From Microbacterium sp. (GTDB lineage: Bacteria; Actinomycetota; Actinomycetes; Actinomycetales; Microbacteriaceae), in NCBI GenBank assembly GCA_017306415.1, contig JAFKIL010000001.1, positions 372,001 through 436,000 on the forward strand: 64,000 nucleotides of DNA, read 5' to 3'. Shown piece after piece: positions 1-64,000 of the stretch. The notes beneath the pieces were generated by a model. The model did no database searches and had not been told where the DNA came from. It saw nothing but the letters and a program-made list of their open reading frames with translations. The translations under genes were made by a program, and so were the position numbers. Within the stretch, counting starts at the first letter, position 1; each line of letters opens with the position of its first letter.

Positions 1-1458
1 GAGGACTCGTTCAGCATCAACAACGTCGCCCTCGTCGATGGGCAGCCGCAGACGCTCGGTCTGCGCGAGCTGCTGCGCGTGTACCTCGACCATCGCATCC
101 GCGTCGTCACCCGTCGCAGCGAGTACCGTCTCGCCCGGCGCCGCGACCGCCTACACCTGGTCGAGGGGCTGTTGATCGCGATCCTCGACATCGACGAGGT
201 CATCCAGGTGATCCGCACGTCCGACGACAGCGACCAGGCGCGGACCCGCCTGCGAGACGTCTTCGATCTGTCCGAGGTCCAGGCCGAGTACATCCTCGAG
301 CTGCGACTGCGCCGCCTGACGAAGTTCTCGCGCATCGAGCTCGAGGCCGAGCAGGACCAGCTGCAGAAGGAGATCGCCCAGCTGGTGGAGCTCCTCGGCA
401 GCGACGTCCTGTTGCGTGCGCAGGTGGCGAGGGAGCTCGACGCGGCGGCCGAGGCGTACGGCACCCCGCGCCGGACGCTCCTTCTGAACGGTGGTCCGAT
501 CGCGGCCCGCCCGTCGCGCGCGGCGGCCGCCCCGGACCTCCAGATCGCCGACACGCCCTGCCGGGTCTTCCTCTCCGCGACCGGCCGTATGGTGCGCGCC
601 GACATCGGCGAGGACGGCAGCGGCGTCGTCCCGCCCGCGCGTCGCTCGAAGCACGATGCGATCCGCGGCGGCGTCGACACGACGACCAGAGCCGAGATCG
701 GTGCGGTGACGAGCGCGGGTCGCCTCATCCGGTTCAGTCCGGTCGACCTGCCGTCGGTGCCGGGCAATTCCGTTCAACTCGCCGCGGGGACGCGCGCGGA
801 TCAGTACCTCGGTCTCGCGAAGGATGAGCACGTCGTCGGCATCGTTCCGCTCACGGCGGACCCGGCGATCGCGCTGGGTACCGCGCAGGGCGTCGTCAAG
901 CGCGTCGCGGCGACCGAGATCGCCAACCGCCACGACGTCGAGGTCATCGCCTTGAAGCCGGGAGACCGCGTCATCGGTGCCGTTCCCGCCGGTGACGAGG
1001 CCGAGCTCGTGTTCGTCTCCAGCGACGCACAGCTCCTCCGCTTCGACGCAGCCTCGGTCCGCCCCCAAGGACGCGCGGCCGGCGGCATGGCCGGCATCCG
1101 GCTCTCCCCCGGGGCGCAGGCGATCTCCTTCAACGTCGTGCCCGGGTCGGACGCTGCGGACGCGGTGGTCGTGACCGTCGCCGGCAGCACGCAGGCGCTC
1201 GCGGGTACGGACGCGGGCAGTGCGAAGGTGTCGGCGTTCGACGAGTTCCCCGCCAAGGGGCGCGCCACCGGCGGAGTCCGCGCCCAGCGCTTCCTGAGGG
1301 GCGAGGACACCCTCGCGATGGCGTGGGTCGGCGTCGAGGCGCGAGCGGTGGGCCCGGACGGCGCTGCTCGCCTGCTTCCTCCCGCGGGCGCGAAGCGCGA
1401 TGCCTCCGGAACGCCTCTCGACGGGGTGGTCGGGGCCATCGGCACCACCGTGCGGTGA
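1..1458 (+). CDS. parC: DNA topoisomerase IV (gyrase-type) subunit A, 3' part
   Basis: The frame is open from base 1, so the 5' part of the gene lies outside the window. The 485 visible codons cover the end of the breakage-reunion domain, its coiled-coil tower (about residues 100-135) and the C-terminal beta-propeller. Propeller blades are seen as repeated R-x-x-x-F/V-x-x-S-x-x-G-x-x-x-R patterns. The catalytic Tyr is upstream of the window. Together with the neighbouring GHKL/TOPRIM subunit it would form the type IIA enzyme that decatenates or relaxes DNA. It ends 33 bp from the 3' end of parE in convergent orientation. Assignment as ParC rather than GyrA rests on this pairing and on the divergent C-terminus; a canonical gyrAB is expected elsewhere in the genome. 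Confidence 0.85.
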   Translation, partial: EDSFSINNVALVDGQPQTLGLRELLRVYLDHRIRVVTRRSEYRLARRRDRLHLVEGLLIAILDIDEVIQVIRTSDDSDQARTRLRDVFDLSEVQAEYILELRLRRLTKFSRIELEAEQDQLQKEIAQLVELLGSDVLLRAQVARELDAAAEAYGTPRRTLLLNGGPIAARPSRAAAAPDLQIADTPCRVFLSATGRMVRADIGEDGSGVVPPARRSKHDAIRGGVDTTTRAEIGAVTSAGRLIRFSPVDLPSVPGNSVQLAAGTRADQYLGLAKDEHVVGIVPLTADPAIALGTAQGVVKRVAATEIANRHDVEVIALKPGDRVIGAVPAGDEAELVFVSSDAQLLRFDAASVRPQGRAAGGMAGIRLSPGAQAISFNVVPGSDAADAVVVTVAGSTQALAGTDAGSAKVSAFDEFPAKGRATGGVRAQRFLRGEDTLAMAWVGVEARAVGPDGAARLLPPAGAKRDASGTPLDGVVGAIGTTVR

Positions 1459-1491
1459 CGGCTCGGCCCCGCCCGGGAGCGTCCGCGAGTC

Positions 1492-3561
1492 TCAGGCGTC
1501 GATGCGCTCGCGCGCGAGGCGATCGCTGGAGTCGACGATGAACTCGCGCCGCGGCGCGACGTCGTTGCCCATCAGCATCTCGAACACGTGCGCGGATGCC
1601 TCGGCATCCTGCACACGCACGCGACGCAGCGAGCGCCCCGCGCGATCCATCGTGGTCGTCGCGAGCTGTTCGGCATCCATCTCGCCGAGGCCCTTGTACC
1701 GCTGAACCGGTTCCTGCCAGCGCTTCCCCGACTTGGTGAGCTTCGTGAGGAGCGCATGGAGCTCCTGCTCGCTGTAGGTGTAGATCGTCTCGTTCGGCTT
1801 CGTACCGGGATTCATGACGATGACGCGGTGCAGCGGAGGGACGGCGGCGAAGACGCGTCCGTCCTCGATGAGCGGACGCATGTAGCGGAAGAACAGCGTC
1901 AGGAGGAGCGTCCGGATGTGCGCGCCGTCCACATCCGCATCGCTCATCAGGATGACCTTCCCGTAGCGCGCGCTGTCGAGGTCGAACGAGCGGCCAGAGC
2001 CTGCCCCGATCACCTGGATGATCGAGGCGCACTCCGCGTTGCTCAGCATGTCGCTGACGGACGCCTTCTGGACGTTCAGGATCTTGCCGCGGATCGGCAG
2101 CAGCGCCTGGTACTCGCTGTTGCGCGCGAGCTTGGCCGTGCCCAGGGCCGAATCGCCTTCGACGATGAACAGCTCCGAGTCGGCGACCTCGTTGGATCGG
2201 CAGTCGACCAGCTTGGCCGGCAGCGAGGACGACTCGAGGGCGTTCTTGCGCCGCTGGGTCTCCTTGTGGGTCCGAGCCGAGATCCGCGCCTTCATCTCGG
2301 CGACGACCTTGTCGAGCAGGAGCCCCGATTGGGCCTTGTCGTCTCGCTTGGTCGATGTGAGGCGGGCGGTCAGCTCCCGTGCGACCACGTTCGAGACGAT
2401 CTGCCGCACGGCCGGGGTGCCGAGCACTTCCTTCGTCTGGCCCTCGAACTGCGGTTCGGGGAGTCGCACCGTGAGCACGGCCGTCATCCCCGCGAGGATG
2501 TCATCCTTCTCGAGCTTGTCGTTTCCGACCTTCAGGCGGCGGGCGTTCTGCTCGACCTGGGCGCGGACCGCTTTGATCAGGCCCTGCTCGAAACCCTGCT
2601 GGTGGGTGCCGCCCTTCGGTGTCGCGATGATGTTCACGAACGAGCGCATCGTCGTGTCGTACCCGGTCCCCCAGCGGAGTGCGACATCGACCTCGCAACT
2701 GCGCTCCACCTCGGTCGCGACCATCGCCCCCGTCGGCTGGAGCACGGGGACCGTCTCGGTGAACGTCCCCGCCCCGGTGAGCCGCCAAGTGTCTGTGACA
2801 CCGGCATCCGGCGCGAGGTAGTCGGCGAACTCGGAGATGCCGCCGTCGAAGCGGAACACGGTCTCGTTGCGCTCTGCGCTCCGTTCGTCGAGGATGACGA
2901 TCTCGAGTCCCGGCACGAGGAACGCCGTCTGCCGGGCCCGCTGCTCCAGCTCCTCGAGGTTGAAGGCGGCGTCCTTGGTAAAGATGCTGCGGTCGGCCCA
3001 GTAGCGGATGCGCGTGCCGGTGACGGCCTTGGCCACTTTGCCGACGGCGCGCAGGACGCTCTCCCGCTCGAAGGGAGTGAATGCCGAGTCCGGCGCGCCA
3101 TTGGCGAAGAGGCCCGGCTCTCCGCGGTGGAACGACATCGCCCAGGTCTTGCCGCCGCGATCGACCTCGACATCGAGACGTTCGGAGAGCGCGTTCACGA
3201 CCGATGCCCCGACGCCGTGGAGGCCGCCGGACGCGGCGTAGGAGCCCCCGCCGAACTTGCCGCCGGCGTGCAGCTTGGTGAACACGACCTCCACACCGGA
3301 GAGCCCCGTGCGCGGCTCGATGTCGACGGGGATGCCCCGCGCGCGGTCCCTGACCTCCACACTCCCGTCGGAATGCAGGACGATCTCGATACGCGACCCG
3401 TGACCCGCCAGCGCCTCGTCGACGGAGTTGTCGATGATCTCCCAGAGGCAGTGCATGAGGCCACGGGAATCGGTCGAGCCGATGTACATGCCCGGTCGTT
3501 TGCGGACTGCCTCGAGCCCCTCGAGCACCTGGAGATGATGTGCGGAGTACTCGGAGGTCAC
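1492..3561 (-). CDS. parE: DNA topoisomerase IV (gyrase-type) subunit B
   Basis: This 689-residue type IIA topoisomerase ATPase subunit starts GHKL-like with R-K-R-P-G-M-Y-I-G and E-I-I-D-N-S-V-D-E-A. A transducer domain follows, then TOPRIM with E-G-D-S-A-L-G and D-A-D-V-D-G-A-H, and a C-terminal ParE/GyrB tail with Q-R-Y-K-G-L-G-E-M. GTG at 3561 is chosen because the protein then begins just before the conserved Y-S-A-H-H-L-Q-V-L-E-G-L-E-A-V-R. The open frame continues 75 codons upstream but that stretch has no family similarity. A -10-like TAGTCT lies 8 nt before the GTG, with GAGG in between. It is convergent with parC. Confidence 0.93.
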   Translation of the reverse strand: MTSEYSAHHLQVLEGLEAVRKRPGMYIGSTDSRGLMHCLWEIIDNSVDEALAGHGSRIEIVLHSDGSVEVRDRARGIPVDIEPRTGLSGVEVVFTKLHAGGKFGGGSYAASGGLHGVGASVVNALSERLDVEVDRGGKTWAMSFHRGEPGLFANGAPDSAFTPFERESVLRAVGKVAKAVTGTRIRYWADRSIFTKDAAFNLEELEQRARQTAFLVPGLEIVILDERSAERNETVFRFDGGISEFADYLAPDAGVTDTWRLTGAGTFTETVPVLQPTGAMVATEVERSCEVDVALRWGTGYDTTMRSFVNIIATPKGGTHQQGFEQGLIKAVRAQVEQNARRLKVGNDKLEKDDILAGMTAVLTVRLPEPQFEGQTKEVLGTPAVRQIVSNVVARELTARLTSTKRDDKAQSGLLLDKVVAEMKARISARTHKETQRRKNALESSSLPAKLVDCRSNEVADSELFIVEGDSALGTAKLARNSEYQALLPIRGKILNVQKASVSDMLSNAECASIIQVIGAGSGRSFDLDSARYGKVILMSDADVDGAHIRTLLLTLFFRYMRPLIEDGRVFAAVPPLHRVIVMNPGTKPNETIYTYSEQELHALLTKLTKSGKRWQEPVQRYKGLGEMDAEQLATTTMDRAGRSLRRVRVQDAEASAHVFEMLMGNDVAPRREFIVDSSDRLARERIDA

Positions 3562-3569
3562 AATCCTCA

Positions 3570-3575
3570 AGACTA
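3570..3575 (-). promoter_or_regulatory. candidate -10 box of parE
   Basis: TAGTCT on the minus strand lies 8 nt before the parE GTG. The transcript would begin at or 1-2 nt before the start codon. A GAGG in the spacer could alternatively act as a short-spaced ribosome site. No clear -35 is seen. Confidence 0.35.
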
Positions 3576-3730
3576 TCCGCGGACCGCTGCACGGCTCTGC
3601 CGACACACGGCTGCGCGCCTGCGCGTACGCGCTGAGCGAAATGTCGGCTCCTCGCGGCATTCTCGCGGCGTCGGCGTGGTTGTATTTCCTGACCCGAGCA
3701 GCACGTCTATCACTTCGAGGAGGCACCAAG

Positions 3731-3955
3731 ATGAACACGCTTTCGACTCCGACTGAGCCCGCCGCCGTCCTCGAGTACCGTCTCACCGCAGCGGATCGCT
3801 GCGACTCGTGCGGCGCGCAGGCCTACATCGCCGCCGAGGTGAACGGCAGCGAACTGCTCTTCTGCGCGCACCACGGCCGCAAGTACGAAGAGAAGCTGCG
3901 CGCGGTCGCGACGGCGTGGCACGACGAGACCGCCCGCCTGCACGAGACGGACTGA
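3731..3955 (+). CDS. small CxxC/CxxH zinc-ribbon-like protein (DUF7455 type)
   Basis: This is a 74-residue protein with C-D-S-C-G at about residues 23-27 and C-A-H-H-G near residue 45. The pattern suggests one small zinc-binding knuckle followed by a basic helix. It matches the short actinobacterial family I know as DUF7455, of unknown role. AGGAGG 7-8 nt upstream supports the ATG at 3731; the in-frame sequence before it lacks similarity. It is convergent with the racemase gene, 8 bp apart, with a hairpin covering both stop codons. No function is assigned. Confidence 0.8.
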   Translation: MNTLSTPTEPAAVLEYRLTAADRCDSCGAQAYIAAEVNGSELLFCAHHGRKYEEKLRAVATAWHDETARLHETD

Positions 3956-3971
3956 CTCCCGGGTCAGTCCG
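3948..3971. terminator. bidirectional hairpin over two convergent stop codons
   Basis: There is a perfect 9-bp inverted repeat (3948-3956 / 3963-3971) with a 6-nt loop. It contains the TGA of the plus-strand small gene (3953-3955) and the TGA of the minus-strand racemase gene (3964-3966). With only 8 bp between the genes, one hairpin probably serves both transcripts. There is no U-tract, as is common for actinobacterial terminators. Confidence 0.5.
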
Positions 3972-5001
3972 AGTAGACGCGCGGGACGAGCGGGGAGAGT
4001 CGGAGCGCGATCTCCTCTCCGATCGTTCCCACCGCCTCGGCGAGCGTCGTCGCGGAGCCGGCGCCGTCGCCGGACGGCCCGTAGACGGTGATCTCCTCTC
4101 CCACGAGTGAGGCTCCCTCTCCTTCGATCGATCCCCCCGTCGTGTCCAGCGCGATCAAGCGCCGCGGTCCTGACGGTGATCCCAGCGTCACGCGTCCGCC
4201 GAGCGACGACGGGAGACCGTGCAGGGACGTGGCGTCGATCCGCACGACGGGATCGGTCTCGATGACGCTGGCGGAAAGCCGCGCGATCGGCCGGATGCCG
4301 AGTGCGGTCTCGTCGGGACCGCCGGCCGGGCGGATGCCGTACGCGAAGGCGCCGACCCGGACCGCGTCGTAGCGGAACTCGGGTCGGTCGAAAGCGGCCG
4401 CGCTCGCGGCGAGGTGACGCATGCTCGGACGCAGCCCCGCATCGCGCGCCACGCTCAACGCCGCGTCGAAGGCGTCCCGGGCGTCGTCGTCGTCGGCTTC
4501 CGACGCTTCGGCGATGTGGCTCCAGACGCCCACGACCTCGATGGCGCCATCGTGCTCGAGCTGCGCCGCCCGTGCGACGAAGGCGGGCCATTCCTCCGGA
4601 CGCACACCGTTCCGGTGCAGGCCGGTGTCGATCTTGAGGTGCACGCGAGCCGCGGCCGGGCGGCGCGCCGTCGCGATGTCCTCCAGGAGACCGACATCGC
4701 CGACGCCGATGTCGAGATCCTCATCGAGCGCGTCGCGCACCTCGTCGATCGACCCCACCATCCAGACGAAGATCCGCGCCTCGGGGCCGAGCGCCGCGCG
4801 CACGATGTACCCCGTCCTGACGTCGAACGCGCCGAACCACTTGACGCCCTCGGTCCACGCGCGCTGCACGACCGGCTCGAGGCCGTGGCCGTAGGCGTCG
4901 TCCTTCACCACCAGCATGTGAAGCGCGGGGGCGACGCGGCGGCGGATCTCGGCCAGGTTCGCGGCGAGAGCGTCGAGATCGACGTGGAGGACGACGCTCA
5001 C
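3964..5001 (-). CDS. alr: alanine racemase-like protein: intact PLP barrel, degenerate C-terminal domain
   Basis: This 345-residue fold-type III PLP protein begins with V-D-L-D-A-L-A-A-N. It has V-V-K-D-D-A-Y-G-H-G with the PLP lysine at K33, K-I-D-T-G-L-H-R-N-G, W-S-H-I-A and V-R-V-G-A-F-A-Y-G, so the N-terminal alanine-racemase barrel is complete. The C-terminal half ends in V-P-R-V-Y but lacks the G-Y-A-D-G segment carrying the catalytic Tyr and the G-R-x-x-M-D motif. Both missing segments are present in the gene directly upstream. The GTG start overlaps the upstream TGA by 4 bp (GTGA), implying translational coupling. It probably makes D-alanine for peptidoglycan only as a complex with that partner; this is inference from residues. 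Confidence 0.85.
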   Translation of the reverse strand: MSVVLHVDLDALAANLAEIRRRVAPALHMLVVKDDAYGHGLEPVVQRAWTEGVKWFGAFDVRTGYIVRAALGPEARIFVWMVGSIDEVRDALDEDLDIGVGDVGLLEDIATARRPAAARVHLKIDTGLHRNGVRPEEWPAFVARAAQLEHDGAIEVVGVWSHIAEASEADDDDARDAFDAALSVARDAGLRPSMRHLAASAAAFDRPEFRYDAVRVGAFAYGIRPAGGPDETALGIRPIARLSASVIETDPVVRIDATSLHGLPSSLGGRVTLGSPSGPRRLIALDTTGGSIEGEGASLVGEEITVYGPSGDGAGSATTLAEAVGTIGEEIALRLSPLVPRVYSD

Positions 5002-5684
5002 GGTACGTACTCCCGGCGTGCATGCAACCCGACGGCCGTCACGATCTCGAGTCCGGAGAGACCGCTCGCCGCACACCATTCGCGGACGTGGGGTTCCTCG
5101 TCCTCGCCGTCGCCGAAGAACACCACCTCGGCACCGCGCTCGGGATGCGCATCCCCGATGTCGACGACGCAGACGTCCATGGCGACGCGACCGATCACGG
5201 AGCATCTGCGCTGGGCGATCGAGACGGAGACCCGGTTCCCGAGTCCGCGGAGGACACCCTGCGCGTATCCCCCGGTCACGAGGGCGATGTGCGTGTCCTC
5301 GGGTGCGCGGTAGGTCAGGCCGTAGGACACCCCCTCGTCGGCCAGCAGGACCTTGGTGGACAGAACACGCCCCACGAGCGACATCGCGGGCCGTGATCGG
5401 GAGTCGCCCCCGGGGAGGCCGAGCAGGGTGTTCACGTGCTCGGCCGGGAGGCCGTCGTCCCGCGCGGGGACGGGCGACGAGGGTCGGCGATCGGTGATCA
5501 CGTCATCGAGCGCCCTGCGCACCTCGGCCACGCCGTGGCCCCATGCATCAGCAGCGAAATCGCCGAGGAAGGGGCCGTCGATGAGCCGTGCATTGGCCCT
5601 GAGCGCCGACCGGGAGACACGCGCGACGGGTCCGCTTCCGACGCGCACCCGGGCGGAGTCGTCGCCCAGGTCCGCCGCAGTCAC
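4998..5684 (-). CDS. alanine racemase C-terminal-domain protein lacking the PLP lysine
   Basis: This 228-residue protein opens with a remnant of the Alr N-terminus (S-x-A-L-R-A-N-A-R-L, then F-A-A-D-A-W-G-H-G). The PLP lysine position of V-K-A-N-A-Y-G-H-G is alanine here (A44) and Y is W. Most of the barrel is missing, replaced by a short linker (about residues 52-98). The C-terminal domain is well conserved: V-S-Y-G-L-T-Y, G-G-Y-A-Q-G with the catalytic-type Tyr at Y140, and G-R-V-A-M-D near 165-170. It cannot racemise alone but could donate the Tyr across a dimer interface to the adjacent barrel protein. GTG at 5684 follows a -10-like TAGTCT by 7 nt. Confidence 0.8.
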   Translation of the reverse strand: MTAADLGDDSARVRVGSGPVARVSRSALRANARLIDGPFLGDFAADAWGHGVAEVRRALDDVITDRRPSSPVPARDDGLPAEHVNTLLGLPGGDSRSRPAMSLVGRVLSTKVLLADEGVSYGLTYRAPEDTHIALVTGGYAQGVLRGLGNRVSVSIAQRRCSVIGRVAMDVCVVDIGDAHPERGAEVVFFGDGEDEEPHVREWCAASGLSGLEIVTAVGLHARREYVP

Positions 5685-5691
5685 GCCCCCT

Positions 5692-5697
5692 AGACTA
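5692..5697 (-). promoter_or_regulatory. candidate leaderless -10 box of the racemase pair
   Basis: TAGTCT lies 7 nt before the GTG at 5684, so the mRNA probably begins at the start codon. This would be the single promoter for the coupled two-gene racemase operon. Confidence 0.45.
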
Positions 5698-5729
5698 TCC
5701 GGGACCCCGCCCCCTACCTCGGAGCACCC

Positions 5730-6752
5730 ATGCCTCAACAGGGCCTCGGCATCGCCCCTCGCCTTCGCTATCTCGCCGGTCGCGCGCGTCGGATCGACGT
5801 CGGCTCCGTGGTCGAGCGTGCCAGGGAGGCATCCGTCCAGCATGGCAAGTGGACACCCGCTGTGATCGCCGACATGCTCTGGCAGGCGGGGTTCCGCAAC
5901 GTCGGATTCCAGGACTACATCGACTACGACTTCGCGATCCTGAATCGCGCGGAGCGGGCCACCTACATGACCCATCCGGTGTCCAACCAGCTCTCCCAGA
6001 AGTACGACCAGCCGGAGTACCGCCACATCTTCCAGGACAAGGTGGAGTTCGACGGCGTCTTCGACGAGTTCCTCCGCCGGGACTGGATGGTGGTCGAGGA
6101 GGACAACGCGGCCGAGGTGCGCGCTTTCGCGGAGAGCCACGGAACGATCGTGACCAAGGAGCCGGTCGGGCAGGCGGGCACCGGCGTCCACCGCTACCAC
6201 GCCGGCGAGATCGACGACTGGACCGCGTTCCACCGCGGCCTGCGCGAGCGCGGCGAGCTGCTGATCGAGGCGGTGATCGTGCAGCATCCCGATCTCGCCG
6301 CGGTGTGCCCCGGCACGGTCAACACCACGCGCGTGACAGCCTTCTTCGACGGAGAGCGAACGCACATCCTGGCGATGGCGCAGAAGTTCGGTCGAGGCGC
6401 CGTGAGCGACCAGATGACGTTCGGGGGCTTCTACACGATGCTCGACGAGGACGGACATGCGATGGGTGCCGGCTACGACTCGCACGGGCACGTGCACGAG
6501 GTCCACCCCGACTCGGGGTTCCGGATCGCCGACTTCCAGCTGCCGATGATCGAAGGCGTGAAGGACTTCGTCGATCGCGTCGCCCGCGTCGTACCGCAGG
6601 TCCAGTACGTGGGCTGGGACATCGTCGTGACACCGGACGGGCCCGTGCTCGTCGAGGGCAACTGGGGCGCGGGTGTCTACGAGAACAAGCCGAGCGTCAC
6701 CGGCATCCGCACCGGCCACAAGCCCCGCTATCGCGAGGCCATCGGGTTCTGA
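5730..6752 (+). CDS. sugar-transfer-associated ATP-grasp protein
   Basis: This 340-residue protein has an ATP-grasp-like arrangement: a central V-T-K-E-P-V-G-Q-A-G-T-G-V phosphate-binding segment near residue 150, L-L-I-E-A-V-I-V-Q-H around 175, N-T-T-R-V-T-A, and a C-terminal metal/ATP segment G-W-D-I-V-V-T-P-D-G-P-V-L-V-E-G-N-W. This pattern fits the ATP-grasp family linked to sugar transfer and cell-surface biosynthesis (ATPgrasp_ST). The substrate is unknown. It is divergent from the racemase pair, with 45 bp between starts, which suggests but does not prove a shared cell-envelope role. ATG at 5730 is preceded by GGAG. It is followed 3 bp later by the helicase gene. Confidence 0.75.
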   Translation: MPQQGLGIAPRLRYLAGRARRIDVGSVVERAREASVQHGKWTPAVIADMLWQAGFRNVGFQDYIDYDFAILNRAERATYMTHPVSNQLSQKYDQPEYRHIFQDKVEFDGVFDEFLRRDWMVVEEDNAAEVRAFAESHGTIVTKEPVGQAGTGVHRYHAGEIDDWTAFHRGLRERGELLIEAVIVQHPDLAAVCPGTVNTTRVTAFFDGERTHILAMAQKFGRGAVSDQMTFGGFYTMLDEDGHAMGAGYDSHGHVHEVHPDSGFRIADFQLPMIEGVKDFVDRVARVVPQVQYVGWDIVVTPDGPVLVEGNWGAGVYENKPSVTGIRTGHKPRYREAIGF

Positions 6753-6755
6753 TCG

Positions 6756-9251
6756 GTGGCCGGACGGCTGGATGTCGCTGCGCACCGCGGATCGGACCCG
6801 GATGCGGTCTATGCGGCGTTCGGCAGCTGGGTCGAGTCCACGGGCATCAGCCTCTATCCCGCACAGGATGAGGCTCTCATCGAGATCGTGTCGGGCCAGA
6901 ACGTCATCCTGTCCACGCCCACCGGCACCGGGAAGTCGCTGGTCGCCGTCGGCGCGCATTTCGCGGCGCTGGCGGCGGGCGTCCGCAGCTACTACACCGC
7001 GCCGATCAAAGCCTTGGTGAGCGAGAAGTTCTTCGCGCTCGTCGACATCTTCGGTGCGGAGAACGTCGGGATGGTGACCGGGGATGCCGCGGTGAACCCC
7101 GACGCTCCCATCGTGTGCTGCACCGCGGAGATCCTCGCGAACCTCGCCCTGCGCCACGGTGAGGATGCGGACGTCGGGCAGGTCGTGATGGACGAGTTCC
7201 ACTTCTACGCCGACCCGGAGCGCGGATGGGCGTGGCAGGTGCCGCTGCTCATGCTCGTCCGCGCGCAGTTCGTGCTCATGTCCGCCACTCTCGGCGACGT
7301 CACCGTCCTCGCCGCCGACCTCACCCGGCGTACCGGGAGGGAGACCGCGCGGGTCACCGGAGTCGAGCGCCCCGTTCCGCTGCACTACTTCTACGAGACG
7401 ACCCCGATCCACGAGACGATCGACGATCTGCTGAGCACCGGTCAAGCGCCGATCTACGTCGTCCACTTCTCTCAGGCCGCCGCGATGGAGCGGGCCCAGG
7501 CCCTGTCCAGCACGAGGGTCGCGACCCGGGAGCAGCGAGATGAGATCGCGGATCTGATCGGCGGATTCCGCTTCACGACCGCGTTCGGGCGCACCCTGTC
7601 TCGATTCCTCCGCGCCGGCATCGGCGTCCATCACGCAGGAATGCTCCCGAAGTACCGACGACTCGTCGAGCAGCTCGCGCAGCGGGGACTCCTCCGCGTC
7701 ATCTGCGGCACGGACACATTGGGCGTCGGCATCAACGTCCCGATCCGGACGGTTCTGCTCACGGCGCTCACCAAGTACGACGGCTCTCGCATGCGGCAGC
7801 TGAATGCGCGGGAATTCCACCAGATCGCCGGACGGGCGGGCCGGGCCGGCTTCGACACCGCCGGAACGGTCGTGGTGCAGGCACCCGAGCATGAGACGGA
7901 GAATCTGGCGGCGATCCGCAAGGCCGGCGACGATCCGAAGAAGAAGCGCAAGATCATCCGCAAGAAGGCGCCGGACGGATTCGTCTCCTGGGGCGAACCC
8001 TCTTTCCGGAAGCTGATCGATGCCGAGCCGGAGACACTCACCTCCCACATGCAGGTGACCAGCTCCATGGTCCTCGGCGTGATCGCCCGCGGTGGCGACG
8101 TCTTCTCGACGATGCGCGCGCTCGTCTTCGACAACCACGAGCCGCGCCGACGGCAGCGCGAGCTGGCGCTGCGGGCGATCGGCATCTACCGCACGCTGCG
8201 CGAATCGGGGGTCGTCACGCAGACGGCCGACGGCGTGATCCGTCTCACCGTGGATCTGCCACCGGACTTCGCCCTGAACCAGCCGCTGTCGCCGTTCGCC
8301 CTCGCCGCGTTCGATCTGCTCGATCGCGCCTCGCCCGTCTTCCCACTCGACATGATCTCGATCGTGGAGGCCACGCTCGACGGTCCACGCGCTGTCTTGA
8401 GCCAACAGGAGTTCGTCGCGCGAGGCGAGGCTGTCGCCGCGATGAAGGCCGAGGGCATCGACTATGACGAGCGCATGGAGCTCCTCGAGTCGGTCACCTA
8501 TCCCCGACCGCTGGAGGAGCTGCTCACGGCGGCGTTCGAGACGTTCAGCGCGGCGCAGCCGTGGATCCGGGACTTCGCACTGCACCCGAAATCGGTGGTG
8601 CGGGACATGTACGAGCGGGCGATGTCGTTCGGTGAGTACATCGCGTTCTACAAGATCGCCAGGTCAGAGGGTGTGGTCTTGCGCTATCTCTCGGACGCGT
8701 ATCGCGCGGCAACGCAGACGATCCCCGGTGAGCTCAGGTCGGACGAGCTGCGTGACCTGATCGAGTGGCTCGGCGAACTCGTCCGCCAAGTCGACTCCAG
8801 CCTCCTCGACGAATGGGAGGAACTCGTCTCCGGCCATCTTCCTCCCCACGGAGGGGACGAACCGATCGTTCCGCCCGCGCCCCATCGCGTCACGTCGAAT
8901 GCGCGGGCGTTCCGTGTCCTCGTCCGCAACGAGCTCTTCCGCCGGGTGCAGCTGGCCGCGCGGCGGGATATCGAGGCGCTTGCGGATCTGGACTCAGTGT
9001 TCGGTCACGACGCCTGGCGCGACGCGCTGGACGCCTACTTCGCCGAGCACGACGAGATCGGCATGGGTCCCGACGCCCGGGGGCCGGAGATGCTCCTGAT
9101 CTCACCGGACGACCGCACCTGGACGGTCCGTCAGATCTTCGACGACCCCGCCGGCGACCACGACTGGGGCATCTCGGCCACCGTCGACCTCGCGGCCTCC
9201 GACGAAGCGGGTGCTGCAGTCGTCGTCGTGACGGCCGTGAACCGACTCTGA
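6756..9251 (+). CDS. Ski2-like DEAD/DEAH-box helicase with DUF3516 C-terminus
   Basis: This 831-residue superfamily 2 helicase has motif I S-T-P-T-G-T-G-K-S at 53-61, motif II D-E-F-H at 146-149, motif III M-S-A-T-L near 176 and motif VI Q-I-A-G-R-A-G-R-A-G near 355. The C-terminal ~300 residues match the DUF3516 region typical of actinobacterial Ski2/Mtr4-like helicases. It likely unwinds RNA or structured nucleic acid in processing or decay; the substrate is not known. The GTG start lies 3 bp after the ATP-grasp stop, so the two genes are probably cotranscribed. Its antisense strand contains a long random open frame that I reject. Confidence 0.9.
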   Translation: MAGRLDVAAHRGSDPDAVYAAFGSWVESTGISLYPAQDEALIEIVSGQNVILSTPTGTGKSLVAVGAHFAALAAGVRSYYTAPIKALVSEKFFALVDIFGAENVGMVTGDAAVNPDAPIVCCTAEILANLALRHGEDADVGQVVMDEFHFYADPERGWAWQVPLLMLVRAQFVLMSATLGDVTVLAADLTRRTGRETARVTGVERPVPLHYFYETTPIHETIDDLLSTGQAPIYVVHFSQAAAMERAQALSSTRVATREQRDEIADLIGGFRFTTAFGRTLSRFLRAGIGVHHAGMLPKYRRLVEQLAQRGLLRVICGTDTLGVGINVPIRTVLLTALTKYDGSRMRQLNAREFHQIAGRAGRAGFDTAGTVVVQAPEHETENLAAIRKAGDDPKKKRKIIRKKAPDGFVSWGEPSFRKLIDAEPETLTSHMQVTSSMVLGVIARGGDVFSTMRALVFDNHEPRRRQRELALRAIGIYRTLRESGVVTQTADGVIRLTVDLPPDFALNQPLSPFALAAFDLLDRASPVFPLDMISIVEATLDGPRAVLSQQEFVARGEAVAAMKAEGIDYDERMELLESVTYPRPLEELLTAAFETFSAAQPWIRDFALHPKSVVRDMYERAMSFGEYIAFYKIARSEGVVLRYLSDAYRAATQTIPGELRSDELRDLIEWLGELVRQVDSSLLDEWEELVSGHLPPHGGDEPIVPPAPHRVTSNARAFRVLVRNELFRRVQLAARRDIEALADLDSVFGHDAWRDALDAYFAEHDEIGMGPDARGPEMLLISPDDRTWTVRQIFDDPAGDHDWGISATVDLAASDEAGAAVVVVTAVNRL

Positions 9252-9262
9252 CGTAGCGTGAG

Positions 9263-9961
9263 TCAGGCGGGGCGAACCACGCCGAGAGGCGTGGATTCGT
9301 GCCCCTGGCCGAGCGGGTTGTCCTTCAGGATCGCCACCAGGCGCCGCTCCCCCGCGCGGTCGAGCGTCGAGCCGAGGATGTTGCCGCCGAGGTCGTTGAT
9401 GTCGACGACGGCGACCTCGGCGTCTCCGCCGAGCAGCGACTTCAGGTGCGCAGCCACCTCGCGAGGCCGCTCGGGCCCCAGAACGACCGCCTTGTTGTAG
9501 GGCGGAATCGTGCCGCTGGTGGGGCCGTCGATGGCGCGCGCCTTGTCGCCCGCGACGCGGTAGAAGTCGCCCTTGCGTCCGAACGCCTTCGTCACGGCGG
9601 AGACCGCGGCGGCGAAGAGGATGCGCAGAGTCCCGCACTCGCGCAGGGCCATCTCCATCGTCTCGGGCATGCCGAGTCCGATGCCGTACGGAGTCCGGGT
9701 CACGTACTTCGACAGGAAGAACGCGAGCTTCCTCGGCCGGATCTCGTCGACCGGGAACGATCGCCCCTGCGTGATCGCGACGATCTTCTCCGTCACGAAA
9801 AGGGTGTCTCCCGGAGCGACGACGCCCGCTGCGTACTCGCGGATGAACGGATCGAGCTCGTCACCCGGCATCACGACCCGCGTGCGGATCGGGATGCGGG
9901 CGAACGTCGTCCCGTCGACGGCGACGGTCAGCGCCTTGCCGGCGTTGGCCTCGGCGGTCAC
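9263..9961 (-). CDS. CofE-like (coenzyme F420-0:L-glutamate ligase family) protein
   Basis: This 232-residue protein resembles the F420 gamma-glutamyl ligase fold: [17 protein letters not shown] near residues 51-67, [10 protein letters not shown], and [10 protein letters not shown] near 190. The last differs from the usual D-T-F-G-R-P-W-R-x-G motif of CofE. No cofC, cofD or fbiC neighbours are present, so a direct F420 role is uncertain and another amide-forming reaction is possible. Its GTG overlaps the sigma factor TGA by 4 bp (GTGA), so it is translated from the primary sigma factor mRNA. Confidence 0.7.
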
Positions 9962-11322
9962 TCGAGGTAGTCCCGGAGCGACTGCGAGCGACTCGGGTGA
10001 CGAAGCTTCGCCATCGTCTTCGACTCGATCTGACGGATCCGCTCACGGGTCACACCGAACGTGTCGCCGATCTGGTCGAGCGTCTTGGGCTGACCGTCGC
10101 CGAGACCGAAACGCATCCGGATCACGCCGGCCTCGCGCTCGCTGAGCGAGTCCAGAAGCGACTCCAGCTGGCGCTGGAGCATCGTGAATCCGACGGCGTC
10201 GGCGGGAACGACGGCCTCGGTGTCCTCGATCAGGTCGCCGAACTCACTGTCGCCGTCCTCGCCGAGCGGCGTGTGCAGCGAGATGGGCTCACGGCCGTAC
10301 TTCTGCACCTCGACGACCTTCTCGGGCGTCATGTCGAGCTCGCGGCTCAGCTCTTCGGGCGTGGGCTCTCGACCCAGGTCCTGCAACATCTGCCGCTGGA
10401 CGCGGGCGAGCTTGTTGATGACCTCGACCATGTGGACCGGGATGCGGATCGTCCGCGCCTGGTCCGCCATCGCACGCGTGATCGCCTGGCGAATCCACCA
10501 CGTCGCGTAGGTGGAGAACTTGAAGCCCTTGGTGTAGTCGAACTTCTCGACGGCACGGATGAGTCCGAGGTTTCCTTCCTGGATCAGATCCAGGAACTGC
10601 ATGCCACGACCCGTGTACCGCTTTGCGAGCGACACGACCAGTCGGAGGTTCGCGCCCAGCAGGTGAGACTTCGCTCGCTGACCGTCGCGCGCGACCCACT
10701 GGAGGTCGAGGCCGAGCTGCGTCGCCTTCTCCGCCGCGGACATGTGCGACAGCTTCTCCTCGGCGAACAGGCCGGCCTCGATGCGCATCGCGAGTTCGAC
10801 CTCTTCGGCCGCGTTCAGAAGCGGGACCTTGCCGATCTGCTTCAGGTAGTCCTTCACCGGGTCTGCTGTTGCGCCCGTGATCTGTGCGGAGTAGACCGGG
10901 ACGTCATCCTCGTCGTTCGACGAGATGACGATGGCGCCGGTGGGCAGAGGCTCCGTGAACGCCGGCTTGGCCTCCTCCTCGTCGTCCTCTTCATCGTCGG
11001 AAGACTCCGGATCGGCCGGCGCCGCCGCCTTCTTCTTCGCGGGCGTCGCCGCGTCCGTGTCGTCGTCGCTGTCGTCGGCATCCACATCGACGTCGTCGAT
11101 CTCGACATCCGCGACGTCGAGGTCGTCGTCCAGCTCGATGTCGTCGTCTTCGGTGACCGCGCCCTTCGCGTCCGCCTTGGGCGCCGCCTTCTTGGTCGCG
11201 GTCTTCGCCGCGGCGGGCTTGCGCGCCGGGCGCTTCGCCGTCGCGGCCTCGACCACTTCGGCGTCGTCTACGACGGTGTCCTTCGTGGTGGAGCGGGTGG
11301 TGGTCTTCGTGCCTGCGGTCAC
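9958..11322 (-). CDS. sigA: primary RNA polymerase sigma factor (SigA/HrdB/RpoD)
   Basis: This is a 454-residue group 1 sigma-70 factor. Residues 1-125 are a low-complexity Lys/Ala then Asp/Glu-rich extension. The conserved core starts at [11 protein letters not shown] (region 1.2), with region 2 including the -10-recognition helix [13 protein letters not shown]. Region 3 and region 4.2, with T-R-E-R-I-R-Q-I-E and the terminal R-D-Y-L-E, are intact. It directs housekeeping transcription. The GTG start follows a weak purine-rich site. A 244-bp gap upstream holds its promoter region. It is coupled to the CofE-like gene downstream. Confidence 0.97.
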
Positions 11323-11390
11323 GTTTCGCCTTTCACCGAGAGCCTGCGGCTACGGCTCGCCTGGTTGTTCTCGGACACTAGTAAGACCCT

Positions 11391-11396
11391 TGTCAA
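11391..11396 (-). promoter_or_regulatory. possible -35 element upstream of sigA
   Basis: A perfect TTGACA on the minus strand lies about 70 nt before the sigA GTG, in the 244-bp gap between sigA and the PAC2 gene. No convincing -10 sits at 16-18 nt. The region also holds TAGAAC- and TACTAG-like hexamers, so I cannot fix a start site. Confidence 0.25.
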
Positions 11397-11566
11397 GTCC
11401 GCCGCGGATGCACACGCATCCGAGAGCCGGTCGACAACGGGTCAGGTGTTCTATTGTCGCACATCCTGCGCCATCGACCAGACGTGCCGAGCCTTGCAGA
11501 CAAGACAACCCGTCGCAGCGCCCTCGTATTCCGCACCGAGGCCCTCGCACGGCGGCTCGAAGCCGC

Positions 11567-12499
11567 TCAGCCGAGCGATCCCCCGCGCTTGTCGTCGTCC
11601 GTCGAAGGACGGGTCGCGAGGAAGCGCTCGAGCTCCGCCGCGAGCTCATCCGCGCTCGGCAGATCACCGGTGTGGATGATGGGCGTCGCAAGCGTCGAGC
11701 CCGCCATGTACGCGTCGTACCGTTCTTCGAGTCCCTGGAGCATGCGTGTCAGCTCATCGCTGCCGCCGACCTGCTCCTCCACCTTCTCGAGGTACTCGCG
11801 GTTCTCCTCGCGGAAGTCGTCGCCGGCGAACACCAGACCGGTCGCGACGGCGATGCTGTCGAGCCCGGCCAGCGCGGCGGCGGGGTACTCCGTGTCGCCG
11901 AGATAGTGGGGCACGAGGAGGACGAACCCGGCGACGGGGACGTCGGCCTCGGTGAGGCGGTATTCGAGCAGGTGACCGATCGTCCCGGGGACCTGCGTAT
12001 GCGGGCGCCAGACGGAGTGGGCCTCGGTCAGCTCCGTGCGCGTTCCGCTCACCGTCGTCCCGATCGGGCGCGTGTGCGGCACGGGCATCGGGATGGCGTG
12101 CACCCACGTCACGGACGAGACGCCGAAGTCGTCCGCGAAGTAGAGGATGGTCTTCGCGAACGCCTCCCACGCGAAATCGGGCTCGTAGCCGGCGAGCAGG
12201 AGGAACGGCTGGCCGAGGGCATCGTGCACCAGGGACAGCTCGAGACGTGGAGGGCGATACTCCGTGAGATGGTCGCCCTCGAAGGTGACGAGGGGACGGC
12301 GGGCTCGGTAGTCGAGCAGGACGTCGTTCGAGAACACGACGAGGGGTCGGGGCTCCAGGTCGTCGCGGAAATAGTCGATGAGCTGCGAGACGGCGCCGCC
12401 CGCGTCGGTGAAGCCTGTCAGCGCGACGACGAGCGGCAGCCCCTGCGGCACCGGTGGGGTCGATGCCGCACGCTCGTACAGGGGCGCGGAATGGGGCAT
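11567..12499 (-). CDS. PAC2 family protein
   Basis: This 310-residue protein has L-V-V-A-L-T-G-F-T-D-A-G near residues 23-34 and a central V-P-H-T-R-P-I segment typical of the PAC2 (proteasome assembly chaperone 2-like) superfamily of actinobacteria. The C-terminal ~80 residues are acidic and helical. The molecular role is unknown; some members occur in organisms that lack a proteasome. ATG at 12499 lies 6 nt after TAGAGT, indicating a leaderless transcript. It is divergent from the aminopeptidase gene. Confidence 0.85.
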   Translation of the reverse strand: MPHSAPLYERAASTPPVPQGLPLVVALTGFTDAGGAVSQLIDYFRDDLEPRPLVVFSNDVLLDYRARRPLVTFEGDHLTEYRPPRLELSLVHDALGQPFLLLAGYEPDFAWEAFAKTILYFADDFGVSSVTWVHAIPMPVPHTRPIGTTVSGTRTELTEAHSVWRPHTQVPGTIGHLLEYRLTEADVPVAGFVLLVPHYLGDTEYPAAALAGLDSIAVATGLVFAGDDFREENREYLEKVEEQVGGSDELTRMLQGLEERYDAYMAGSTLATPIIHTGDLPSADELAAELERFLATRPSTDDDKRGGSLG

Positions 12500-12505
12500 G
12501 CATCC

Positions 12506-12511
12506 ACTCTA
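12506..12511 (-). promoter_or_regulatory. leaderless -10 box of the PAC2 gene
   Basis: TAGAGT is followed by a 6-nt spacer and then the ATG at 12499. No Shine-Dalgarno sequence is present in the spacer. Confidence 0.5.
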
Positions 12512-12566
12512 CGAGCCCCCTTCCCCGCTGGGGGCTCGTGCCGCTCAGAGCGAACACGCGCATCTC

Positions 12567-12572
12567 TAGGAT
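12567..12572 (+). promoter_or_regulatory. leaderless -10 box of leucyl aminopeptidase gene
   Basis: TAGGAT is followed by 7 nt and then the ATG at 12580. An earlier in-frame ATG at 12571 overlaps the hexamer, which argues for 12580 as the real start. Confidence 0.45.
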
Positions 12573-12579
12573 GGGATCC

Positions 12580-14055
12580 ATGCCGTTCCCCGAGCTCGCG
12601 CGAAGCAGCGAACCCCTCCGAGACTCCGACGCCGACGCATTGATCCTCGTGCTCCCCCCGTTGGGCGGGCCCGCGGCCGCCGAGCTGAGTGGGTGGCCGG
12701 GCCTGGAGTCCGCGCTCACCGCGATCGGCTTCACGGGTGCCGCCGGATCGGTGTCGCGCGTCAGTGCGCCGGAGTCGACGAGCTCTCCCCTGGCCGTGGT
12801 CGGCACGGGTCCGTCGCCGGATGCCGGCGCCTACCGCGATGCCGCGGGGGCGGCGATCCGCACCATCACCGGCTTCGCCACCGTCGCCGTCGGCGCGCCC
12901 GGTGCGTCGGGAGAGCAATTGCGCGCGACGGCCGAGGGCGCGGGGCTCGGCGGCTACTGGTTCGAGGGGTACAAGACCGGTGCCGCCCCGAAGCGTCGAG
13001 CGAGCACCGTCACCGTCCACGGCGATGCGCTCACCGACGCAGACATCGCGGCGGCTGCGGCGGTCGCGGACGCCGTGGCCCTCGTCAAGGACCTCGTCGC
13101 GATACCGGCTGAGTGGCTCGGGCCCGCCGACCTCGCGGCGCGGGCGGTGGACGCGGTCGCGCAGCTCCCCGTCGATGTGACGGTGCTCGACGAGAAGGCG
13201 CTCGCCGAGGGCGGCTATGGCGGAATCCTCGGCGTCGGGCAGGGGTCCGTCCGTCCCCCACGCCTGGTCCGCCTCGACTACGCCCCCACGGGGGCGGATC
13301 GCCACATCGCTCTGGTCGGGAAGGGCATCACCTTCGACACCGGCGGACTGTCGCTCAAGCCGCCGGCATCGATGGTCGGGATGAAGTACGACATGTGCGG
13401 CGCCGCCACGGTGCTTGCGGTCGTCCGTGCCGCCGCACTCCTTCGCCTGCCCGTGCGGGTGACCGGATGGATGTGCATCGCGGACAACATGCCGTCAGGG
13501 AGCGCCATCCGACCCGGCGACGTCCTGCGCACCCTGGGGGGCACCACCGTCGAGGTGCTCAACACCGATGCCGAGGGGCGACTCGTGCTCGCCGACGGGC
13601 TGGTCGCCGCGAGCCGCGAGCAGCCGGACGTCATCGTCGACGTGGCCACGCTGACCGGTGCGATCACCGTCGCACTGGGCACGCGGCACGCCGGGGTGAT
13701 GGGTGACGACGAGGCGGTCGCCCGGTACCTCGCCGCCGCGGAGCGCGTGGGCGAGCTGGCGTGGCCGCTGCCGCTGCCGGCCCACATGGAGGATGAGCTC
13801 GACTCCCCCATCGCCGATCTGTTGAACGCCAAGGTGGGCGATCCCGCCGGGGGCTCGCTGTTCGCGGGGCTCTTCCTCCAGCGGTTCGTCGGGCGGGTGT
13901 CGGAGGACGACGACTCTCCTCGGATCCCGTGGGTCCACCTCGACATCGCCGGTGTCGGCATGAACAAGGGCGCAGCGTACGGCTTCACGGACAAGGGTCC
14001 GACCGGCGCCGCCGTCCGATCGATGATCGCGTACATCGCGGGTGAGGAGTCCTGA
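12580..14055 (+). CDS. pepA: M17 leucyl aminopeptidase
   Basis: This 491-residue cytosolic metallo-aminopeptidase of family M17 removes N-terminal amino acids from peptides. The N-terminal third is the variable domain. The catalytic domain shows G-K-G-I-T-F-D-T-G-G-L-S-L-K (metal-binding Lys and Asp), Y-D-M-C-G-A and the family signature N-T-D-A-E-G-R-L-V-L-A-D. All metal ligands appear present. It ends one base before the lipoamide dehydrogenase GTG, suggesting cotranscription with lpdA and perhaps sucB. Confidence 0.95.
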   Translation: MPFPELARSSEPLRDSDADALILVLPPLGGPAAAELSGWPGLESALTAIGFTGAAGSVSRVSAPESTSSPLAVVGTGPSPDAGAYRDAAGAAIRTITGFATVAVGAPGASGEQLRATAEGAGLGGYWFEGYKTGAAPKRRASTVTVHGDALTDADIAAAAAVADAVALVKDLVAIPAEWLGPADLAARAVDAVAQLPVDVTVLDEKALAEGGYGGILGVGQGSVRPPRLVRLDYAPTGADRHIALVGKGITFDTGGLSLKPPASMVGMKYDMCGAATVLAVVRAAALLRLPVRVTGWMCIADNMPSGSAIRPGDVLRTLGGTTVEVLNTDAEGRLVLADGLVAASREQPDVIVDVATLTGAITVALGTRHAGVMGDDEAVARYLAAAERVGELAWPLPLPAHMEDELDSPIADLLNAKVGDPAGGSLFAGLFLQRFVGRVSEDDDSPRIPWVHLDIAGVGMNKGAAYGFTDKGPTGAAVRSMIAYIAGEES

Positions 14056-14056
14056 C

Positions 14057-15430
14057 GTGGCCGAGCAGCAGTTCGATGTCGTGGTCCTGGGCGGCGGAAG
14101 CGGCGGCTACGCGGCCGCCCTGCGCGCGGCGGAGCTCGGCAAGTCCGTCGCATTGATCGAGAAGGACAAGGTGGGAGGGACCTGCCTGCATCGCGGATGC
14201 ATCCCCACGAAGGCGCTCCTGCACGCCGCGGAGGTCGCTGATGCGGCCCGCGAGTCCGCGGGATTCGGCGTGCGAGCGACCTTCGAGGGAGTCGACGTCG
14301 CGGGGCTCCGTGCCTACCGCGAGGGCATCGTGGCGAAGAAGTACAAGGGCCTGCAAGGTCTCGTGAAGGCGCGCGGGATCACGGTCGTCGACGGTGAAGG
14401 ACGCCTCGAGCCCGATCGCGCCGTCCGCGTCGGCGACGATCTGTACCGCGGCGCCGATGTCGTGCTCGCGACCGGCTCCTACAGCCGTTCGCTTCCCGGG
14501 CTCGAGATCGGAGGCAGGATCCTCGCGAGCGAGCAGGCTCTCGCGCTGGAGGAGATCCCCGATCGGGTCGTCATCCTCGGCGGCGGCGTGATCGGCGTCG
14601 AGTTCGCGAGCGTGTGGCGCTCCTTCGGCGCGGAGGTCACGATCGTGGAGGCCTTGGACCACCTCGTGCCCAACGAGGATGCGGCGCTGAGCAAGGGGCT
14701 GGAGCGGGCGTTCCGCCGGCGCGGGATCGCGTTCTCCCTCGGCGTGCGGTTCTCGAGTGCGACGCAGGACGCGGACGGGGTGGTGATCACTCTGGAGGAC
14801 GGGACGACCTACCAGGCGGACTACCTCCTCGTCGCTGTCGGACGCGGCCCCGCCACCGCTGGACTCGGATTCGAGGAAGCCGGGCTCACGATCGATCGCG
14901 GCTTCGTGATCGTCGACGAGCGTCTCCGCACGGGCGTCGACCATGTGTGGGCCGTCGGTGACATCGTGCCCGGCCTCCAACTCGCGCACCGCGGCTTCCA
15001 GCAGGGCATCCTCGTCGCCGAACAGATCAATGGACAGAGTCCGGTCGTCGTGCCGGACTCGCACGTGCCGCGTGTCACCTACAGCAGCCCGGAGGTCGCA
15101 TCCGTCGGGCTGACCGAGGCGCAGGCGGTGGCGCAGCACGGCCAGGACGCGATCGTCGCGTACGAGTACAACCTGGCGGGCAACGGCAAGAGCGAGATCA
15201 TCGGTACGGGCGGATTGGTGAAGGTGGTGCGCGCGAAGGACGGTCCCGTGCTGGGCGTGCACCTCCTCGGTGACCGCGTCGGCGAGCTCATCACGGAGGG
15301 TCAGCTGGCGGTGGGCTGGGAGGCGCACCCCGAGGACATCGCACCGTTCGTCCATGCGCACCCCACGCAGAGCGAGGCCCTCGGCGAGGCGTTCCTCGCG
15401 CTGGCGGGCAAGCCCCTCCACGCGCTCTGA
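14057..15430 (+). CDS. lpdA: dihydrolipoyl dehydrogenase (E3)
   Basis: This 457-residue flavoprotein disulfide reductase reoxidises dihydrolipoyl groups of 2-oxoacid dehydrogenase complexes. It has an N-terminal FAD motif G-G-G-S-G-G-Y, the redox disulfide C43/C48 in G-G-T-C-L-H-R-G-C-I-P, a second dinucleotide motif G-G-G-V-I-G-V-E-F-A-S, A-V-G-D-I-V near the FAD, and the C-terminal catalytic pair H435/E440 in H-A-H-P-T-Q-S-E. GTG at 14057 is 1 bp after the aminopeptidase stop. It lies just upstream of the E2 gene that supplies its substrate. Confidence 0.95.
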   Translation: MAEQQFDVVVLGGGSGGYAAALRAAELGKSVALIEKDKVGGTCLHRGCIPTKALLHAAEVADAARESAGFGVRATFEGVDVAGLRAYREGIVAKKYKGLQGLVKARGITVVDGEGRLEPDRAVRVGDDLYRGADVVLATGSYSRSLPGLEIGGRILASEQALALEEIPDRVVILGGGVIGVEFASVWRSFGAEVTIVEALDHLVPNEDAALSKGLERAFRRRGIAFSLGVRFSSATQDADGVVITLEDGTTYQADYLLVAVGRGPATAGLGFEEAGLTIDRGFVIVDERLRTGVDHVWAVGDIVPGLQLAHRGFQQGILVAEQINGQSPVVVPDSHVPRVTYSSPEVASVGLTEAQAVAQHGQDAIVAYEYNLAGNGKSEIIGTGGLVKVVRAKDGPVLGVHLLGDRVGELITEGQLAVGWEAHPEDIAPFVHAHPTQSEALGEAFLALAGKPLHAL

Positions 15431-15485
15431 CCGCGCGGCATCACTAAGCTAGATCCGACATCGGCTTTCCGAAGGAGACATACCC

Positions 15486-17264
15486 ATGAGCACTTCCGTG
15501 GTCCTCCCCGCGCTCGGCGAGAGCGTCACCGAGGGAACGGTCACCCGCTGGCTCAAGAAGGTCGGGGACACCGTCCAGGAGGACGAGGGGCTCCTGGAGA
15601 TCTCCACGGACAAGGTGGACACCGAGATCCCGTCGCCCGTGAGCGGTGTGATCGAGGAGATCCTCGTCCAGGAGGACGAGACCGTCGAGGTCGGCGCCGT
15701 GCTCGCGAAGATCGGCGACGGCTCCGGTGCATCGGATGCCGCGCCCGCACCTGAGCAGGCATCGTCCGACAGCTCCGACCAGGAGCAGGCTGCCGCGGAG
15801 GAGACGCCGGAGGCGGCGCCCACTCCGGAGCCTGCGGCGGCAGCCCCCGCCGTTGCGAAGCCCACGGCCGCGGAGCCCGCCCCCGCGTCAGGCTCGACCG
15901 GGACGGACGTCGTCCTGCCTGAACTGGGCGAGAGCGTCACGGAAGGCACGGTGACCCGTTGGCTCAAGCAGGTCGGTGACCGCGTCGCGGTCGACGAGCC
16001 TCTCCTCGAGATCTCGACCGACAAGGTGGACACCGAGATCCCCTCGCCGATCGCCGGGATCGTGCAGGAGATCCTGGTCAAGGAGGACGAGACGGTCGCC
16101 GTGGGCTCGGCACTCGCTCGCGTCGGCGACGCGGCTGCGACGACGTCCCCTGCAGAGGTCGCTCCCGAAGCGCCGTCGACGGAGAAGCCGGTCGAGGCCG
16201 ATCAGCCGGTCGCCGCCCCGGCTCCCCAAGCTGCTCCTGCTCCCGCGCCCGCGTCACCCGCACCCGCGCCGGCGACGACCGCCTCGGCGCCGGCGGCTGC
16301 ATCGACTCCCGCTCCGGCGCCGGCACCCGCCGCGGCGTCGGCTGACGGCGACGATGTCACCTACGTGACGCCTCTCGTACGCCGCCTGGCACAGCAGCAG
16401 GGCGTCGACCTCGCCGCGATCAAGGGATCGGGCGTCGGGGGCCGGATCCGCAAGGAGGACGTCCTGAAGGCAGCGGAGGCGGCGCGCACCGCGCCGGCGA
16501 CGCCCGCAGCGCAGACGGCACCGGCCGCGGCCACGCGACAGATCTCCGAGCTCCGGGGAACGACGCAGCCGATGTCACGGCTGAGGAAGGTGCTCGCCGA
16601 GCGGGCCGTCGCATCGATGCAGCAGACCGCTCAGCTCACCACAGTGGTCGAAGTCGACGTCACCCGGCTGGCTGCGCTCCGCGATCGGAGCAAGGGCGAT
16701 TTCCTCGCGAAGACCGGCGACAAGCTCTCGTTCCTGCCGTTCTTCGCGCTCGCCGCGGCGGAGGCACTCCAGAGCTACCCGATCGTCAACGCGACGGTCG
16801 ACGGCACCGACATCGTGTATCCGGCCACGGAGAACGTCTCGATCGCGGTCGACACCGAACGCGGACTGCTGACGCCAGTGCTCCGGGACGCCGCGACGAA
16901 GAACATCGCTCAGATCGCGCATGAGATCGCGGATCTGGCCGCCCGGACGCGCGACAACAAGCTGAAGCCGGATGAGCTCGCCGGTGGGACGTTCACCTTG
17001 ACGAACACGGGTTCTCGCGGAGCACTGTTCGACACGCCCGTCGTCTTCCTCCCGCAGTCGGCCATCCTCGGCACCGGTACCGTCGTGAAGCGCCCTGGCG
17101 TGGTCTCGGTGGATGGCAAGGACGCGATCGCCGTGCGCTCCTATGTCTTCCTGGCGTTGTCGTATGACCACCGCATCATCGATGGTGCGGACGCCGCTCG
17201 GTTCCTCGGCGCGATCAAGGCGCGGCTCGAGGACGCCTCGTTCGAGGGCGACCTCGGGATCTAG
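15486..17264 (+). CDS. sucB: 2-oxoacid dehydrogenase E2 acyltransferase, two lipoyl domains
   Basis: This 592-residue protein has lipoyl domains at about 4-78 and 140-213, each with [10 protein letters not shown] (lipoyl lysines K43 and K180). Ala/Pro-rich linkers separate them from an E3-binding domain (about 292-330) and a C-terminal acyltransferase domain. H562 and D566 in D-H-R-I-I-D-G are the catalytic pair. Actinobacterial proteins of this layout are often labelled SucB but serve pyruvate dehydrogenase, and may serve 2-oxoglutarate dehydrogenase as well. AGGAG precedes the ATG. Its stop shares CTAG with the convergent gene's stop. Confidence 0.93.
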
Positions 17265-18646
17265 TCGCTCTTCCCGGATGGCTGCTGCCCGACGTCGCTG
17301 ATGTCCCGCAGCAGCCATCCGTCATTCTCGCGCACGACGACGATGTATTGCGACGGCAGCCCGCCTGATCGGTTCTCCGCTCGCAGCACCGCGGCGCCGC
17401 CGAAGTCGTCCAGCAGGGTGAGGATGCGGTCCGTCGAAGGTGCGCTGGCCGCGCCGCGGGAGAACGAGCGGCCGGGATTCTCCGTGAGCGCCGCGAGACA
17501 GGATCCGTCCTCCGCACACGCAAGCCGCGCGTCCAGGAGAGCGCCTGTCAGGTCGACGATCGAGCCCCGCGACGTGGTCGGTTCCCGCGATGCCTGTGCG
17601 GCGGACGGTTGCGTGCTCGCGCGGCCGGTGGGAGGCGGCGGGGGCGCAGACTCGGTCGCAGACGCACCGCGCGACGAGGCACGGTCGGTGCCGGCGCTGG
17701 CGCTCCCCTCGGACCCCGTCGGCCACAGCAGGCCGGCCAGCAGCACGGCCGATCCAACCGCGCCGGCCAGGAAGATGGCGCGTCGACGCGGGCGCGTGCC
17801 GCGCTCGCGGGACGCCCGCAGGCGCGCCCGAAGCGAGCCGAGCGTCGCGGAGACGAGTTCGGCGAGCCCGGCGTCGAGGTGCTCTGCCCACCACACGGAC
17901 GATGCGGCGTTCGTCCGACCACCCGACCCCCCGGCGCGCGCTGCACGGCCCGATGCGAGTCCGGCGCTCGCCGGCCGGTCGCGGGACGGCGCGAGGATCG
18001 TCATGGAGAGCGGCTCCGCGCCCGTCGCTGAGAAGAGGGCGGCCTCGGCGTCGGAGAACTCGCGCGGCACGCACCGGGGCAGCCGAAGGCACGCGACGCA
18101 GCGATCGAGCGCCGACGCGAGCGTCACCGAGAGGTGCTCAGACACGTTCAGCAGCCGAATGGCGGACGTGCTCGCAGCGTCGCCCACGCCGGCCACGAAC
18201 ACCGGCCGGCCCGCGTCGGTGATCCACCAGGTTCCTCGGACGTCGGGTGCGGCTCCGCTCCCTGCGGGGTGGCGCAGTTCGGCGACTCCCCGGAGGAGGC
18301 TGACTGCGAGGGTGACGATCTCGCCTTCGCTCAGCGTCGCGATCCTCGCGCGCTCCTCGAGGAATGTCTCGAGCGGCCGCACGCACAGCGGCAAGACGAC
18401 GTCGTGACCGTCCTGCCGCCGCACGATGTCGGTCGGGCCGAGCACATGGCCGTCGACCGCGGCTCCCCACCCGGGCCATCCTGTCAGCAGCTCGCGATCC
18501 ACCAGGAGCCGGAGACCGCCTGAGCCGTCGTCTGCGACGAACCCCGGCCAAGGGGCGTCGGGAGGTTCGACTCGCCGGATCGGGCGGGGTCCGCGCAGCA
18601 GTGTGGTCCCGTTCGCGGGTGGCTCGTCGGGAGGATCGTCGATCAC
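17261..18646 (-). CDS. membrane-anchored protein of unknown function
   Basis: The predicted 461-residue protein has a cytosolic N-terminal part (about 1-280), a single membrane segment near 290-308 preceded by R-R-R-R, a Ser/Thr/Pro-rich linker (about 315-365) and a ~95-residue extracytoplasmic C-terminal domain with [10 protein letters not shown] and [11 protein letters not shown]. The N-terminal region has a layout loosely like a protein-kinase fold (helical L-L-R-G-V-A-E-L, then [13 protein letters not shown]) but no catalytic motifs, so a pseudokinase-like sensor is only a guess. GTG at 18646 lies 6 nt after CAGAGT. The gene converges on sucB, with the two TAG stops overlapping in CTAG. 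Confidence 0.7.
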
Positions 18647-18652
18647 TCCTCG

Positions 18653-18658
18653 ACTCTG
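18653..18658 (-). promoter_or_regulatory. candidate leaderless -10 box of membrane-anchored unknown
   Basis: CAGAGT is followed by 6 nt and then the GTG at 18646. The GAGGA directly abutting the GTG is too close to work as a ribosome site, so the leaderless reading helps fix the start. Confidence 0.35.
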
Positions 18659-18748
18659 CCGTCGCGGAGGACGACGGTCGGCACTGCTGCGATGTGATGT
18701 GGGTGCCGCGCGGCCCCGCGGGCGCTGGGGAGGAGCCTGCGCGGAAGG

Positions 18749-18754
18749 TAGGCT
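18749..18754 (+). promoter_or_regulatory. leaderless -10 box of the DUF4191 gene
   Basis: TAGGCT is followed by 7 nt and then the ATG at 18762. Confidence 0.45.
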
Positions 18755-18761
18755 GGAGGGT

Positions 18762-19472
18762 ATGGCAGCCCGCAGTTCCCGGTCCGACAAAGGTCCGGGC
18801 TTCTTCTCCCAGATCCGCACGCTCTTCACGTTCACTCGCGAGGAGTATCGGTGGCTGCCGTGGCTCATCGCCGCCATTCTGGTCGCCGGCGTGGGCGTGG
18901 GCGTCCTCGTCGGGTTCCTCCTGCCGCCCGTCGCGATCTGGAGCGTCATCCTGTGGGGCGTCACGGGCCTGCTGCTCGGAGTGCTCGGGTCCCTGATGAC
19001 GATGACCAGACTTTCGACCACCGCGATGTACCGGAAGATCGACGGTCGGCCCGGCGCCGCAGGCCACGTCTTGACCACGTCCCTGGGGCGCAGCTGGCGG
19101 GCGAGCGACATGCCCGTCGGCGTCAACCCCAAGACGCAGGAGGCGGTCTACCGCGCGATCGGGCGGGGTGGCGTCGTCATCGTCGGAGAGGGAGCGCGCG
19201 GGAGGCTCACGCGCCTGGTCAACGAGGAGCGGTCGAAGGTGCAGCGCGTGGCGAGCGGCGTGCCCGTCAACGTGTTCTATGTCGGTCATGGCGAGGGCGA
19301 GGTCGAGATCGCCAAGCTGGCGTCCACCATCAAGAAGCTCCCGAAGGCCATCGACCGGACCACTCAGGCGGCAGTGATCAAGCGCGTGGACTCGGTCTCC
19401 CAGTCATTGGCCTCGCTGCCGATCCCGAAGGGTATCGATCCCACCAAGGCGCGCGCCCCGCGTCCGCGCTGA
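18762..19472 (+). CDS. DUF4191 family membrane protein
   Basis: This 236-residue protein has two adjacent membrane helices (about 31-53 and 57-77) followed by a ~155-residue soluble domain with T-T-S-L-G-R-S-W, V-G-V-N-P-K-T-Q-E-A-V-Y-R-A-I-G-R and V-P-V-N-V-F-Y-V-G-H-G. This matches DUF4191, which is conserved in actinobacteria near glnA and lipoyl-related genes. The function is unknown. It is convergent with the RDD gene. Confidence 0.88.
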   Translation: MAARSSRSDKGPGFFSQIRTLFTFTREEYRWLPWLIAAILVAGVGVGVLVGFLLPPVAIWSVILWGVTGLLLGVLGSLMTMTRLSTTAMYRKIDGRPGAAGHVLTTSLGRSWRASDMPVGVNPKTQEAVYRAIGRGGVVIVGEGARGRLTRLVNEERSKVQRVASGVPVNVFYVGHGEGEVEIAKLASTIKKLPKAIDRTTQAAVIKRVDSVSQSLASLPIPKGIDPTKARAPRPR

Positions 19473-19512
19473 CCCCGTCGCACCTCGCTGCGGCGAAGCC
19501 CGAGGGGCGTCG

Positions 19513-19914
19513 TCAGACGCGCACCAGAACGGTGCCCGCGGCCTTGTCGTGCAGGCCGCGTTGGTCGGCGTCCCAGATCACCGCGGGGATCAGCAGTGCG
19601 AGAAGCACTGTGCGGAGGATCGGCCTCCACAGGCCGACCCACCCGCCGCGCACCGGCATCAGCCGCAGGCCCACGATGCGGTGCCCGGGACTCCCGCCGA
19701 TCGTCGGGATGAACAGCACTTGGACGATGAGGAAGACCGCGAGCGTCGCCCAGGCTTCGTAGTGGAAGAACGCCGCCGAGATCAGCGCCGCGCACGCCGA
19801 GTCGATCAGATAGGCCGCGATCCGCCGACCCAGTCGGCCCACACTCCCCGGCCCGGACGGCGGAAGGCCGAGGCGCTCCCCCGGGTAGGTCGAGAGCGGG
19901 GGTTCTGCGGACAC
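19513..19914 (-). CDS. RDD family membrane protein
   Basis: This 133-residue protein has the RDD-type start R-R-I-A-A-Y-L-I-D-S (the D of the R..D motif kept), a hydrophobic segment, G-G-S-P-G-H-R-I-V-G-L-R-L after the second membrane helix, and a C-terminal helix ending L-H-D-K-A-A-G-T. Members are small integral membrane proteins of unclear function, sometimes linked to transport. GTG at 19914 lies 6 nt after TAGGCT. It lies next to and divergent from glnA, as commonly seen in actinobacteria. Confidence 0.88.
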   Translation of the reverse strand: MSAEPPLSTYPGERLGLPPSGPGSVGRLGRRIAAYLIDSACAALISAAFFHYEAWATLAVFLIVQVLFIPTIGGSPGHRIVGLRLMPVRGGWVGLWRPILRTVLLALLIPAVIWDADQRGLHDKAAGTVLVRV

Positions 19915-19920
19915 CCGTAC

Positions 19921-19926
19921 AGCCTA
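19921..19926 (-). promoter_or_regulatory. leaderless -10 box of the RDD gene
   Basis: TAGGCT is followed by 6 nt and then the GTG at 19914. It lies 12 bp from the GlnR-like operator of the divergent glnA gene. Confidence 0.5.
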
Positions 19927-19937
19927 CGGCGCGCCGT

Positions 19938-19975
19938 GTAACACGTCGGAAACATGGGAGATACTGCCGGGCAAC
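19938..19975 (+). promoter_or_regulatory. four-half-site GlnR-type operator upstream of glnA
   Basis: Four pentamers are spaced exactly 11 bp apart: GTAAC (19938-19942), GAAAC (19949-19953), GATAC (19960-19964) and GCAAC (19971-19975). This reproduces the known actinobacterial GlnR pattern GTnAC-n6-GaAAC-n6-GTnAC-n6-GaAAC with small deviations in the third and fourth sites. It lies 72 bp before the glnA ATG. Nitrogen-responsive control of glnA is the expected meaning; binding is inferred. Confidence 0.6.
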
Positions 19976-20046
19976 GCCGCACCGGTAGGTTCGACGCAGC
20001 CCACACCCCGAGGTGGGTACGTTCCGCACCCGATCTGGGAGACTCC

Positions 20047-21471
20047 ATGTTCAACGATTCCTCAGAGGTGCTGAAGTTCATCCAGGACGAGGACGTCAAG
20101 TTCCTCGACATCCGTTTCACGGATCTTCCCGGTGTTCAGCAGCACTTCAACATCCCCGCCTCCACCGTAGACGAGGAGTTCTTCACGGTCGGGCAGCTGT
20201 TCGACGGTTCGTCGATCCGCGGGTTCGCGAACATCCACGAGTCCGACATGCAGCTCATCCCGGATGTCTCGACGGCGTACGTCGACCAGTTCCGCGAGGC
20301 GAAGACGCTCGTCATGATCTTCGACATCTACAACCCGCGCACGGGCGAGATCTACCACAAGGACCCCCGCCAGGTTGCCAAGAAGGCGGAGAAGTACCTC
20401 GCCTCCACCGGCATCGCCGACACCGCGTTCTTCGCCCCCGAGGCCGAGTTCTACATCTTCGACGACGTCCGCTACGAGGTGAAGCAGAACTCCAGCTTCT
20501 ACAGCGTCGACTCCGAGGAGGGCGCGTGGAACACGGGTCGCACGGAAGAGGGCGGCAACCTCGCGAACAAGACCCCCTACAAGGGCGGCTACTTCCCGGT
20601 CAGCCCCGTGGACAAGACGGCTGACCTGCGTGACGACATCACGCTGAAGCTGATCGAGGCCGGCTTCATCCTCGAGCGCTCGCACCACGAGGTCGGTACC
20701 GGTGGACAGCAGGAGATCAACTACCGCTTCGACACCATGGTGCACGCGGCCGACGACATCCTGAAGTTCAAGTACATCGTCAAGAACACCTCCGAGCAGT
20801 GGGGCAAGGTCGCCACCTTCATGCCCAAGCCGCTCTTCGGCGACAACGGATCGGGCATGCACACGCACCAGTCGCTGTGGCTCGACGGAAAGCCGCTGTT
20901 CTACGACGAGGCCGGCTACGGCGGCCTGTCCGACATCGCCCGGTGGTACATCGGCGGTCTGCTGGCTCACGCCCCGGCCGTGCTCGCGTTCACGAACCCG
21001 ACGCTCAACTCGTACAAGCGCCTGGTCAAGGGCTACGAGGCGCCGGTCAACCTCGTCTACTCGGCGGGCAACCGTTCCGCCGCCATCCGCATCCCGATCA
21101 CGGGGTCGAACCCGAAGGCCAAGCGCATCGAGTTCCGGGCACCGGATGCCTCGGGCAACCCGTATCTGGCCTTCGCCGCGCAGATGATGGCGGGCCTGGA
21201 TGGCATCAAGAACCGCATCGAGCCGCACGAGCCCGTCGACAAGGACCTGTACGAGCTTCCCCCTGAGGAGGCGAAGAACATCCCGCAGGTCCCGAACTCG
21301 CTGCTGGACTCGCTCGAGGCGCTGCGGGCCGACCAGGAGTTCCTGCTCGCCGGCGGCGTGTTCACACCCGAACTGATCGAGACCTGGATCGAGTACAAGA
21401 TCGAGAACGAGATCAAGCCGATCGCAGCGCGCCCGCATCCGTTCGAGTACGAGCTGTACTTCGGCGTCTAG
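20047..21471 (+). CDS. glnA: glutamine synthetase type I-beta
   Basis: This 474-residue glutamine synthetase makes glutamine from glutamate, ATP and ammonia. It shows D-G-S-S-I-R-G-F, the F-A-P-E-A-E-F-Y metal site, G-S-G-M-H-T-H-Q-S, the ATP loop K-P-L-F-G-D-N-G and the adenylylation site Tyr402 in D-L-Y-E-L-P-P-E. The Tyr site implies regulation by the nearby GlnE. ATG at 20047 has GGGAGA upstream; an in-frame upstream extension carries the GlnR-like operator and is rejected as coding. It is terminated by a strong hairpin after 21538. Confidence 0.97.
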
Positions 21472-21490
21472 CTGGATTCCGCGGTGACGC

Positions 21491-21514
21491 GCGGCCGGAT
21501 GGGGGTCCGGCCGC
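21491..21514. terminator. hairpin downstream of glnA
   Basis: There is a perfect 9-bp stem (21491-21499 / 21506-21514) with a G-rich 6-nt loop and no T run. It precedes the main terminator and may stabilise the glnA 3' end. Confidence 0.4.
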
Positions 21515-21537
21515 AACGGCCCGCAGAATCTCGAACA

Positions 21538-21569
21538 GAGCCCCCCGAGTCTCACTCGGGGGGCTCTTT
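21538..21569 (+). terminator. rho-independent terminator of glnA
   Basis: A perfect 12-bp GC-rich stem (21538-21549 / 21555-21566) with a TCTCA loop is followed by TTT. It separates glnA from the convergent glnE, whose stop is at 21585, and may act in both directions. Confidence 0.85.
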
Positions 21570-21584
21570 CGTGCGCGGAGGCGA

Positions 21585-24578
21585 TCAGCCATAGAACAGC
21601 TTCTCGAACACCCGCCGTGCCCGTCGCGCGGTCCTCATCCAGTCCTCTTCGACCTGCGTCGCGGAGCGCGGCGGATACTCGAGCAGTCGTCCGATACCGT
21701 CGAGTCGACGGCGATCCGTCGGGAGCACGTCGCTCGTCTGCCCGGACAGGAGCGTATTCGCCGACCGGAGCCGACTGGCCAGCAGCCAGGCATCCGCGAG
21801 ATACGCCGCCGATGCCGACGGGATGAGGCCGGCCGCGGTTGCCGCATCGAGTGCGCTCATCGTCGACGTCGTCCGCAGGCCCTCGACGAGGTGCGCGTGC
21901 TCGAGCTGCAGGATCTGCACCAGCCACTCCACATCGCTCAAGCCGCCCGGTCCCAGCTTGAGATGCCGGTCGGGCGACACGCCCTGCGGCAGCCGCTCGT
22001 TCTCGACGCGCGCTTTGATGCGCTTGATCTCCCGGAGACCCTGCGGATCGACGCGCGCCGGGAAGCGCACCTCGTCAGCCACGGCCATGAACTCCGCGAT
22101 CAGCTTCACGCTGCCCGCGACGCCTCGGGCACGCAGGAGGGCCTGCGCCTCCCACGACAGGGACCAGCGTCGGTAGTACTCGCGGTAGGCGTCGAGCGAT
22201 CGGACGAGCGGCCCGTTCCTCCCCTCCGGCCGCAGATCGGCGTCCAGTTCGAGCGGGAGGCGGTGATCCTCGGAGTGCGTTCGCAGGGCGGTGACCAGGT
22301 TCAGTGAGAGGTCGTGGGCGCGCTGCGGCTCGATCCCGTTCGCGCGGTAGACGTAGAGGACGTCCGCGTCGGACCCGAATCCGAGCTCGCCGCCTCCGAA
22401 TCGCCCCATGGCGATCACGGAGAAGTCCAGCGCGTCGGCGTCCGGAGGCACGATCTCGCGTCGCACGGCCCGGAGGGTCGCCTGGATCGTGGTCTCCGTG
22501 ATGGTCGTGAGCGACTGCGCGAGCTCCTGGACGGTGATGACGCCCAGGACGGCGGCCATGGCGGTGCGGAGCAGCTCGCGTCGCCGCAGCGCACGGACGG
22601 ACCTCATCGCGTCCGCGATCGTCTGATGGCGCGTCTGGATCGCGCGGGCCTCCTGTTGCAGGGACACCCCGCTGCGCGGGCGTAGCAGCTCGTCATCGTC
22701 GAGCCATGCCGCCGACTCGGGAATCCACTCCATGAGCTCGCCGATGTAGCGAGACCCGGACAGCACGCGAGTGAGGCTCTCCGCCGCGGCAGAGGAATCG
22801 CGGAGCATACGCAGGAACCACGGAGTGTCGCCCAGTCGCTCGCTGATCCGCCGGAACGCGAGGAGCCCGTAGTCGGGGTCGGCGCCGTCGGCGAACCACC
22901 TGATCATGACGGGCATCAGATGCAGCTGGATCGTGGCCTTCCGGCTGAGGCCGCTCGTGAGCGCTGCGATGTGCCGCAGCGCCCCTGCAGGGTCGGTGAA
23001 GCCGATCGCGGCCAGCCGATCGTGGGCCTGAGCCGTCGAGAGACTCCGTTCGCCTTCGGGGAGTGCGGCCACTGACGACAGGAGTGGGCGATAGAACAGG
23101 CGGACGTGGATATCACGCACTTCCCGCTTGACGCCCTCCCAGACGCTCCACACCCCCTCGCCCGTCTCGGCGAGCCGACTCGACCGCGCGAGGATCCGGA
23201 GATCCTCCGGACGAGACGGCATCAGGTGCGTGCGTCGCAGCGCGCGAAGCTGCAGCCGGTGCTCGAGGACCCGGAGAACGCGGTAATCGCGCGCGAACGT
23301 CGCTGCGTCGGCGCGGCCGATGTAGCCCTCGACGACGAGGGCGTCGAGGGCGGCCAAGGTGCTGCGCTGCCGGATCGCATCGTCGGTCAGGCCGTGCACG
23401 AGCTGGAGGAGCTGCACCGTGAACTCGATGTCGCGGATGCCCCCGGGGCCGAGCTTCAGCTGGAACGCGACCTCGTCGGGCGGGATGTTCTCGGTGACGC
23501 GCTCGCGCATCCGCTGAACGCTGTCCACGAAGTTCTCCCGTGCGGCGCTCGTCCAGATCTTCGGCTGGACGGCCGCCACGTAGGCCGCCCCCAGCTCGGC
23601 GTCGCCCGCCATCGCACGGGCTTTCAGAAGTGCCTGGAACTCCCAGCTCTTCGCCCAGCGATCGTAATAGGAAAGGTGGGAATCCAGCGTTCGAACGAGC
23701 GCGCCCTGCTTGCCCTCAGGCCGGAGATTGGCGTCCACCTCCCACAGGGGCGGCTCCACCTCGGCGCCGGAGATTCCGCGCATCGTCTGCACCGCGAGCC
23801 GCGTGGCGATGTCGATGGCGCGGCTCTCGCCCATCGCGTCGTCGGAGGAACCGCCGACGAAGATGACGTCCACGTCGCTGACGTAGTTGAGCTCACGGGC
23901 GCCGGACTTCCCCATGCCGATGATCGCCAGCCGCGTGTCGGCGACCTGCTCGCGCGGAAAGAGCCCGCTCCCTGCCGCTCCCCCGGATACGCGCGTCCGT
24001 GCCACTGCCAGCGATGCCTCGAGCGCCGCCGCGGCAGCGTCCGCGAGTGCGGCGGCGACGTCTTCGACCACCGCCACGGGGTCCGGACTGAGCAGATCGT
24101 GCGCGGCGATGCGAGCGAGCATGCGCCGGTAGCGGACGCGGAGCGCGACCCAGGCCCGCTCCGAGCCGTCCGCAGCGAACCCGCCGTCGTCTCCGACGGC
24201 GTCGAGGAGTTCTGTGCGCAACTCGGCGCTGGAGGGAATCCCGTCCGGCCTCTCCGCGAGGTCGACGAGTTCTTCCGGATGCCTGAGGTAGAAGTCGGCG
24301 AAGCCCAGGGACGCGCCGAGCAATGCCCACGCCGCGTCGCGCGCCCGCGGGTGGAGCAGCGACGACCGCACGGTGCCCGGGTCGCGGCGCGCGATCCGCA
24401 GCATCGCGTCCACGGCGCCGTCCGTGTCGGCGGCGGTCGCGGCATCCGCGGCCAGCGCCTCCCTCGGAAGGTCCACCAGGCTCGCGAGCTCTGCGAGCGC
24501 GGCGTCGGCGTCGTCGAGTCGCGTGAAACCGAGTCGCGCGAGTCCGGTCAGCGCGGAGGAGCGGTCGCCGGTCGTCAT
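21585..24578 (-). CDS. glnE: glutamine synthetase adenylyltransferase/deadenylylase
   Basis: This 997-residue bifunctional enzyme adds or removes AMP on the regulatory Tyr of GlnA. Two nucleotidyltransferase domains are visible: an N-terminal one with E-L-N-Y-V-S-D-V-D-V-I-F and a C-terminal one with G-G-E-L-G-F-G-S-D-A-D-V-L-Y. Each is followed by a helical GlnD-PII-uridylyltransferase-like region (K-L-G-P-G-G-I-R-D-I-E-F and K-L-G-P-G-G-L-S-D-V-E-W). Both catalytic D-x-D pairs are kept. It lies 10 bp downstream of glnA2, probably in the same transcript, and converges on its substrate gene glnA. Confidence 0.96.
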   Translation of the reverse strand: MTTGDRSSALTGLARLGFTRLDDADAALAELASLVDLPREALAADAATAADTDGAVDAMLRIARRDPGTVRSSLLHPRARDAAWALLGASLGFADFYLRHPEELVDLAERPDGIPSSAELRTELLDAVGDDGGFAADGSERAWVALRVRYRRMLARIAAHDLLSPDPVAVVEDVAAALADAAAAALEASLAVARTRVSGGAAGSGLFPREQVADTRLAIIGMGKSGARELNYVSDVDVIFVGGSSDDAMGESRAIDIATRLAVQTMRGISGAEVEPPLWEVDANLRPEGKQGALVRTLDSHLSYYDRWAKSWEFQALLKARAMAGDAELGAAYVAAVQPKIWTSAARENFVDSVQRMRERVTENIPPDEVAFQLKLGPGGIRDIEFTVQLLQLVHGLTDDAIRQRSTLAALDALVVEGYIGRADAATFARDYRVLRVLEHRLQLRALRRTHLMPSRPEDLRILARSSRLAETGEGVWSVWEGVKREVRDIHVRLFYRPLLSSVAALPEGERSLSTAQAHDRLAAIGFTDPAGALRHIAALTSGLSRKATIQLHLMPVMIRWFADGADPDYGLLAFRRISERLGDTPWFLRMLRDSSAAAESLTRVLSGSRYIGELMEWIPESAAWLDDDELLRPRSGVSLQQEARAIQTRHQTIADAMRSVRALRRRELLRTAMAAVLGVITVQELAQSLTTITETTIQATLRAVRREIVPPDADALDFSVIAMGRFGGGELGFGSDADVLYVYRANGIEPQRAHDLSLNLVTALRTHSEDHRLPLELDADLRPEGRNGPLVRSLDAYREYYRRWSLSWEAQALLRARGVAGSVKLIAEFMAVADEVRFPARVDPQGLREIKRIKARVENERLPQGVSPDRHLKLGPGGLSDVEWLVQILQLEHAHLVEGLRTTSTMSALDAATAAGLIPSASAAYLADAWLLASRLRSANTLLSGQTSDVLPTDRRRLDGIGRLLEYPPRSATQVEEDWMRTARRARRVFEKLFYG

Positions 24579-24588
24579 CGCCGACGGA

Positions 24589-25926
24589 TCAGAGCATCTC
24601 GAGGTTGCGCTTCAGCTCGAACGGAGTGACCTGCGAACGGTACTCGGCCCATTCCCTGCGCTTGTTGAGCAGCACGTAGTTGAACACCTGCTCCCCCAGG
24701 GTCTCGGCGACGAGCTCGGACTCCTCCATGTACTCGAGCGCGTGGTCGAGGCTCGCCGGAAGCGGTGCATAGCCGAGCGCGCGGCGCTCCGCGTCCGTCA
24801 GCGACCAGACGTTGTCCTCCGCCTCGGGCGGGAGCTCGTACTCCTCCTCGATCCCCTTGAGGCCGGCGGCGAGCATGAGCGCGTAGGACAGATACGGATT
24901 GGCTGCGGAGTCCAGCGCGCGATACTCCACGCGAGATGACTGCCCCTTGTTCGGCTTGTACAGCGGGACGCGGACGAGCGCGGACCTGTTGTTGTGGCCC
25001 CAGCAGATGAAGCTCGGCGCCTCGTCACCGCCCCAGAGTCGCTTGTACGAGTTGACGAACTGGTTCGTGACCGCGGCGATCTCGTTCGCGTGGCGGAGCA
25101 GACCGGCGATGAACTGCCGTCCCACGCGGGACAGCTGATACTGCGCGCCTTCCTCGTAGAACGCATTGACGTCGCCTTCGAACAGCGACATGTGCGTGTG
25201 CATCCCGCTGCCCGGCTGCCCGCCGAGGGGCTTCGGCATGAAGGTCGCGTAGACGCCCTGCTCGATCGCCACCTCCTTGATGACGGTCCGGAAGGTCATG
25301 ATGTTGTCGGCCGTCGTGAGCGCGTCCGCGTACCGCAGATCGATCTCGTTCTGTCCGGGACCGCCCTCGTGGTGGCTGAACTCCACCGAGATCCCGAGGT
25401 CTTCGAGCATGCGCACCGAGCGGCGCCGGAAGTCGTGAGCCGTGCCGCCCGGCACGTTGTCGAAGTACCCGGCTGAATCGACCGGCTCCGGTCCCTCCGT
25501 TCCGAACGACGACGACTTGAGCAGGTAGAACTCGATCTCGGGGTGCGTGTAGAACGTGAAGCCCGCGTCTCCCGCCTTGGCGAGCGTCCGCTTCAAGACA
25601 TGCCGGGGATCGGCCACGGCGGGCTGGCCGTCGGGGGTGGTGATGTCGCAGAACATCCGCGCGGTCGGGTCGATCTCGCCCCGCCACGGAAGGATCTGGA
25701 ACGTGGTCGGGTCGGGCAGGGCCAGCAGGTCGGACTCGTAGGAGCGGGTGAGCCCCTCGATCGCGGACCCGTCGAAGCCGAGGCCTTCCGTGAAGGCGCC
25801 TTCGACCTCCGCAGGCGCGATCGCGACCGACTTCAGCGTGCCGACGACATCGGTGAACCACAGCCGGACGAACTTGACGCCCCGCTCCTCGATCGTGCGC
25901 AGCACGAAGTCCCGCTGCTTGTCCAT
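24589..25926 (-). CDS. glnA2: glutamine synthetase, GlnA2 type
   Basis: This 445-residue glutamine synthetase shows G-F-D-G-S-A-I-E-G, H-P-E-I-E-F-Y, H-H-E-G-G-P-G-Q-N-E, K-P-L-G-G-Q-P-G-S-G-M-H-T-H and N-R-S-A-L-V-R-V-P. At the position of the adenylylation Tyr it has V-W-S-L-T-D-A-E, so GlnE should not modify it. The order glnA - glnE - glnA2 matches other actinobacteria, where the second enzyme is a minor or differently regulated synthetase. ATG at 25926 has a GGGA site. No GlnR-like boxes are seen upstream. Confidence 0.93.
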   Translation of the reverse strand: MDKQRDFVLRTIEERGVKFVRLWFTDVVGTLKSVAIAPAEVEGAFTEGLGFDGSAIEGLTRSYESDLLALPDPTTFQILPWRGEIDPTARMFCDITTPDGQPAVADPRHVLKRTLAKAGDAGFTFYTHPEIEFYLLKSSSFGTEGPEPVDSAGYFDNVPGGTAHDFRRRSVRMLEDLGISVEFSHHEGGPGQNEIDLRYADALTTADNIMTFRTVIKEVAIEQGVYATFMPKPLGGQPGSGMHTHMSLFEGDVNAFYEEGAQYQLSRVGRQFIAGLLRHANEIAAVTNQFVNSYKRLWGGDEAPSFICWGHNNRSALVRVPLYKPNKGQSSRVEYRALDSAANPYLSYALMLAAGLKGIEEEYELPPEAEDNVWSLTDAERRALGYAPLPASLDHALEYMEESELVAETLGEQVFNYVLLNKRREWAEYRSQVTPFELKRNLEML

Positions 25927-25961
25927 CGCATCCCTCCCGAACCGGATCGCCCCGCGTCAGA

Positions 25962-26144
25962 CTACTTGTCCGACGCGTCTTCTTCGGCCCACTGCCGAGA
26001 GCGTTCCCGAATGATCTCGGGTGCCCGGGCGGCCTCCTCAGCGGTGTCGAACGGTCCGGCACGGTCCGGAGCCGGCGACTGGAACCCGTGCTCGACCTCG
26101 CCGGTCTCGAGGTTGTACCAGTATTTCTCGCTGTCGGTCGACAT
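25962..26144 (-). CDS. small SPOR-like conserved protein
   Basis: This 60-residue acidic protein begins Y-W-Y-N-L-E-T-G-E-V-E-H-G and continues G-P-F-D-T-A-E-E-A-A-R-A. The pattern is that of a single minimal SPOR-like repeat found as a free-standing small protein in actinobacteria. A GGGGAG site precedes the ATG by 4 nt. The function is unknown. It is upstream of glnA2 on the same strand, 35 bp away. Confidence 0.75.
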   Translation of the reverse strand: MSTDSEKYWYNLETGEVEHGFQSPAPDRAGPFDTAEEAARAPEIIRERSRQWAEEDASDK

Positions 26145-26217
26145 GGGGACTCCCCTCGTTGGGCCTTGGGTGCGCGTCGCACATCGATCCTACTGATCGC
26201 ACCGGCGTGTGCCTGGA

Positions 26218-26223
26218 TAGGCT
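26218..26223 (+). promoter_or_regulatory. leaderless -10 box of ppgK
   Basis: TAGGCT is followed by GGGGCC (6 nt) and then the ATG at 26230. Confidence 0.5.
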
Positions 26224-26229
26224 GGGGCC

Positions 26230-26991
26230 ATGGCAGCGAAGACGACGCGCGCGGTCGGCGTGGACATCGGCGGTACGGGCATCAAGGGCGGCATCGTCGA
26301 CCTCGACAAGGGGACTCTCATCAGCGATCGTGTGAAGGTCGCGACCCCGGAGGGCGCGAAGCCCCAGGACGTGCTCACGGCCGTCGAGGAGGTGCTGGGA
26401 ACGCTCGGGATCAGCGATGACAAGATCCCTCTCGGCGTCGCGTTCCCGGCCATCGTCAAGAACGGACGGACGCTCTCCGCGGCGAACGTCTCGCACGACT
26501 GGATCGGATTCGAGGCGGAGAAGTTCTTCGAGGACGGCCTGGGCCGAGACATCCACTTCGCGAACGACGCGGACGTCGCCGGCGTCGCCGAGGTGCGTTA
26601 CGGGGCTGCACAGGGACGCGAGGGCGTGACGCTCCTCACGACGCTGGGAACGGGGATCGGGACGGCACTCATCTACAACGGTGTTCTGATTCCCAATACC
26701 GAGCTGGGCCACCTGCAGCGGGCGGGTCACAAGCGCGACGCCGAGGCATACGCGGCCTACTCGGCCATGGAGCGAGAGAACCTGGACTGGGAGCAGTGGA
26801 CCAAGCGGCTGCAGTGGTACTACGACTACCTCGAGTTCCTGTTCAGTCCCGACCTGTTCGTCGTCGGCGGCGGGGTGTCGAAGCACTCGGACGAATTCCT
26901 TCCGCTGCTCTCGCTGAAGACACCCATCGTGCCGGCGGTGCATCGCAACAACGCCGGCATCATCGGAGCGGCGGCACTCGCAGCCGACTGA
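26230..26991 (+). CDS. ppgK: polyphosphate glucokinase
   Basis: This 253-residue ROK-family kinase phosphorylates glucose using polyphosphate (and usually ATP). It has the phosphate loop D-I-G-G-T-G-I-K-G at 12-20, the sugar-site N-D-A-D-V-A-G, the second phosphate loop T-T-L-G-T-G-I-G-T-A-L and the C-terminal adenosine site V-V-G-G-G-V-S-K. Length and the T-E-L-G-H-L motif fit actinobacterial PPGK. ATG at 26230 follows a -10 box by 6 nt. It converges on rnpB, 9 bp away. Confidence 0.93.
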   Translation: MAAKTTRAVGVDIGGTGIKGGIVDLDKGTLISDRVKVATPEGAKPQDVLTAVEEVLGTLGISDDKIPLGVAFPAIVKNGRTLSAANVSHDWIGFEAEKFFEDGLGRDIHFANDADVAGVAEVRYGAAQGREGVTLLTTLGTGIGTALIYNGVLIPNTELGHLQRAGHKRDAEAYAAYSAMERENLDWEQWTKRLQWYYDYLEFLFSPDLFVVGGGVSKHSDEFLPLLSLKTPIVPAVHRNNAGIIGAAALAAD

Positions 26992-27000
26992 GCGAGAGGG

Positions 27001-27373
27001 CGAATGGGCCGGCCTGTACGCCGGGTTCTGTCCGGGGGCCGGAGCCCCGTGGACGGTCATCTCTCTCGGCGACACGTTGCCGTGCCGCTCCAGCGGCCTA
27101 CCCGGGGACTCGGCGGGCCGCGTCGTCATCCCCTGTCTGGCCTTGCTCCGGGCGAGGTTTGCCGTGCGGATCGCGTCACCGCGATCCCGGTGGTCTCTTA
27201 CACCGCCCTTTCACCCTTACCGGGGCGGACCCCGGCGGTCTTCTCTCTGTGGCACTGTCTCGCGGATCACTCCGGGTGGGGGTTACCCACCGCCCTGCCC
27301 TGTGGAGCCCGGACGTTCCTCGGCGCAACGCGGCGAACCGCGCGCGACGCGACCGTCCAGCCGACCCATTCGC
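27001..27373 (-). ncRNA. rnpB: RNase P RNA, bacterial type A
   Basis: On the minus strand the segment carries the hallmark 5' block G-A-G-G-A-A-C-G-T-C-C-G-G-G-C-T-C-C and, downstream, A-G-G-G-T-G-A-A-A. It ends in A-A-C-C-C-G-G-C-G-T-A-C-A-G-G-C-C. Terminal helix P1 pairs 27360-27372 with 27001-27013, which fixes both ends within a few bases. Length is about 373 nt. This is the catalytic RNA that matures tRNA 5' ends. A TAGACT -10 box sits 6 nt before the proposed 5' end. Confidence 0.95.
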
Positions 27374-27379
27374 GTCAGC

Positions 27380-27385
27380 AGTCTA
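27380..27385 (-). promoter_or_regulatory. -10 box of rnpB
   Basis: TAGACT on the minus strand is separated by 6 nt from the P1-defined 5' end at 27373. The agreement between structure and promoter spacing supports both. Confidence 0.55.
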
Positions 27386-27448
27386 GGCGTCCGACGGTGG
27401 CCGCGACACACCGGTCGACGCGATGTCGCGCGACAGACCGCGAGGCAC

Positions 27449-27454
27449 TATAGT
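27449..27454 (+). promoter_or_regulatory. -10 box upstream of the LPVTG protein gene
   Basis: TATAGT is the best TATAAT match in the 166-bp gap before the gene. The implied leader is about 80 nt, contains a 6-bp hairpin (27462-27467 / 27479-27484) and ends with GGGGAGG before the ATG. Confidence 0.4.
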
Positions 27455-27539
27455 GAACTGACTGGCCCGACTGGGGACGGCCAGCTTCGACCCGCCTGGG
27501 AACGAGTCGATACTTCACGGCCTACTGGGGAGGCTAGAG

Positions 27540-28187
27540 ATGTTCCGCAAACTCGCTGCTGCGGTGGCTGTCGCCGCTGCACTGACGATCGCTCTGCCGA
27601 CTGCTGCACTCGCAGCGGACGACAACTACACGCCGAGCACGCCTACGGCACCGACGCTCGCAGGCTCGAGCGCCGCCGGCGCGTGCGAGGGCAACGTGCC
27701 GTGGATCACCTACAAGGTGACCATGACCGATCCGGACAACCAGGCCACGAGCCACACGGCTTACCTGGTCCTGTCGGACGGCACGAACACCACGTCGATC
27801 CTGCTCGGCGACCTCGTGGACAACCAGCTCTCGGGCAAGGTGCTGTGGCCGGGTGCGTCCGTCGGAGCCGACGGCAAGGGCACCAGCTGGCCGGGCTGGG
27901 AGCAGAAGGACGGCCAGTGGGTTCAGACCGGGGGCAACTTCGGCTGGACGCGTGGTGCCATCACCGCTGAGATCAAGGTGAACCCGGACCTCACGGTTCC
28001 GCTCTCCTACCCGGCAGCGACCTCCGCCTGCGCGACGGCCATCGAGGGCCAGCCCGCGGCCGACCCGTCGGGCACGCTGCCCGTGACCGGGCTTGGTGTC
28101 GCGGTCCTGCCGATCGGCCTGGCCGGCGGCGCGATCGTTGTCCTCGGCGCGGCGCTCCTGCTGACGCGTCGACTCCGTCGACACTGA
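27540..28187 (+). CDS. small secreted protein with LPVTG sortase-type anchor
   Basis: This 215-residue protein has a signal peptide (about 1-25, A-L-A-A cleavage region), a ~150-residue extracellular domain, and at 180-184 L-P-V-T-G. A hydrophobic helix and R-R-L-R-R-H follow: a cell-wall sorting signal. The extracellular part, rich in Thr, Gly and Trp, has two Cys near 49 and 161 that could pair. I do not recognise the domain. It is followed 4 bp later by a DUF4012 protein, suggesting one cell-surface unit. The GGGAGG site is strong. Confidence 0.8.
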   Translation: MFRKLAAAVAVAAALTIALPTAALAADDNYTPSTPTAPTLAGSSAAGACEGNVPWITYKVTMTDPDNQATSHTAYLVLSDGTNTTSILLGDLVDNQLSGKVLWPGASVGADGKGTSWPGWEQKDGQWVQTGGNFGWTRGAITAEIKVNPDLTVPLSYPAATSACATAIEGQPAADPSGTLPVTGLGVAVLPIGLAGGAIVVLGAALLLTRRLRRH

Positions 28188-28191
28188 CCGT

Positions 28192-29958
28192 ATGACGAAC
28201 CGAACGGAGGCGTCGCGCCCGCGGCGCCTCCGAACGGTGCTCTTCGTCGGCCTGGGCATCGTCGCGATCGTCGTGATCGCCGCGGCCTGGGTGGGCGTAC
28301 GGGCGCTCTTGGCCAAGGGTGAGCTGGACGCCATCGTCCCGCTCGTCGACGACGTCAAGTCGGCTGCGAGCGACCGCGATCTGAATCGCATCGACACTCT
28401 CGCGAGTGAGCTGGCCGACCACGCCGAGCGTGCGACCGCCCTCACGTCGGACCCCGTATGGCGGACGGCGGAGGCGGTGCCCTGGCTGGGTCCCAATCTC
28501 GCGGCGGTCCGGATCGCGTCTTCGCAGCTCGACCAGATGAGCCGGAAGGTCGTCCAGCCGCTCGTCAAGGTCGCGCAGCAGGAGCAGAAGACCTCGTCCG
28601 GTGGGTCCCTGGACATCGCCGGCATCTCTGCGGCCGTCAAACCGCTCGCCGTCGCGGCGTCCACGACGCATCGGGCTGCCCGGGATCTGGCGGCGATCGA
28701 CACGGACGCCTTGATCGCGCCGCTGGCCTCCGGCATCCATCGGCTGTCCACAGTCGTGGACAGCGCGGATGCCACACTCGGCTCGCTCTCGAAGGTCGCC
28801 ACGGTGGTCCCGGGGCTGGTCGGGGCTGACGGCCCTCGCACGCTGCTCCTCGTGATCCAGAACAACGCCGAGCTGCGGACCGGGGGCGGCATCACCGGTA
28901 CCTTCATCCAGGTCCGGGTGGCTGACGGCCGACTCGCGCTGACCGGGATCGCGGATTCCAGCCAGTTCCGGCGTCGGGACGCATCGATCATCCCTGTGCC
29001 CGCGTCGCTCACGTCTCTCTACGGCGATGTTGCAGGGCGCTTCGTCCAGGACGCCTCCATCCCTGCCGACTTCGAGCTCACCGGACGACTCGTCTCGGCG
29101 TGGTGGGCCTCGCGCGCGGGGACCGCTCCGGACGCCGTGGTGTCGATCGATCCGTTCGTACTCAAGTCGCTCCTCTCGGTCACCGGACCGGTCGTCCTCC
29201 CGGACGGCAGCACGCTGACCGCGAGCAACCTCGTCAAGCGCCTGCTCGTCGACCCCTACATGACCATGACGACCGAGCAGCAGACCGCCTTCTTCGCCGA
29301 GGCGACGTCGGCGATGTTCGCCCGCCTCTTCGGAAAGGGCCTCGACCCGTTGGCATGGGTGCAGGGCCTCCAGGATCCGGTCCGCGAAGGGCGGATCTCT
29401 GTGTGGAGCGCGGACGTGTCCGAGCAGAAGCGGCTCACCGCCACGGTCCTCGGCGGTCCCGCAGTGCGCCAGACGCTCTCGGGGAAGGACGCGTATGCGG
29501 TCTACCTCAACGACCGCGACGGCGGCAAGATGGGGACGTTCCTGAAGACGTCGATCACCGCGGGCACGGCGCAATGCCGGCAAGACGGGGTGAGGACGGT
29601 CGGCATCGACGTGTCCCTCACCAGCACCGCTCCCGCGAACGCGGCGTCCCTGCCGGTCAGTATGACCGGCGGAGGCCTGTACGGCGCGAAGGCGGGTGAC
29701 ATCGGGCTCATCGTCTCGGTGTCCGCTCCGAAGAAGGCGTTCTTCGGAGGGGTGTTCCTCGATGGGAAGCCCATCCCCTCCACCAACGTGGTCGACGGCG
29801 ACTTCGCGGTGAGCGCCGCTCACGTGGACCTGCCGCCCGGACGAACCGGCGTCCTGGAGTTCCGCTTCACCCTCGAGAAGGCACGCGAGCCGGTGATCCT
29901 GCATACTCCCCTCGTCAACGATCCGCGGATCCGCACCGCGACGCCGACCTGCGGTTGA
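28192..29958 (+). CDS. DUF4012 domain membrane-anchored protein
   Basis: This 588-residue protein has an N-terminal membrane anchor at about 15-37 and a large outside domain. It contains A-W-W-A-S-R, L-L-L-V-I-Q-N-N-A-E-L-R-T-G-G-G-I-T-G-T-F and V-S-I-D-P, the pattern of DUF4012 proteins found beside exopolysaccharide and surface genes in actinobacteria. Enzymatic activity is not established. It lies 4 bp after the sortase-substrate gene and is probably cotranscribed with it. A hairpin spans its stop and that of the convergent polymerase gene. Confidence 0.85.
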   Translation: MTNRTEASRPRRLRTVLFVGLGIVAIVVIAAAWVGVRALLAKGELDAIVPLVDDVKSAASDRDLNRIDTLASELADHAERATALTSDPVWRTAEAVPWLGPNLAAVRIASSQLDQMSRKVVQPLVKVAQQEQKTSSGGSLDIAGISAAVKPLAVAASTTHRAARDLAAIDTDALIAPLASGIHRLSTVVDSADATLGSLSKVATVVPGLVGADGPRTLLLVIQNNAELRTGGGITGTFIQVRVADGRLALTGIADSSQFRRRDASIIPVPASLTSLYGDVAGRFVQDASIPADFELTGRLVSAWWASRAGTAPDAVVSIDPFVLKSLLSVTGPVVLPDGSTLTASNLVKRLLVDPYMTMTTEQQTAFFAEATSAMFARLFGKGLDPLAWVQGLQDPVREGRISVWSADVSEQKRLTATVLGGPAVRQTLSGKDAYAVYLNDRDGGKMGTFLKTSITAGTAQCRQDGVRTVGIDVSLTSTAPANAASLPVSMTGGGLYGAKAGDIGLIVSVSAPKKAFFGGVFLDGKPIPSTNVVDGDFAVSAAHVDLPPGRTGVLEFRFTLEKAREPVILHTPLVNDPRIRTATPTCG

Positions 29959-29984
29959 CGGCCGGCTAGGACTTCTCGGCCGTC
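29957..29984. terminator. hairpin spanning convergent stop codons
   Basis: An 8-bp perfect GC-rich stem (29957-29964 / 29977-29984) with a 12-nt loop includes the last bases of the DUF4012 stop and the stop of the minus-strand polymerase gene. It probably serves as a shared terminator. Confidence 0.35.
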
Positions 29985-31705
29985 CGCGCGATGCGGAGAT
30001 CGAGCGGGAAGTCGATCGGGAAGCCTCCGAAGAGCAGACCGGCGGCGGCCGCCGCGGACCCGCGAACGGCGTCGGCGGCACGTTCGGCGTCAGCGGCGGG
30101 AGTGTGGACGATCAACTCGTCGTGGAGGAAGAACACCAGGTGGGCCTGATGGGCGAAGGACGCTCCTGATCGTCCTGCGCTCGCCTGGTCGCCGGTACGC
30201 GGGAAGGCGGCGAGCCGCGCGCGGAGATCACCCAGCCAGACGAGGGCCCACTCCGCGGCGGTGCCCTGGACGACGAAGTTGCGTGTGAACCGGCCGCGGT
30301 CGCGGGCCCAACGACGGGCGCGGGTGACGTCGCCTTCTGTCGCGTCTGCATCCGACGCCCGCGACTGGGCCGTCATCCACGCCGGGGACGGCGCGGGTGC
30401 GGTGCGTCCGAGCCACGTCGACACCACGCCGCCGTCCTCCCCCGTGCGCGCTGCCGCATCGACGAGAGCCATCGAGCGCGGATACGTCCTGCGCAGTCGT
30501 GGTACCAGTCGTCCGCTGTCGCCCGTCGTCGCCCCGTACATCGCGCCGAGCAGCGCGATCTTGGCCTCCTGCCTGGTCGAGACAGCCCCGGATTCCACGA
30601 CGCCCGCGTAGAGGTCGCGCCCGCGGGCGGCAGCGGCGAGATCGACGTCGCGAGCCATCGCAGCGAGAACCCTCGGCTCCAGCTGTGCGACATCGGCGAC
30701 CACGAATGCCCAGCCCGGGTCGGCGCGCACGGCGCCGCGCAGCTGGCGCGGGATCTGGAGGGCACCGCCCCCGGATGACGCCCACCTGCCCGTGACGACC
30801 CCCGCCGGCACGTACACGGGGCGGAACCGCCCATCGTGGACCCACTCCGACAGCCAATTCCACCCGTTGGCGCTGAGGAGACGCGAGAGGCGTCGGTACT
30901 CGATCAGGGGTTCGATGACCGGGTGCTCGTGCTCGCCCAGCTCCCACCGGCTGGTCGAGTGGACCATGACGCCTGCGCGATGCAGGGCCTGCAGGAGCTT
31001 CGGCTGCGAGTCCAGGTTGGCGGTCGGATCGTCGAGTTCCCGCCGCACCCTCTTGGCGAGCTCGTCGATGCGGGCGGGAGCCCCCGTGCCGCGCGGGCGC
31101 TCCCCCAGGATGTCCACCAGGATGCGGTCGTGGACAGCCGCATCCCAGGGCAGGCCCGCGTGCCGCAGCTCCGACGCGATGAGGGCGCCTGCCGACTCGG
31201 CGGAGCAGAGCAGGCGCAGTCGGCCGGGATCTGCGGCGGCGCGGATAGCCTCGCGCTGGCGGGCGAACTCCTCGAGCGCCGCCGCCACCGACGACGGCGG
31301 ACCGGCTGGCCGCGCCGGTGACTCGTCCTCGAGCGCGAACAGGGCTTGATCGTCGCGTCCCGCTTCGACCGACGCCGCCGCATCCCATGCCGTCGCAGCG
31401 CGGAGGTCCGCCGCATCCGCGACGAGGCGGGAGTCGCGCAGGATCGCATGGCAGAGCCGGAGATCGTGGCAGCGCGCCACGCGCACCCCCTCGTCGAGCA
31501 GGCGTTCGTACCATTCCGGCGTGTCGCTCCAGACCCACCGCGGGCCCGGCCCACCGGCGTCCTCGACGCGCCGGATCTCTCCCGGCAGCGCGTCGTCATC
31601 GAACGAGCGCCGCTCGATCTCCGCTCCGTCCGCATCCAGCGCAACGCTCACCAGTCCGTCCGGACTCCTGCCGAGGACGATCCACGCCGGAGGGGAGCTC
31701 GTCAT
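29966..31705 (-). CDS. PolA-like DNA polymerase ("bifunctional 3'-5' exonuclease/DNA polymerase")
   Basis: This 579-residue family A polymerase paralogue lacks the 5'-nuclease domain. Motif A reads V-A-D-V-A-Q-L-E-P-R instead of the usual D-Y-S-Q-I-E-L-R, keeping the catalytic Asp. Motif B is R-Q-E-A-K-I-A-L-L-G-A-M-Y-G, and motif C is F-L-H-D-E-L-I. The N-terminal ~170 residues occupy the place of the 3'-5' exonuclease but show no D-x-E motif, so proofreading is doubtful. It may act in repair or translesion synthesis (inference). It is distinct from the main polA expected elsewhere. ATG at 31705 is 20 bp downstream of the zinc-ribbon gene. Confidence 0.85.
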   Translation of the reverse strand: MTSSPPAWIVLGRSPDGLVSVALDADGAEIERRSFDDDALPGEIRRVEDAGGPGPRWVWSDTPEWYERLLDEGVRVARCHDLRLCHAILRDSRLVADAADLRAATAWDAAASVEAGRDDQALFALEDESPARPAGPPSSVAAALEEFARQREAIRAAADPGRLRLLCSAESAGALIASELRHAGLPWDAAVHDRILVDILGERPRGTGAPARIDELAKRVRRELDDPTANLDSQPKLLQALHRAGVMVHSTSRWELGEHEHPVIEPLIEYRRLSRLLSANGWNWLSEWVHDGRFRPVYVPAGVVTGRWASSGGGALQIPRQLRGAVRADPGWAFVVADVAQLEPRVLAAMARDVDLAAAARGRDLYAGVVESGAVSTRQEAKIALLGAMYGATTGDSGRLVPRLRRTYPRSMALVDAAARTGEDGGVVSTWLGRTAPAPSPAWMTAQSRASDADATEGDVTRARRWARDRGRFTRNFVVQGTAAEWALVWLGDLRARLAAFPRTGDQASAGRSGASFAHQAHLVFFLHDELIVHTPAADAERAADAVRGSAAAAAGLLFGGFPIDFPLDLRIARTAEKS

Positions 31706-31724
31706 CGCGGCGGGATGCGGCGAG

Positions 31725-32456
31725 TCACAGTCCCGACTCCTCCGTGCGCACCAGGATGCAGCCGCACTCGGGGCAGTTCACGATGGCGTCATCCGCCGCC
31801 TGGCGGATGCGCTGCAGATCGGTCCCGGACAGCACCATGCGGCATCCCTCGCACGTCTGGCGCCGCAGGAGCGCGGCACCGGCGCTGCGCAGCGCGAGCC
31901 GGTCGTAGAGGGAGAGCAGGTCGGCCGGGATCGCGCCGGCCACGGCCGCGCGGTCACGCGTCGCCGATTCGAAGCGCGCCGTCGCGTCGGCCACGTCGGA
32001 CTTCGCGTCGGCCGAGAGGCGTCCACCCTCCTCATTGACATCGGCGATCAGCGCCTCCTGCTCGGCGATCGCCGCCTCTGCCTGTTCGAGCTTCTCCATG
32101 ACTTCGAGTTCGCCGTCCTCGAGATCGCTCTTACGCCTCGCGAGCGAGGCCAGTTCGCTCTCGAGTCCTTGCGCGTCCTTCGCGTTGGAGACGGTGCGCA
32201 GGCGGTCCGCGTCACGGTCGCGGCGCGCATCGACGACCGCGACGTCCGACTCGATCCGGCTGAGCTCGATGCGCAGGTCGTCTCGAAGGCCGAGCCGGAT
32301 CGTGAGCTCCTGCGACAGTTCCTGTCGGCGCGCTGCCAGTTCGCGCACGCGCGCCGCCTGGGCGGGGTTCTTCCTCGCGTGGTCCGCCTGACGGATGCGC
32401 GTGTCGAGGTCGGCGACGTCGAGGAGTCGAAGCTGGTCTGCGGGGGATGCGTTCAC
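31725..32456 (-). CDS. coiled-coil zinc-ribbon protein (C4-type)
   Basis: This 243-residue protein begins N-A-S-P-A-D-Q-L-R-L-L-D-V-A-D-L-D-T-R, forms a long coiled coil (about 15-180), and ends in a zinc ribbon with C-E-G-C-R-M (about 202-207) and C-P-E-C-G-C near the end. Homologues are widespread in actinobacteria and of unknown function; a nucleic-acid or RNase-related role is often guessed. The family N-terminus fixes the start at GTG 32456, one nucleotide after the 3' end of tRNA-Val. Its only AGGGG site lies inside the tRNA acceptor stem. Confidence 0.88.
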   Translation of the reverse strand: MNASPADQLRLLDVADLDTRIRQADHARKNPAQAARVRELAARRQELSQELTIRLGLRDDLRIELSRIESDVAVVDARRDRDADRLRTVSNAKDAQGLESELASLARRKSDLEDGELEVMEKLEQAEAAIAEQEALIADVNEEGGRLSADAKSDVADATARFESATRDRAAVAGAIPADLLSLYDRLALRSAGAALLRRQTCEGCRMVLSGTDLQRIRQAADDAIVNCPECGCILVRTEESGL

Positions 32457-32457
32457 G

Positions 32458-32530
32458 TGGCCCCTGCCGGGTTCGAACCGACGACACCCACGGTGTAAAC
32501 GTGGTGCTCTACCAGCTGAGCTAAAGGGCC
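32458..32530 (-). tRNA. tRNA-Val (UAC)
   Basis: This 73-nt cloverleaf has acceptor GGCCCTT/AGGGGCC with a G-U pair, D-arm GCTC/GAGC, anticodon stem CCACG/CGTGG with loop TTTACAC (anticodon TAC), T-arm GTCGG/CCGGC with TTCGAAC, and discriminator A. CCA is not encoded. The 3' end is one base from the GTG of the zinc-ribbon gene. A TAGACT -10 box lies upstream. Confidence 0.95.
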
Positions 32531-32539
32531 CTCGTCGCC

Positions 32540-32545
32540 AGTCTA
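32540..32545 (-). promoter_or_regulatory. -10 box of tRNA-Val
   Basis: TAGACT lies 9 nt before the mature 5' end, so the primary transcript would have a 2-3 nt leader for RNase P to remove. It is the only promoter-like element I see for the downstream zinc-ribbon and polymerase genes. Confidence 0.45.
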
Positions 32546-32648
32546 CGAGAGGGGCTCCATCGGGGACCGCACCCTTTCCGAGCCGGACCGTCCGACGGCG
32601 CCGACTCCGGATGTGCGTCCGCACGCTCGGGGATGACACGATGGCGCG

Positions 32649-33446
32649 ATGCCGACGATCACCGCCCTGTTCCGTCACCCGGTCAAGGGATTCACCCCCG
32701 AGTCCTGCGAGAGGCTCGTCGTGCGTCCCGACGGCCGCATCGCCGGCGACCGCGTCCTCGCGTTCCGATTCTCCGATGCCGTACGGCCGGAGCAGCGCGA
32801 CGGCCACGACTATTGGCCGAAGCGCCGAGGGCTCTCGCTGATGGACTTCCCGACCCTCGCCGGTCTGCGCCTCGCGTTCGACGAGGACGGCGGACGGGTC
32901 CGCATCGAGCGAGCCGGCCGGATGCTCGTCGACGCGGACCTCGACGAGTCCGGCCGGCGGGATCTCGAGAGCGCCGTGACGGAGTACCTCCTCTCCGGTC
33001 CGGACGCCCGAAGGCTCCGCGCAGACGGCGTCCTGCCGATCCGGCTCGTCGGCGACGGCCGCACTCCACGCTTCCAGGACCGGGCGCGAGGGTACGTGTC
33101 CTTGCATGGCGCGGATTCGGTGGCGGCCGTCGGGACGACGACGGACGCGCTGATCGACGATCGTCGCTTCCGCTCGAACATCGTCATCGGGGGCACGGTG
33201 GCCTGGGAGGAGCTCACCTGGACCGATGAGGTCCGGATCGGCGAGGTGCGGTTCGCGGTCGTCGGCCCGATCGAGCGGTGCACCGCGATCATGGCCGACC
33301 CCGACACCGGCGAACGGGACGCTCCTCTGTTGCGTCTGCTTGTCTCCGAGTTCGGGCAGGCGACTCCCACTCTCGGCATTCTCCTTCTGCCGGTCGACGG
33401 CGGTGGAACCGTTCGCGTGGGGGATCCCGTGGTGCCCGCGGGCTGA
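32649..33446 (+). CDS. MOSC domain protein
   Basis: This 265-residue protein has an N-terminal beta-barrel (L-F-R-H-P-V-K-G-F-T-P-E-S) and a MOSC domain. The sulfur-carrying Cys lies in E-R-C-T-A-I-M-A-D-P-D-T-G-E-R-D near residues 214-229. Members bind a molybdenum-sulfur or related cofactor and reduce N-hydroxylated compounds; here the substrate is unknown. CACGAT stands 6 nt before the ATG, a weak leaderless-type arrangement. Confidence 0.85.
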   Translation: MPTITALFRHPVKGFTPESCERLVVRPDGRIAGDRVLAFRFSDAVRPEQRDGHDYWPKRRGLSLMDFPTLAGLRLAFDEDGGRVRIERAGRMLVDADLDESGRRDLESAVTEYLLSGPDARRLRADGVLPIRLVGDGRTPRFQDRARGYVSLHGADSVAAVGTTTDALIDDRRFRSNIVIGGTVAWEELTWTDEVRIGEVRFAVVGPIERCTAIMADPDTGERDAPLLRLLVSEFGQATPTLGILLLPVDGGGTVRVGDPVVPAG

Positions 33447-33568
33447 GCGGTGGAGCCGCGAGAGCGGCGCCGAACGTGAGAGGGATCCGTGCGGGTGCCG
33501 AGTCGCTAGGCTGGTGGGCGGTGCCGTACGCGCGCTGTACACAGCCGCCCCACCGCGAAGCCCCATCC

Positions 33569-33585
33569 CTGGCATGATCTGCCAG
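33569..33585. promoter_or_regulatory. palindrome in the aceE leader
   Basis: CTGGCA-TGATC-TGCCAG is a perfect 6-bp inverted repeat centred about 26 bp before the aceE GTG. A TAGGCT -10-like box is at 33507-33512. It could be a GntR-type operator or a small mRNA hairpin; nothing decides between them. Confidence 0.3.
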
Positions 33586-33602
33586 ACGAAGAAAGGTCTC
33601 CC

Positions 33603-36329
33603 GTGACTGTCCACGACCAGGATCCGTACTCCCAGGGCTCCATCGACAGCGATCCCGACGAGACCGCCGAGTGGCAGGAGTCACTCGATCAGCTCGTTCG
33701 GGCGAAGGGTCACGGGCGCGGCCGCGAGATCATGCTGAGCCTGTTGAAGACGTCGCACGACCTGCACCTGGGCGTGCCGATGGTGCCTACGACGGACTAC
33801 ATCAACACGATCGCCCCCGAGAACGAGCCGGACTTCCCCGGCGACGAGGAGATCGAGCGGCGCTACCGGGCGTGGATCCGCTGGAACGCCGCGATCACCG
33901 TGCACCGCGCGCAGCGTCCGGGGATCGGGGTCGGCGGCCACATCTCCACGTACGCGTCCTCGGCAGCGCTCTACGAGGTCGGATTCAACCACTTCTTCCG
34001 GGGTCTGGATGACCCGGCAGGCGGGGATCAGGTCTTCTTCCAGGGGCACGCGTCGCCGGGAATGTACGCCCGAGCGTTCCTGGAGGGCCGGCTGTCCGAG
34101 GCGCAGCTCGACGGGTTCCGCCAGGAGAAGTCGCAGGCGCCGAACGGGATCCCCTCCTATCCGCATCCCCGGCTCATGCCGGAGTTCTGGCAGTTCCCCA
34201 CCGTCTCGATGGGCCTCGGTCCCATCAACGCCATCTACCAGGCGATGACCAACAAGTACCTCACCAACCGCGGGATCAAGGACCTGTCCGGTTCGCGCGT
34301 CTGGGCGTTCCTCGGCGACGGCGAGATGGACGAGGTCGAGAGCCGGGGCCAGCTGCAGGTGGCGGCCAACGAGGGCCTCGACAACCTGACGTTCGTCGTC
34401 AACTGCAACCTGCAGCGCCTCGACGGCCCCGTGCGCGGGAACGGCAAGATCATCCAGGAGCTGGAGAGCTTCTTCCGCGGCGCGGGCTGGAACGTCATCA
34501 AGGTGATCTGGGGCCGCGAGTGGGACGAACTGCTGGCTCGTGACACCGACGGTGCGCTCCTGAATCTCATGAACGTGACCCCGGACGGCGACTACCAGAC
34601 CTACAAGGCCGAGAGCGGCGCCTATGTGCGCGAGCACTTCTTCGGGCGCGACGAGCGCGCTGCGGCCCTCGTGCGGGACTACTCGGACGAGCAGATCTGG
34701 AACCTCAAGCGTGGCGGCCACGACTACCGAAAGGTCTACGCGGCATTCAAGGCCGCCGTCGAGCACACGGGTCAGCCGACCGTCATCCTCGCCAAGACGA
34801 TCAAGGGCTACGGCCTCGGGCCGCACTTCGAGGGGCGCAATGCGACCCATCAGATGAAGAAGATGACGCTCGACGACCTGAAGCACTTCCGCGACGCGAT
34901 GCACATCCCGGTCTCGGACGCGCAGCTCGAGGAGAACCCGTATCTGCCGCCGTACTACAACCCGGGCGCGCAGGACGAGACGATCCAGTACCTGCAGGAG
35001 CGTCGTCGTGCCCTCGGGGGCTTCCTGCCCGAGCGTCGCAGCCATCACGTGGGGCTGACGCTTCCCGGGGACGACGCCTACGCCCTCCCCAAGAAGGGGT
35101 CCGGCACGCAGGAGATCGCGACCACGATGGCGTTCGTCCGCCTGCTGAAGGATCTGCTGCGCGCGAAGGACTTCGGTCACCGCATCGTGCCGATCATCCC
35201 CGACGAGGCGCGCACCTTCGGGCTCGACGCCTATTTCCCGACGGCGAAGATCTACAACCCGAACGGTCAGCACTACACCTCGGTCGACCGTGAACTGCTC
35301 CTCGCCTACAAGGAGAGCCCGCAGGGGCAGATCATCCACGTGGGGATCAACGAGGCGGGAGCACTGGCGGCCTTCACGGCGACGGGCACGTCCTACTCCA
35401 CTCACGGCGAGCCGCTCATCCCGGTCTACATCTTCTACTCGATGTTCGGCTTCCAGCGCACCGGCGACGCCAACTGGGCGGCGGGCGACCAGATGGCGCG
35501 CGGTTTCGTGATCGGCGCGACCGCGGGCCGCACCACTCTCACGGGCGAGGGCCTGCAGCACGCCGACGGGCATTCTCATCTGCTCGCGTCGACGAACCCC
35601 GCGACCGTGTCCTACGACCCGGCTTACGGCTACGAGATCGCGCACATCGTCCGCTCGGGACTCGACCGCATGTACGGCGGCCAGCACCCGGATCCGAACG
35701 TCATGTACTACCTCACCGTGTACAACGAGCCGCTGGTCCAGCCCGCTGAGCCGGAGGGGGTCGACGTCGACGGCATCGTGCGCGGCATCCATCGCATCTC
35801 CACGGGCGAGGGCGACGGTCCTCGCGCGCAGCTGCTCGCGTCGGGTGTCGGCGTCCCGTGGGCGCTCGAGGCCCAGCAGCTGCTGCGAGACGATTGGGGC
35901 GTGGCGTCCGACGTGTGGTCGGTGACGTCCTGGACGGAGCTGCGTCGCGACGGGCTCGAGGTCGACGAGCACAACTTCCTGCATCCCGATCAGGAGCCGC
36001 GCACCGCCTACCTCACCGAGAAGCTGGCGGACTCGACCGGTCCGGTGATCGCCGTCAGCGACTACATGCATGCGGTTCAGGATCAGATCCGGCCGTGGGT
36101 GCCCCGTCGATTCGCGACGCTCGGAGCTGACGGCTTCGGCTTCTCGGACACGCGACCGGCCGCGCGGCGCTTCTTCAAGATCGACGGCCCCTCCCTCGTG
36201 GTGCGTGCTCTGCAGGCGCTCGCCGAGGACGGCGTCGTGGATCGCGGCCTGGCCGTCCAGGCGATCGAGAAGTACCGGCTGCACGATGTGAACGCCGGCA
36301 CGAGCGGCAACGCGGGCGGCGAGAGCTGA
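33603..36329 (+). CDS. aceE: pyruvate dehydrogenase E1 component (homodimeric)
   Basis: This 908-residue thiamine-diphosphate enzyme decarboxylates pyruvate and acetylates lipoyl E2. It shows [10 protein letters not shown], the ThDP motif [12 protein letters not shown] and [14 protein letters not shown] near 275, plus the conserved [13 protein letters not shown]. Length matches AceE. The GTG start has AAAGG upstream. It lies 8 bp ahead of the FasR-like regulator and the fatty-acid operon, so acetyl-CoA production and use are neighbours. E2 and E3 genes lie about 17 kb upstream. Confidence 0.97.
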
Positions 36330-36337
36330 TCCGGAGG

Positions 36338-37558
36338 ATGGCCGATTCCGTGGCGCCGATGGACAAGGCGGAAACCCTCGTCTGGCTGCGGCGGATCTCG
36401 GGCGATCTCGCCACGGCGACGATCCAGCGACTGGAGGACACGCTCCCCTGGTACGCGGAGATGCCGCCCGCTCGCCGGTCGGCGGTCGGGCTGGTGGCGC
36501 AGGCCGGCATCACGTCGTTCATCCAGTGGTACGAGGATCCGAACTCCACGCCGTGGATCGCCGCGGACATCTTCGCGGCGGCTCCGCGCGAGCTGCTCCG
36601 CAGCGTGAGCCTCACGCAGACCCTGCAGCTGATCAGGGTGACGGTCGAGGTGACCGAGGAGAAGGTGGCCGGCAAGGGCGAGCATCTGCGCGAGGCGATC
36701 CTGCTGTACTCGCGTGAAGTCGCCTTCGCCGCCGCCGACGTCTACGCGCGGGCGGCGGAGGCGCGGGGGTTGTGGGATGCCCGCCTGGAGGCGCTCGTCG
36801 TCGACTCGATCCTGACCGGCGAGGCCGACGAGGAGTTGCCGAGTCGGATCGCGGCCCTCGGCTGGCACGGCCACGGCGAGGTCGCGGTGCTCGTGGGCAC
36901 CACTCCCCCGCTCTTCGACGTCGACCAGCTCCGCCGCACGGCGCGCAAGCTCGGCGTGGACGTGCTCATCGGCGTACAGGGCTCGCGTCTGGTGCTCGTG
37001 ATCGGGCGGGCGCAGCTCCCGGGTCGCGCAGCGGACGACATCACCGCGGAGCTTCCGTTCCCCGAGATCGCCCGCCGGCTCGAGCCCGGGTTCGGCACCG
37101 GATACCTCGTCCTCGGTCCGACCGTCCCCGCCCTCGTCGACGCGAGCCAGAGCGCGCGTGCCGCCCTCGCAGGTTTCGCCGTGGCGCGTGCGTGGCGGAA
37201 CGCCCCCCGCCCCGTCGAGGCCGACGATCTCCTCCCCGAGCGCGCATTGGCCGGGGATCCGCTCGCGAAGCTGACGCTCGTCGACCGGATCTATCGCCCG
37301 CTGCAGGCGCACAGTACGGATCTCGTCGCCACGCTGTGGAGCTATCTCGACAACGGCCGGTCGCTCGAGGCGACGGCGCGAGAGCTGTTCGTGCACCCCA
37401 ACACGGTCCGGTACCGGCTGAAGCGCGTATCCGAGGTCATCGGCTGGGATGCCACGGGACCGCGCGAGGCGCTGATCCTGCAGACCGCCCTGGTCCTGGG
37501 CGCCATCGGCACGGATTCGACGCGTCGTCGTCCCCCTGCGGCACGTCGACCGCGATGA
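36338..37558 (+). CDS. fasR: PucR/FasR-type transcriptional activator of fatty-acid genes
   Basis: This 406-residue regulator has a C-terminal PucR-type helix-turn-helix (S-L-E-A-T-A-R-E-L-F-V-H-P-N-T-V-R-Y-R-L-K-R-V near 345-367) and an N-terminal ~290-residue sensory part. A regulator of this type placed directly before fabD-fabH-acpP-fabF matches FasR of Streptomyces and mycobacteria, which activates that operon. ATG at 36338 is immediately after GGAGG; an in-frame ATG at 36359 is the alternative. An inverted repeat in the 82-bp gap to fabD is a candidate binding site. Confidence 0.85.
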   Translation: MADSVAPMDKAETLVWLRRISGDLATATIQRLEDTLPWYAEMPPARRSAVGLVAQAGITSFIQWYEDPNSTPWIAADIFAAAPRELLRSVSLTQTLQLIRVTVEVTEEKVAGKGEHLREAILLYSREVAFAAADVYARAAEARGLWDARLEALVVDSILTGEADEELPSRIAALGWHGHGEVAVLVGTTPPLFDVDQLRRTARKLGVDVLIGVQGSRLVLVIGRAQLPGRAADDITAELPFPEIARRLEPGFGTGYLVLGPTVPALVDASQSARAALAGFAVARAWRNAPRPVEADDLLPERALAGDPLAKLTLVDRIYRPLQAHSTDLVATLWSYLDNGRSLEATARELFVHPNTVRYRLKRVSEVIGWDATGPREALILQTALVLGAIGTDSTRRRPPAARRPR

Positions 37559-37573
37559 ACGATGTGGACCGAT

Positions 37574-37598
37574 CACAAAGGTTCCTCGGATTCTTGTG
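37574..37598. promoter_or_regulatory. inverted repeat upstream of fabD, candidate FasR site
   Basis: CACAA (37574-37578) and TTGTG (37594-37598) form an exact dyad around a 15-bp partly symmetric core. It is in the only gap between the regulator gene and fabD, 43 bp before the fabD start. Assignment to FasR is by position only. Confidence 0.3.
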
Positions 37599-37640
37599 CC
37601 GCGATCGCCAGATCGACGCCGTCGAGTTTGACAGGATGGG

Positions 37641-38561
37641 ATGGTGATCGTCGCCGTCTTCCCCGGTCAGGGCTCGCAGACCCCCGGCTTCCTCAGCCCA
37701 TGGCTCGAGATCGAGGGGGTGCGTGAGCGACTCGAGGCGTACTCGGATGATGCGCAGATCGACCTCATCGCCGCCGGCACCGAGTGGGACGCCGACCGGA
37801 TCCGTGACACGAAGGTGGCCCAGCCTCTGATCGTTGCTGCGAGCCTCGTGTCGTGGCATGCCCTGGCAGGGGCTCAGCACGCTGTGGACGGCGTGGCCGG
37901 TCACTCCGTCGGAGAGGTCGCCGCCCTCGTCGCGGGCGGCGTGCTCGACGACGACGAGGGCATGCGACTCGTCGGTGTCCGTGGTCGCGCGATGGCCGAG
38001 GCCGCCGCCCTCGTCGAGACCGGGATGAGCGCGATCCTCGGCGGGGACTCGGAGGCGGTTCTCCAGCGGCTCTCCGACCTCGATCTGACACCGGCGAACT
38101 TCAACGGCGGCGGGCAGATCGTGGCCGCGGGCGCGGCATCCGGGCTCGCCGAGCTGTCCGCGACCCCGCCTCAGGGCAGCCGCGTCATCCCGCTGTCGGT
38201 CGCCGGGGCGTTCCACACCCGGTACATGGCCCCCGCCGTTGACACCCTGCGCGCGGCCGCCGCGACTCTCGACCCCGCGGATCCCGCCACGACCGTCTGG
38301 TCGAACAACGACGGGCGGGCGGTGACGGGCGGTCGGGAGGCCGTCGATCTCCTGGTCGGCCAGGTGGCCTCGCCCGTCCGCTGGGACCTCTGCATGGCAT
38401 CCTTCGCCGCAGCCGGTGTCAGCGGCATCGTCGAACTCGCCCCCGCGGGTACGCTCGTCGGCCTCGCGAAGCGCTCCCTCCGCGGTGTGCCGAGCGTCGC
38501 TGTGAAGACGCCGGACGACCTCGCGTCGGCGACCACTCTCCTGACAGGAGGCGTCGAATGA
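37641..38561 (+). CDS. fabD: malonyl-CoA:ACP transacylase
   Basis: This 306-residue enzyme moves malonyl from CoA to ACP. F-P-G-Q-G-S-Q is at 7-13, the catalytic Ser S89 in G-H-S-V-G-E, and the partner His lies in G-A-F-H-T-R-Y-M. An AGGA site precedes the ATG; GTG at 37644 is an alternative one codon later. The stop overlaps the fabH start by 4 bp (ATGA), so it is translationally coupled. Confidence 0.95.
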   Translation: MVIVAVFPGQGSQTPGFLSPWLEIEGVRERLEAYSDDAQIDLIAAGTEWDADRIRDTKVAQPLIVAASLVSWHALAGAQHAVDGVAGHSVGEVAALVAGGVLDDDEGMRLVGVRGRAMAEAAALVETGMSAILGGDSEAVLQRLSDLDLTPANFNGGGQIVAAGAASGLAELSATPPQGSRVIPLSVAGAFHTRYMAPAVDTLRAAAATLDPADPATTVWSNNDGRAVTGGREAVDLLVGQVASPVRWDLCMASFAAAGVSGIVELAPAGTLVGLAKRSLRGVPSVAVKTPDDLASATTLLTGGVE

Positions 38562-39559
38562 CCGCCACGATCCGCCAGCTCACCGGCCCGGCGCACACGC
38601 GCATCTACTCCTACGGCGCCGCGCGCGGGGAGCTCGTCGTCCCGAACGACGACCTCGTGGGCCCGATCGACTCGAGCGACGAATGGATCCGCCAGCGCAC
38701 CGGGATCGTGACGCGGGTGCGCGCCGTGCACGACACCTCGGCGATCGATCTCGCCGCGGATGCCGCGCGCGAGGCGGTCGCCCGTTCCGGCGTCGAGCCG
38801 ACGCAGATCGACGCCGTCATCGTGGCGACGATCAGCAATCCGAAGCAGACCCCGTCCGTCTCCGCCATCGTGGCCGATCGGATCGGCGCGAATCCCGCCG
38901 CCGCCTTCGACATGAACGCGGCGTGCGCCGGCTTCGCGTACGCCGTCGCCCAGGCGGACGCCCTCATCCGCGCCGGTGCGGCGCACTACGCGGTCGTCGT
39001 CGGCGCGGAGAAGCTCAGCGACGTCGTCGACCCGACCGACCGCAGCATCTCCTTCCTGCTCGGCGACGGTGCGGGTGCTGCGGTGATCGGTCCCAGCGAC
39101 ACCCCCGGCATCGGACCTACCATCTGGGGCTCGGACGGCTCCAAGGCCGATCTTGTCGGCATGAACGGCACCCTCACCGAGTTCCGTGACGGGGAGGTGC
39201 CATGGCCCACCTTGCGGCAGGAAGGGCCGGCGGTCTTCCGGTGGGCGGTGTGGGAGATGGCCAAGGTCGCCAGGGAGGCCATCGAGGCAGCGGGTATCGA
39301 ACCCGCCGACCTCGCGGCCTTCGTCCCGCATCAGGCGAACATGCGGATCATCGACGAGCTCGCCAAGCAGCTGAGGCTCCCCGACTCGGTCGTCATCGGA
39401 CGAGACATCGAGACCACGGGCAACACGTCCGCCGCATCGGTCCCCCTGGCGGCGCATCGTCTGCTCGAGGAGCATCCCGAGCTCAGCGGTGGGCTCGCCC
39501 TCCAGATCGGGTTCGGAGCGGGGCTGGTTTTCGGTGCCCAGGTCGTCGTCCTCCCGTGA
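38558..39559 (+). CDS. fabH: 3-oxoacyl-ACP synthase III
   Basis: This 333-residue condensing enzyme starts fatty-acid chains from an acyl-CoA and malonyl-ACP. The catalytic triad is visible: C123 in N-A-A-C-A-G-F, H258 in P-H-Q-A-N-M-R-I and N289 in E-T-T-G-N-T-S. Actinobacterial FabH usually prefers branched starters such as isobutyryl-CoA; that preference is inferred. The ATG overlaps the fabD stop. Confidence 0.95.
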   Translation: MTATIRQLTGPAHTRIYSYGAARGELVVPNDDLVGPIDSSDEWIRQRTGIVTRVRAVHDTSAIDLAADAAREAVARSGVEPTQIDAVIVATISNPKQTPSVSAIVADRIGANPAAAFDMNAACAGFAYAVAQADALIRAGAAHYAVVVGAEKLSDVVDPTDRSISFLLGDGAGAAVIGPSDTPGIGPTIWGSDGSKADLVGMNGTLTEFRDGEVPWPTLRQEGPAVFRWAVWEMAKVAREAIEAAGIEPADLAAFVPHQANMRIIDELAKQLRLPDSVVIGRDIETTGNTSAASVPLAAHRLLEEHPELSGGLALQIGFGAGLVFGAQVVVLP

Positions 39560-39583
39560 CGCCGATGTGCCCGACCCTAGACT
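39556..39583 (+). promoter_or_regulatory. possible internal promoter of acpP
   Basis: GTGACG (39556-39561) and TAGACT (39578-39583) are separated by 16 bp, with the -35 overlapping the fabH stop. The implied leader of about 40 nt ends in GGAG before acpP. An extra promoter would fit the high demand for ACP. Confidence 0.35.
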
Positions 39584-39629
39584 GATCACGGCCCGACGGG
39601 CCGAAGACCCCGGAAGAACAGGAGCAGAA

Positions 39630-39878
39630 ATGGCATTCACCAACGACGAGGTCCTCGCGGGACTCGCCGAGCTGATCACCGACGAGACGGGCATCTCCGC
39701 GGACGAGGTCTCGCTGGAGAAGTCGTTCACCGATGACCTCGACATCGACTCGATCTCCATGATGACGATCGTCGTCAACGCGGAGGAGAAGTTCGGGGTC
39801 ACCATCCCGGACGACGAGGTCAAGAACCTCAAGACCGTCGGCGACGCCGTCACCTTCATCACGTCGAACCAGGCGTGA
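39630..39878 (+). CDS. acpP: acyl carrier protein
   Basis: This 82-residue acidic four-helix protein carries the phosphopantetheine Ser at S41 in D-L-D-I-D-S-I-S-M-M (I in place of the usual L after Ser). It carries acyl chains between the Fab enzymes. GGAG lies 5-8 nt before the ATG. The 70-bp gap after fabH contains a possible own promoter. Confidence 0.95.
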   Translation: MAFTNDEVLAGLAELITDETGISADEVSLEKSFTDDLDIDSISMMTIVVNAEEKFGVTIPDDEVKNLKTVGDAVTFITSNQA

Positions 39879-39936
39879 CCGCTCCGGTGGGGGCGCTCGG
39901 CCCCCACCGGCAAACTTTCCGAGGATCCACGAACAC

Positions 39937-41175
39937 ATGAGCACGTCACGCATCGTCGTCACCGGCATCGGCGCCACGTCCCCCATCGGGGGAACCGCGC
40001 CCGACAGCTGGTCCGCCCTGCTCGGTGGCGCCTCCGGGGCGCGAGCGCTGGAGCACGACTGGGTGGAGGAGTTCCAGCTGCCCGTCACCTTCGCCGCCGA
40101 GGCCGCCGTGCGACCTGAGACGGTGCTCGAGCGGCCGGTGGCCAAACGACTCGACCCCTCCTCGCAGCTGGCGCTGGTCGCAGCCAAGGAGGCATGGGAG
40201 GACGCCGGGTCCCCCGACGTCGAGTCCGAGCGGCTCGGAGTGGACTTCGCGACCGGCATCGGCGGCCTGTGGACGCTGCTGGACGCCTGGGACACGCTGC
40301 GCGAGAAGGGCCCGCGTAGGGTCATGCCGATGACCGTTCCGATGCTCATGCCGAACGCGGCGGCCGGCAATCTGTCGCTGCACTTCGGGGCACGCGCGTA
40401 TGCCCGGACGGTCGCGAGCGCGTGCGCGTCGAGCACGGAGTCGATCATCAACGCGGTCGAGCACATCCGCGCGGGCTACGCGGACGTCGTGATCGCGGGG
40501 GGCACGGAGTCGGCGATCCATCCGATCACGTTGGCCGCGTTCTCGTCGATGCAGGCCCTCTCCAAGCGCAACGACTCCCCCGAGACCGCGTCGCGCCCCG
40601 CGAGCATCGATCGCGACGGGTTCGTGATGGGCGAAGGTGCCGGGGCCCTCGTGCTCGAGACGGAGGAGCACGCACGTGCCCGCGGCGCGCGGATCTACGC
40701 CGCGGTCGTGGGGGGCGGCGTGACGGCCGACTCGTACCACATCACCGCCAACGATCCGGAGGGTCGTGGCGCCTCTCGTGCCGTGCGCATGGCCCTCGAG
40801 ATGGCCGGGGCGTCGCCCGACGACGTGACCCACATCAACGCGCACGCGACGTCGACTCCGGTAGGCGATCCCAACGAGTATCAGGCACTCCTCTCGGTGT
40901 TCGGCGAGCGCATCCTCGACATCCCGACATCCGCGACGAAGGCGTCCACCGGCCACCTGCTGGGTGGCACGGGAGCGCTCGAAGCGATCTTCACGGTGCT
41001 GGCACTGCGCGACGGAATCGCACCGCCCACCATCAATCTGACAGAGCAGGACCCCGAGGTTCCGTTCCGGCTCTCCGGAGCGACGCAGAGCCTCGGTGGG
41101 GGCGATCAGCTGGCGATCAGCAACTCGTTCGGCTTCGGCGGGCACAACGCCGTGGCGGCGTTCACCACGGTCTAG
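39937..41175 (+). CDS. fabF: 3-oxoacyl-ACP synthase II
   Basis: This 412-residue elongating condensing enzyme has C163 in S-A-C-A-S-S-T-E-S, H303 in I-N-A-H-A-T-S-T-P-V-G-D and H340 in K-A-S-T-G-H-L-L-G, with G-F-G-G-H-N near the C-terminus. It is the last gene of the FasR-fab operon and is followed by a hairpin terminator. Confidence 0.95.
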   Translation: MSTSRIVVTGIGATSPIGGTAPDSWSALLGGASGARALEHDWVEEFQLPVTFAAEAAVRPETVLERPVAKRLDPSSQLALVAAKEAWEDAGSPDVESERLGVDFATGIGGLWTLLDAWDTLREKGPRRVMPMTVPMLMPNAAAGNLSLHFGARAYARTVASACASSTESIINAVEHIRAGYADVVIAGGTESAIHPITLAAFSSMQALSKRNDSPETASRPASIDRDGFVMGEGAGALVLETEEHARARGARIYAAVVGGGVTADSYHITANDPEGRGASRAVRMALEMAGASPDDVTHINAHATSTPVGDPNEYQALLSVFGERILDIPTSATKASTGHLLGGTGALEAIFTVLALRDGIAPPTINLTEQDPEVPFRLSGATQSLGGGDQLAISNSFGFGGHNAVAAFTTV

Positions 41176-41193
41176 CGATCCCGCGCACACGAA

Positions 41194-41223
41194 GACGCCC
41201 CGGCGAAGCCGTGCCGGGGCGTC
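41194..41223 (+). terminator. terminator of the fab operon
   Basis: An 11-bp perfect GC-rich stem (41194-41204 / 41213-41223) with an 8-nt loop starts 19 bp after the fabF stop and is followed by TGTCGTGT. It lies between convergent fabF and DUF3145 and may work for both. Confidence 0.7.
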
Positions 41224-41317
41224 TGTCGTGTCGGGCGGTGATTCGCGGTCCCGGCTGCCGGGAAGGATGTCCTCCGACCGCCGGTAGTGGCGCCTCGCGC
41301 CGCCCGAAGTCCTGGGG

Positions 41318-41821
41318 CTATCCGACCTTGTGGAGCCAGACCACGGGAACGTCGTCGGACGCGTGACGGAACGGCTCGAGCTCCTCGTCCCATGCGGCGC
41401 CCAGCGCGACCTGCAGTTCTCGCTGCAGCTCCATGGCGTCGCCGGCGGCGACCTCCATCGCGTAGCGGACGCGGTCCTCGCCGATAACGACGTTGCCCGC
41501 GGCGTCCGTCTGGGCGTAGTGGATGCCGAGACCCGGAGTGTGCAGCCACCGGCCCCCGTCGCTGCGCGGCGTCGGATCCTCCGTCACCTCGAACCGGAGA
41601 TGCTCCCACCCGCGGATCGCGGTCGCGAGGGCCGCACCTGTTCCGGCCGGGCCCTCCCAGTAGAACTCCGCGCGTCTGCTGCCGGACAGCACCGGCTGGT
41701 CGCTCCACTCGAAGTTGGTGGCACGACCGAGGGCGCGTCCTACCGCCCACTCCAGGTGGGGGCACAACGCTCGTGGCGCGGAGTGGATGAAGATCACTCC
41801 ACGCGCCTGTGGTGTCGCCAT
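41318..41821 (-). CDS. DUF3145 family protein
   Basis: This 167-residue protein begins A-R-G-V-I-F-I-H-S-A-P-R-A-L-C-P-H-L-E-W-A and contains R-A-E-F-Y-W-E-G-P-A-G-T-G and L-G-A-A-W-D-E-E-L-E-P-F-R-H-A. This is the conserved actinobacterial DUF3145, of unknown function and often adjacent to fatty-acid genes. It is convergent with fabF. Confidence 0.88.
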   Translation of the reverse strand: MATPQARGVIFIHSAPRALCPHLEWAVGRALGRATNFEWSDQPVLSGSRRAEFYWEGPAGTGAALATAIRGWEHLRFEVTEDPTPRSDGGRWLHTPGLGIHYAQTDAAGNVVIGEDRVRYAMEVAAGDAMELQRELQVALGAAWDEELEPFRHASDDVPVVWLHKVG

Positions 41822-41918
41822 GGTCTCTCCGTTTCATCAGGTTCGTCTTCCCCAACGACCTGATCCCGGATGCCTCGGCGGCGTGTCTGTTCGGTTGTGC
41901 TGTGGTCATTATCGCCCA

Positions 41919-41958
41919 TGGGGCGGCGGAATGACAAGCATGTCATTCCGCCGCCCCA
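41919..41958 (-). terminator. long perfect hairpin downstream of the dioxygenase gene
   Basis: An 18-bp perfect stem (41919-41936 / 41941-41958) has a 4-nt AGCA loop. It is the strongest inverted repeat in the window. It lies 48 bp after the dioxygenase stop on that strand and 98 bp before the DUF3145 start. There is no U-tract. Confidence 0.6.
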
Positions 41959-41963
41959 CGCAG

Positions 41964-41993
41964 GACGGCCCGGTCCGTGTGGACCGGGCCGTC
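41964..41993 (-). terminator. second hairpin directly after the dioxygenase gene
   Basis: A 13-bp perfect stem (41964-41976 / 41981-41993) with a GTGT loop lies 13 bp after the stop at 42007. Together with the neighbouring 18-bp hairpin it insulates DUF3145 from upstream transcription. Confidence 0.6.
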
Positions 41994-42006
41994 GCCGCTC
42001 AGTCGG

Positions 42007-42792
42007 TCACGCCTCGCTCATGGCGCGGACCTCCGCCTGCCCCTTGGCGGCGTAGTACGCGGCGCGCGCGGCATCCTTGCGTGCCTGCTCGGCGTAGCCG
42101 GCGTCGAGCACGTCCTGGGGCACCTCGACGCTGTCCACGTGGTTCACGCCGTGGTACTTCTCGATGTAGGCGTCCAGCTCAGGGCCTGACGTCCATGAGG
42201 TGATGAGGCAGTACCGCGGCTCGGTGCCGTTGTGCGTGGCCGCGTGCCAGAGGCGCTGGGTGTCGATGATCAGCTGTGCGCCGGCAGGGAGGGCGATCCG
42301 CGTCTCCCCCTGCGGGTCGGTGCGGTTCTCCCGCAGCACGAAGTAGCTGTCCTTGTCGTCGGTCAGGTTGAAGAATCCCCGCACCACCCAGCCCGTCCCG
42401 TCCGGGTTCAGGCGGTTGTTGTCGTCCTGGTGGAGGTTGTAGAGGCAGTCGCCGTACGGAGTGGGCTGCAACTCGATGACGCGGCAACGGCCGACGTTGG
42501 CGCCGGGCTCTTGAGCGCGACGCGTGAGGTTCGGCGCCTTCTCGACCTGCGACGGGATCCAGACGCCGTCCTTGTCCGTGCGCGGCGGCTTGTGGTTCCA
42601 GAAGCCGTTGCACTCGATCTCACCGAAGGCGCTGGCGAGCGGCGCGAAGCGCGTGTCGCCGGATGACTTCCAGTCGTTGTACTCGATGTCGAGCCACTCT
42701 TTGGGATCGAGCTCCTGGTTGTAGCGGTCGAGGACGACGTAGCCGGTCTCTTCCAGAGCGGCGGACTTGATGTAACCCATGATGCGAATCAT
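42007..42792 (-). CDS. putative Fe(II)/2-oxoglutarate-type dioxygenase
   Basis: This is a 261-residue protein. The metal-binding pattern H121-x-D123 (N-L-H-Q-D-D) with a distal His in L-W-H-A-A-T-H (H183) and R193 ten residues later fits the double-stranded beta-helix Fe(II)/2OG dioxygenases. The spacing of about 60 residues is normal, and G-A-Q-L-I-I-D lies on the preceding strand. The substrate is unknown and I do not recognise a named family. An iron-box palindrome lies 41 bp upstream. ATG at 42792 has AAAGG close by; ATG at 42780 is an alternative without a ribosome site. Two strong hairpins follow. Confidence 0.6.
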   Translation of the reverse strand: MIRIMGYIKSAALEETGYVVLDRYNQELDPKEWLDIEYNDWKSSGDTRFAPLASAFGEIECNGFWNHKPPRTDKDGVWIPSQVEKAPNLTRRAQEPGANVGRCRVIELQPTPYGDCLYNLHQDDNNRLNPDGTGWVVRGFFNLTDDKDSYFVLRENRTDPQGETRIALPAGAQLIIDTQRLWHAATHNGTEPRYCLITSWTSGPELDAYIEKYHGVNHVDSVEVPQDVLDAGYAEQARKDAARAAYYAAKGQAEVRAMSEA

Positions 42793-42832
42793 GACCTTTC
42801 GTAGAGGGCCAGCACGTTTTAACAGGCCCGAC

Positions 42833-42845
42833 TTAGGCAAGCCTA
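42833..42845 (-). promoter_or_regulatory. iron-box palindrome (DtxR/IdeR type)
   Basis: TTAGGCAAGCCTA contains the exact dyad TAGGC-AA-GCCTA and matches about 12 of 19 positions of the DtxR/IdeR consensus. It is 41 bp upstream of the dioxygenase ATG and 113 bp upstream of the divergent DUF262 gene. Repression under iron sufficiency of the dioxygenase is the simplest reading. Confidence 0.45.
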
Positions 42846-42957
42846 CATTGGGGGTCCCGGGCGTCCGCGGGGGCACCGCCGTGAATATTCGCCCCCGCAT
42901 AAGGTAGGTGAGGGCTCGTGCAGCGACGGGCGCCGAGGGGAAGAGCGAAACGAGATC

Positions 42958-44964
42958 ATGGGCAGTGCCACGAACGTCGACGCCACGGCGGTGAACACCA
43001 TCGCGTGGCTGTCCGCAGCGGAGACGACCATCATGGTCCCCGTGTACCAGCGGCAGTACCGCTGGGACATCGGCGGATGCGAACAGCTCCTCGGCGACAT
43101 CCGCGCGGTCGCCGACGCCGATGATCGCCAGATGCACTTCATCGGTTCGATCCTGTCGACCGTCGACGGCGATCACGCCGAAGGTGAGCTCGTGCTCATC
43201 GACGGTCAGCAGCGCCTCACGACCCTCATGCTCCTCATCGCGGCACTGCACCACGCGGTCCTCGATCGCGACCCGGCGCTCGCGCGAGAGCTGCAGCAGG
43301 TGCTCGTATCGGCGTCCGACCCGCACCGGACCAAGCTGCGGCCGCACCGGGAGTGGGCCGCCGTTTTCGAGAGCGTGGTGCTGGATCGTCGTGCGCCGGA
43401 CGATCTCACCCGTGAGTCCCGATTCGACGACAACTACGCCTTCTTCCGCAGCCAGGTCGCCCCGGATGAGGTCCCCGCGATCTGGCGCGGCATCCAGAAG
43501 CTGGAGCACGTGTCGATCACGCTCGGCGCGGGAGCGAACGCCCAGCAGATCTTCGAGAGCCTCAACTCCACGGGCGAACCGCTTCGCGATCACGAGCTGA
43601 TCCACAACTTCGTCCTCATGGGGCTCTCCCATGCGGAGCAGAGCGCGATCGAGGACGAGTTCTGGCTTCCGATCGAACGTGCGACAGGTGAGCAGATCGG
43701 CGGCTTCTGGCGCCACTTCCTGATCATGATGACGGGGCGCGAGGTCACCGTCGCGGGCGAGCGCGGTGTGTACGACGCATTCCGGCACCGCTTCCCCCGG
43801 CTGGATCTCGCGACGCTCCGTACGGCGGCGGCCGAGTGGCGCGCGTACGCCGAGGTGTACCGCATCCTTCTCGATCCGCCCGCCTCGGAGGACGAGGAGG
43901 TCTCGCGGCAGCTCGCCTACGTCAACACCTTCGGGCGCGGGATGTACCCCCTCGTCATGCGGGCCTACCGTGACTACGAGGAGGGCGATCTCGATCGTGC
44001 CGGCCTCATCGAGGTGCTCGAGCACGTGCAGGCCCTTCTGCTGCGCCGGGAGATCGTCGGGCTCTCGAACGAGCGGCTGGTCGCGCGCCTCTGCCGGGCG
44101 CGCGCGGAGGGACCGGATGCTCTCACGCACGCCATCTCGCGGATCATGCCGTCCGACGAGCGCGTGCGTGTCGCACTGAAGTACAGCGATCTCCCGCATG
44201 CTGCCTACGTCCTCTCTCGGCTGTCCGGCGTGCGCGGACTCACGGGGCTCGACGTGGAGCACGTGTTCCCGCTCGCTCCGAGCGACGATTGGTCCGGCGA
44301 CGGCGTCCGGGCGTGGTCCGAGCTGAGCGATGACGAGCAGAACAGCCACCGCGCGCTCGCGCAGTCGCTCGGGAATCTCGCACTTCTCGAGGAGGATCTG
44401 GCGATCCGCGCGTTCGGTGCGTCGTACCCCGGGAAGCGCGGGCTGTATGCGCGCAGCGGCATCCCGGCGACCCGAGAGCTCGCCGCGTCGACCGCCTGGG
44501 GCACCGGCTCGATCGCCGCCAGGACGGCCGCGCTGACCGCGGATCTCCTGGCCGTCTGGCGCCGCCCCGCGACGATCCTCATCGACGACGATGGCTTGAC
44601 CCCCGTCCTCGACGCGAAGCGCCGACGCGGCTGGCCCCCGGGATGGGATCGCGAATTCGAGTACGTCGAGTACCGCGGGGAGCACTGGGAGGTGCACGAC
44701 GTGAAGTACCTGTTCAACCGGGTGTTCCACCGTCTGTGGGCCGATTCCCGCGCCGATGCGGTCGCCTTCAGCGGGCGCAACGGCGGGCCGATCTTCCCCG
44801 CGCGGGCATGGAACGGGCAATGGGACGCCCTCGACGACGACCACTTCCTGTACATGGGTTGGGACTCGAAGTACATGCTGACGGCGGTTCAGGGTGTCCT
44901 CGAGGAGGCCGGTCTTGCCCGCGAGGTCTTCCTCAAGTACTCCTACATCGGGGCGGCGATGTGA
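42958..44964 (+). CDS. DUF262/DUF1524 protein (GmrSD-like nuclease)
   Basis: This 668-residue protein has an N-terminal DUF262 domain with V-Y-Q-R-Q-Y-R-W at 29-36 and I-D-G-Q-Q-R-L-T-T-L at 81-90, the nucleotide-hydrolysis signature of GmrS/DndB-like proteins. A helical middle part follows, then a DUF1524 His-Me nuclease region with V-E-H-V-F-P (E434, H435) and L-G-N-L-A-L-L (N473). The last ~110 residues form an extra Trp/Tyr-rich domain I do not recognise. Such proteins are type IV restriction-like anti-phage enzymes acting on modified DNA. It is coupled to a DoxX-like gene by a 4-bp overlap and lies beside tRNA-Met. Confidence 0.82.
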   Translation: MGSATNVDATAVNTIAWLSAAETTIMVPVYQRQYRWDIGGCEQLLGDIRAVADADDRQMHFIGSILSTVDGDHAEGELVLIDGQQRLTTLMLLIAALHHAVLDRDPALARELQQVLVSASDPHRTKLRPHREWAAVFESVVLDRRAPDDLTRESRFDDNYAFFRSQVAPDEVPAIWRGIQKLEHVSITLGAGANAQQIFESLNSTGEPLRDHELIHNFVLMGLSHAEQSAIEDEFWLPIERATGEQIGGFWRHFLIMMTGREVTVAGERGVYDAFRHRFPRLDLATLRTAAAEWRAYAEVYRILLDPPASEDEEVSRQLAYVNTFGRGMYPLVMRAYRDYEEGDLDRAGLIEVLEHVQALLLRREIVGLSNERLVARLCRARAEGPDALTHAISRIMPSDERVRVALKYSDLPHAAYVLSRLSGVRGLTGLDVEHVFPLAPSDDWSGDGVRAWSELSDDEQNSHRALAQSLGNLALLEEDLAIRAFGASYPGKRGLYARSGIPATRELAASTAWGTGSIAARTAALTADLLAVWRRPATILIDDDGLTPVLDAKRRRGWPPGWDREFEYVEYRGEHWEVHDVKYLFNRVFHRLWADSRADAVAFSGRNGGPIFPARAWNGQWDALDDDHFLYMGWDSKYMLTAVQGVLEEAGLAREVFLKYSYIGAAM

Positions 44965-45371
44965 AGGCGGCGGTGTGGCGGTCGCTCGCGCGCTGGCTCC
45001 TCGTGAGCCTGCTGGCGGCCGCCGGACTGTCCCATCTGACGTGGGGCCGGCGCGGCTACCGGATCGTGGTGCCGGACTGGGCGACGCGGCTCACGGGGCT
45101 CGACAAGGACGCCGTCGTCGTCGCATCCGGGGTCGTGGAACTGATGCTGGCGGGCGCCGTGGCGACCATGCCCCGGCAGCGCAGCGTGGGATGGGTGGTC
45201 GGGGCGTTCTTCGTCGCGGTCCTCCCCGGCAACGTCCATCAGTGGCGGACAGGACGGTCGGCGCCGATGCTGCGGACGGATCGCGCACGATTCATCCGGC
45301 TTCTGCTGCAGCCCGTCCTTGTCGTGTGGGCGGTCTGGAGCACCGGCGACGGGTCTCGCCGGGCGGGGTGA
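44961..45371 (+). CDS. DoxX-like small membrane protein
   Basis: This 136-residue protein has four predicted membrane segments (about 9-25, 50-70, 77-92, 111-128), with G-L-S-H-L-T-W-G after the first and G-V-V-E-L-M-L-A-G in the second. N-V-H-Q-W-R-T-G follows the third. The pattern fits DoxX-like family proteins. The GTG start overlaps the DUF262 stop (GTGA), so expression is coupled. The function is unknown. Confidence 0.7.
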   Translation: MKAAVWRSLARWLLVSLLAAAGLSHLTWGRRGYRIVVPDWATRLTGLDKDAVVVASGVVELMLAGAVATMPRQRSVGWVVGAFFVAVLPGNVHQWRTGRSAPMLRTDRARFIRLLLQPVLVVWAVWSTGDGSRRAG

Positions 45372-45415
45372 TCGCCGTTCCCGCGCAGCGGCACGGCGGT
45401 GCCGCAGCGATTCGG

Positions 45416-45489
45416 TAGGGCGGGTGGGACTTGAACCCACGATCGTCGGGTTATGAGCCCGCTGCCTTCACCAGCTTGGCCACCGCCCC
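45416..45489 (-). tRNA. tRNA-Met (CAU)
   Basis: This 74-nt cloverleaf has acceptor GGGGCGG/CCGCCCT with a G1-U72 pair, anticodon loop CTCATAA (CAT) on a stem with GGG/CCC next to the loop, T-arm GTGGG/CCCAC and discriminator A. CCA is not encoded. The GGG/CCC run is an initiator trait, but C11-G24 and the paired 1-72 position favour an elongator. I call it elongator-type with reserve. Confidence 0.9.
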
Positions 45490-45499
45490 TAGGTTTCCG

Positions 45500-45505
45500 A
45501 GCCTA
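45500..45505 (-). promoter_or_regulatory. -10 box of tRNA-Met
   Basis: TAGGCT lies 10 nt before the mature tRNA 5' end. Confidence 0.4.
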
Positions 45506-45534
45506 TCGTGAGGCGTCCATGCCATCATCGGTGC

Positions 45535-45831
45535 GTGGACGCGTTCGCATGGATGTCGGCCGCGGCGATCATCGCCGTGGCGATCGCCACGATCGCGTGG
45601 GCGCCTGCGCTCCACCGCGCGCATCGGCGGAGACAGGACGCCGGCGAGATCGGGTCCATGGCGGGCGTGGGCTCCGGGCTGGACGCCGTATGGCGCCCGT
45701 CCGCCGAGGACGCGCACGCCGACTGGGAGGCGCAGATCGAGGTCCCGGCCCCTGCGCCGAGCCCCGGCGACAAGGGGCGGATCGAGGGCGACCGGATCGT
45801 CATCCGCCCGCCCGTCGATCCGTCAGCGTGA
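45535..45831 (+). CDS. small N-terminally anchored protein, unknown
   Basis: This is a 98-residue predicted protein: one membrane helix at about 7-24 (A-A-A-I-I-A-V-A-I-A-T-I-A-W), then basic R-R-R, then a Pro-rich soluble tail. I find no family. GTG at 45535 is chosen because CATCAT stands 6 nt before it. GTG at 45508 and ATG at 45553 are possible. Its 3' end overlaps the convergent transporter gene by 9 bp. It may be species- or genus-level. Confidence 0.5.
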   Translation: MDAFAWMSAAAIIAVAIATIAWAPALHRAHRRRQDAGEIGSMAGVGSGLDAVWRPSAEDAHADWEAQIEVPAPAPSPGDKGRIEGDRIVIRPPVDPSA

Positions 45832-46821
45832 GTCGGCGCCGGCGGACTGGTCGTCACTCCCCCGCTGGATGGGGAGCTCCTGACTGTCGCTGATCACCTG
45901 GGGATGGTTGCGCGCCAGCGAGATCACGCCGTAGATCGCGATGGCACCCGCCACGCCGAACCCGATGAACGCCCAGAGACCCGCGGTCTCGGCCTCCTTG
46001 AGGACGGTGAGGCCGATGAGGACGGCGACCATCGGATCGACGACGGTCAGCCCTGCGATGACGAGATCGGGCGGCCCCACCGAGTAGGCGGTCTGCACGA
46101 AGTACGCTCCGAGGCCCGCTCCCGCGAGCAGTCCCACGATGCACAGCACGGTGAGCCACTCGAAGTCGCCGGACTGGATGCGCTTGATCACCACCTTGGC
46201 GAGAGTGGCGACGAAACCGTACAGGACGCCAGAGGCGGCGATATAGAAGAGCGGATGCGCGTGCTTGCGCACCAGCAGCCACAGGCCCGCGAGCACCACG
46301 AGCACGACGCCGAGCATGATGAGAACCGTGAGGAGCTGACTGTCGGAGATCGGCGTCTCGGTCGCGACGAAGGCCGCGATCGTGACGAAGATGAAGATGC
46401 CGCCGATGCACGCCACGATCGATCGCACCGACTTGCGGGTCGGACGATGCCCGGATACGCGCGCGTTCAGCAGCGTCGTGATGACGAGCGAAATCGCGCC
46501 GAGCGGCTGCACGAGGATGAGCGGTGCGAAAGCCAAGGCGGAGAGCTGGCAGAGGATCGCGAGGCCCAGCATCAGCGTGCCCACCACCCACGAGGGTCGT
46601 CGGAGCAAGTTGAGCAGCTGGCGGGGGTTGAGTCCCTCGCTGCCCGACGTGCCCGTGAGGTGCTCGACCTTGATCACACCGCGGGACTGATACTGCGCAC
46701 CGAACGACATGAACACGGCACCCAGAAGTGCCAGAGGGATGCCGATCAGGATGGCGGGGTCGCGGAAGACGCCGACCAGCTGGTCGGTCACGTCGCTCAG
46801 TGGCACGTCCGTCGCGATCAC
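45823..46821 (-). CDS. EamA/DMT- or NIPA-like ten-helix transporter
   Basis: This 332-residue integral membrane protein has nine to ten hydrophobic segments arranged as two repeats. It has F-M-S-F-G-A-Q-Y-Q in helix 1 and V-Q-P-L-G-A-I-S-L-V and V-D-P-M-V-A-V-L-I-G at matching positions of the repeats. This is the drug/metabolite transporter superfamily layout, with the NIPA-like magnesium transporters as the closest look. The substrate is unknown. The GTG start lies 6 nt after TAGTGT, and its promoter overlaps that of the divergent def. Confidence 0.82.
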   Translation of the reverse strand: MIATDVPLSDVTDQLVGVFRDPAILIGIPLALLGAVFMSFGAQYQSRGVIKVEHLTGTSGSEGLNPRQLLNLLRRPSWVVGTLMLGLAILCQLSALAFAPLILVQPLGAISLVITTLLNARVSGHRPTRKSVRSIVACIGGIFIFVTIAAFVATETPISDSQLLTVLIMLGVVLVVLAGLWLLVRKHAHPLFYIAASGVLYGFVATLAKVVIKRIQSGDFEWLTVLCIVGLLAGAGLGAYFVQTAYSVGPPDLVIAGLTVVDPMVAVLIGLTVLKEAETAGLWAFIGFGVAGAIAIYGVISLARNHPQVISDSQELPIQRGSDDQSAGADSR

Positions 46822-46827
46822 TCTTCG

Positions 46828-46833
46828 ACACTA
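46828..46833 (-). promoter_or_regulatory. leaderless -10 box of the transporter gene
   Basis: TAGTGT is followed by 6 nt and then the GTG at 46821. A -35 at normal spacing would fall on the def -10 box. Confidence 0.45.
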
Positions 46834-46851
46834 GCCGCGGCGCCCGCTCGA

Positions 46852-46857
46852 TAGGCT
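46852..46857 (+). promoter_or_regulatory. leaderless -10 box of def
   Basis: TAGGCT is followed by CAGGAC and then the GTG at 46864, the same geometry as ppgK. Confidence 0.5.
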
Positions 46858-46863
46858 CAGGAC

Positions 46864-47430
46864 GTGGCCGTTCTCCCGATCCGCATCATGGGCGATCCCG
46901 TCCTGCACGCCCCCGCCAGTCCCGTCGACGAGATCACGGACGAGATCCGCACGCTGGTCGCGGACATGTTCGAGACCATGGACGCCGCACCGGGAGTCGG
47001 CCTCGCCGCCCCGCAGGTCGGGGTGCCCCTGCGCATCTACACGTACTCCTATCCGGACGACGATGGCGCACCCTGGCGCGGCGTGATCATCAACCCCGAG
47101 CTCTGGATGCGGCCCCTCGTCCCCGGCGAACCCGATCCCGACGACGAGTCAGAGGGCTGCCTGTCGTTCCCCGGAGAGAGGTTCCCGCTCCGACGCTCGG
47201 ACGAGGTGCTCGTCACGGGCATCGCGCTCGACGGCTCCCCCGTGCGGATCGAGGTGGACGGATGGAGGGCGCGCATCATGCAGCACGAGTTCGACCACCT
47301 CGACGGCATCCTCTATGTCGACAGGCTCGATGACGGGGAGTGGAAGACCGTGCAGAAGATCGCGCGCAAGCGGGGCTGGGGCCGGCCTGGGCAGGCGTGG
47401 ACGCCCGGCGTCGACGCCGTGGACGCCTAG
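46864..47430 (+). CDS. def: peptide deformylase
   Basis: This 188-residue metalloenzyme removes the N-formyl group from new proteins. All three motifs are intact: G-V-G-L-A-A-P-Q-V at 44-52, E-G-C-L-S-F-P with metal ligand C99, and Q-H-E-F-D-H-L-D-G with H141, E142 and H145. The GTG start is leaderless-type. It converges on rnhA, 12 bp away. Confidence 0.96.
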   Translation: MAVLPIRIMGDPVLHAPASPVDEITDEIRTLVADMFETMDAAPGVGLAAPQVGVPLRIYTYSYPDDDGAPWRGVIINPELWMRPLVPGEPDPDDESEGCLSFPGERFPLRRSDEVLVTGIALDGSPVRIEVDGWRARIMQHEFDHLDGILYVDRLDDGEWKTVQKIARKRGWGRPGQAWTPGVDAVDA

Positions 47431-47442
47431 TCGCCTGCGCGC

Positions 47443-48027
47443 TCAGCGCGAGCGGGGCTTGTCCTGCGCAGAGCGGGGCGGATCGATGGATACGTCGATC
47501 GGATCCTGTCCGTCCAGCGACGACCACGAGCGAGCGGTGCCCTTCGCGGCATGGGCGGCGGCACGGACGGCGCGCTCGTCGGCCCAGCTGTTGAGCCGGT
47601 GACCGGCGTGCCCGCGCACGTGCTCGAGGACGACGTCGGGCAACCCGTGCTGCCGTCGGCCGTCCCGCTCCGCGATCAGTTCCTTCAGTAGGTCCACGTT
47701 CTTGGCGGGGCTGCCGCCTGCGGTCTTCCACCCGCGCCGCGCATGGCCGTCCATCCACTTCGTGTAGGTGTCGATCGCGTACCTCGAGTCGGCCTGCACG
47801 GTGAGGTCGCGCACGGAGCGATGGTCGCGGATGGCGTTGAGCAGTCCGAGCAGCTCCCCGATGTTGTTGGTTCCCTCAGGGAGGGCGCCGGCGGCCCACT
47901 GCCCGTCCTCGCCGACCCACGCCCAGCCGGTGGGGCCAGGATTGCCGGAGCACGCGCCGTCTGTCGCCACCGTGTAGCTGTCGATGATCCGCCTCCGGTT
48001 CGCACTCGTGCCGCGTCGTTCGGGCAA
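47443..48027 (-). CDS. rnhA: ribonuclease HI
   Basis: RNase HI cuts RNA in RNA-DNA hybrids. The four acidic residues are in place: T-D-G-A-C-S-G-N-P-G, N-I-G-E-L, Q-A-D-S-R-Y and W-A-D-E-R-A. A ~40-residue C-terminal tail follows. The start is uncertain. TTG at 48027 (194 residues) and ATG at 48057 (inside the tRNA-Asn terminator hairpin) are the usual-codon options, but neither has a ribosome site. GGAGG at 47992-47996 stands 6 nt before an ATC at 47985, which would give a standard-length N-terminus. Confidence 0.9.
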   Translation of the reverse strand: MPERRGTSANRRRIIDSYTVATDGACSGNPGPTGWAWVGEDGQWAAGALPEGTNNIGELLGLLNAIRDHRSVRDLTVQADSRYAIDTYTKWMDGHARRGWKTAGGSPAKNVDLLKELIAERDGRRQHGLPDVVLEHVRGHAGHRLNSWADERAVRAAAHAAKGTARSWSSLDGQDPIDVSIDPPRSAQDKPRSR

Positions 48028-48028
48028 A

Positions 48029-48060
48029 GAAATGCCCCGGGGTGGAGCCCGGGGCATTTC
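48029..48060 (-). terminator. terminator of tRNA-Asn
   Basis: A perfect 13-bp stem (48029-48041 / 48048-48060) with a 6-nt loop starts 1 bp after the tRNA 3' end and runs into TTTG on the minus strand, forming TTTCTTT. It separates the tRNA from rnhA. Confidence 0.8.
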
Positions 48061-48061
48061 G

Positions 48062-48134
48062 CTCCCCCACTTGGACTCGAACCAAGAACCTATCGGTTAA
48101 CAGCCGATTGCTCTGCCAATTGAGCTATGGAGGA
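48062..48134 (-). tRNA. tRNA-Asn (GUU)
   Basis: This 73-nt cloverleaf has acceptor TCCTCCA/TGGGGGA, D-arm GCTC/GAGC, anticodon stem ATCGG/CCGAT with loop CTGTTAA (GTT), T-arm CTTGG/CCAAG and discriminator G. CCA is not encoded. Confidence 0.95.
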
Positions 48135-48166
48135 ATGTGCTCCGCGTCCCCGCGGGCAACCACACC

Positions 48167-48172
48167 ATATTA
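48167..48172 (-). promoter_or_regulatory. possible -10 box of tRNA-Asn
   Basis: TAATAT stands 32 nt before the tRNA 5' end, in the gap after the ABC ATPase gene. It implies a ~25-nt leader. Confidence 0.35.
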
Positions 48173-48190
48173 GCAAACACGAAGCGGTGG

Positions 48191-48991
48191 TCAGGACGCG
48201 ATGAGTCGCCGGTCGGCCTCGCCACTCGGGGTCCACAGCAGATCCGACACGCCGTGGCCGTAGGCGACCGCATGTCCCCCGCGCATCACGAGGACGTCGG
48301 CGTCGAGCTCGCGCACCGCCTCGATGTCGTTCGTCACGACGAGTGTCGACATGCCGTACCCGTCACGGCGGCGGACGATCGCCTCCCGCACCGTGCGACG
48401 CGCGTCGACGTCGAGATTGGCGAAGAGGTCGTCGGCGACGAGGACGCGCGGCTCGAGGACCAGCGCCCGAGCCAGGGCGACGCGCTGGCGCATGCCCGCG
48501 CTGAGCTCGTACGGGTACCGGGACGTCACGCCGAGCGGGAGGGACATCTCGTCGAGAAGGGTGGCCACGCGGACGGCGAGGGCGCGCTGGTTGACGCGAC
48601 GGTCCCGGCTCGTGATCGGCGACCCGATCACCTCGGCAACCGTCAACCGGGACGGAAGCCGGGCTCCCGCACCTTGCGGGAGGTATCCCGTCACATACGT
48701 CAGGGTCCGGTGCGCGCGGCCCGGACGACGCACGGGAATGCCCTCGACGTGCCCTTCGCCGCCGATGACGGCGAGCCCGGGCTCGTCGGCCCCCGCGAGC
48801 ACGGCTGCGAGGCTCGACTTCCCCGCGCCGGTCGGACCGAAGATCGCCAGCGTCCGCCCGTGCGGAAGGGTGAAGGCGATGCCGTCCACCACACGGACCG
48901 GCGTCGCACCGCGACCGGAGGCACGGGCGACCGAGAGGTCCACGCACCGGATGGCGACATCGGGGTCTCGGCGGTGGGACATGGCCTTCAT
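48191..48991 (-). CDS. orphan ABC transporter ATP-binding protein
   Basis: This 266-residue ATPase has Walker A G-P-T-G-A-G-K-S at 52-59, signature L-S-A-G-M-R-Q-R and Walker B V-L-V-A-D-D-L-F-A-N-L-D. The usual catalytic Glu is Asp in that motif. No permease or binding-protein gene lies nearby. It resembles the Opp/Dpp-like ATPases. ATG at 48991, or the ATG three codons later that has AAGG ahead of it, may be the start. It follows dnaG by 25 bp and may be cotranscribed. Confidence 0.85.
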   Translation of the reverse strand: MKAMSHRRDPDVAIRCVDLSVARASGRGATPVRVVDGIAFTLPHGRTLAIFGPTGAGKSSLAAVLAGADEPGLAVIGGEGHVEGIPVRRPGRAHRTLTYVTGYLPQGAGARLPSRLTVAEVIGSPITSRDRRVNQRALAVRVATLLDEMSLPLGVTSRYPYELSAGMRQRVALARALVLEPRVLVADDLFANLDVDARRTVREAIVRRRDGYGMSTLVVTNDIEAVRELDADVLVMRGGHAVAYGHGVSDLLWTPSGEADRRLIAS

Positions 48992-49016
48992 CCTGCCCTG
49001 TGCGGGGCGATCGGCG

Positions 49017-50894
49017 CTAGGCCGTCTCCTCGTCGTCGAGCAGACGCTGCCGGTCGGCGTCGATCTCCCGAAGGCGGAAGCGGACCGTGCGGCCCTGCTC
49101 CGAGTCCGCCGGCACGCGCTGGATCGCCCTCAGCAGTTCGCGCTTCTCGGCGTCGAGGGAGCGGAGGAGCACCCGACGCGCGAGGTCCCGCGCGGACGCG
49201 ACCGCATGCTCGTCGTCACGGGCGGGGAACACCCCGGTCAGCAGCTCGGCCGCGAGCGTGCGGTACGGCTCGCGCACCGCGGAGACCGCATCGACGGCCC
49301 AGCCGGGGCGAGCACGATCAGGCGCGCCCGCCACGGCCTCGCGCACGGCCTCCAGGGGCGGATGGCGGAACGGCAGAGCCACGGCCCGGCGGAGGAGTTC
49401 GTCCGGGATGCGGTGGCCGTACTGCAGGAACCCCATCAGGGCGTCGCGTTCGAGAGCGGCGTCCGCGGTGCGCGGGAGCGTCGCGACCGTCACGCGCACG
49501 AACGCCTCGGGTGCGGTCTGCTCCGGGGCGGTCGGTGCGGATGGGCGCTTGGCCGCAGCATCCTGGCCTCCGCTGCGCGCTGCGCGCTCGACAGCCCGCG
49601 TGACCTCGTCGAGCTCGAGGCCGAGACGGCGCGCGAGGACGTGCACGTACCCGCGACGCACCGTGGCGTCCTTGATGTCGGCAACGACCGGCGACGCGGC
49701 GCGGAGCGCCCCTGCCCTGCCTTCCACAGTGCCGAGATCGAAACCGACGAGGCGCTGATCGATCACGAACTCGAACATCGGGACCTTGGTCTCCATGAGG
49801 GAGCGCACCGCCGCATCCCCGCGCTGCAGGCGCAGATCGCACGGGTCCAGTCCTTCCGGGGCGACCGCGACGAAGCTCTGGGCACGCAGGCCGCGCGTCT
49901 CCGCGAACGCGCGCACGGCGGCCTTCTGCCCCGCGGCGTCCGGATCGAACGTGAACACCACCTCGGCAGCGGCGTCGTCGCCGATGACGCGACGGAGGAT
50001 CCCCATGTGATCGGCGCCGAACGCCGTGCCGCACGTGGCCACGGCCGTCGTCACGCCCGCGAGATGGCAGGCCATCACGTCCGTGTAGCCCTCCACGACC
50101 ACCACCCGCCGCGGATCGCCGCGGGTGATGTCCCGCTTGGCGAGGTCCAGGCCGTAGAGCACCTGGGTCTTGCGGTATAACGTCGTCTCGGGGGTGTTGA
50201 GGTATTTGGGACCGTTGTCGTCGTCGAACAGGCGACGAGCGCCGAAACCGAGGGTCTGGCCGGTGATGTCGCGGATCGGCCACACGAGCCGGCCGCGGAA
50301 CCGGTCGTACACGCCGCGCTGCCCTTGGGAGACGAGGCCCGCGGCGGTGAGCTCGTCGCGGGTGAAGCCCTGCGACGACAGCGCATCCAGGAGCCCCGAC
50401 CAGCCCTTGGGGGCGTAGCCGACCCCGAAGTGCGCGGCCGCACCCGCATCGAAGCCGCGCTCCCCCAGGAATCGCCGACCGGTGTCGGCCTCGGGCGTCA
50501 TCAGCTGGGCGCGGAACCACTCGGCGGCGGCGGCGTTGGCGGCGTAAAGCCGTGTGCGCCCCGAGGACTCGGGAACCGCACCGCCGCCGTCCTCGTAGTG
50601 CAGCGTGATGCCCACGCGCGCCGCCATACGCTCGACGGCTTCGGTGAACGAGAGGTGGTCCATCTTCCGCAGGAAGGTGTAGACGTCGCCGGACTCTCCG
50701 CAGCCGAAGCAGTGGTAGAAGCCGACCTGGGGTCGCACGTTGAAGCTGGGGCTGCGCTCGTCGTGGAAGGGGCAGAGACCCTTCATCGACCCCACGCCCG
50801 CGGGTTTGAGCGCGACCCGCTCACCGATGACGTCGGCGATGTTGACGCGCGACTTCACCTCGTCGACATCGGCCTGGACGATGCGCCCTGCCAT
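49017..50894 (-). CDS. dnaG: DNA primase
   Basis: This 625-residue primase makes RNA primers at the replication fork. The CHC2 zinc site has C41, H44, C62 and C65 (C-P-F-H, C-F-G-C). The catalytic core has the TOPRIM motifs V-V-E-G-Y-T-D-V-M and F-D-P-D-A-A-G. The C-terminal region (about 440-625) is the helicase-interacting part, Ala/Arg-rich. Its ATG shares one base with the dgt stop (TGATG), so the two are coupled. Confidence 0.96.
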   Translation of the reverse strand: MAGRIVQADVDEVKSRVNIADVIGERVALKPAGVGSMKGLCPFHDERSPSFNVRPQVGFYHCFGCGESGDVYTFLRKMDHLSFTEAVERMAARVGITLHYEDGGGAVPESSGRTRLYAANAAAAEWFRAQLMTPEADTGRRFLGERGFDAGAAAHFGVGYAPKGWSGLLDALSSQGFTRDELTAAGLVSQGQRGVYDRFRGRLVWPIRDITGQTLGFGARRLFDDDNGPKYLNTPETTLYRKTQVLYGLDLAKRDITRGDPRRVVVVEGYTDVMACHLAGVTTAVATCGTAFGADHMGILRRVIGDDAAAEVVFTFDPDAAGQKAAVRAFAETRGLRAQSFVAVAPEGLDPCDLRLQRGDAAVRSLMETKVPMFEFVIDQRLVGFDLGTVEGRAGALRAASPVVADIKDATVRRGYVHVLARRLGLELDEVTRAVERAARSGGQDAAAKRPSAPTAPEQTAPEAFVRVTVATLPRTADAALERDALMGFLQYGHRIPDELLRRAVALPFRHPPLEAVREAVAGAPDRARPGWAVDAVSAVREPYRTLAAELLTGVFPARDDEHAVASARDLARRVLLRSLDAEKRELLRAIQRVPADSEQGRTVRFRLREIDADRQRLLDDEETA

Positions 50895-52246
50895 CAGTCG
50901 GCCTTCCGCGATGCGCCCGAGCGGCCGGCCGCCGGAACCCAGATGCCGAGGGATGCGGCATCGACCTCGCCCACGAGCCTCCCGTGCCAGGCGATGGCGA
51001 CCTGGTCGGTGAGGCTCGCCACCTGATCGACGACGACGCGGCGTTGCGCGCCGTCGGTCGCTGCGGCGGCGAAATCGGCGGCGAACACGCGATCGAGATG
51101 CTCGGGTCGTTCCCACAGCGCGGTCGCGAGGCGCTTCAGCACGCGCCGCTGCTCCTTGTACAGCTCCTTGCGTCCCTCGATCGAGACGACGGTGGCGCCG
51201 ATGACTCCCTTCAGCACCGCCATCTCGGCCTCGATCACACGCGGTACGACGACATGCGCGTGGTAGCGGGTCAGGACCGGGACGGCGTAGGCATCCCGGG
51301 TGGCCGTCGTGGCGGCGCGCGCGAACCGGCCGATGAAACCGCTCGTGAGGTTCTTCAGCCGCGCCAGGTCGGGCCGGGAGCCGTCGAACGACGGGAGCCA
51401 CTCCGGCATGCGGGTGAGCCGGTAGAGCGCGTCGTCGAGCTCGTCGCGGGCGAAGTCGAAGCCCACCCACGCCTGGATGGCAGCCAGCAGCGCGTCGTGC
51501 TCGCGCGGGTCGGTGAGGCGCGCCGGGTCGAGGTAGCCGTTGACCACGGCGTCCTCGAAGTCGTGCACCGAGTAGGCGATGTCGTCCGAGAGGTCCATCA
51601 CCTCCGCCTCGATGCAGCGGACACGGCCCGGAGCCCCGGCCCGCATCCAGCGGAAGACGCCCTCGTCGTCCGGGTAGACGCCGAACTTCAGCCGTCCGCC
51701 CGGATCCGGGAGCGGATGGTCGGCGGTCCAGGGGTACTTGCACGTGGCATCCAGGCTCGCCCTGGTGAGGTTCAGTCCGAAGCTGCGGCCGTCGGGCCCG
51801 ACGACCTTCGGTTCGAGCCGGGTGACGATGCGCAGGGTCTGCGCGTTCCCCTCGAACCCGCCGATGTCCTCCGCCCATTCGTTGAGCGCACGTTCGCCGT
51901 TGTGTCCGAAGGGCGGATGACCGAGGTCGTGGTTGAGGCACGCGGTGTCGACGACATCGGGCGACAGCTCGAGGGCCGTCGCCAGCTCGCGGCCGACCTG
52001 CGCGACCTCGAGCGAGTGGGTCAGCCGGTTCCGCGCGAAATCCGCGGGGCTGGCGGGACTGAGCACCTGGGTCTTGGCGGCGAGCCGTCGCAGAGCCGCG
52101 GAGTGCAGCACGCGTGCCCTGTCTCTGGCGAAGTCGTCGCGGAGCGATCCATGCTGCTCGCCGTGGAAGCGGTCGAGATCGCGCTCCTCGTACCCCGCGT
52201 ACCGTCCGGCGAGAGTGCCCGCTGCGGCCACCCCGTCAACCGCCAC
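50894..52246 (-). CDS. dgt: dGTP triphosphohydrolase-like HD protein
   Basis: This 450-residue HD-domain dNTPase has N-R-L-T-H-S-L-E with H77, the H-D pair H106-D107 in L-N-H-D-L-G-H-P-P-F-G-H-N-G-E, and D-L-S-D-D-I-A-Y-S-V-H-D. It hydrolyses dNTPs to nucleosides and triphosphate. The order dusB-dgt-dnaG is conserved in actinobacteria. GTG at 52246 lies inside the end of dusB (11-bp overlap). Confidence 0.93.
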   Translation of the reverse strand: MAVDGVAAAGTLAGRYAGYEERDLDRFHGEQHGSLRDDFARDRARVLHSAALRRLAAKTQVLSPASPADFARNRLTHSLEVAQVGRELATALELSPDVVDTACLNHDLGHPPFGHNGERALNEWAEDIGGFEGNAQTLRIVTRLEPKVVGPDGRSFGLNLTRASLDATCKYPWTADHPLPDPGGRLKFGVYPDDEGVFRWMRAGAPGRVRCIEAEVMDLSDDIAYSVHDFEDAVVNGYLDPARLTDPREHDALLAAIQAWVGFDFARDELDDALYRLTRMPEWLPSFDGSRPDLARLKNLTSGFIGRFARAATTATRDAYAVPVLTRYHAHVVVPRVIEAEMAVLKGVIGATVVSIEGRKELYKEQRRVLKRLATALWERPEHLDRVFAADFAAAATDGAQRRVVVDQVASLTDQVAIAWHGRLVGEVDAASLGIWVPAAGRSGASRKAD

Positions 52247-53402
52247 TGTGATCCAGTTCCGCGCCGGCCAGGGCGGAGGATGCCGCGGCGCCGAGGTCGC
52301 GCGACGCGAGCCACCCGTCCGGGAGAGCCGGCCTCTTCGGCGTCCCGGCGCGACCCCGCTGCCCCTCGGCGGCGGCGCCGGGGTACGGCGCGTCGAGATC
52401 GAGCTCGGCGAGCAGGTCGTCGATCTCGACGAGACTCGACGCAGTGGCGAGACGTGCGCGCAGTTCGCCGCCCACGGGGTAGCCCTTGAAGTACCAGGCG
52501 ACGTGCTTGCGGATGTCGCGGCAGCCGCGATCCTCGTCCTCGAAGAACTCCACCAGCAGCTCCGCGTGGCGGCGGAACGCCTGAGCGACGAACCCGAGCG
52601 TCGCGTCCACCGGATCGGCGGGCGCCGAGCCGGGCTCGCCGAGGGCCCGGGCGAGGTCGCCGAAGAGCCACGGACGGCCGAGGCATCCGCGCCCCACGAC
52701 GACGCCGTCGCAGCCCGTCTCGGCCATCATCCGCACGGCGTCGTCCGCCGACCAGATATCGCCGTTGCCCAGGACCGGCACGCTCGTCACCGCCGCCTTG
52801 AGCGCGGCGATCGCGGACCAGTCCGCGGTACCGGAGTAGAACTCGGCCGCGGTGCGCGCGTGGAGAGCGACGGCGGCGACCCCGGCGTCCTCCGCGATGC
52901 GGCCGGCGTCGAGGAAGGTGAGGTGGTCGGTATCGATGCCCTTGCGCATCTTCACCGTCACCGGCACGTCGCCGGCCGCCTGGACGGCACCCGTGACGAT
53001 CTGCCGGAAGAGGTCGAGCTTCCACGGCAGCGCAGCGCCCCCGCCTTTCCGCGTCACCTTGGGGACCGGGCAGCCGAAGTTGAGGTCGATGTGGTCGGCG
53101 TGATCCTCCGCCACGATGATGCGGACCGCGGCGGCGACGGTGGCGGGGTCGACGCCGTAGAGCTGGATCGACCGCGGGGTCTCGGACTCGTGGTGCCGGA
53201 TCAGACGCATCGTGGTGGCGTTCCGCTCGACGAGCGCACGCGTCGTGATCATCTCGCTCACGTAGAGTCCGGCACCGTACTCGCGGCAGAGTCGTCGGAA
53301 CGCCGTGTTGGTGATTCCCGCCATCGGCGCCAGCACGACGGGCGCGGGGAGGCCGATCGGCCCGATGCGCAGCGCGGGTGCGGGTGCTGTGGTGAGGGTC
53401 AC
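52236..53402 (-). CDS. dusB: tRNA-dihydrouridine synthase
   Basis: This 388-residue FMN enzyme reduces uridine in the tRNA D-loop. V-L-A-P-M-A-G-I-T-N begins the barrel. The catalytic Cys C111 is in N-F-G-C-P-V-P-K-V, with R-K-G and G-R-G-C-L-G-R-P-W at the FMN phosphate site. GTG at 53402 stands 6 nt after GACAAT, a weak leaderless-type promoter. The C-terminal ~40 residues are variable. It is the first gene of a dusB-dgt-dnaG operon. Confidence 0.93.
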   Translation of the reverse strand: MTLTTAPAPALRIGPIGLPAPVVLAPMAGITNTAFRRLCREYGAGLYVSEMITTRALVERNATTMRLIRHHESETPRSIQLYGVDPATVAAAVRIIVAEDHADHIDLNFGCPVPKVTRKGGGAALPWKLDLFRQIVTGAVQAAGDVPVTVKMRKGIDTDHLTFLDAGRIAEDAGVAAVALHARTAAEFYSGTADWSAIAALKAAVTSVPVLGNGDIWSADDAVRMMAETGCDGVVVGRGCLGRPWLFGDLARALGEPGSAPADPVDATLGFVAQAFRRHAELLVEFFEDEDRGCRDIRKHVAWYFKGYPVGGELRARLATASSLVEIDDLLAELDLDAPYPGAAAEGQRGRAGTPKRPALPDGWLASRDLGAAASSALAGAELDHSGG

Positions 53403-53408
53403 CCGTCC

Positions 53409-53414
53409 ATTGTC
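53409..53414 (-). promoter_or_regulatory. candidate leaderless -10 box of dusB
   Basis: GACAAT is followed by 6 nt and then the GTG at 53402. It is a weaker match than most others in this window. Confidence 0.3.
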
Positions 53415-53447
53415 CCAGAACCGGGAGCCGGCGGTCCGCCGTGGGAA

Positions 53448-53453
53448 TAGCCT
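53448..53453 (+). promoter_or_regulatory. leaderless -10 box of the glutathione-peroxidase gene
   Basis: TAGCCT is followed by 7 nt and then the ATG at 53461. Confidence 0.45.
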
Positions 53454-53460
53454 TGTGGAC

Positions 53461-53964
53461 ATGACCGAAGCGACGACCACCGACTTGCGCGACATCCCTT
53501 TCACGACGGCCGACGGCGGCACGGCGACGCTGGCCGACTTCGGGGAGAAGGTCGTCCTCGTGGTGAACGTCGCGTCGAAGTGCGGACTCACGCCGCAGTA
53601 CGAGCAGCTCGAGGCGCTGCAGCGCGAGTACGCCGACCGCGGCTTCACGGTGCTCGGATTCCCGTGCAACCAGTTCATGGGGCAGGAGCCCGGGTCGATG
53701 GACGAGATCCTGGAGTACTGCTCCACCACGTGGGGCGTCAGCTTCCCCATCATGGACAAGGTGAAGGTCAACGGCGGAAAGGCCGCCCCCGTCTACAAGG
53801 CGCTGAAGAAGGCCGAAGACGTCGAGGGCAAGCGCGGACCGATCCTGTGGAACTTCGAGAAGTTCGTGCTGACGCCGGAGGGCGTCGTGCACCGCTTCCG
53901 TCCGCAGACCACGCCCGACGACCCCGCGATCGTCAAGGTCATCGAGGACAGCCTCCCGCGCTGA
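53461..53964 (+). CDS. glutathione peroxidase family (thiol peroxidase)
   Basis: This 167-residue thioredoxin-fold peroxidase has the peroxidatic Cys C41 in A-S-K-C-G-L-T, F-P-C-N-Q-F with a second Cys, and the catalytic Trp/Asn in W-N-F-E-K-F. Cys replaces selenocysteine. Actinobacteria lack glutathione, so it likely uses thioredoxin or mycothiol systems to reduce peroxides (inference). It is convergent with the FrnE-like gene. Confidence 0.93.
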   Translation: MTEATTTDLRDIPFTTADGGTATLADFGEKVVLVVNVASKCGLTPQYEQLEALQREYADRGFTVLGFPCNQFMGQEPGSMDEILEYCSTTWGVSFPIMDKVKVNGGKAAPVYKALKKAEDVEGKRGPILWNFEKFVLTPEGVVHRFRPQTTPDDPAIVKVIEDSLPR

Positions 53965-53985
53965 GCACGCGGGGGTCGCCGCCGA

Positions 53986-54660
53986 TCAGACCGCTGCCGA
54001 CTCGCGGTGCTCCGCCCAGACCTGGCGGGCGATCTGAGCGAACGCCTCGGCGGGCTGTGCACCGCTGACCCCGTACTTCCCGTCGACGACGAAGAACGGC
54101 ACGCCGTTGATCCCGTACGCCGCCGCCTGCGCCTGATCGGCGCGCACGTCGTCGAGGTGGCGGCCGGAGTCGAGCGCCTCGCGCACCGACGCCCCGTCCA
54201 GGCCGACCTCCTCCGCGAGTGCCACCAGATCGTCGACGCGACCCACGTGACGGCCCTCGGTGAAGTAGGCGGCCATGAGTCGCTCGGCCATCTCGTGCTG
54301 CCGTCCGTTCGCCTTCGCGAAATGGAGGAGCTCGTGCGCCTTCACGGTGTTCGTGTGCTTGAGGATGTCGAAGTGGTAATCGAGCCCCGCCTCGGCCGCG
54401 ATGCCCGTGACGCGATCGAGCATGGCCGTGACCTGCTCGCGCGGCATCCCCTTGTGCACCGCGAGGAAGTCGAGCTCGTCGCCGTCGAAGTCGACCGGCG
54501 TGTCCGGTGAGAGCTCGAAGCTGTGGAACACCACCTCGACCTCGGGAGCGTCCTCGTCGCGGCCGGCGTCCGCCAGTCCCGTCTCGAGGTTCCGCTTGCC
54601 GATGTAGCACCACGGGCAGGCGATGTCGCTCCACACGTCGATCTTGATGGGATCCGTCAT
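53986..54660 (-). CDS. DsbA family oxidoreductase, FrnE-like
   Basis: This 224-residue thioredoxin-fold protein with a helical insert has C15-P-W-C18 in D-I-A-C-P-W-C-Y-I-G and the cis-Pro segment G-V-P-F-F-V-V-D. There is no signal peptide, so it is cytosolic, like FrnE/2-hydroxychromene-isomerase-like oxidoreductases. It follows uppS by 44 bp. Confidence 0.9.
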   Translation of the reverse strand: MTDPIKIDVWSDIACPWCYIGKRNLETGLADAGRDEDAPEVEVVFHSFELSPDTPVDFDGDELDFLAVHKGMPREQVTAMLDRVTGIAAEAGLDYHFDILKHTNTVKAHELLHFAKANGRQHEMAERLMAAYFTEGRHVGRVDDLVALAEEVGLDGASVREALDSGRHLDDVRADQAQAAAYGINGVPFFVVDGKYGVSGAQPAEAFAQIARQVWAEHRESAAV

Positions 54661-54704
54661 GCAGGATGCAACGGGGCGGGTGGTGCGGTCTATTCCACGC
54701 GTCG

Positions 54705-55514
54705 TCAGGACGTGGGGTCAGGCGTGTCCACCGCGCCCCCGAAACGACGATCGCGGCTCCGATAGAGGTCGATCGCGCTCCACAGATCTGTGCGGGAGAA
54801 GTCCGGCCAGAGCGTGTCGAGGAAGACGTACTCCGCGTAGGCGGACTCCCACAGCAGGAAGTTCGACGTGCGCTGCTCGCCGCTGGAGCGTATGAACAGG
54901 TCGACGTCGGGCATGTCCGGCACGTACAGGTGCCGCCGCACGAGCTTCTCCGTGATCGCCGCCGGCTTGAGCCGTCCCGCGGCGACCTCCTCCCCGATCG
55001 TCCGCATCGCGTCGACGAGCTCGATGCGACCGCCGTAGTTCACGCACATGGTCAGGGTGAGGACGTCGTTGTGGCGGGTGAGCTGCTCGGCGAACTGCAG
55101 CTCCTTGATCACGGACCCCCACAGGCGCGGCTTCCGGCCTGCCCAGCGGACGCGGACCCCCCACTCGTTCAGCTGATCGCGGCGGCGGTGGAGCACGTCG
55201 CGGTTGTATCCCATCAGGAAGCGGACCTCTTCGGGAGAACGGGCCCAGTTCTCGGTCGAGAACGCGTACACGGAGAGGTGCTTCACCCCGGCCTGGACGG
55301 CGCCGGCGACGACGTCGAGCAGGACCTCCTCCCCCGCCTTGTGTCCCTCGATGCGGGTGAGGCCGCGTCGATTGGCCCAGCGCCCGTTCCCGTCCATCAC
55401 GATGGCGATGTGGCCGGGCACGCCGCCTTTCGGATAGGCGGGCGGGTACTGGCCCGTCCAGTCGAGCGGCCGATAGGCGACCGCGTCGCGGTGGGTGTAG
55501 GGCTTGGGCGTCAC
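54705..55514 (-). CDS. uppS: isoprenyl transferase (undecaprenyl diphosphate synthase type)
   Basis: This 269-residue cis-prenyltransferase makes the polyprenyl diphosphate carrier for cell-wall synthesis. It has [10 protein letters not shown] with catalytic D41, [10 protein letters not shown], and [15 protein letters not shown] at 55514 overlaps the recO stop (GTGA). In actinobacteria the chain length may be decaprenyl. Confidence 0.95.
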
Positions 55515-56266
55515 CGGGTTCCTTCGGCTCTCTGCGGCTCTGGCGCGGCCGACACGTGCTCGAGCGAGCGGATGCCACGCTCCAGATGCCACTGCGCGTA
55601 GGCGGCGATGAGCCCGGATGCGGCGCCGATCGATCCCGCGGGAGCGTCGTCGACCACGTCCCACTCGCCCGCCATGAGCGCACGGAGCAGCGACGAGGTG
55701 TCAGCGTCGACGCGGACGGAACCGACCGGGGCGCAGTCGCCGCAGACCGTGCCTCCCAGCTGGGCGACGAACGCCTGATGGGGTCCCGGTGCCCCGCAGC
55801 GGGCGCACTCGTCGAGGCCCGGGGCCCACCCGGAGAGAGCCATGGCGCGCAGCAGGTAGGAGTCCAGGATGCCGCGGGACGAGTGATCGCCGAGCGCGAG
55901 CGCGCGCAGACCACCGAGGAGCAGCAGGTACTGCTGGGGCGTCGCCTCGGCCTCGTTCAGGCGGTCGGCGGTCTCCACCATCGCGTTCGCCGCGGTGAAG
56001 CGGTCGTAGTGCACGGCGATCTCCGCCCCGTACGAGCCGAGCGACTCGGCCTGCTGGACAATGTCGAGATTGCGGCCCTGGTAGAGCTGGACATCGGCGA
56101 CCATGAAGGGCTCGAGCCGGGCCCCGAAGCGGGAGGACGTGCGACGCACCCCCTTCGCCACGGCGCGGATCTTGCCGTGGCGGCGGCTGAGGAGGGTGAC
56201 GATGCGGTCGGCCTCGCCCAGCTTGTGGGTTCGGAGGACCACGACCTCGTCGCGGTAGGTGGGCAC
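55511..56266 (-). CDS. recO: DNA repair protein RecO
   Basis: This 251-residue RecF-pathway protein has an N-terminal OB fold ([18 protein letters not shown]) and a helical domain with a zinc site C-A-R-C-G and C-G-D-C. It helps load RecA on SSB-coated DNA. GTG at 56266 is chosen by the family N-terminus and lies 6 nt after GATAAT. The open frame runs far upstream without similarity. It is coupled to uppS. Confidence 0.94.
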
Positions 56267-56272
56267 CCATCG

Positions 56273-56278
56273 ATTATC
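56273..56278 (-). promoter_or_regulatory. leaderless -10 box of recO
   Basis: GATAAT is followed by 6 nt and then the GTG at 56266. A -35 at normal spacing would fall on the start region of the divergent channel gene. Confidence 0.45.
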
Positions 56279-56290
56279 CCGGCCACGAAG

Positions 56291-56296
56291 GACAAT
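56291..56296 (+). promoter_or_regulatory. candidate leaderless -10 box of the TRIC gene
   Basis: GACAAT is followed by 6 nt and then the GTG at 56303. It lies 12 bp from the recO -10 box. Confidence 0.35.
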
Positions 56297-56302
56297 GGAC
56301 GT

Positions 56303-56998
56303 GTGAACGAGCCGGTCTTCATCATCCCGCTGTGGGCGGATCTCCTCGCCGTCGGTCTGGGCGGCATCCAGGGGGCGCTGTTCGCGTCCGGTTTCCGCGG
56401 TCAGCGACGCCTCGACTTCCTCGGTGTCGCGATCATCGGCATCATGCTGGGCATGGGCGGCGGCCTCATCCGCGACCTGCTCCTCAACGTGGCGCCCGTG
56501 GGGCTGCAGAGCAACTGGTATCTGCTGACCGCGACCGGTGCCGCACTGCTGGGCATGCTCCTCGCGGGCGTCTTCCAGCGGCTGAACGCGGTCATCGTCG
56601 GCCTGGATGCCGTCGTCATCGGCCTCTTCGGCGCCTTCGGCACGAGCAAGGCGCTCAGTCTCGGACTCCCGCTCGTCCCCGCCGTGTTCATCGGCGTGTG
56701 CGCCGCGGTCGGCGGCGGCGTCCTGCGCGACGTCCTCGTGGGACTTCCCGTCGCGATCATGCACGTCGGTTCGCTGTACGCCGTCGCCGCCGGCGTCGGC
56801 TGCCTCGTCCTCGCCCTCTCGCACGAGCTCGGAGCATCGCTCCCCCTCGCCGCCGTCGTGGGCGTCGTGGTGACGACGGTCATCCGGCTCCTGGCCGTGA
56901 TCTTCGATCTCTCGCTTCCCGAGCAGCGCATGCTCTACCGCCGCAAGGTCGCGGTGGAGACCACGGCGATCCCGATCGTCGGGCGGGACGGCGAGTAG
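56303..56998 (+). CDS. TRIC-type (UPF0126) cation channel family protein
   Basis: This 231-residue membrane protein has seven hydrophobic segments built as two three-helix repeats plus one. Each repeat has a Gly-rich kink ([11 protein letters not shown] and [11 protein letters not shown]). This is the hallmark of the prokaryotic trimeric intracellular cation channel/YadS family. It probably conducts monovalent cations. The GTG start is divergent from recO with 36 bp between starts. Confidence 0.9.
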
Positions 56999-57004
56999 TC
57001 CGGA

Positions 57005-58822
<1,818 letters not shown>

Positions 58823-58844
<22 letters not shown>

Positions 58845-58873
58845 CGGCTAAGGAGAAGAAGTGCCACGCGCAT
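58823..58873 (-). CDS. leuL: leucine leader peptide of leuA
   Basis: This is a 16-codon reading frame, M-R-V-A-L-L-L-L-S-R-R-G-E-A-S-I. Codons 5-8 are all Leu (CTT CTT CTC CTT, 58850-58861). It lies 64 bp before leuA on the same strand. TACCAT stands 6 nt before its ATG, suggesting a leaderless start. Leader peptides with Leu runs before leuA are known attenuation devices in actinobacteria. The peptide itself has no expected function. Confidence 0.75.
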
Positions 58874-58879
58874 AGGTCG

Positions 58880-58885
58880 ATGGTA
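58880..58885 (-). promoter_or_regulatory. -10 box of the leuA leader
   Basis: TACCAT is followed by CGACCT and then the leader ATG at 58873. It supports a transcript that begins with the leader peptide codon. Confidence 0.45.
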
Positions 58886-58900
58886 GCAGGGTCGCCGCAG

Positions 58901-58920
58901 CCTCGGGCATGCGCCCGAGG
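58901..58920 (-). terminator. hairpin between era and the leuA leader
   Basis: An 8-bp perfect stem (58901-58908 / 58913-58920) with an ATGC loop lies 129 bp after the era stop and just upstream of the leuA promoter. It probably ends the dnaJ-era operon. I see nothing else in 58921-59048. Confidence 0.4.
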
Positions 58921-59048
58921 CCACGGCAGGCGCCGCTGTCCCCAGAAGACGCCGTCGCGCGGCCCAGACGATTTCTCGCTCTCCCCAGATACGGACCACG
59001 CGGTGGCCTAAGAATAGCGGACGCCGCGCCCTCCCGACCACGGTCCGG

Positions 59049-59966
59049 TCAGAATCCGAGACGGCCCAGCTGCTTGGGATCGCGCTGCCATTCCTTCGCG
59101 ACCCGGACGTGGAGCGAGAGGAAGACGCGCCCCCCGATGAGGGGCTCGATACCTGCGCGCGCGCGGGCGCCGACGTCGCGGAGACGCGAGCCGCGATGGC
59201 CGATGATGATCGCCTTCTGGCTGTCCCGTTCGACGACGATATCCGCGAACACATCCGTGAGGGCGCCGCCCTCGCGCGGCGCGATGTCCTGCACGACCAC
59301 CGCGATCGAATGCGGCAGCTCGTCGCGCACACCGTCGAGGGCGGCCTCGCGGATGATCTCGGCGATCCGGTCGTCCAGGGACTCGTCGGTGACGACGTCA
59401 TCGGGATACAGGGCCGGTCCGATCGGCATCAGTGCGAGGAGTTCGTCGGTGAGAACGTCCAGCTGGACGTTCGTCAGCGCGGACAGCGGGATCACGGCGT
59501 CCCAGTCCTCGCGCAGGGCGTCGACCTCGAGCAGTCGCTCGGTGACCTGGTCGCGGCCGGCGGCGTCGGTCTTGGTGACGACGGCCACCTTGCGCGCGCG
59601 GGGGTAGCCGTCGAGCGACTCCGCGATGCGTCGATCGCCCGGACCGACCTTCTCCGTGGCCGGGACGCAGAACGCGATGACGTCCACGTCTCCCAGCACC
59701 TGCTCGACGAGGTCGTTGAGCCGCTGCCCGAGGAGCGTGCGCGGGCGATGGATGCCCGGAGTGTCGACGATGACGAGCTGGCCGGCCGGACGGTTGAGGA
59801 TGCCGCGGATAGCGCGCCGCGTGGTCTGCGGTTTGTCGCTGGTGATGGCCACCTTCTCCCCCACCAGCGCGTTCGTCAGCGTCGACTTCCCGACGTTGGG
59901 GCGTCCCACGAATGTCACGAAGCCGCAGTGGATCGCGCGTTCTCCTGTGCCCTCGGATGTCGACAT
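59049..59966 (-). CDS. era: GTPase Era
   Basis: This 305-residue GTPase acts in 16S rRNA and 30S assembly. G1 G-R-P-N-V-G-K-S-T is at 21-29, Q-T-T-R is the switch I region, D-T-P-G is at 68-71 and T-K-T-D near 131. The C-terminal KH domain shows I-I-I-G-H-R-G-S-R-L-R-D-V-G. It lies 3 bp after the CNNM gene, as the last gene of the operon. Confidence 0.96.
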   Translation of the reverse strand: MSTSEGTGERAIHCGFVTFVGRPNVGKSTLTNALVGEKVAITSDKPQTTRRAIRGILNRPAGQLVIVDTPGIHRPRTLLGQRLNDLVEQVLGDVDVIAFCVPATEKVGPGDRRIAESLDGYPRARKVAVVTKTDAAGRDQVTERLLEVDALREDWDAVIPLSALTNVQLDVLTDELLALMPIGPALYPDDVVTDESLDDRIAEIIREAALDGVRDELPHSIAVVVQDIAPREGGALTDVFADIVVERDSQKAIIIGHRGSRLRDVGARARAGIEPLIGGRVFLSLHVRVAKEWQRDPKQLGRLGF

Positions 59967-59969
59967 GGC

Positions 59970-61247
59970 TCAGTCGCCCTTCTTCGGTGGATGCGCCGGC
60001 ACGCGCTCGACGAACACGGTCGCGATGCCGCGTCCGCGCCCGCGCGACGCGCCGCCCGTCAGCAGCAGGCCGTCGTGACGCGCCTGAGATCCGGGCTGCG
60101 GCACGCGCCCGAGGATCTTCCCGAGGAGCCCTCCGATGGAGTCGACCTCCTCGTCGCCCAGCTCGATGCCGAAGAGGTCGCCCACCTCGTCGACCGGGAG
60201 TCGCGCGCTGACGCGGTAGCGACCGGGTTCGAGCTCGACGATCTCCGTGGAGCGCGGATCGTATTCGTCCGCGATCTCGCCCACGAGCTCTTCGATGAGG
60301 TCCTCGAGCGTGACGAGCCCGGCGACGCCACCGTATTCGTCGACGACGAGGCACACGTGCACGGCGTCGCGCTTCATCTGCTGCAGCAGGCTCTCGGCCT
60401 TCATCGACTCAGGGACGAAGACCGGTGGCCGCGCGATGCGGTCGATGGCCGCGTCGCGCCATCCCGCCTCATCGCGGAAGGCGAACTGGACGAGATCCTT
60501 CAGGTAGAGCACGCCCACCACGTCGTCCGCGTCGTCGTCGACGACGGGCATGCGCGAGAAGCCCCGATCGAGGAAGAGCTGCATCGCCTCCCGGGTGGAG
60601 GCCGAGGCGTCGACGGTCACCATGTCCGTGCGCGGGACCATCACCGCGCGGACGAACGTGTCGGTGAAGTCGAAGACGGAGTGGATGAGGTCGCGATCGT
60701 CCGCCTCGATGAGATCCTGCGAGGCCGCTTCGTCGACCATGCTCAGCAGCTGCTCCTCGGATGCGAACGAGGCACCGCGTGCGCCGCCGGGCGTGACGCG
60801 GTTCCCGAGTGCCACGAGGCCGTCGGCGAGCGGCCCGAGGATGAGCCGGACGCCGCGGATGACCGGCGCGGATGCACGCAGCAGACCGCGCGCGTGTCGG
60901 CGCCCCGCAGAGCGCGGGCTCGCGCCCACGAGCACGAAGGAGATCCCCGTCATCAGGATCGCGGCGGCGAGCATCGCCCACCAGATGCTGTGGAACAGCA
61001 GCGTGAGGGCGACCGTGACCAGCACGGCGGCCGTGGTCTCGGCGAGGACGCGGATGAACACCACCGCATTGGCGTGCGCATCCGGCTCCGCGGCGATCTT
61101 GGCGAGCGAACGGGCGTTCCGGCCGCTCTCGGACAGCTCGAAGAGGTCCTGGCGCGACGTGACGCCCATCGCGGCGTCCAACGCGGCCATGAGGCCACCG
61201 AACGCCACGAGCAGGAGCGCTGCGACGAGGAGGAGGGCGGCGGTCAT
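59970..61247 (-). CDS. CNNM/CorC (hemolysin-like) transporter-associated protein
   Basis: This 425-residue protein has an N-terminal CNNM membrane domain (helices near 3-25, 60-85, 90-110). Two CBS domains follow (about 190-310, with V-P-R-T-D-M-V-T and V-V-D-E-Y-G-G-V-A-G-L-V-T-L-E-D-L-I-E-E). The C-terminal CorC_HlyC domain has G-L-L-x-x-x-L-G-R-V-P. It is implicated in Mg2+/Co2+ efflux or homeostasis. Its ATG overlaps the ybeY stop (ATGA). Confidence 0.93.
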   Translation of the reverse strand: MTAALLLVAALLLVAFGGLMAALDAAMGVTSRQDLFELSESGRNARSLAKIAAEPDAHANAVVFIRVLAETTAAVLVTVALTLLFHSIWWAMLAAAILMTGISFVLVGASPRSAGRRHARGLLRASAPVIRGVRLILGPLADGLVALGNRVTPGGARGASFASEEQLLSMVDEAASQDLIEADDRDLIHSVFDFTDTFVRAVMVPRTDMVTVDASASTREAMQLFLDRGFSRMPVVDDDADDVVGVLYLKDLVQFAFRDEAGWRDAAIDRIARPPVFVPESMKAESLLQQMKRDAVHVCLVVDEYGGVAGLVTLEDLIEELVGEIADEYDPRSTEIVELEPGRYRVSARLPVDEVGDLFGIELGDEEVDSIGGLLGKILGRVPQPGSQARHDGLLLTGGASRGRGRGIATVFVERVPAHPPKKGD

Positions 61248-61714
61248 GCGCGGGGGCGGCGCCTCTCAGCGCTGTGGAAGCCCACCAGCAGCTCGTTCTG
61301 CAGGCCGAACATCTCGCGCTCCTCCTCCGGCTCGGCGTGGTCGAAGCCCAGGAGGTGCAGGAGGCCGTGCGTCGTCAGCATGACAAGTTCGTCCATCGTG
61401 GAGTGCTTCGCCGCCAGCGCCTGCGTCTCGGCCACCTGCGGGCAGAGCACGATGTCGCCGAGGAGTCCCGCCGGGGTCGGCTGGTCCTCGGTCCCCGGTC
61501 GCAGCTCGTCCATCGGGAAGCTGAGCACGTCGGTCGGCCCCGGCTCGTCCATCCACTGCACGTGCAGCGCCTCCATCGCGCCCTCGTCGACGAGCAGGAT
61601 CGCGATGTCGGCGTCGGGGCTCACGTGGAGCTCGGCGAGGTCGTACTCCATCAACCGGAGCAGCACCGTCTCGTCGACGGCCACGCCGGACTCGTTGGTG
61701 ATCTCGATGGTCAT
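61244..61714 (-). CDS. ybeY: endoribonuclease YbeY (rRNA maturation factor)
   Basis: This 156-residue metalloprotein has the zinc motif H-G-L-L-H-L-L-G-F-D-H (H116, H120, H126) and T-D-V-L-S-F-P at 61-67. It acts in 16S rRNA 3' processing and ribosome quality control. The start overlaps the phoH stop (ATGA). Confidence 0.95.
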   Translation of the reverse strand: MTIEITNESGVAVDETVLLRLMEYDLAELHVSPDADIAILLVDEGAMEALHVQWMDEPGPTDVLSFPMDELRPGTEDQPTPAGLLGDIVLCPQVAETQALAAKHSTMDELVMLTTHGLLHLLGFDHAEPEEEREMFGLQNELLVGFHSAERRRPRA

Positions 61715-62805
61715 GGGCGCCCTCGTCTGTGCTGGTTGTCCCGCGGCAGGTGATCCCTCGGTCCGCTCGGCCGGACGCCGCCGCGCCGCTCGGCGCGATT
61801 CGCGAACTCCGATGCCTCGTCGCGCTCCCGCCGCGCCGCGAGCTTCCGCTCGTCGTACTCCGTGTAGGCGTCCACGATGCGTCCCACGAGGGTGTGCCGC
61901 ACGACGTCGTCGCTCGTGAGATAGGAGAAGTGGATGTCGTCGATGCCGGCGAGCACGCGCGTGACGAGACGAAGGCCCGACGCGCCCTGCGGCAGATCGA
62001 TCTGCGTGATGTCGCCGGTCACCACCATCCGCGTCCCGAAGCCGAGGCGCGTGAGGAACATCTTCATCTGCTCCGGCGTGGTGTTCTGCGCCTCGTCGAG
62101 CACGACGAACGAGTCGTTCAGCGTCCGTCCGCGCATGTACGCGAGCGGGGCGACCTCGATCGTTCCGCTCGCCATCAGCTTGGGCACCAGCTCGGGGTCC
62201 ATCATCTCGTTCAGCGCGTCGTAGAGCGGCCGGAGGTAGGGGTCGATCTTGTCGTTCAGCGTGCCGGGGAGGAACCCGAGGCGCTCCCCCGCCTCGACGG
62301 CCGGGCGCGTGAGGATGATGCGACTGACCTCCTTGCGCTGGAGCGCCTGCACCGCCTTGGCCATGGCGAGGTAGGTCTTCCCCGTTCCCGCAGGGCCGAT
62401 CCCGAAGACGATCGTGTTCTCCTCGATCGCGTCGACGTAGGCCTTCTGGCCGACCGTCTTGGGGCGGATGACGCGCCCGCGCGACGAGAGGACGGCTTCA
62501 CCCAGCACCTCGGACGGACGTGGACCGCCGTCGGTCTGCAGCATCCTGTTCGAGGACGCCACCTCGGACGGCCCGAGATCGTGTCCGGCCCGCGTCATCG
62601 TCAGGAGCTCGTCGACGAGCGAGCGCGCGGCGGAGACGGCGGTCGCCTCGCCCGTGAGTGTGATCTCATTGCCGCGGACGTGGACGTCGACATCCGGATG
62701 CTCCTTCTCCACCACCCGCAGCAGGCGATCCTGCGGCCCCAGGAGCTGGACCATCGCGACGCCGTCGGCGTAGATGCGTTCGACCGCCAGGGAGTCGTCA
62801 GGCAC
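61711..62805 (-). CDS. phoH: PhoH-like NTPase
   Basis: This 364-residue protein has an N-terminal KH-like part (about 15-75) and a RecD-like ATPase core with Walker A G-P-A-G-T-G-K-T at 137-144 and Walker B V-V-L-D-E-A-Q-N. A basic C-terminal tail follows (R-R-E-R-D onwards). It probably works with YbeY in RNA metabolism. GTG at 62805 lies within the HIT gene (8-bp overlap). Confidence 0.94.
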   Translation of the reverse strand: MPDDSLAVERIYADGVAMVQLLGPQDRLLRVVEKEHPDVDVHVRGNEITLTGEATAVSAARSLVDELLTMTRAGHDLGPSEVASSNRMLQTDGGPRPSEVLGEAVLSSRGRVIRPKTVGQKAYVDAIEENTIVFGIGPAGTGKTYLAMAKAVQALQRKEVSRIILTRPAVEAGERLGFLPGTLNDKIDPYLRPLYDALNEMMDPELVPKLMASGTIEVAPLAYMRGRTLNDSFVVLDEAQNTTPEQMKMFLTRLGFGTRMVVTGDITQIDLPQGASGLRLVTRVLAGIDDIHFSYLTSDDVVRHTLVGRIVDAYTEYDERKLAARRERDEASEFANRAERRGGVRPSGPRDHLPRDNQHRRGRP

Positions 62806-63145
62806 GGAGGCTCGCCTCGTCGAGGTCGCCGCACAGGACGTGCGCATGGACGTGGAACACCGTCTGGCCGGCGCCCGCACCGGTGTTGAAGATCAACCGG
62901 TAGTCGCCCGTGGCGTGCTCGACCGCGAGGCGCTGGGCGAGGCCCACCATCTCGGCCAGCAGGGCGGGGTCGCCGGTGGCGAGCTCTGACACGTCGCGGT
63001 AGTCCTGCGTCTTGGGGATCACCAGCAGATGCACCGGCGCCTGCGGTGCGATGTCGCGGATGGCGAAGAGGCGATCGGTCTCGGCCACGATCTCCGACGG
63101 GATCTCGCCGTCGAGGATGCGCGTGAAGATCGAGGGCTCGCTCAT
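62798..63145 (-). CDS. HIT family nucleotide-binding protein
   Basis: This 115-residue histidine-triad protein has the triad H98-V-H100-A-H102-V and the N-terminal F-x-x-I-L-D-G-E-I-P-S-E. It hydrolyses nucleotide phosphoramidates, as in HinT. ATG at 63145 lies 7 nt after TAGACT, so the operon has an internal leaderless promoter here. Confidence 0.94.
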   Translation of the reverse strand: MSEPSIFTRILDGEIPSEIVAETDRLFAIRDIAPQAPVHLLVIPKTQDYRDVSELATGDPALLAEMVGLAQRLAVEHATGDYRLIFNTGAGAGQTVFHVHAHVLCGDLDEASLRA

Positions 63146-63152
63146 GCCTTCC

Positions 63153-63158
63153 AGTCTA
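63153..63158 (-). promoter_or_regulatory. internal leaderless -10 box of the HIT-phoH-ybeY segment
   Basis: TAGACT is followed by GGAAGGC (7 nt) and then the ATG at 63145. The GAAGG in the spacer could also serve as a ribosome site for transcripts coming from rsmE. Confidence 0.45.
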
Positions 63159-63189
63159 GTTGCGGGGCCCGACGGCCGGACGGGGGCGA

Positions 63190-63927
63190 CTACCACCGAC
63201 CGAGGCGCAGGTTCGCCACGGCGAGGGCGGCAGGGCCGGCCGTGGACGTGCGCAGCACGGTGGCCCCCAGCGCGACGGGGGTCGCCCCGGCGGAACCGAG
63301 TGCCGCGAGCTCGTCGGCGGTGATCCCGCCCTCGGGCCCGACGACGAGGAGGATGTCGCGCGCCTCCCCCGCGACCAGATCGATCGACGACAGTCGTGTG
63401 CCGGCGGTGGGCTCGAGGACCAGCACGCGATCGCGCGCGGCGCGAGCGACCAGCTGCGCGGTCGAGACGAGGTCGCTCACGGGCGGGATCCACGCACGAT
63501 GCGCCTGCTTGCCCGCCTCGCGGACGATCGCCGACCAGCGTGCGCGTCCCTTGACGGCCTTGGGGCCGTCCCACCGGGAGACGCTGCGCGCCGCCTGCCA
63601 CGGCACGATCTCGTCCGCGCCGAGCTCGGTCGCAGCCTGCACGGCCAGCTCGTCGCGGTCGCCTTTCGCGAGCGCCTGAACGAGCACGAGCCGCGGCGTG
63701 GGCGCTGCGACGTCCTCGCGAGCCGAGACGCGGATCGCGACCTCTCTCGTCTCGACCCGCTCGCACTCGCCGGTGAGCCATGCGCCGCGCCCGTCGCCGA
63801 CGGTGACCTCTTCGCCCACGCGGATGCGCCGTACGGCTGCCGCGTGGTGCGCCTCCGCACCCGTCAGCAGGACGACGTCCCCGGCGCGCGCGTCGGTCGG
63901 CGCGTCGAGGAGGAAGTGCAGCGGCAC
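63190..63927 (-). CDS. rsmE: 16S rRNA (uracil-1498-N3)-methyltransferase
   Basis: This 245-residue SPOUT methyltransferase has an N-terminal PUA-like part (H-H-A-A-A-V-R-R-I-R-V-G-E-E-V) and a C-terminal trefoil knot with L-V-V-G-P-E-G-G-I-T and V-A-L-G-A-T-V-L-R-T-S-T-A. It methylates U1498 of 16S rRNA. The GTG start lies 3 bp after dnaJ. Confidence 0.94.
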   Translation of the reverse strand: MPLHFLLDAPTDARAGDVVLLTGAEAHHAAAVRRIRVGEEVTVGDGRGAWLTGECERVETREVAIRVSAREDVAAPTPRLVLVQALAKGDRDELAVQAATELGADEIVPWQAARSVSRWDGPKAVKGRARWSAIVREAGKQAHRAWIPPVSDLVSTAQLVARAARDRVLVLEPTAGTRLSSIDLVAGEARDILLVVGPEGGITADELAALGSAGATPVALGATVLRTSTAGPAALAVANLRLGRW

Positions 63928-63930
63928 AGG

Positions 63931-64000
63931 TCAGCCGTTCCGGAAGCGGTCGCGCAGCTTCGCGAACAGTCCCTGCTGGAACTCCGCCAGGCGAGGCGGG
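63931..64000 (-). CDS. dnaJ: chaperone DnaJ, C-terminal end only
   Basis: Only the last 22 codons and the stop are in the window, ending G-L-F-A-K-L-R-D-R-F-R-N-G. The F-x-K-L-R-D tail and the place upstream of rsmE match actinobacterial DnaJ2-type genes. The rest lies beyond base 64000. Confidence 0.75.
   Translation of the reverse strand, partial: PPRLAEFQQGLFAKLRDRFRNG

Follow-up and report, generated by a model that had tools for sequence, protein, structure and literature searches.

Two adjacent genes in a genome of Microbacterium sp. each encode a protein resembling only part of alanine racemase (Alr), which raises the question of whether the two products form a single enzyme and, if so, what that enzyme makes. 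Alr is a fold type III pyridoxal phosphate (PLP) racemase, and in its dimer catalytic residues come from two subunits (PMC3485190). We analyzed the pair in a 64,000-nucleotide stretch of DNA, hereafter the window, and in related genomes.

Architecture of the gene pair

Gene X (positions 4998-5684, minus strand, 228 aa) lies upstream of gene Y (3964-5001, minus strand, 345 aa); the pair spans 3964-5684, and the GTG that starts Y and the TGA that ends X overlap within the sequence GTGA (4998-5001, minus strand). X consists of a lysine-less remnant of the alanine racemase barrel and an intact Ala_racemase_C domain, its sole Pfam match (PF00842, 110.6 bits for a cut-off of 25). Y contains a complete Ala_racemase_N barrel (PF01168, 176.7 bits) and a degenerate C domain that scored 19.6 bits, below the cut-off of 25. 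Domain homology to Alr therefore holds for both proteins, for Y through PF01168 and for X through PF00842, and the best-matching solved structures for both are alanine racemases. The 168-bit cut-off of the alr family model TIGR00492 (NCBIfam) was missed by both (X, 100.5 bits; Y, 136.6 bits). The original prediction, made from the window sequence, located both reading frames and named their active-site residues correctly. It also described the genes as two halves, a description that fits the reciprocal residue loss documented below but not the architecture of Y, which, judging by its domain composition, is not a half gene: the skeleton of the C domain is retained, and its motifs are lost.

A single normal alr broken by a frameshift was ruled out by gene order, with X (C domain) preceding Y (N domain); the remnants of the missing half in each gene and the presence of a separate normal alr speak further against it.

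Distribution of active-site residues between X and Y

In the alignment with Alr, Y of the window carries the PLP lysine as Lys33 (4903-4905, minus strand), equivalent to Lys39 of the Bacillus/Geobacillus stearothermophilus enzyme, and also retains Tyr37, Lys123, Arg130, His162, Ser200, and Arg215. The PLP-lysine position in X is occupied by Ala44 (5553-5555, minus strand, a place derived from the residue number). X retains the catalytic tyrosine (Tyr265′) as Tyr140 (5265-5267, minus strand), along with Arg166 and Met169 of the GRVAMD motif (Arg166-Met169 at 5178-5189, minus strand, derived from the residue numbers). Neither window protein combines the PLP lysine and the catalytic tyrosine on one polypeptide.

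The same division of residues was found in an alignment covering 94 loci, with 92 rows each for X and Y (88 distinct sequences of each protein); both genes were represented at 90 of the loci. The PLP lysine is present in none of the 92 X rows and in 91 of the 92 Y rows, the exception being the Y of locus L140, the N-terminal part of which is unaligned. The catalytic tyrosine is found in 90 of 92 X rows and in 6 of 92 Y rows, being absent from the other 86. X rows further keep the methionine (92/92) and the arginine (91/92) of the GRxxMD motif, the latter present in none of the 92 Y rows, and the equivalents of His166, Arg136, and Arg219 are found in all 92 Y rows. Counting distinct sequences only, the lysine is absent from all 88 X proteins and the tyrosine is kept in 86; among the 88 Y proteins, 87 keep the lysine and 6 have the tyrosine. 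At the level of aligned residues, the reciprocal loss is not a product of chance but a family-wide pattern, as had been proposed for the window pair.

Some loci depart from this pattern. The catalytic tyrosine is replaced by phenylalanine in X of L186, L037, and L188, which counts against a split active site and is left unexplained by such a model; the six Y rows that retain a tyrosine at the catalytic position count against it as well. In Microbacterium schleiferi FXH-192 (L186:4392-6043) and its relative L188, where X has this phenylalanine, Y has a tyrosine at or near the matching place. At the M. elymi locus (L140:17412-18996), X was matched in two segments that overlap, and Y is unaligned at its start, indicating a broken gene or an assembly error.

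Co-occurrence, coupling, and selection

The best 30 loci of a Y search in 199 genomes of the family comprise the window and 29 relatives, and all 29 relatives have X immediately upstream of Y. Y is present in 123 of 149 congeneric genomes and absent from 26, the two groups being separated by a clear score gap. A search of these 26 Y-less genomes, blunt for a diverged X, detected X in none (0/26), in keeping with the strict co-occurrence suggested originally. The matches were only C domains of longer alr-type proteins, with one match in each of 24 genomes, and the second match in G210 and G237 was a full-length alr-like protein. As a control for the X search, the X part of a fusion protein in G278 scored 68.7 bits, below the 90.7 bits of the alr of the same genome. 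This natural X-Y fusion is a single 531-aa protein (L082:7946-9541 in G278; L155 is the same contig). The only X without Y among 80 named Microbacterium loci (L142) is cut by a contig end. The start codon of the Y frame overlaps the stop codon of X in 66 of 74 pairs (pairs less than 80% identical in Y), the same class of overlap as the GTGA from which translational coupling had been predicted.

Some loci lacking the pair belong to genomes that carry it elsewhere. Of the 28 named loci without a full pair, 27 genomes were searched (L102 was left out): 5 contain a full Y elsewhere, 2 contain only broken Y fragments in split assemblies (L110 and L142), and 20 contain none. By whole-genome search, Y was found elsewhere in M. 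enclense, M. schleiferi, L107, L119, and L144, all initially scored as pair-less at the locus. The record of L107 is titled Planococcus sp. APC 4015, a name that looks wrong given its Microbacterium-like locus. Occurrence of the pair outside the family was rejected on Y scores: among 198 genomes of the order, of which 15 belong to the family, Y scored at least 428 bits in 8 genomes, all from the window's genus, and at most 383 elsewhere, a score argument that a diverged Y could escape.

For eight hand-picked close pairs, dN/dS was 0.15-0.27 in Y; in X it was 0.17-0.24 over the C domain and 0.17-0.66 over the N-terminal remnant. X and Y are both under purifying selection. This selection and the conservation of both genes ruled out an artifact or a pair of pseudogenes. 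Taken together, the reciprocal residues, the position of X upstream of Y, the co-occurrence, the overlap, and the fusion support a single two-chain enzyme.

The alanine-specificity position

The specificity of Alr for alanine rests on two tyrosines, 265′ and 354, and lysine-preferred racemases have threonine or alanine at position 354 (PMC3485190). At the place of Tyr354, Y of the window has Glu329 (4015-4017, minus strand, from the alignment), and an acidic residue (Glu or Asp) occupies this position in all 91 Y rows that have a residue there, the remaining row (L163) being short. Replacement of the specificity tyrosine likens Y to the lysine-preferred racemases Lyr and Bar; these differ in the replacing residue (Thr or Ala, as opposed to Glu or Asp) and in being dimers of one protein (PMC3485190). 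In an 85-row tree, the acid is present in 29 of 29 Y rows and in 7 of 7 downstream copies of tandem alr genes (see below), tyrosine in all 43 rows of alr and upstream copies (L182_C and L218_O in this set being one gene), and alanine, valine, or leucine in six X rows. The acid maps to a single change on this tree. Glu or Asp in place of the specificity tyrosine points to a substrate other than alanine.

The genome that contains the window also encodes an ordinary full-length alr (G000:C4:603105-604175), so that the X/Y pair is not needed for D-alanine supply and the original interpretation has to be amended on this point. From these sequence features, the pair is probably not an alanine racemase.

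Genomic neighborhood and associated ligases

Next to the pair, the window encodes a divergently oriented ATP-grasp ligase (ATPgrasp_ST, PF14397; 340 aa; 5730-6752, plus strand), whose subtype is associated with the pair, and a F420_ligase/CofE-like protein, F11 (9263-9961, minus strand), in the position of the MurT/GatD-like genes of other species. The region is flanked on one side by a GyrB/ParE-type topoisomerase gene (1492-3561, minus strand) and on the other by a sigma-70 factor gene (9958-11322, minus strand). Between the ATP-grasp gene and F11 lies a DEAD-box helicase gene with a DUF3516 domain (6756-9251), which is absent from L085. The GyrB/ParE gene is near the pair in 28 of 29 relatives (L010-L038) and in 16 of 16 further chosen loci of other genera (L190-L206 without L194); at loci with GyrB/ParE, DUF7455 and the sigma factor are mostly beside the pair as well. 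Searches for phage or defense functions gave no match in PADLOC at E 0.01 or in PHROGs at E 0.001, and such a role was rejected.

Among the 80 named Microbacterium loci, 52 have the pair: 36 of these encode F11 with one ATP-grasp ligase, 5 encode F11 with two, 10 encode MurT/GatD-like proteins and no ATP-grasp ligase, and 1 encodes F11 only. The loci without the pair comprise 13 with F11 and one ATP-grasp ligase, 10 with F11 and two, 3 with MurT/GatD-like genes, and 2 with F11 alone. F11 and the MurT/GatD-like genes are mutually exclusive at these 80 loci; L197, from another genus, gave weak matches to both. Seven of 11 pair-bearing genomes have no ATP-grasp homolog; six of these seven were examined, and all six carry MurT/GatD-like genes instead.

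We built a tree of 53 hand-chosen ATP-grasp sequences, from 35 of the 80 named loci and five other loci, in which each subtype is found either with or without the pair. One clade (support 91) unites 16 ligases of pair loci with those of M. schleiferi, L117, and L144; L117 and L144 are pair-less at the locus, and their genomes carry the pair elsewhere. At pair-less loci, seven single ligases group together (support 100), and the two tandem ligases each have a clade to themselves (support 99). The ligases of six loci with two ATP-grasp genes and the pair fall into two clades of their own (98 and 99), of which one is the sister group of a pair-less tandem clade, and the ligase of L203 stands alone. 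The subtypes also track the species tree, and part of their match with the pair is kinship. In M. schleiferi FXH-192, the ATP-grasp gene, X, and Y are found together in one direction at another place, so that the racemase pair and an ATP-grasp gene are adjacent both there and in the window. Two different tandem ATP-grasp genes occur at 10 of the 28 pair-less named loci (including L069, L102, L120, L123, and L130); these are possibly the two ligases of an L-lysine bridge.

The MurT/GatD-like genes that adjoin the pair in other species encode homologs of MurT/GatD lipid II isoglutaminyl synthase but differ from it in the missing glutaminase cysteine of GatD, absent from 30 of 30 aligned rows, duplicates included. 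Loss of this cysteine suggests that the MurT/GatD-like pair probably joins something other than ammonia. The position of the cysteine is occupied by glycine, alanine, or threonine in the GatD-like proteins of L079-L084 and other loci. MurT_C had no match in the genome of the window.

The racemase of the racD-aslA system belongs to a family other than that of X and Y. This Lactococcus lactis operon nevertheless provides a precedent for a racemase gene next to that of an ATP-grasp wall ligase, as at the X/Y locus: it encodes a D-amino acid racemase and an ATP-grasp ligase, through which a D-amino acid enters the peptidoglycan bridge, although there, unlike in the proposed X/Y system, the amino acid is D-aspartate and is attached to the lysine of the stem (PMC4155827).

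Relation to cell-wall chemistry

Among the types of group-B peptidoglycan, B2 types have a D-diamino acid in the interpeptide bridge and B1 types an L-diamino acid. The bridge of this group attaches to D-glutamate, and we assume the same attachment for a wall assembled with X and Y. Group-B peptidoglycan is reported for the family in PMC10978784.

The pair can be compared with the wall diamino acid given for eight species in published descriptions, which are species-level data and do not always concern the sequenced strain: six species agree with an association between the pair and ornithine and two disagree. The pair is present in species of the ornithine type, namely, M. testaceum, M. galbinum, M. 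hydrocarbonoxydans (via its cluster V), and M. schleiferi, for which the value is that of the type strain and not of the sequenced FXH-192; it is absent from the lysine-type M. arborescens (at the locus only) and M. saccharophilum. Conversely, M. radiodurans (L123) is reported to contain D-ornithine and has no pair, and M. enclense (L138 and L185) is reported to contain L-lysine and has it. In these published accounts, both species are the odd ones of their clades, and their genes follow the clade. For these two species, either the chemistry or the link between pair and chemistry is wrong. The locus of M. enclense is divided: the pair and its ligase adjoin ParE on another contig. Y is also absent from M. 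lacticum (of the lysine wall type), M. hominis, M. flavum, and M. paulum.

On a ParE tree of 73 loci, presence of the pair changes about four times, and well-supported branches force one of these changes; the correlation with chemistry thus rests on few independent events. Among the open-licence matches listed, the literature gave no gene assignment for the D-diamino acid or the cross-bridge of group-B peptidoglycan, and the matches listed for racemase heterodimers and Microbacteriaceae wall genes included nothing on point.

Proposed function and alternative explanations

X and Y together probably constitute a heteromeric racemase that would supply an unusual D-amino acid, not alanine, for the cell wall. 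More specifically, we consider it reasonably likely that they form an obligate heteromeric fold type III PLP racemase with one active site, which in Microbacterium would racemize L-ornithine and so furnish the D-ornithine of the interpeptide bridge in group-B2 peptidoglycan. We infer the physical complex, its catalysis, its substrate, and the pathway from the features observed in the sequences: the reciprocal loss, co-occurrence, coupling, fusion, acid at position 354, and neighborhood. The Y barrel would hold PLP on Lys33, and the C domain of X would contribute Tyr140, Arg166, and Met169 to the site of Y; the opposite site, composed of the X remnant and the Y C domain, would be dead. Glu329 of Y replaces the tyrosine that restricts Alr to alanine, and its charge would favor a basic side chain. 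The bridge would then be joined to the stem peptide by the neighboring ligases, ATP-grasp and CofE-like here and MurT/GatD-like elsewhere. The difference from Alr, which has the same two domains and catalytic residues, is that Alr carries both halves on one polypeptide, whereas X and Y carry a half per gene and Y has the acidic residue at 354. If this proposal is correct, the pair is a clear example in nature of how reciprocal half-site loss can convert a homodimeric enzyme into an obligate hetero-enzyme, and the locus supplies candidate genes for the D-diamino acid and the cross-bridge of group-B peptidoglycan, which is a character used in the taxonomy of the family.

Three other explanations were weighed. 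X and Y might form a heteromer that racemizes an amino acid other than the wall diamino acid or acts in another pathway, their linkage to the ligases reflecting shared ancestry of the locus. The two species in conflict with the reported diamino acid and the few independent changes on the ParE tree are compatible with this, yet it accounts poorly for the relocated ATP-grasp-X-Y group of M. schleiferi and for a ligase subtype that matches possession of the pair also in genomes whose pair is away from the locus (L117 and L144), and we regard it as unlikely. It is slightly more doubtful that Y is an enzyme by itself, a fold type III PLP protein with other one-base chemistry, and X a non-catalytic partner or regulator. 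Y does keep the full barrel and the PLP contacts checked, and X of L186, L037, and L188 has phenylalanine for the catalytic tyrosine; a regulator, however, would have no need of the cross-subunit catalytic motifs that X keeps (Tyr in 90/92 rows, Met in 92/92, Arg in 91/92), and in the eight close pairs constraint is as strong on the C domain of X as on Y. Least probable of the three, by a small margin, is a second, heteromeric alanine racemase with the same split site and D-alanine as its product. In its favor, the closest solved relatives are alanine racemases and the PLP-contact residues are conserved; against it stand the replacement of Tyr354 by Glu or Asp in every one of the 91 Y rows that cover this position, the ordinary alr of the window's genome, and the association of the pair with subtypes of cell-wall ligases.

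Evolution of the pair

The origin of the pair had been predicted to be a tandem duplication followed by reciprocal degeneration. Reciprocal loss was borne out, but the tree gives no support for a recent duplication: the six full-length X rows are monophyletic and adjoin Microbacteriaceae alr, and Y forms a separate clade. By this phylogeny, X and Y are old paralogs. Nine genomes (L237-L245) encode two alr genes in tandem, both with the PLP lysine and the GRxAM motif, and seven of the nine were placed on the tree. The seven downstream copies, with the acid at position 354, nest within the Y clade at two places. A single clade of degenerate Y rows was rejected (AU p = 0.0035, in a test set up after inspection of the tree and with some branches long), and two losses are needed. 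The presence of intact tandem relatives inside the Y clade implies that the Y half degenerated at least twice; these intact tandem forms survive in related genera. The specificity residue thus probably changed first, with half-site loss following at least twice.

The enzyme proposed above can tentatively be extended beyond Microbacterium, as a one-site heteromeric racemase that would have evolved at least twice in parallel after the change from Tyr354 to an acid and would make the D-diamino acid of group-B peptidoglycan; its locus, with ATP-grasp and CofE-like ligases or with MurT/GatD lacking the glutaminase, would be the cross-bridge cluster of Microbacteriaceae. If this wider reading is true, the wall type could be read from the genome. 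Among the tandem genes, the downstream copy of L244 had no matched Tyr motif, and phenylalanine takes the tyrosine position in the upstream copies of L237 and L238.
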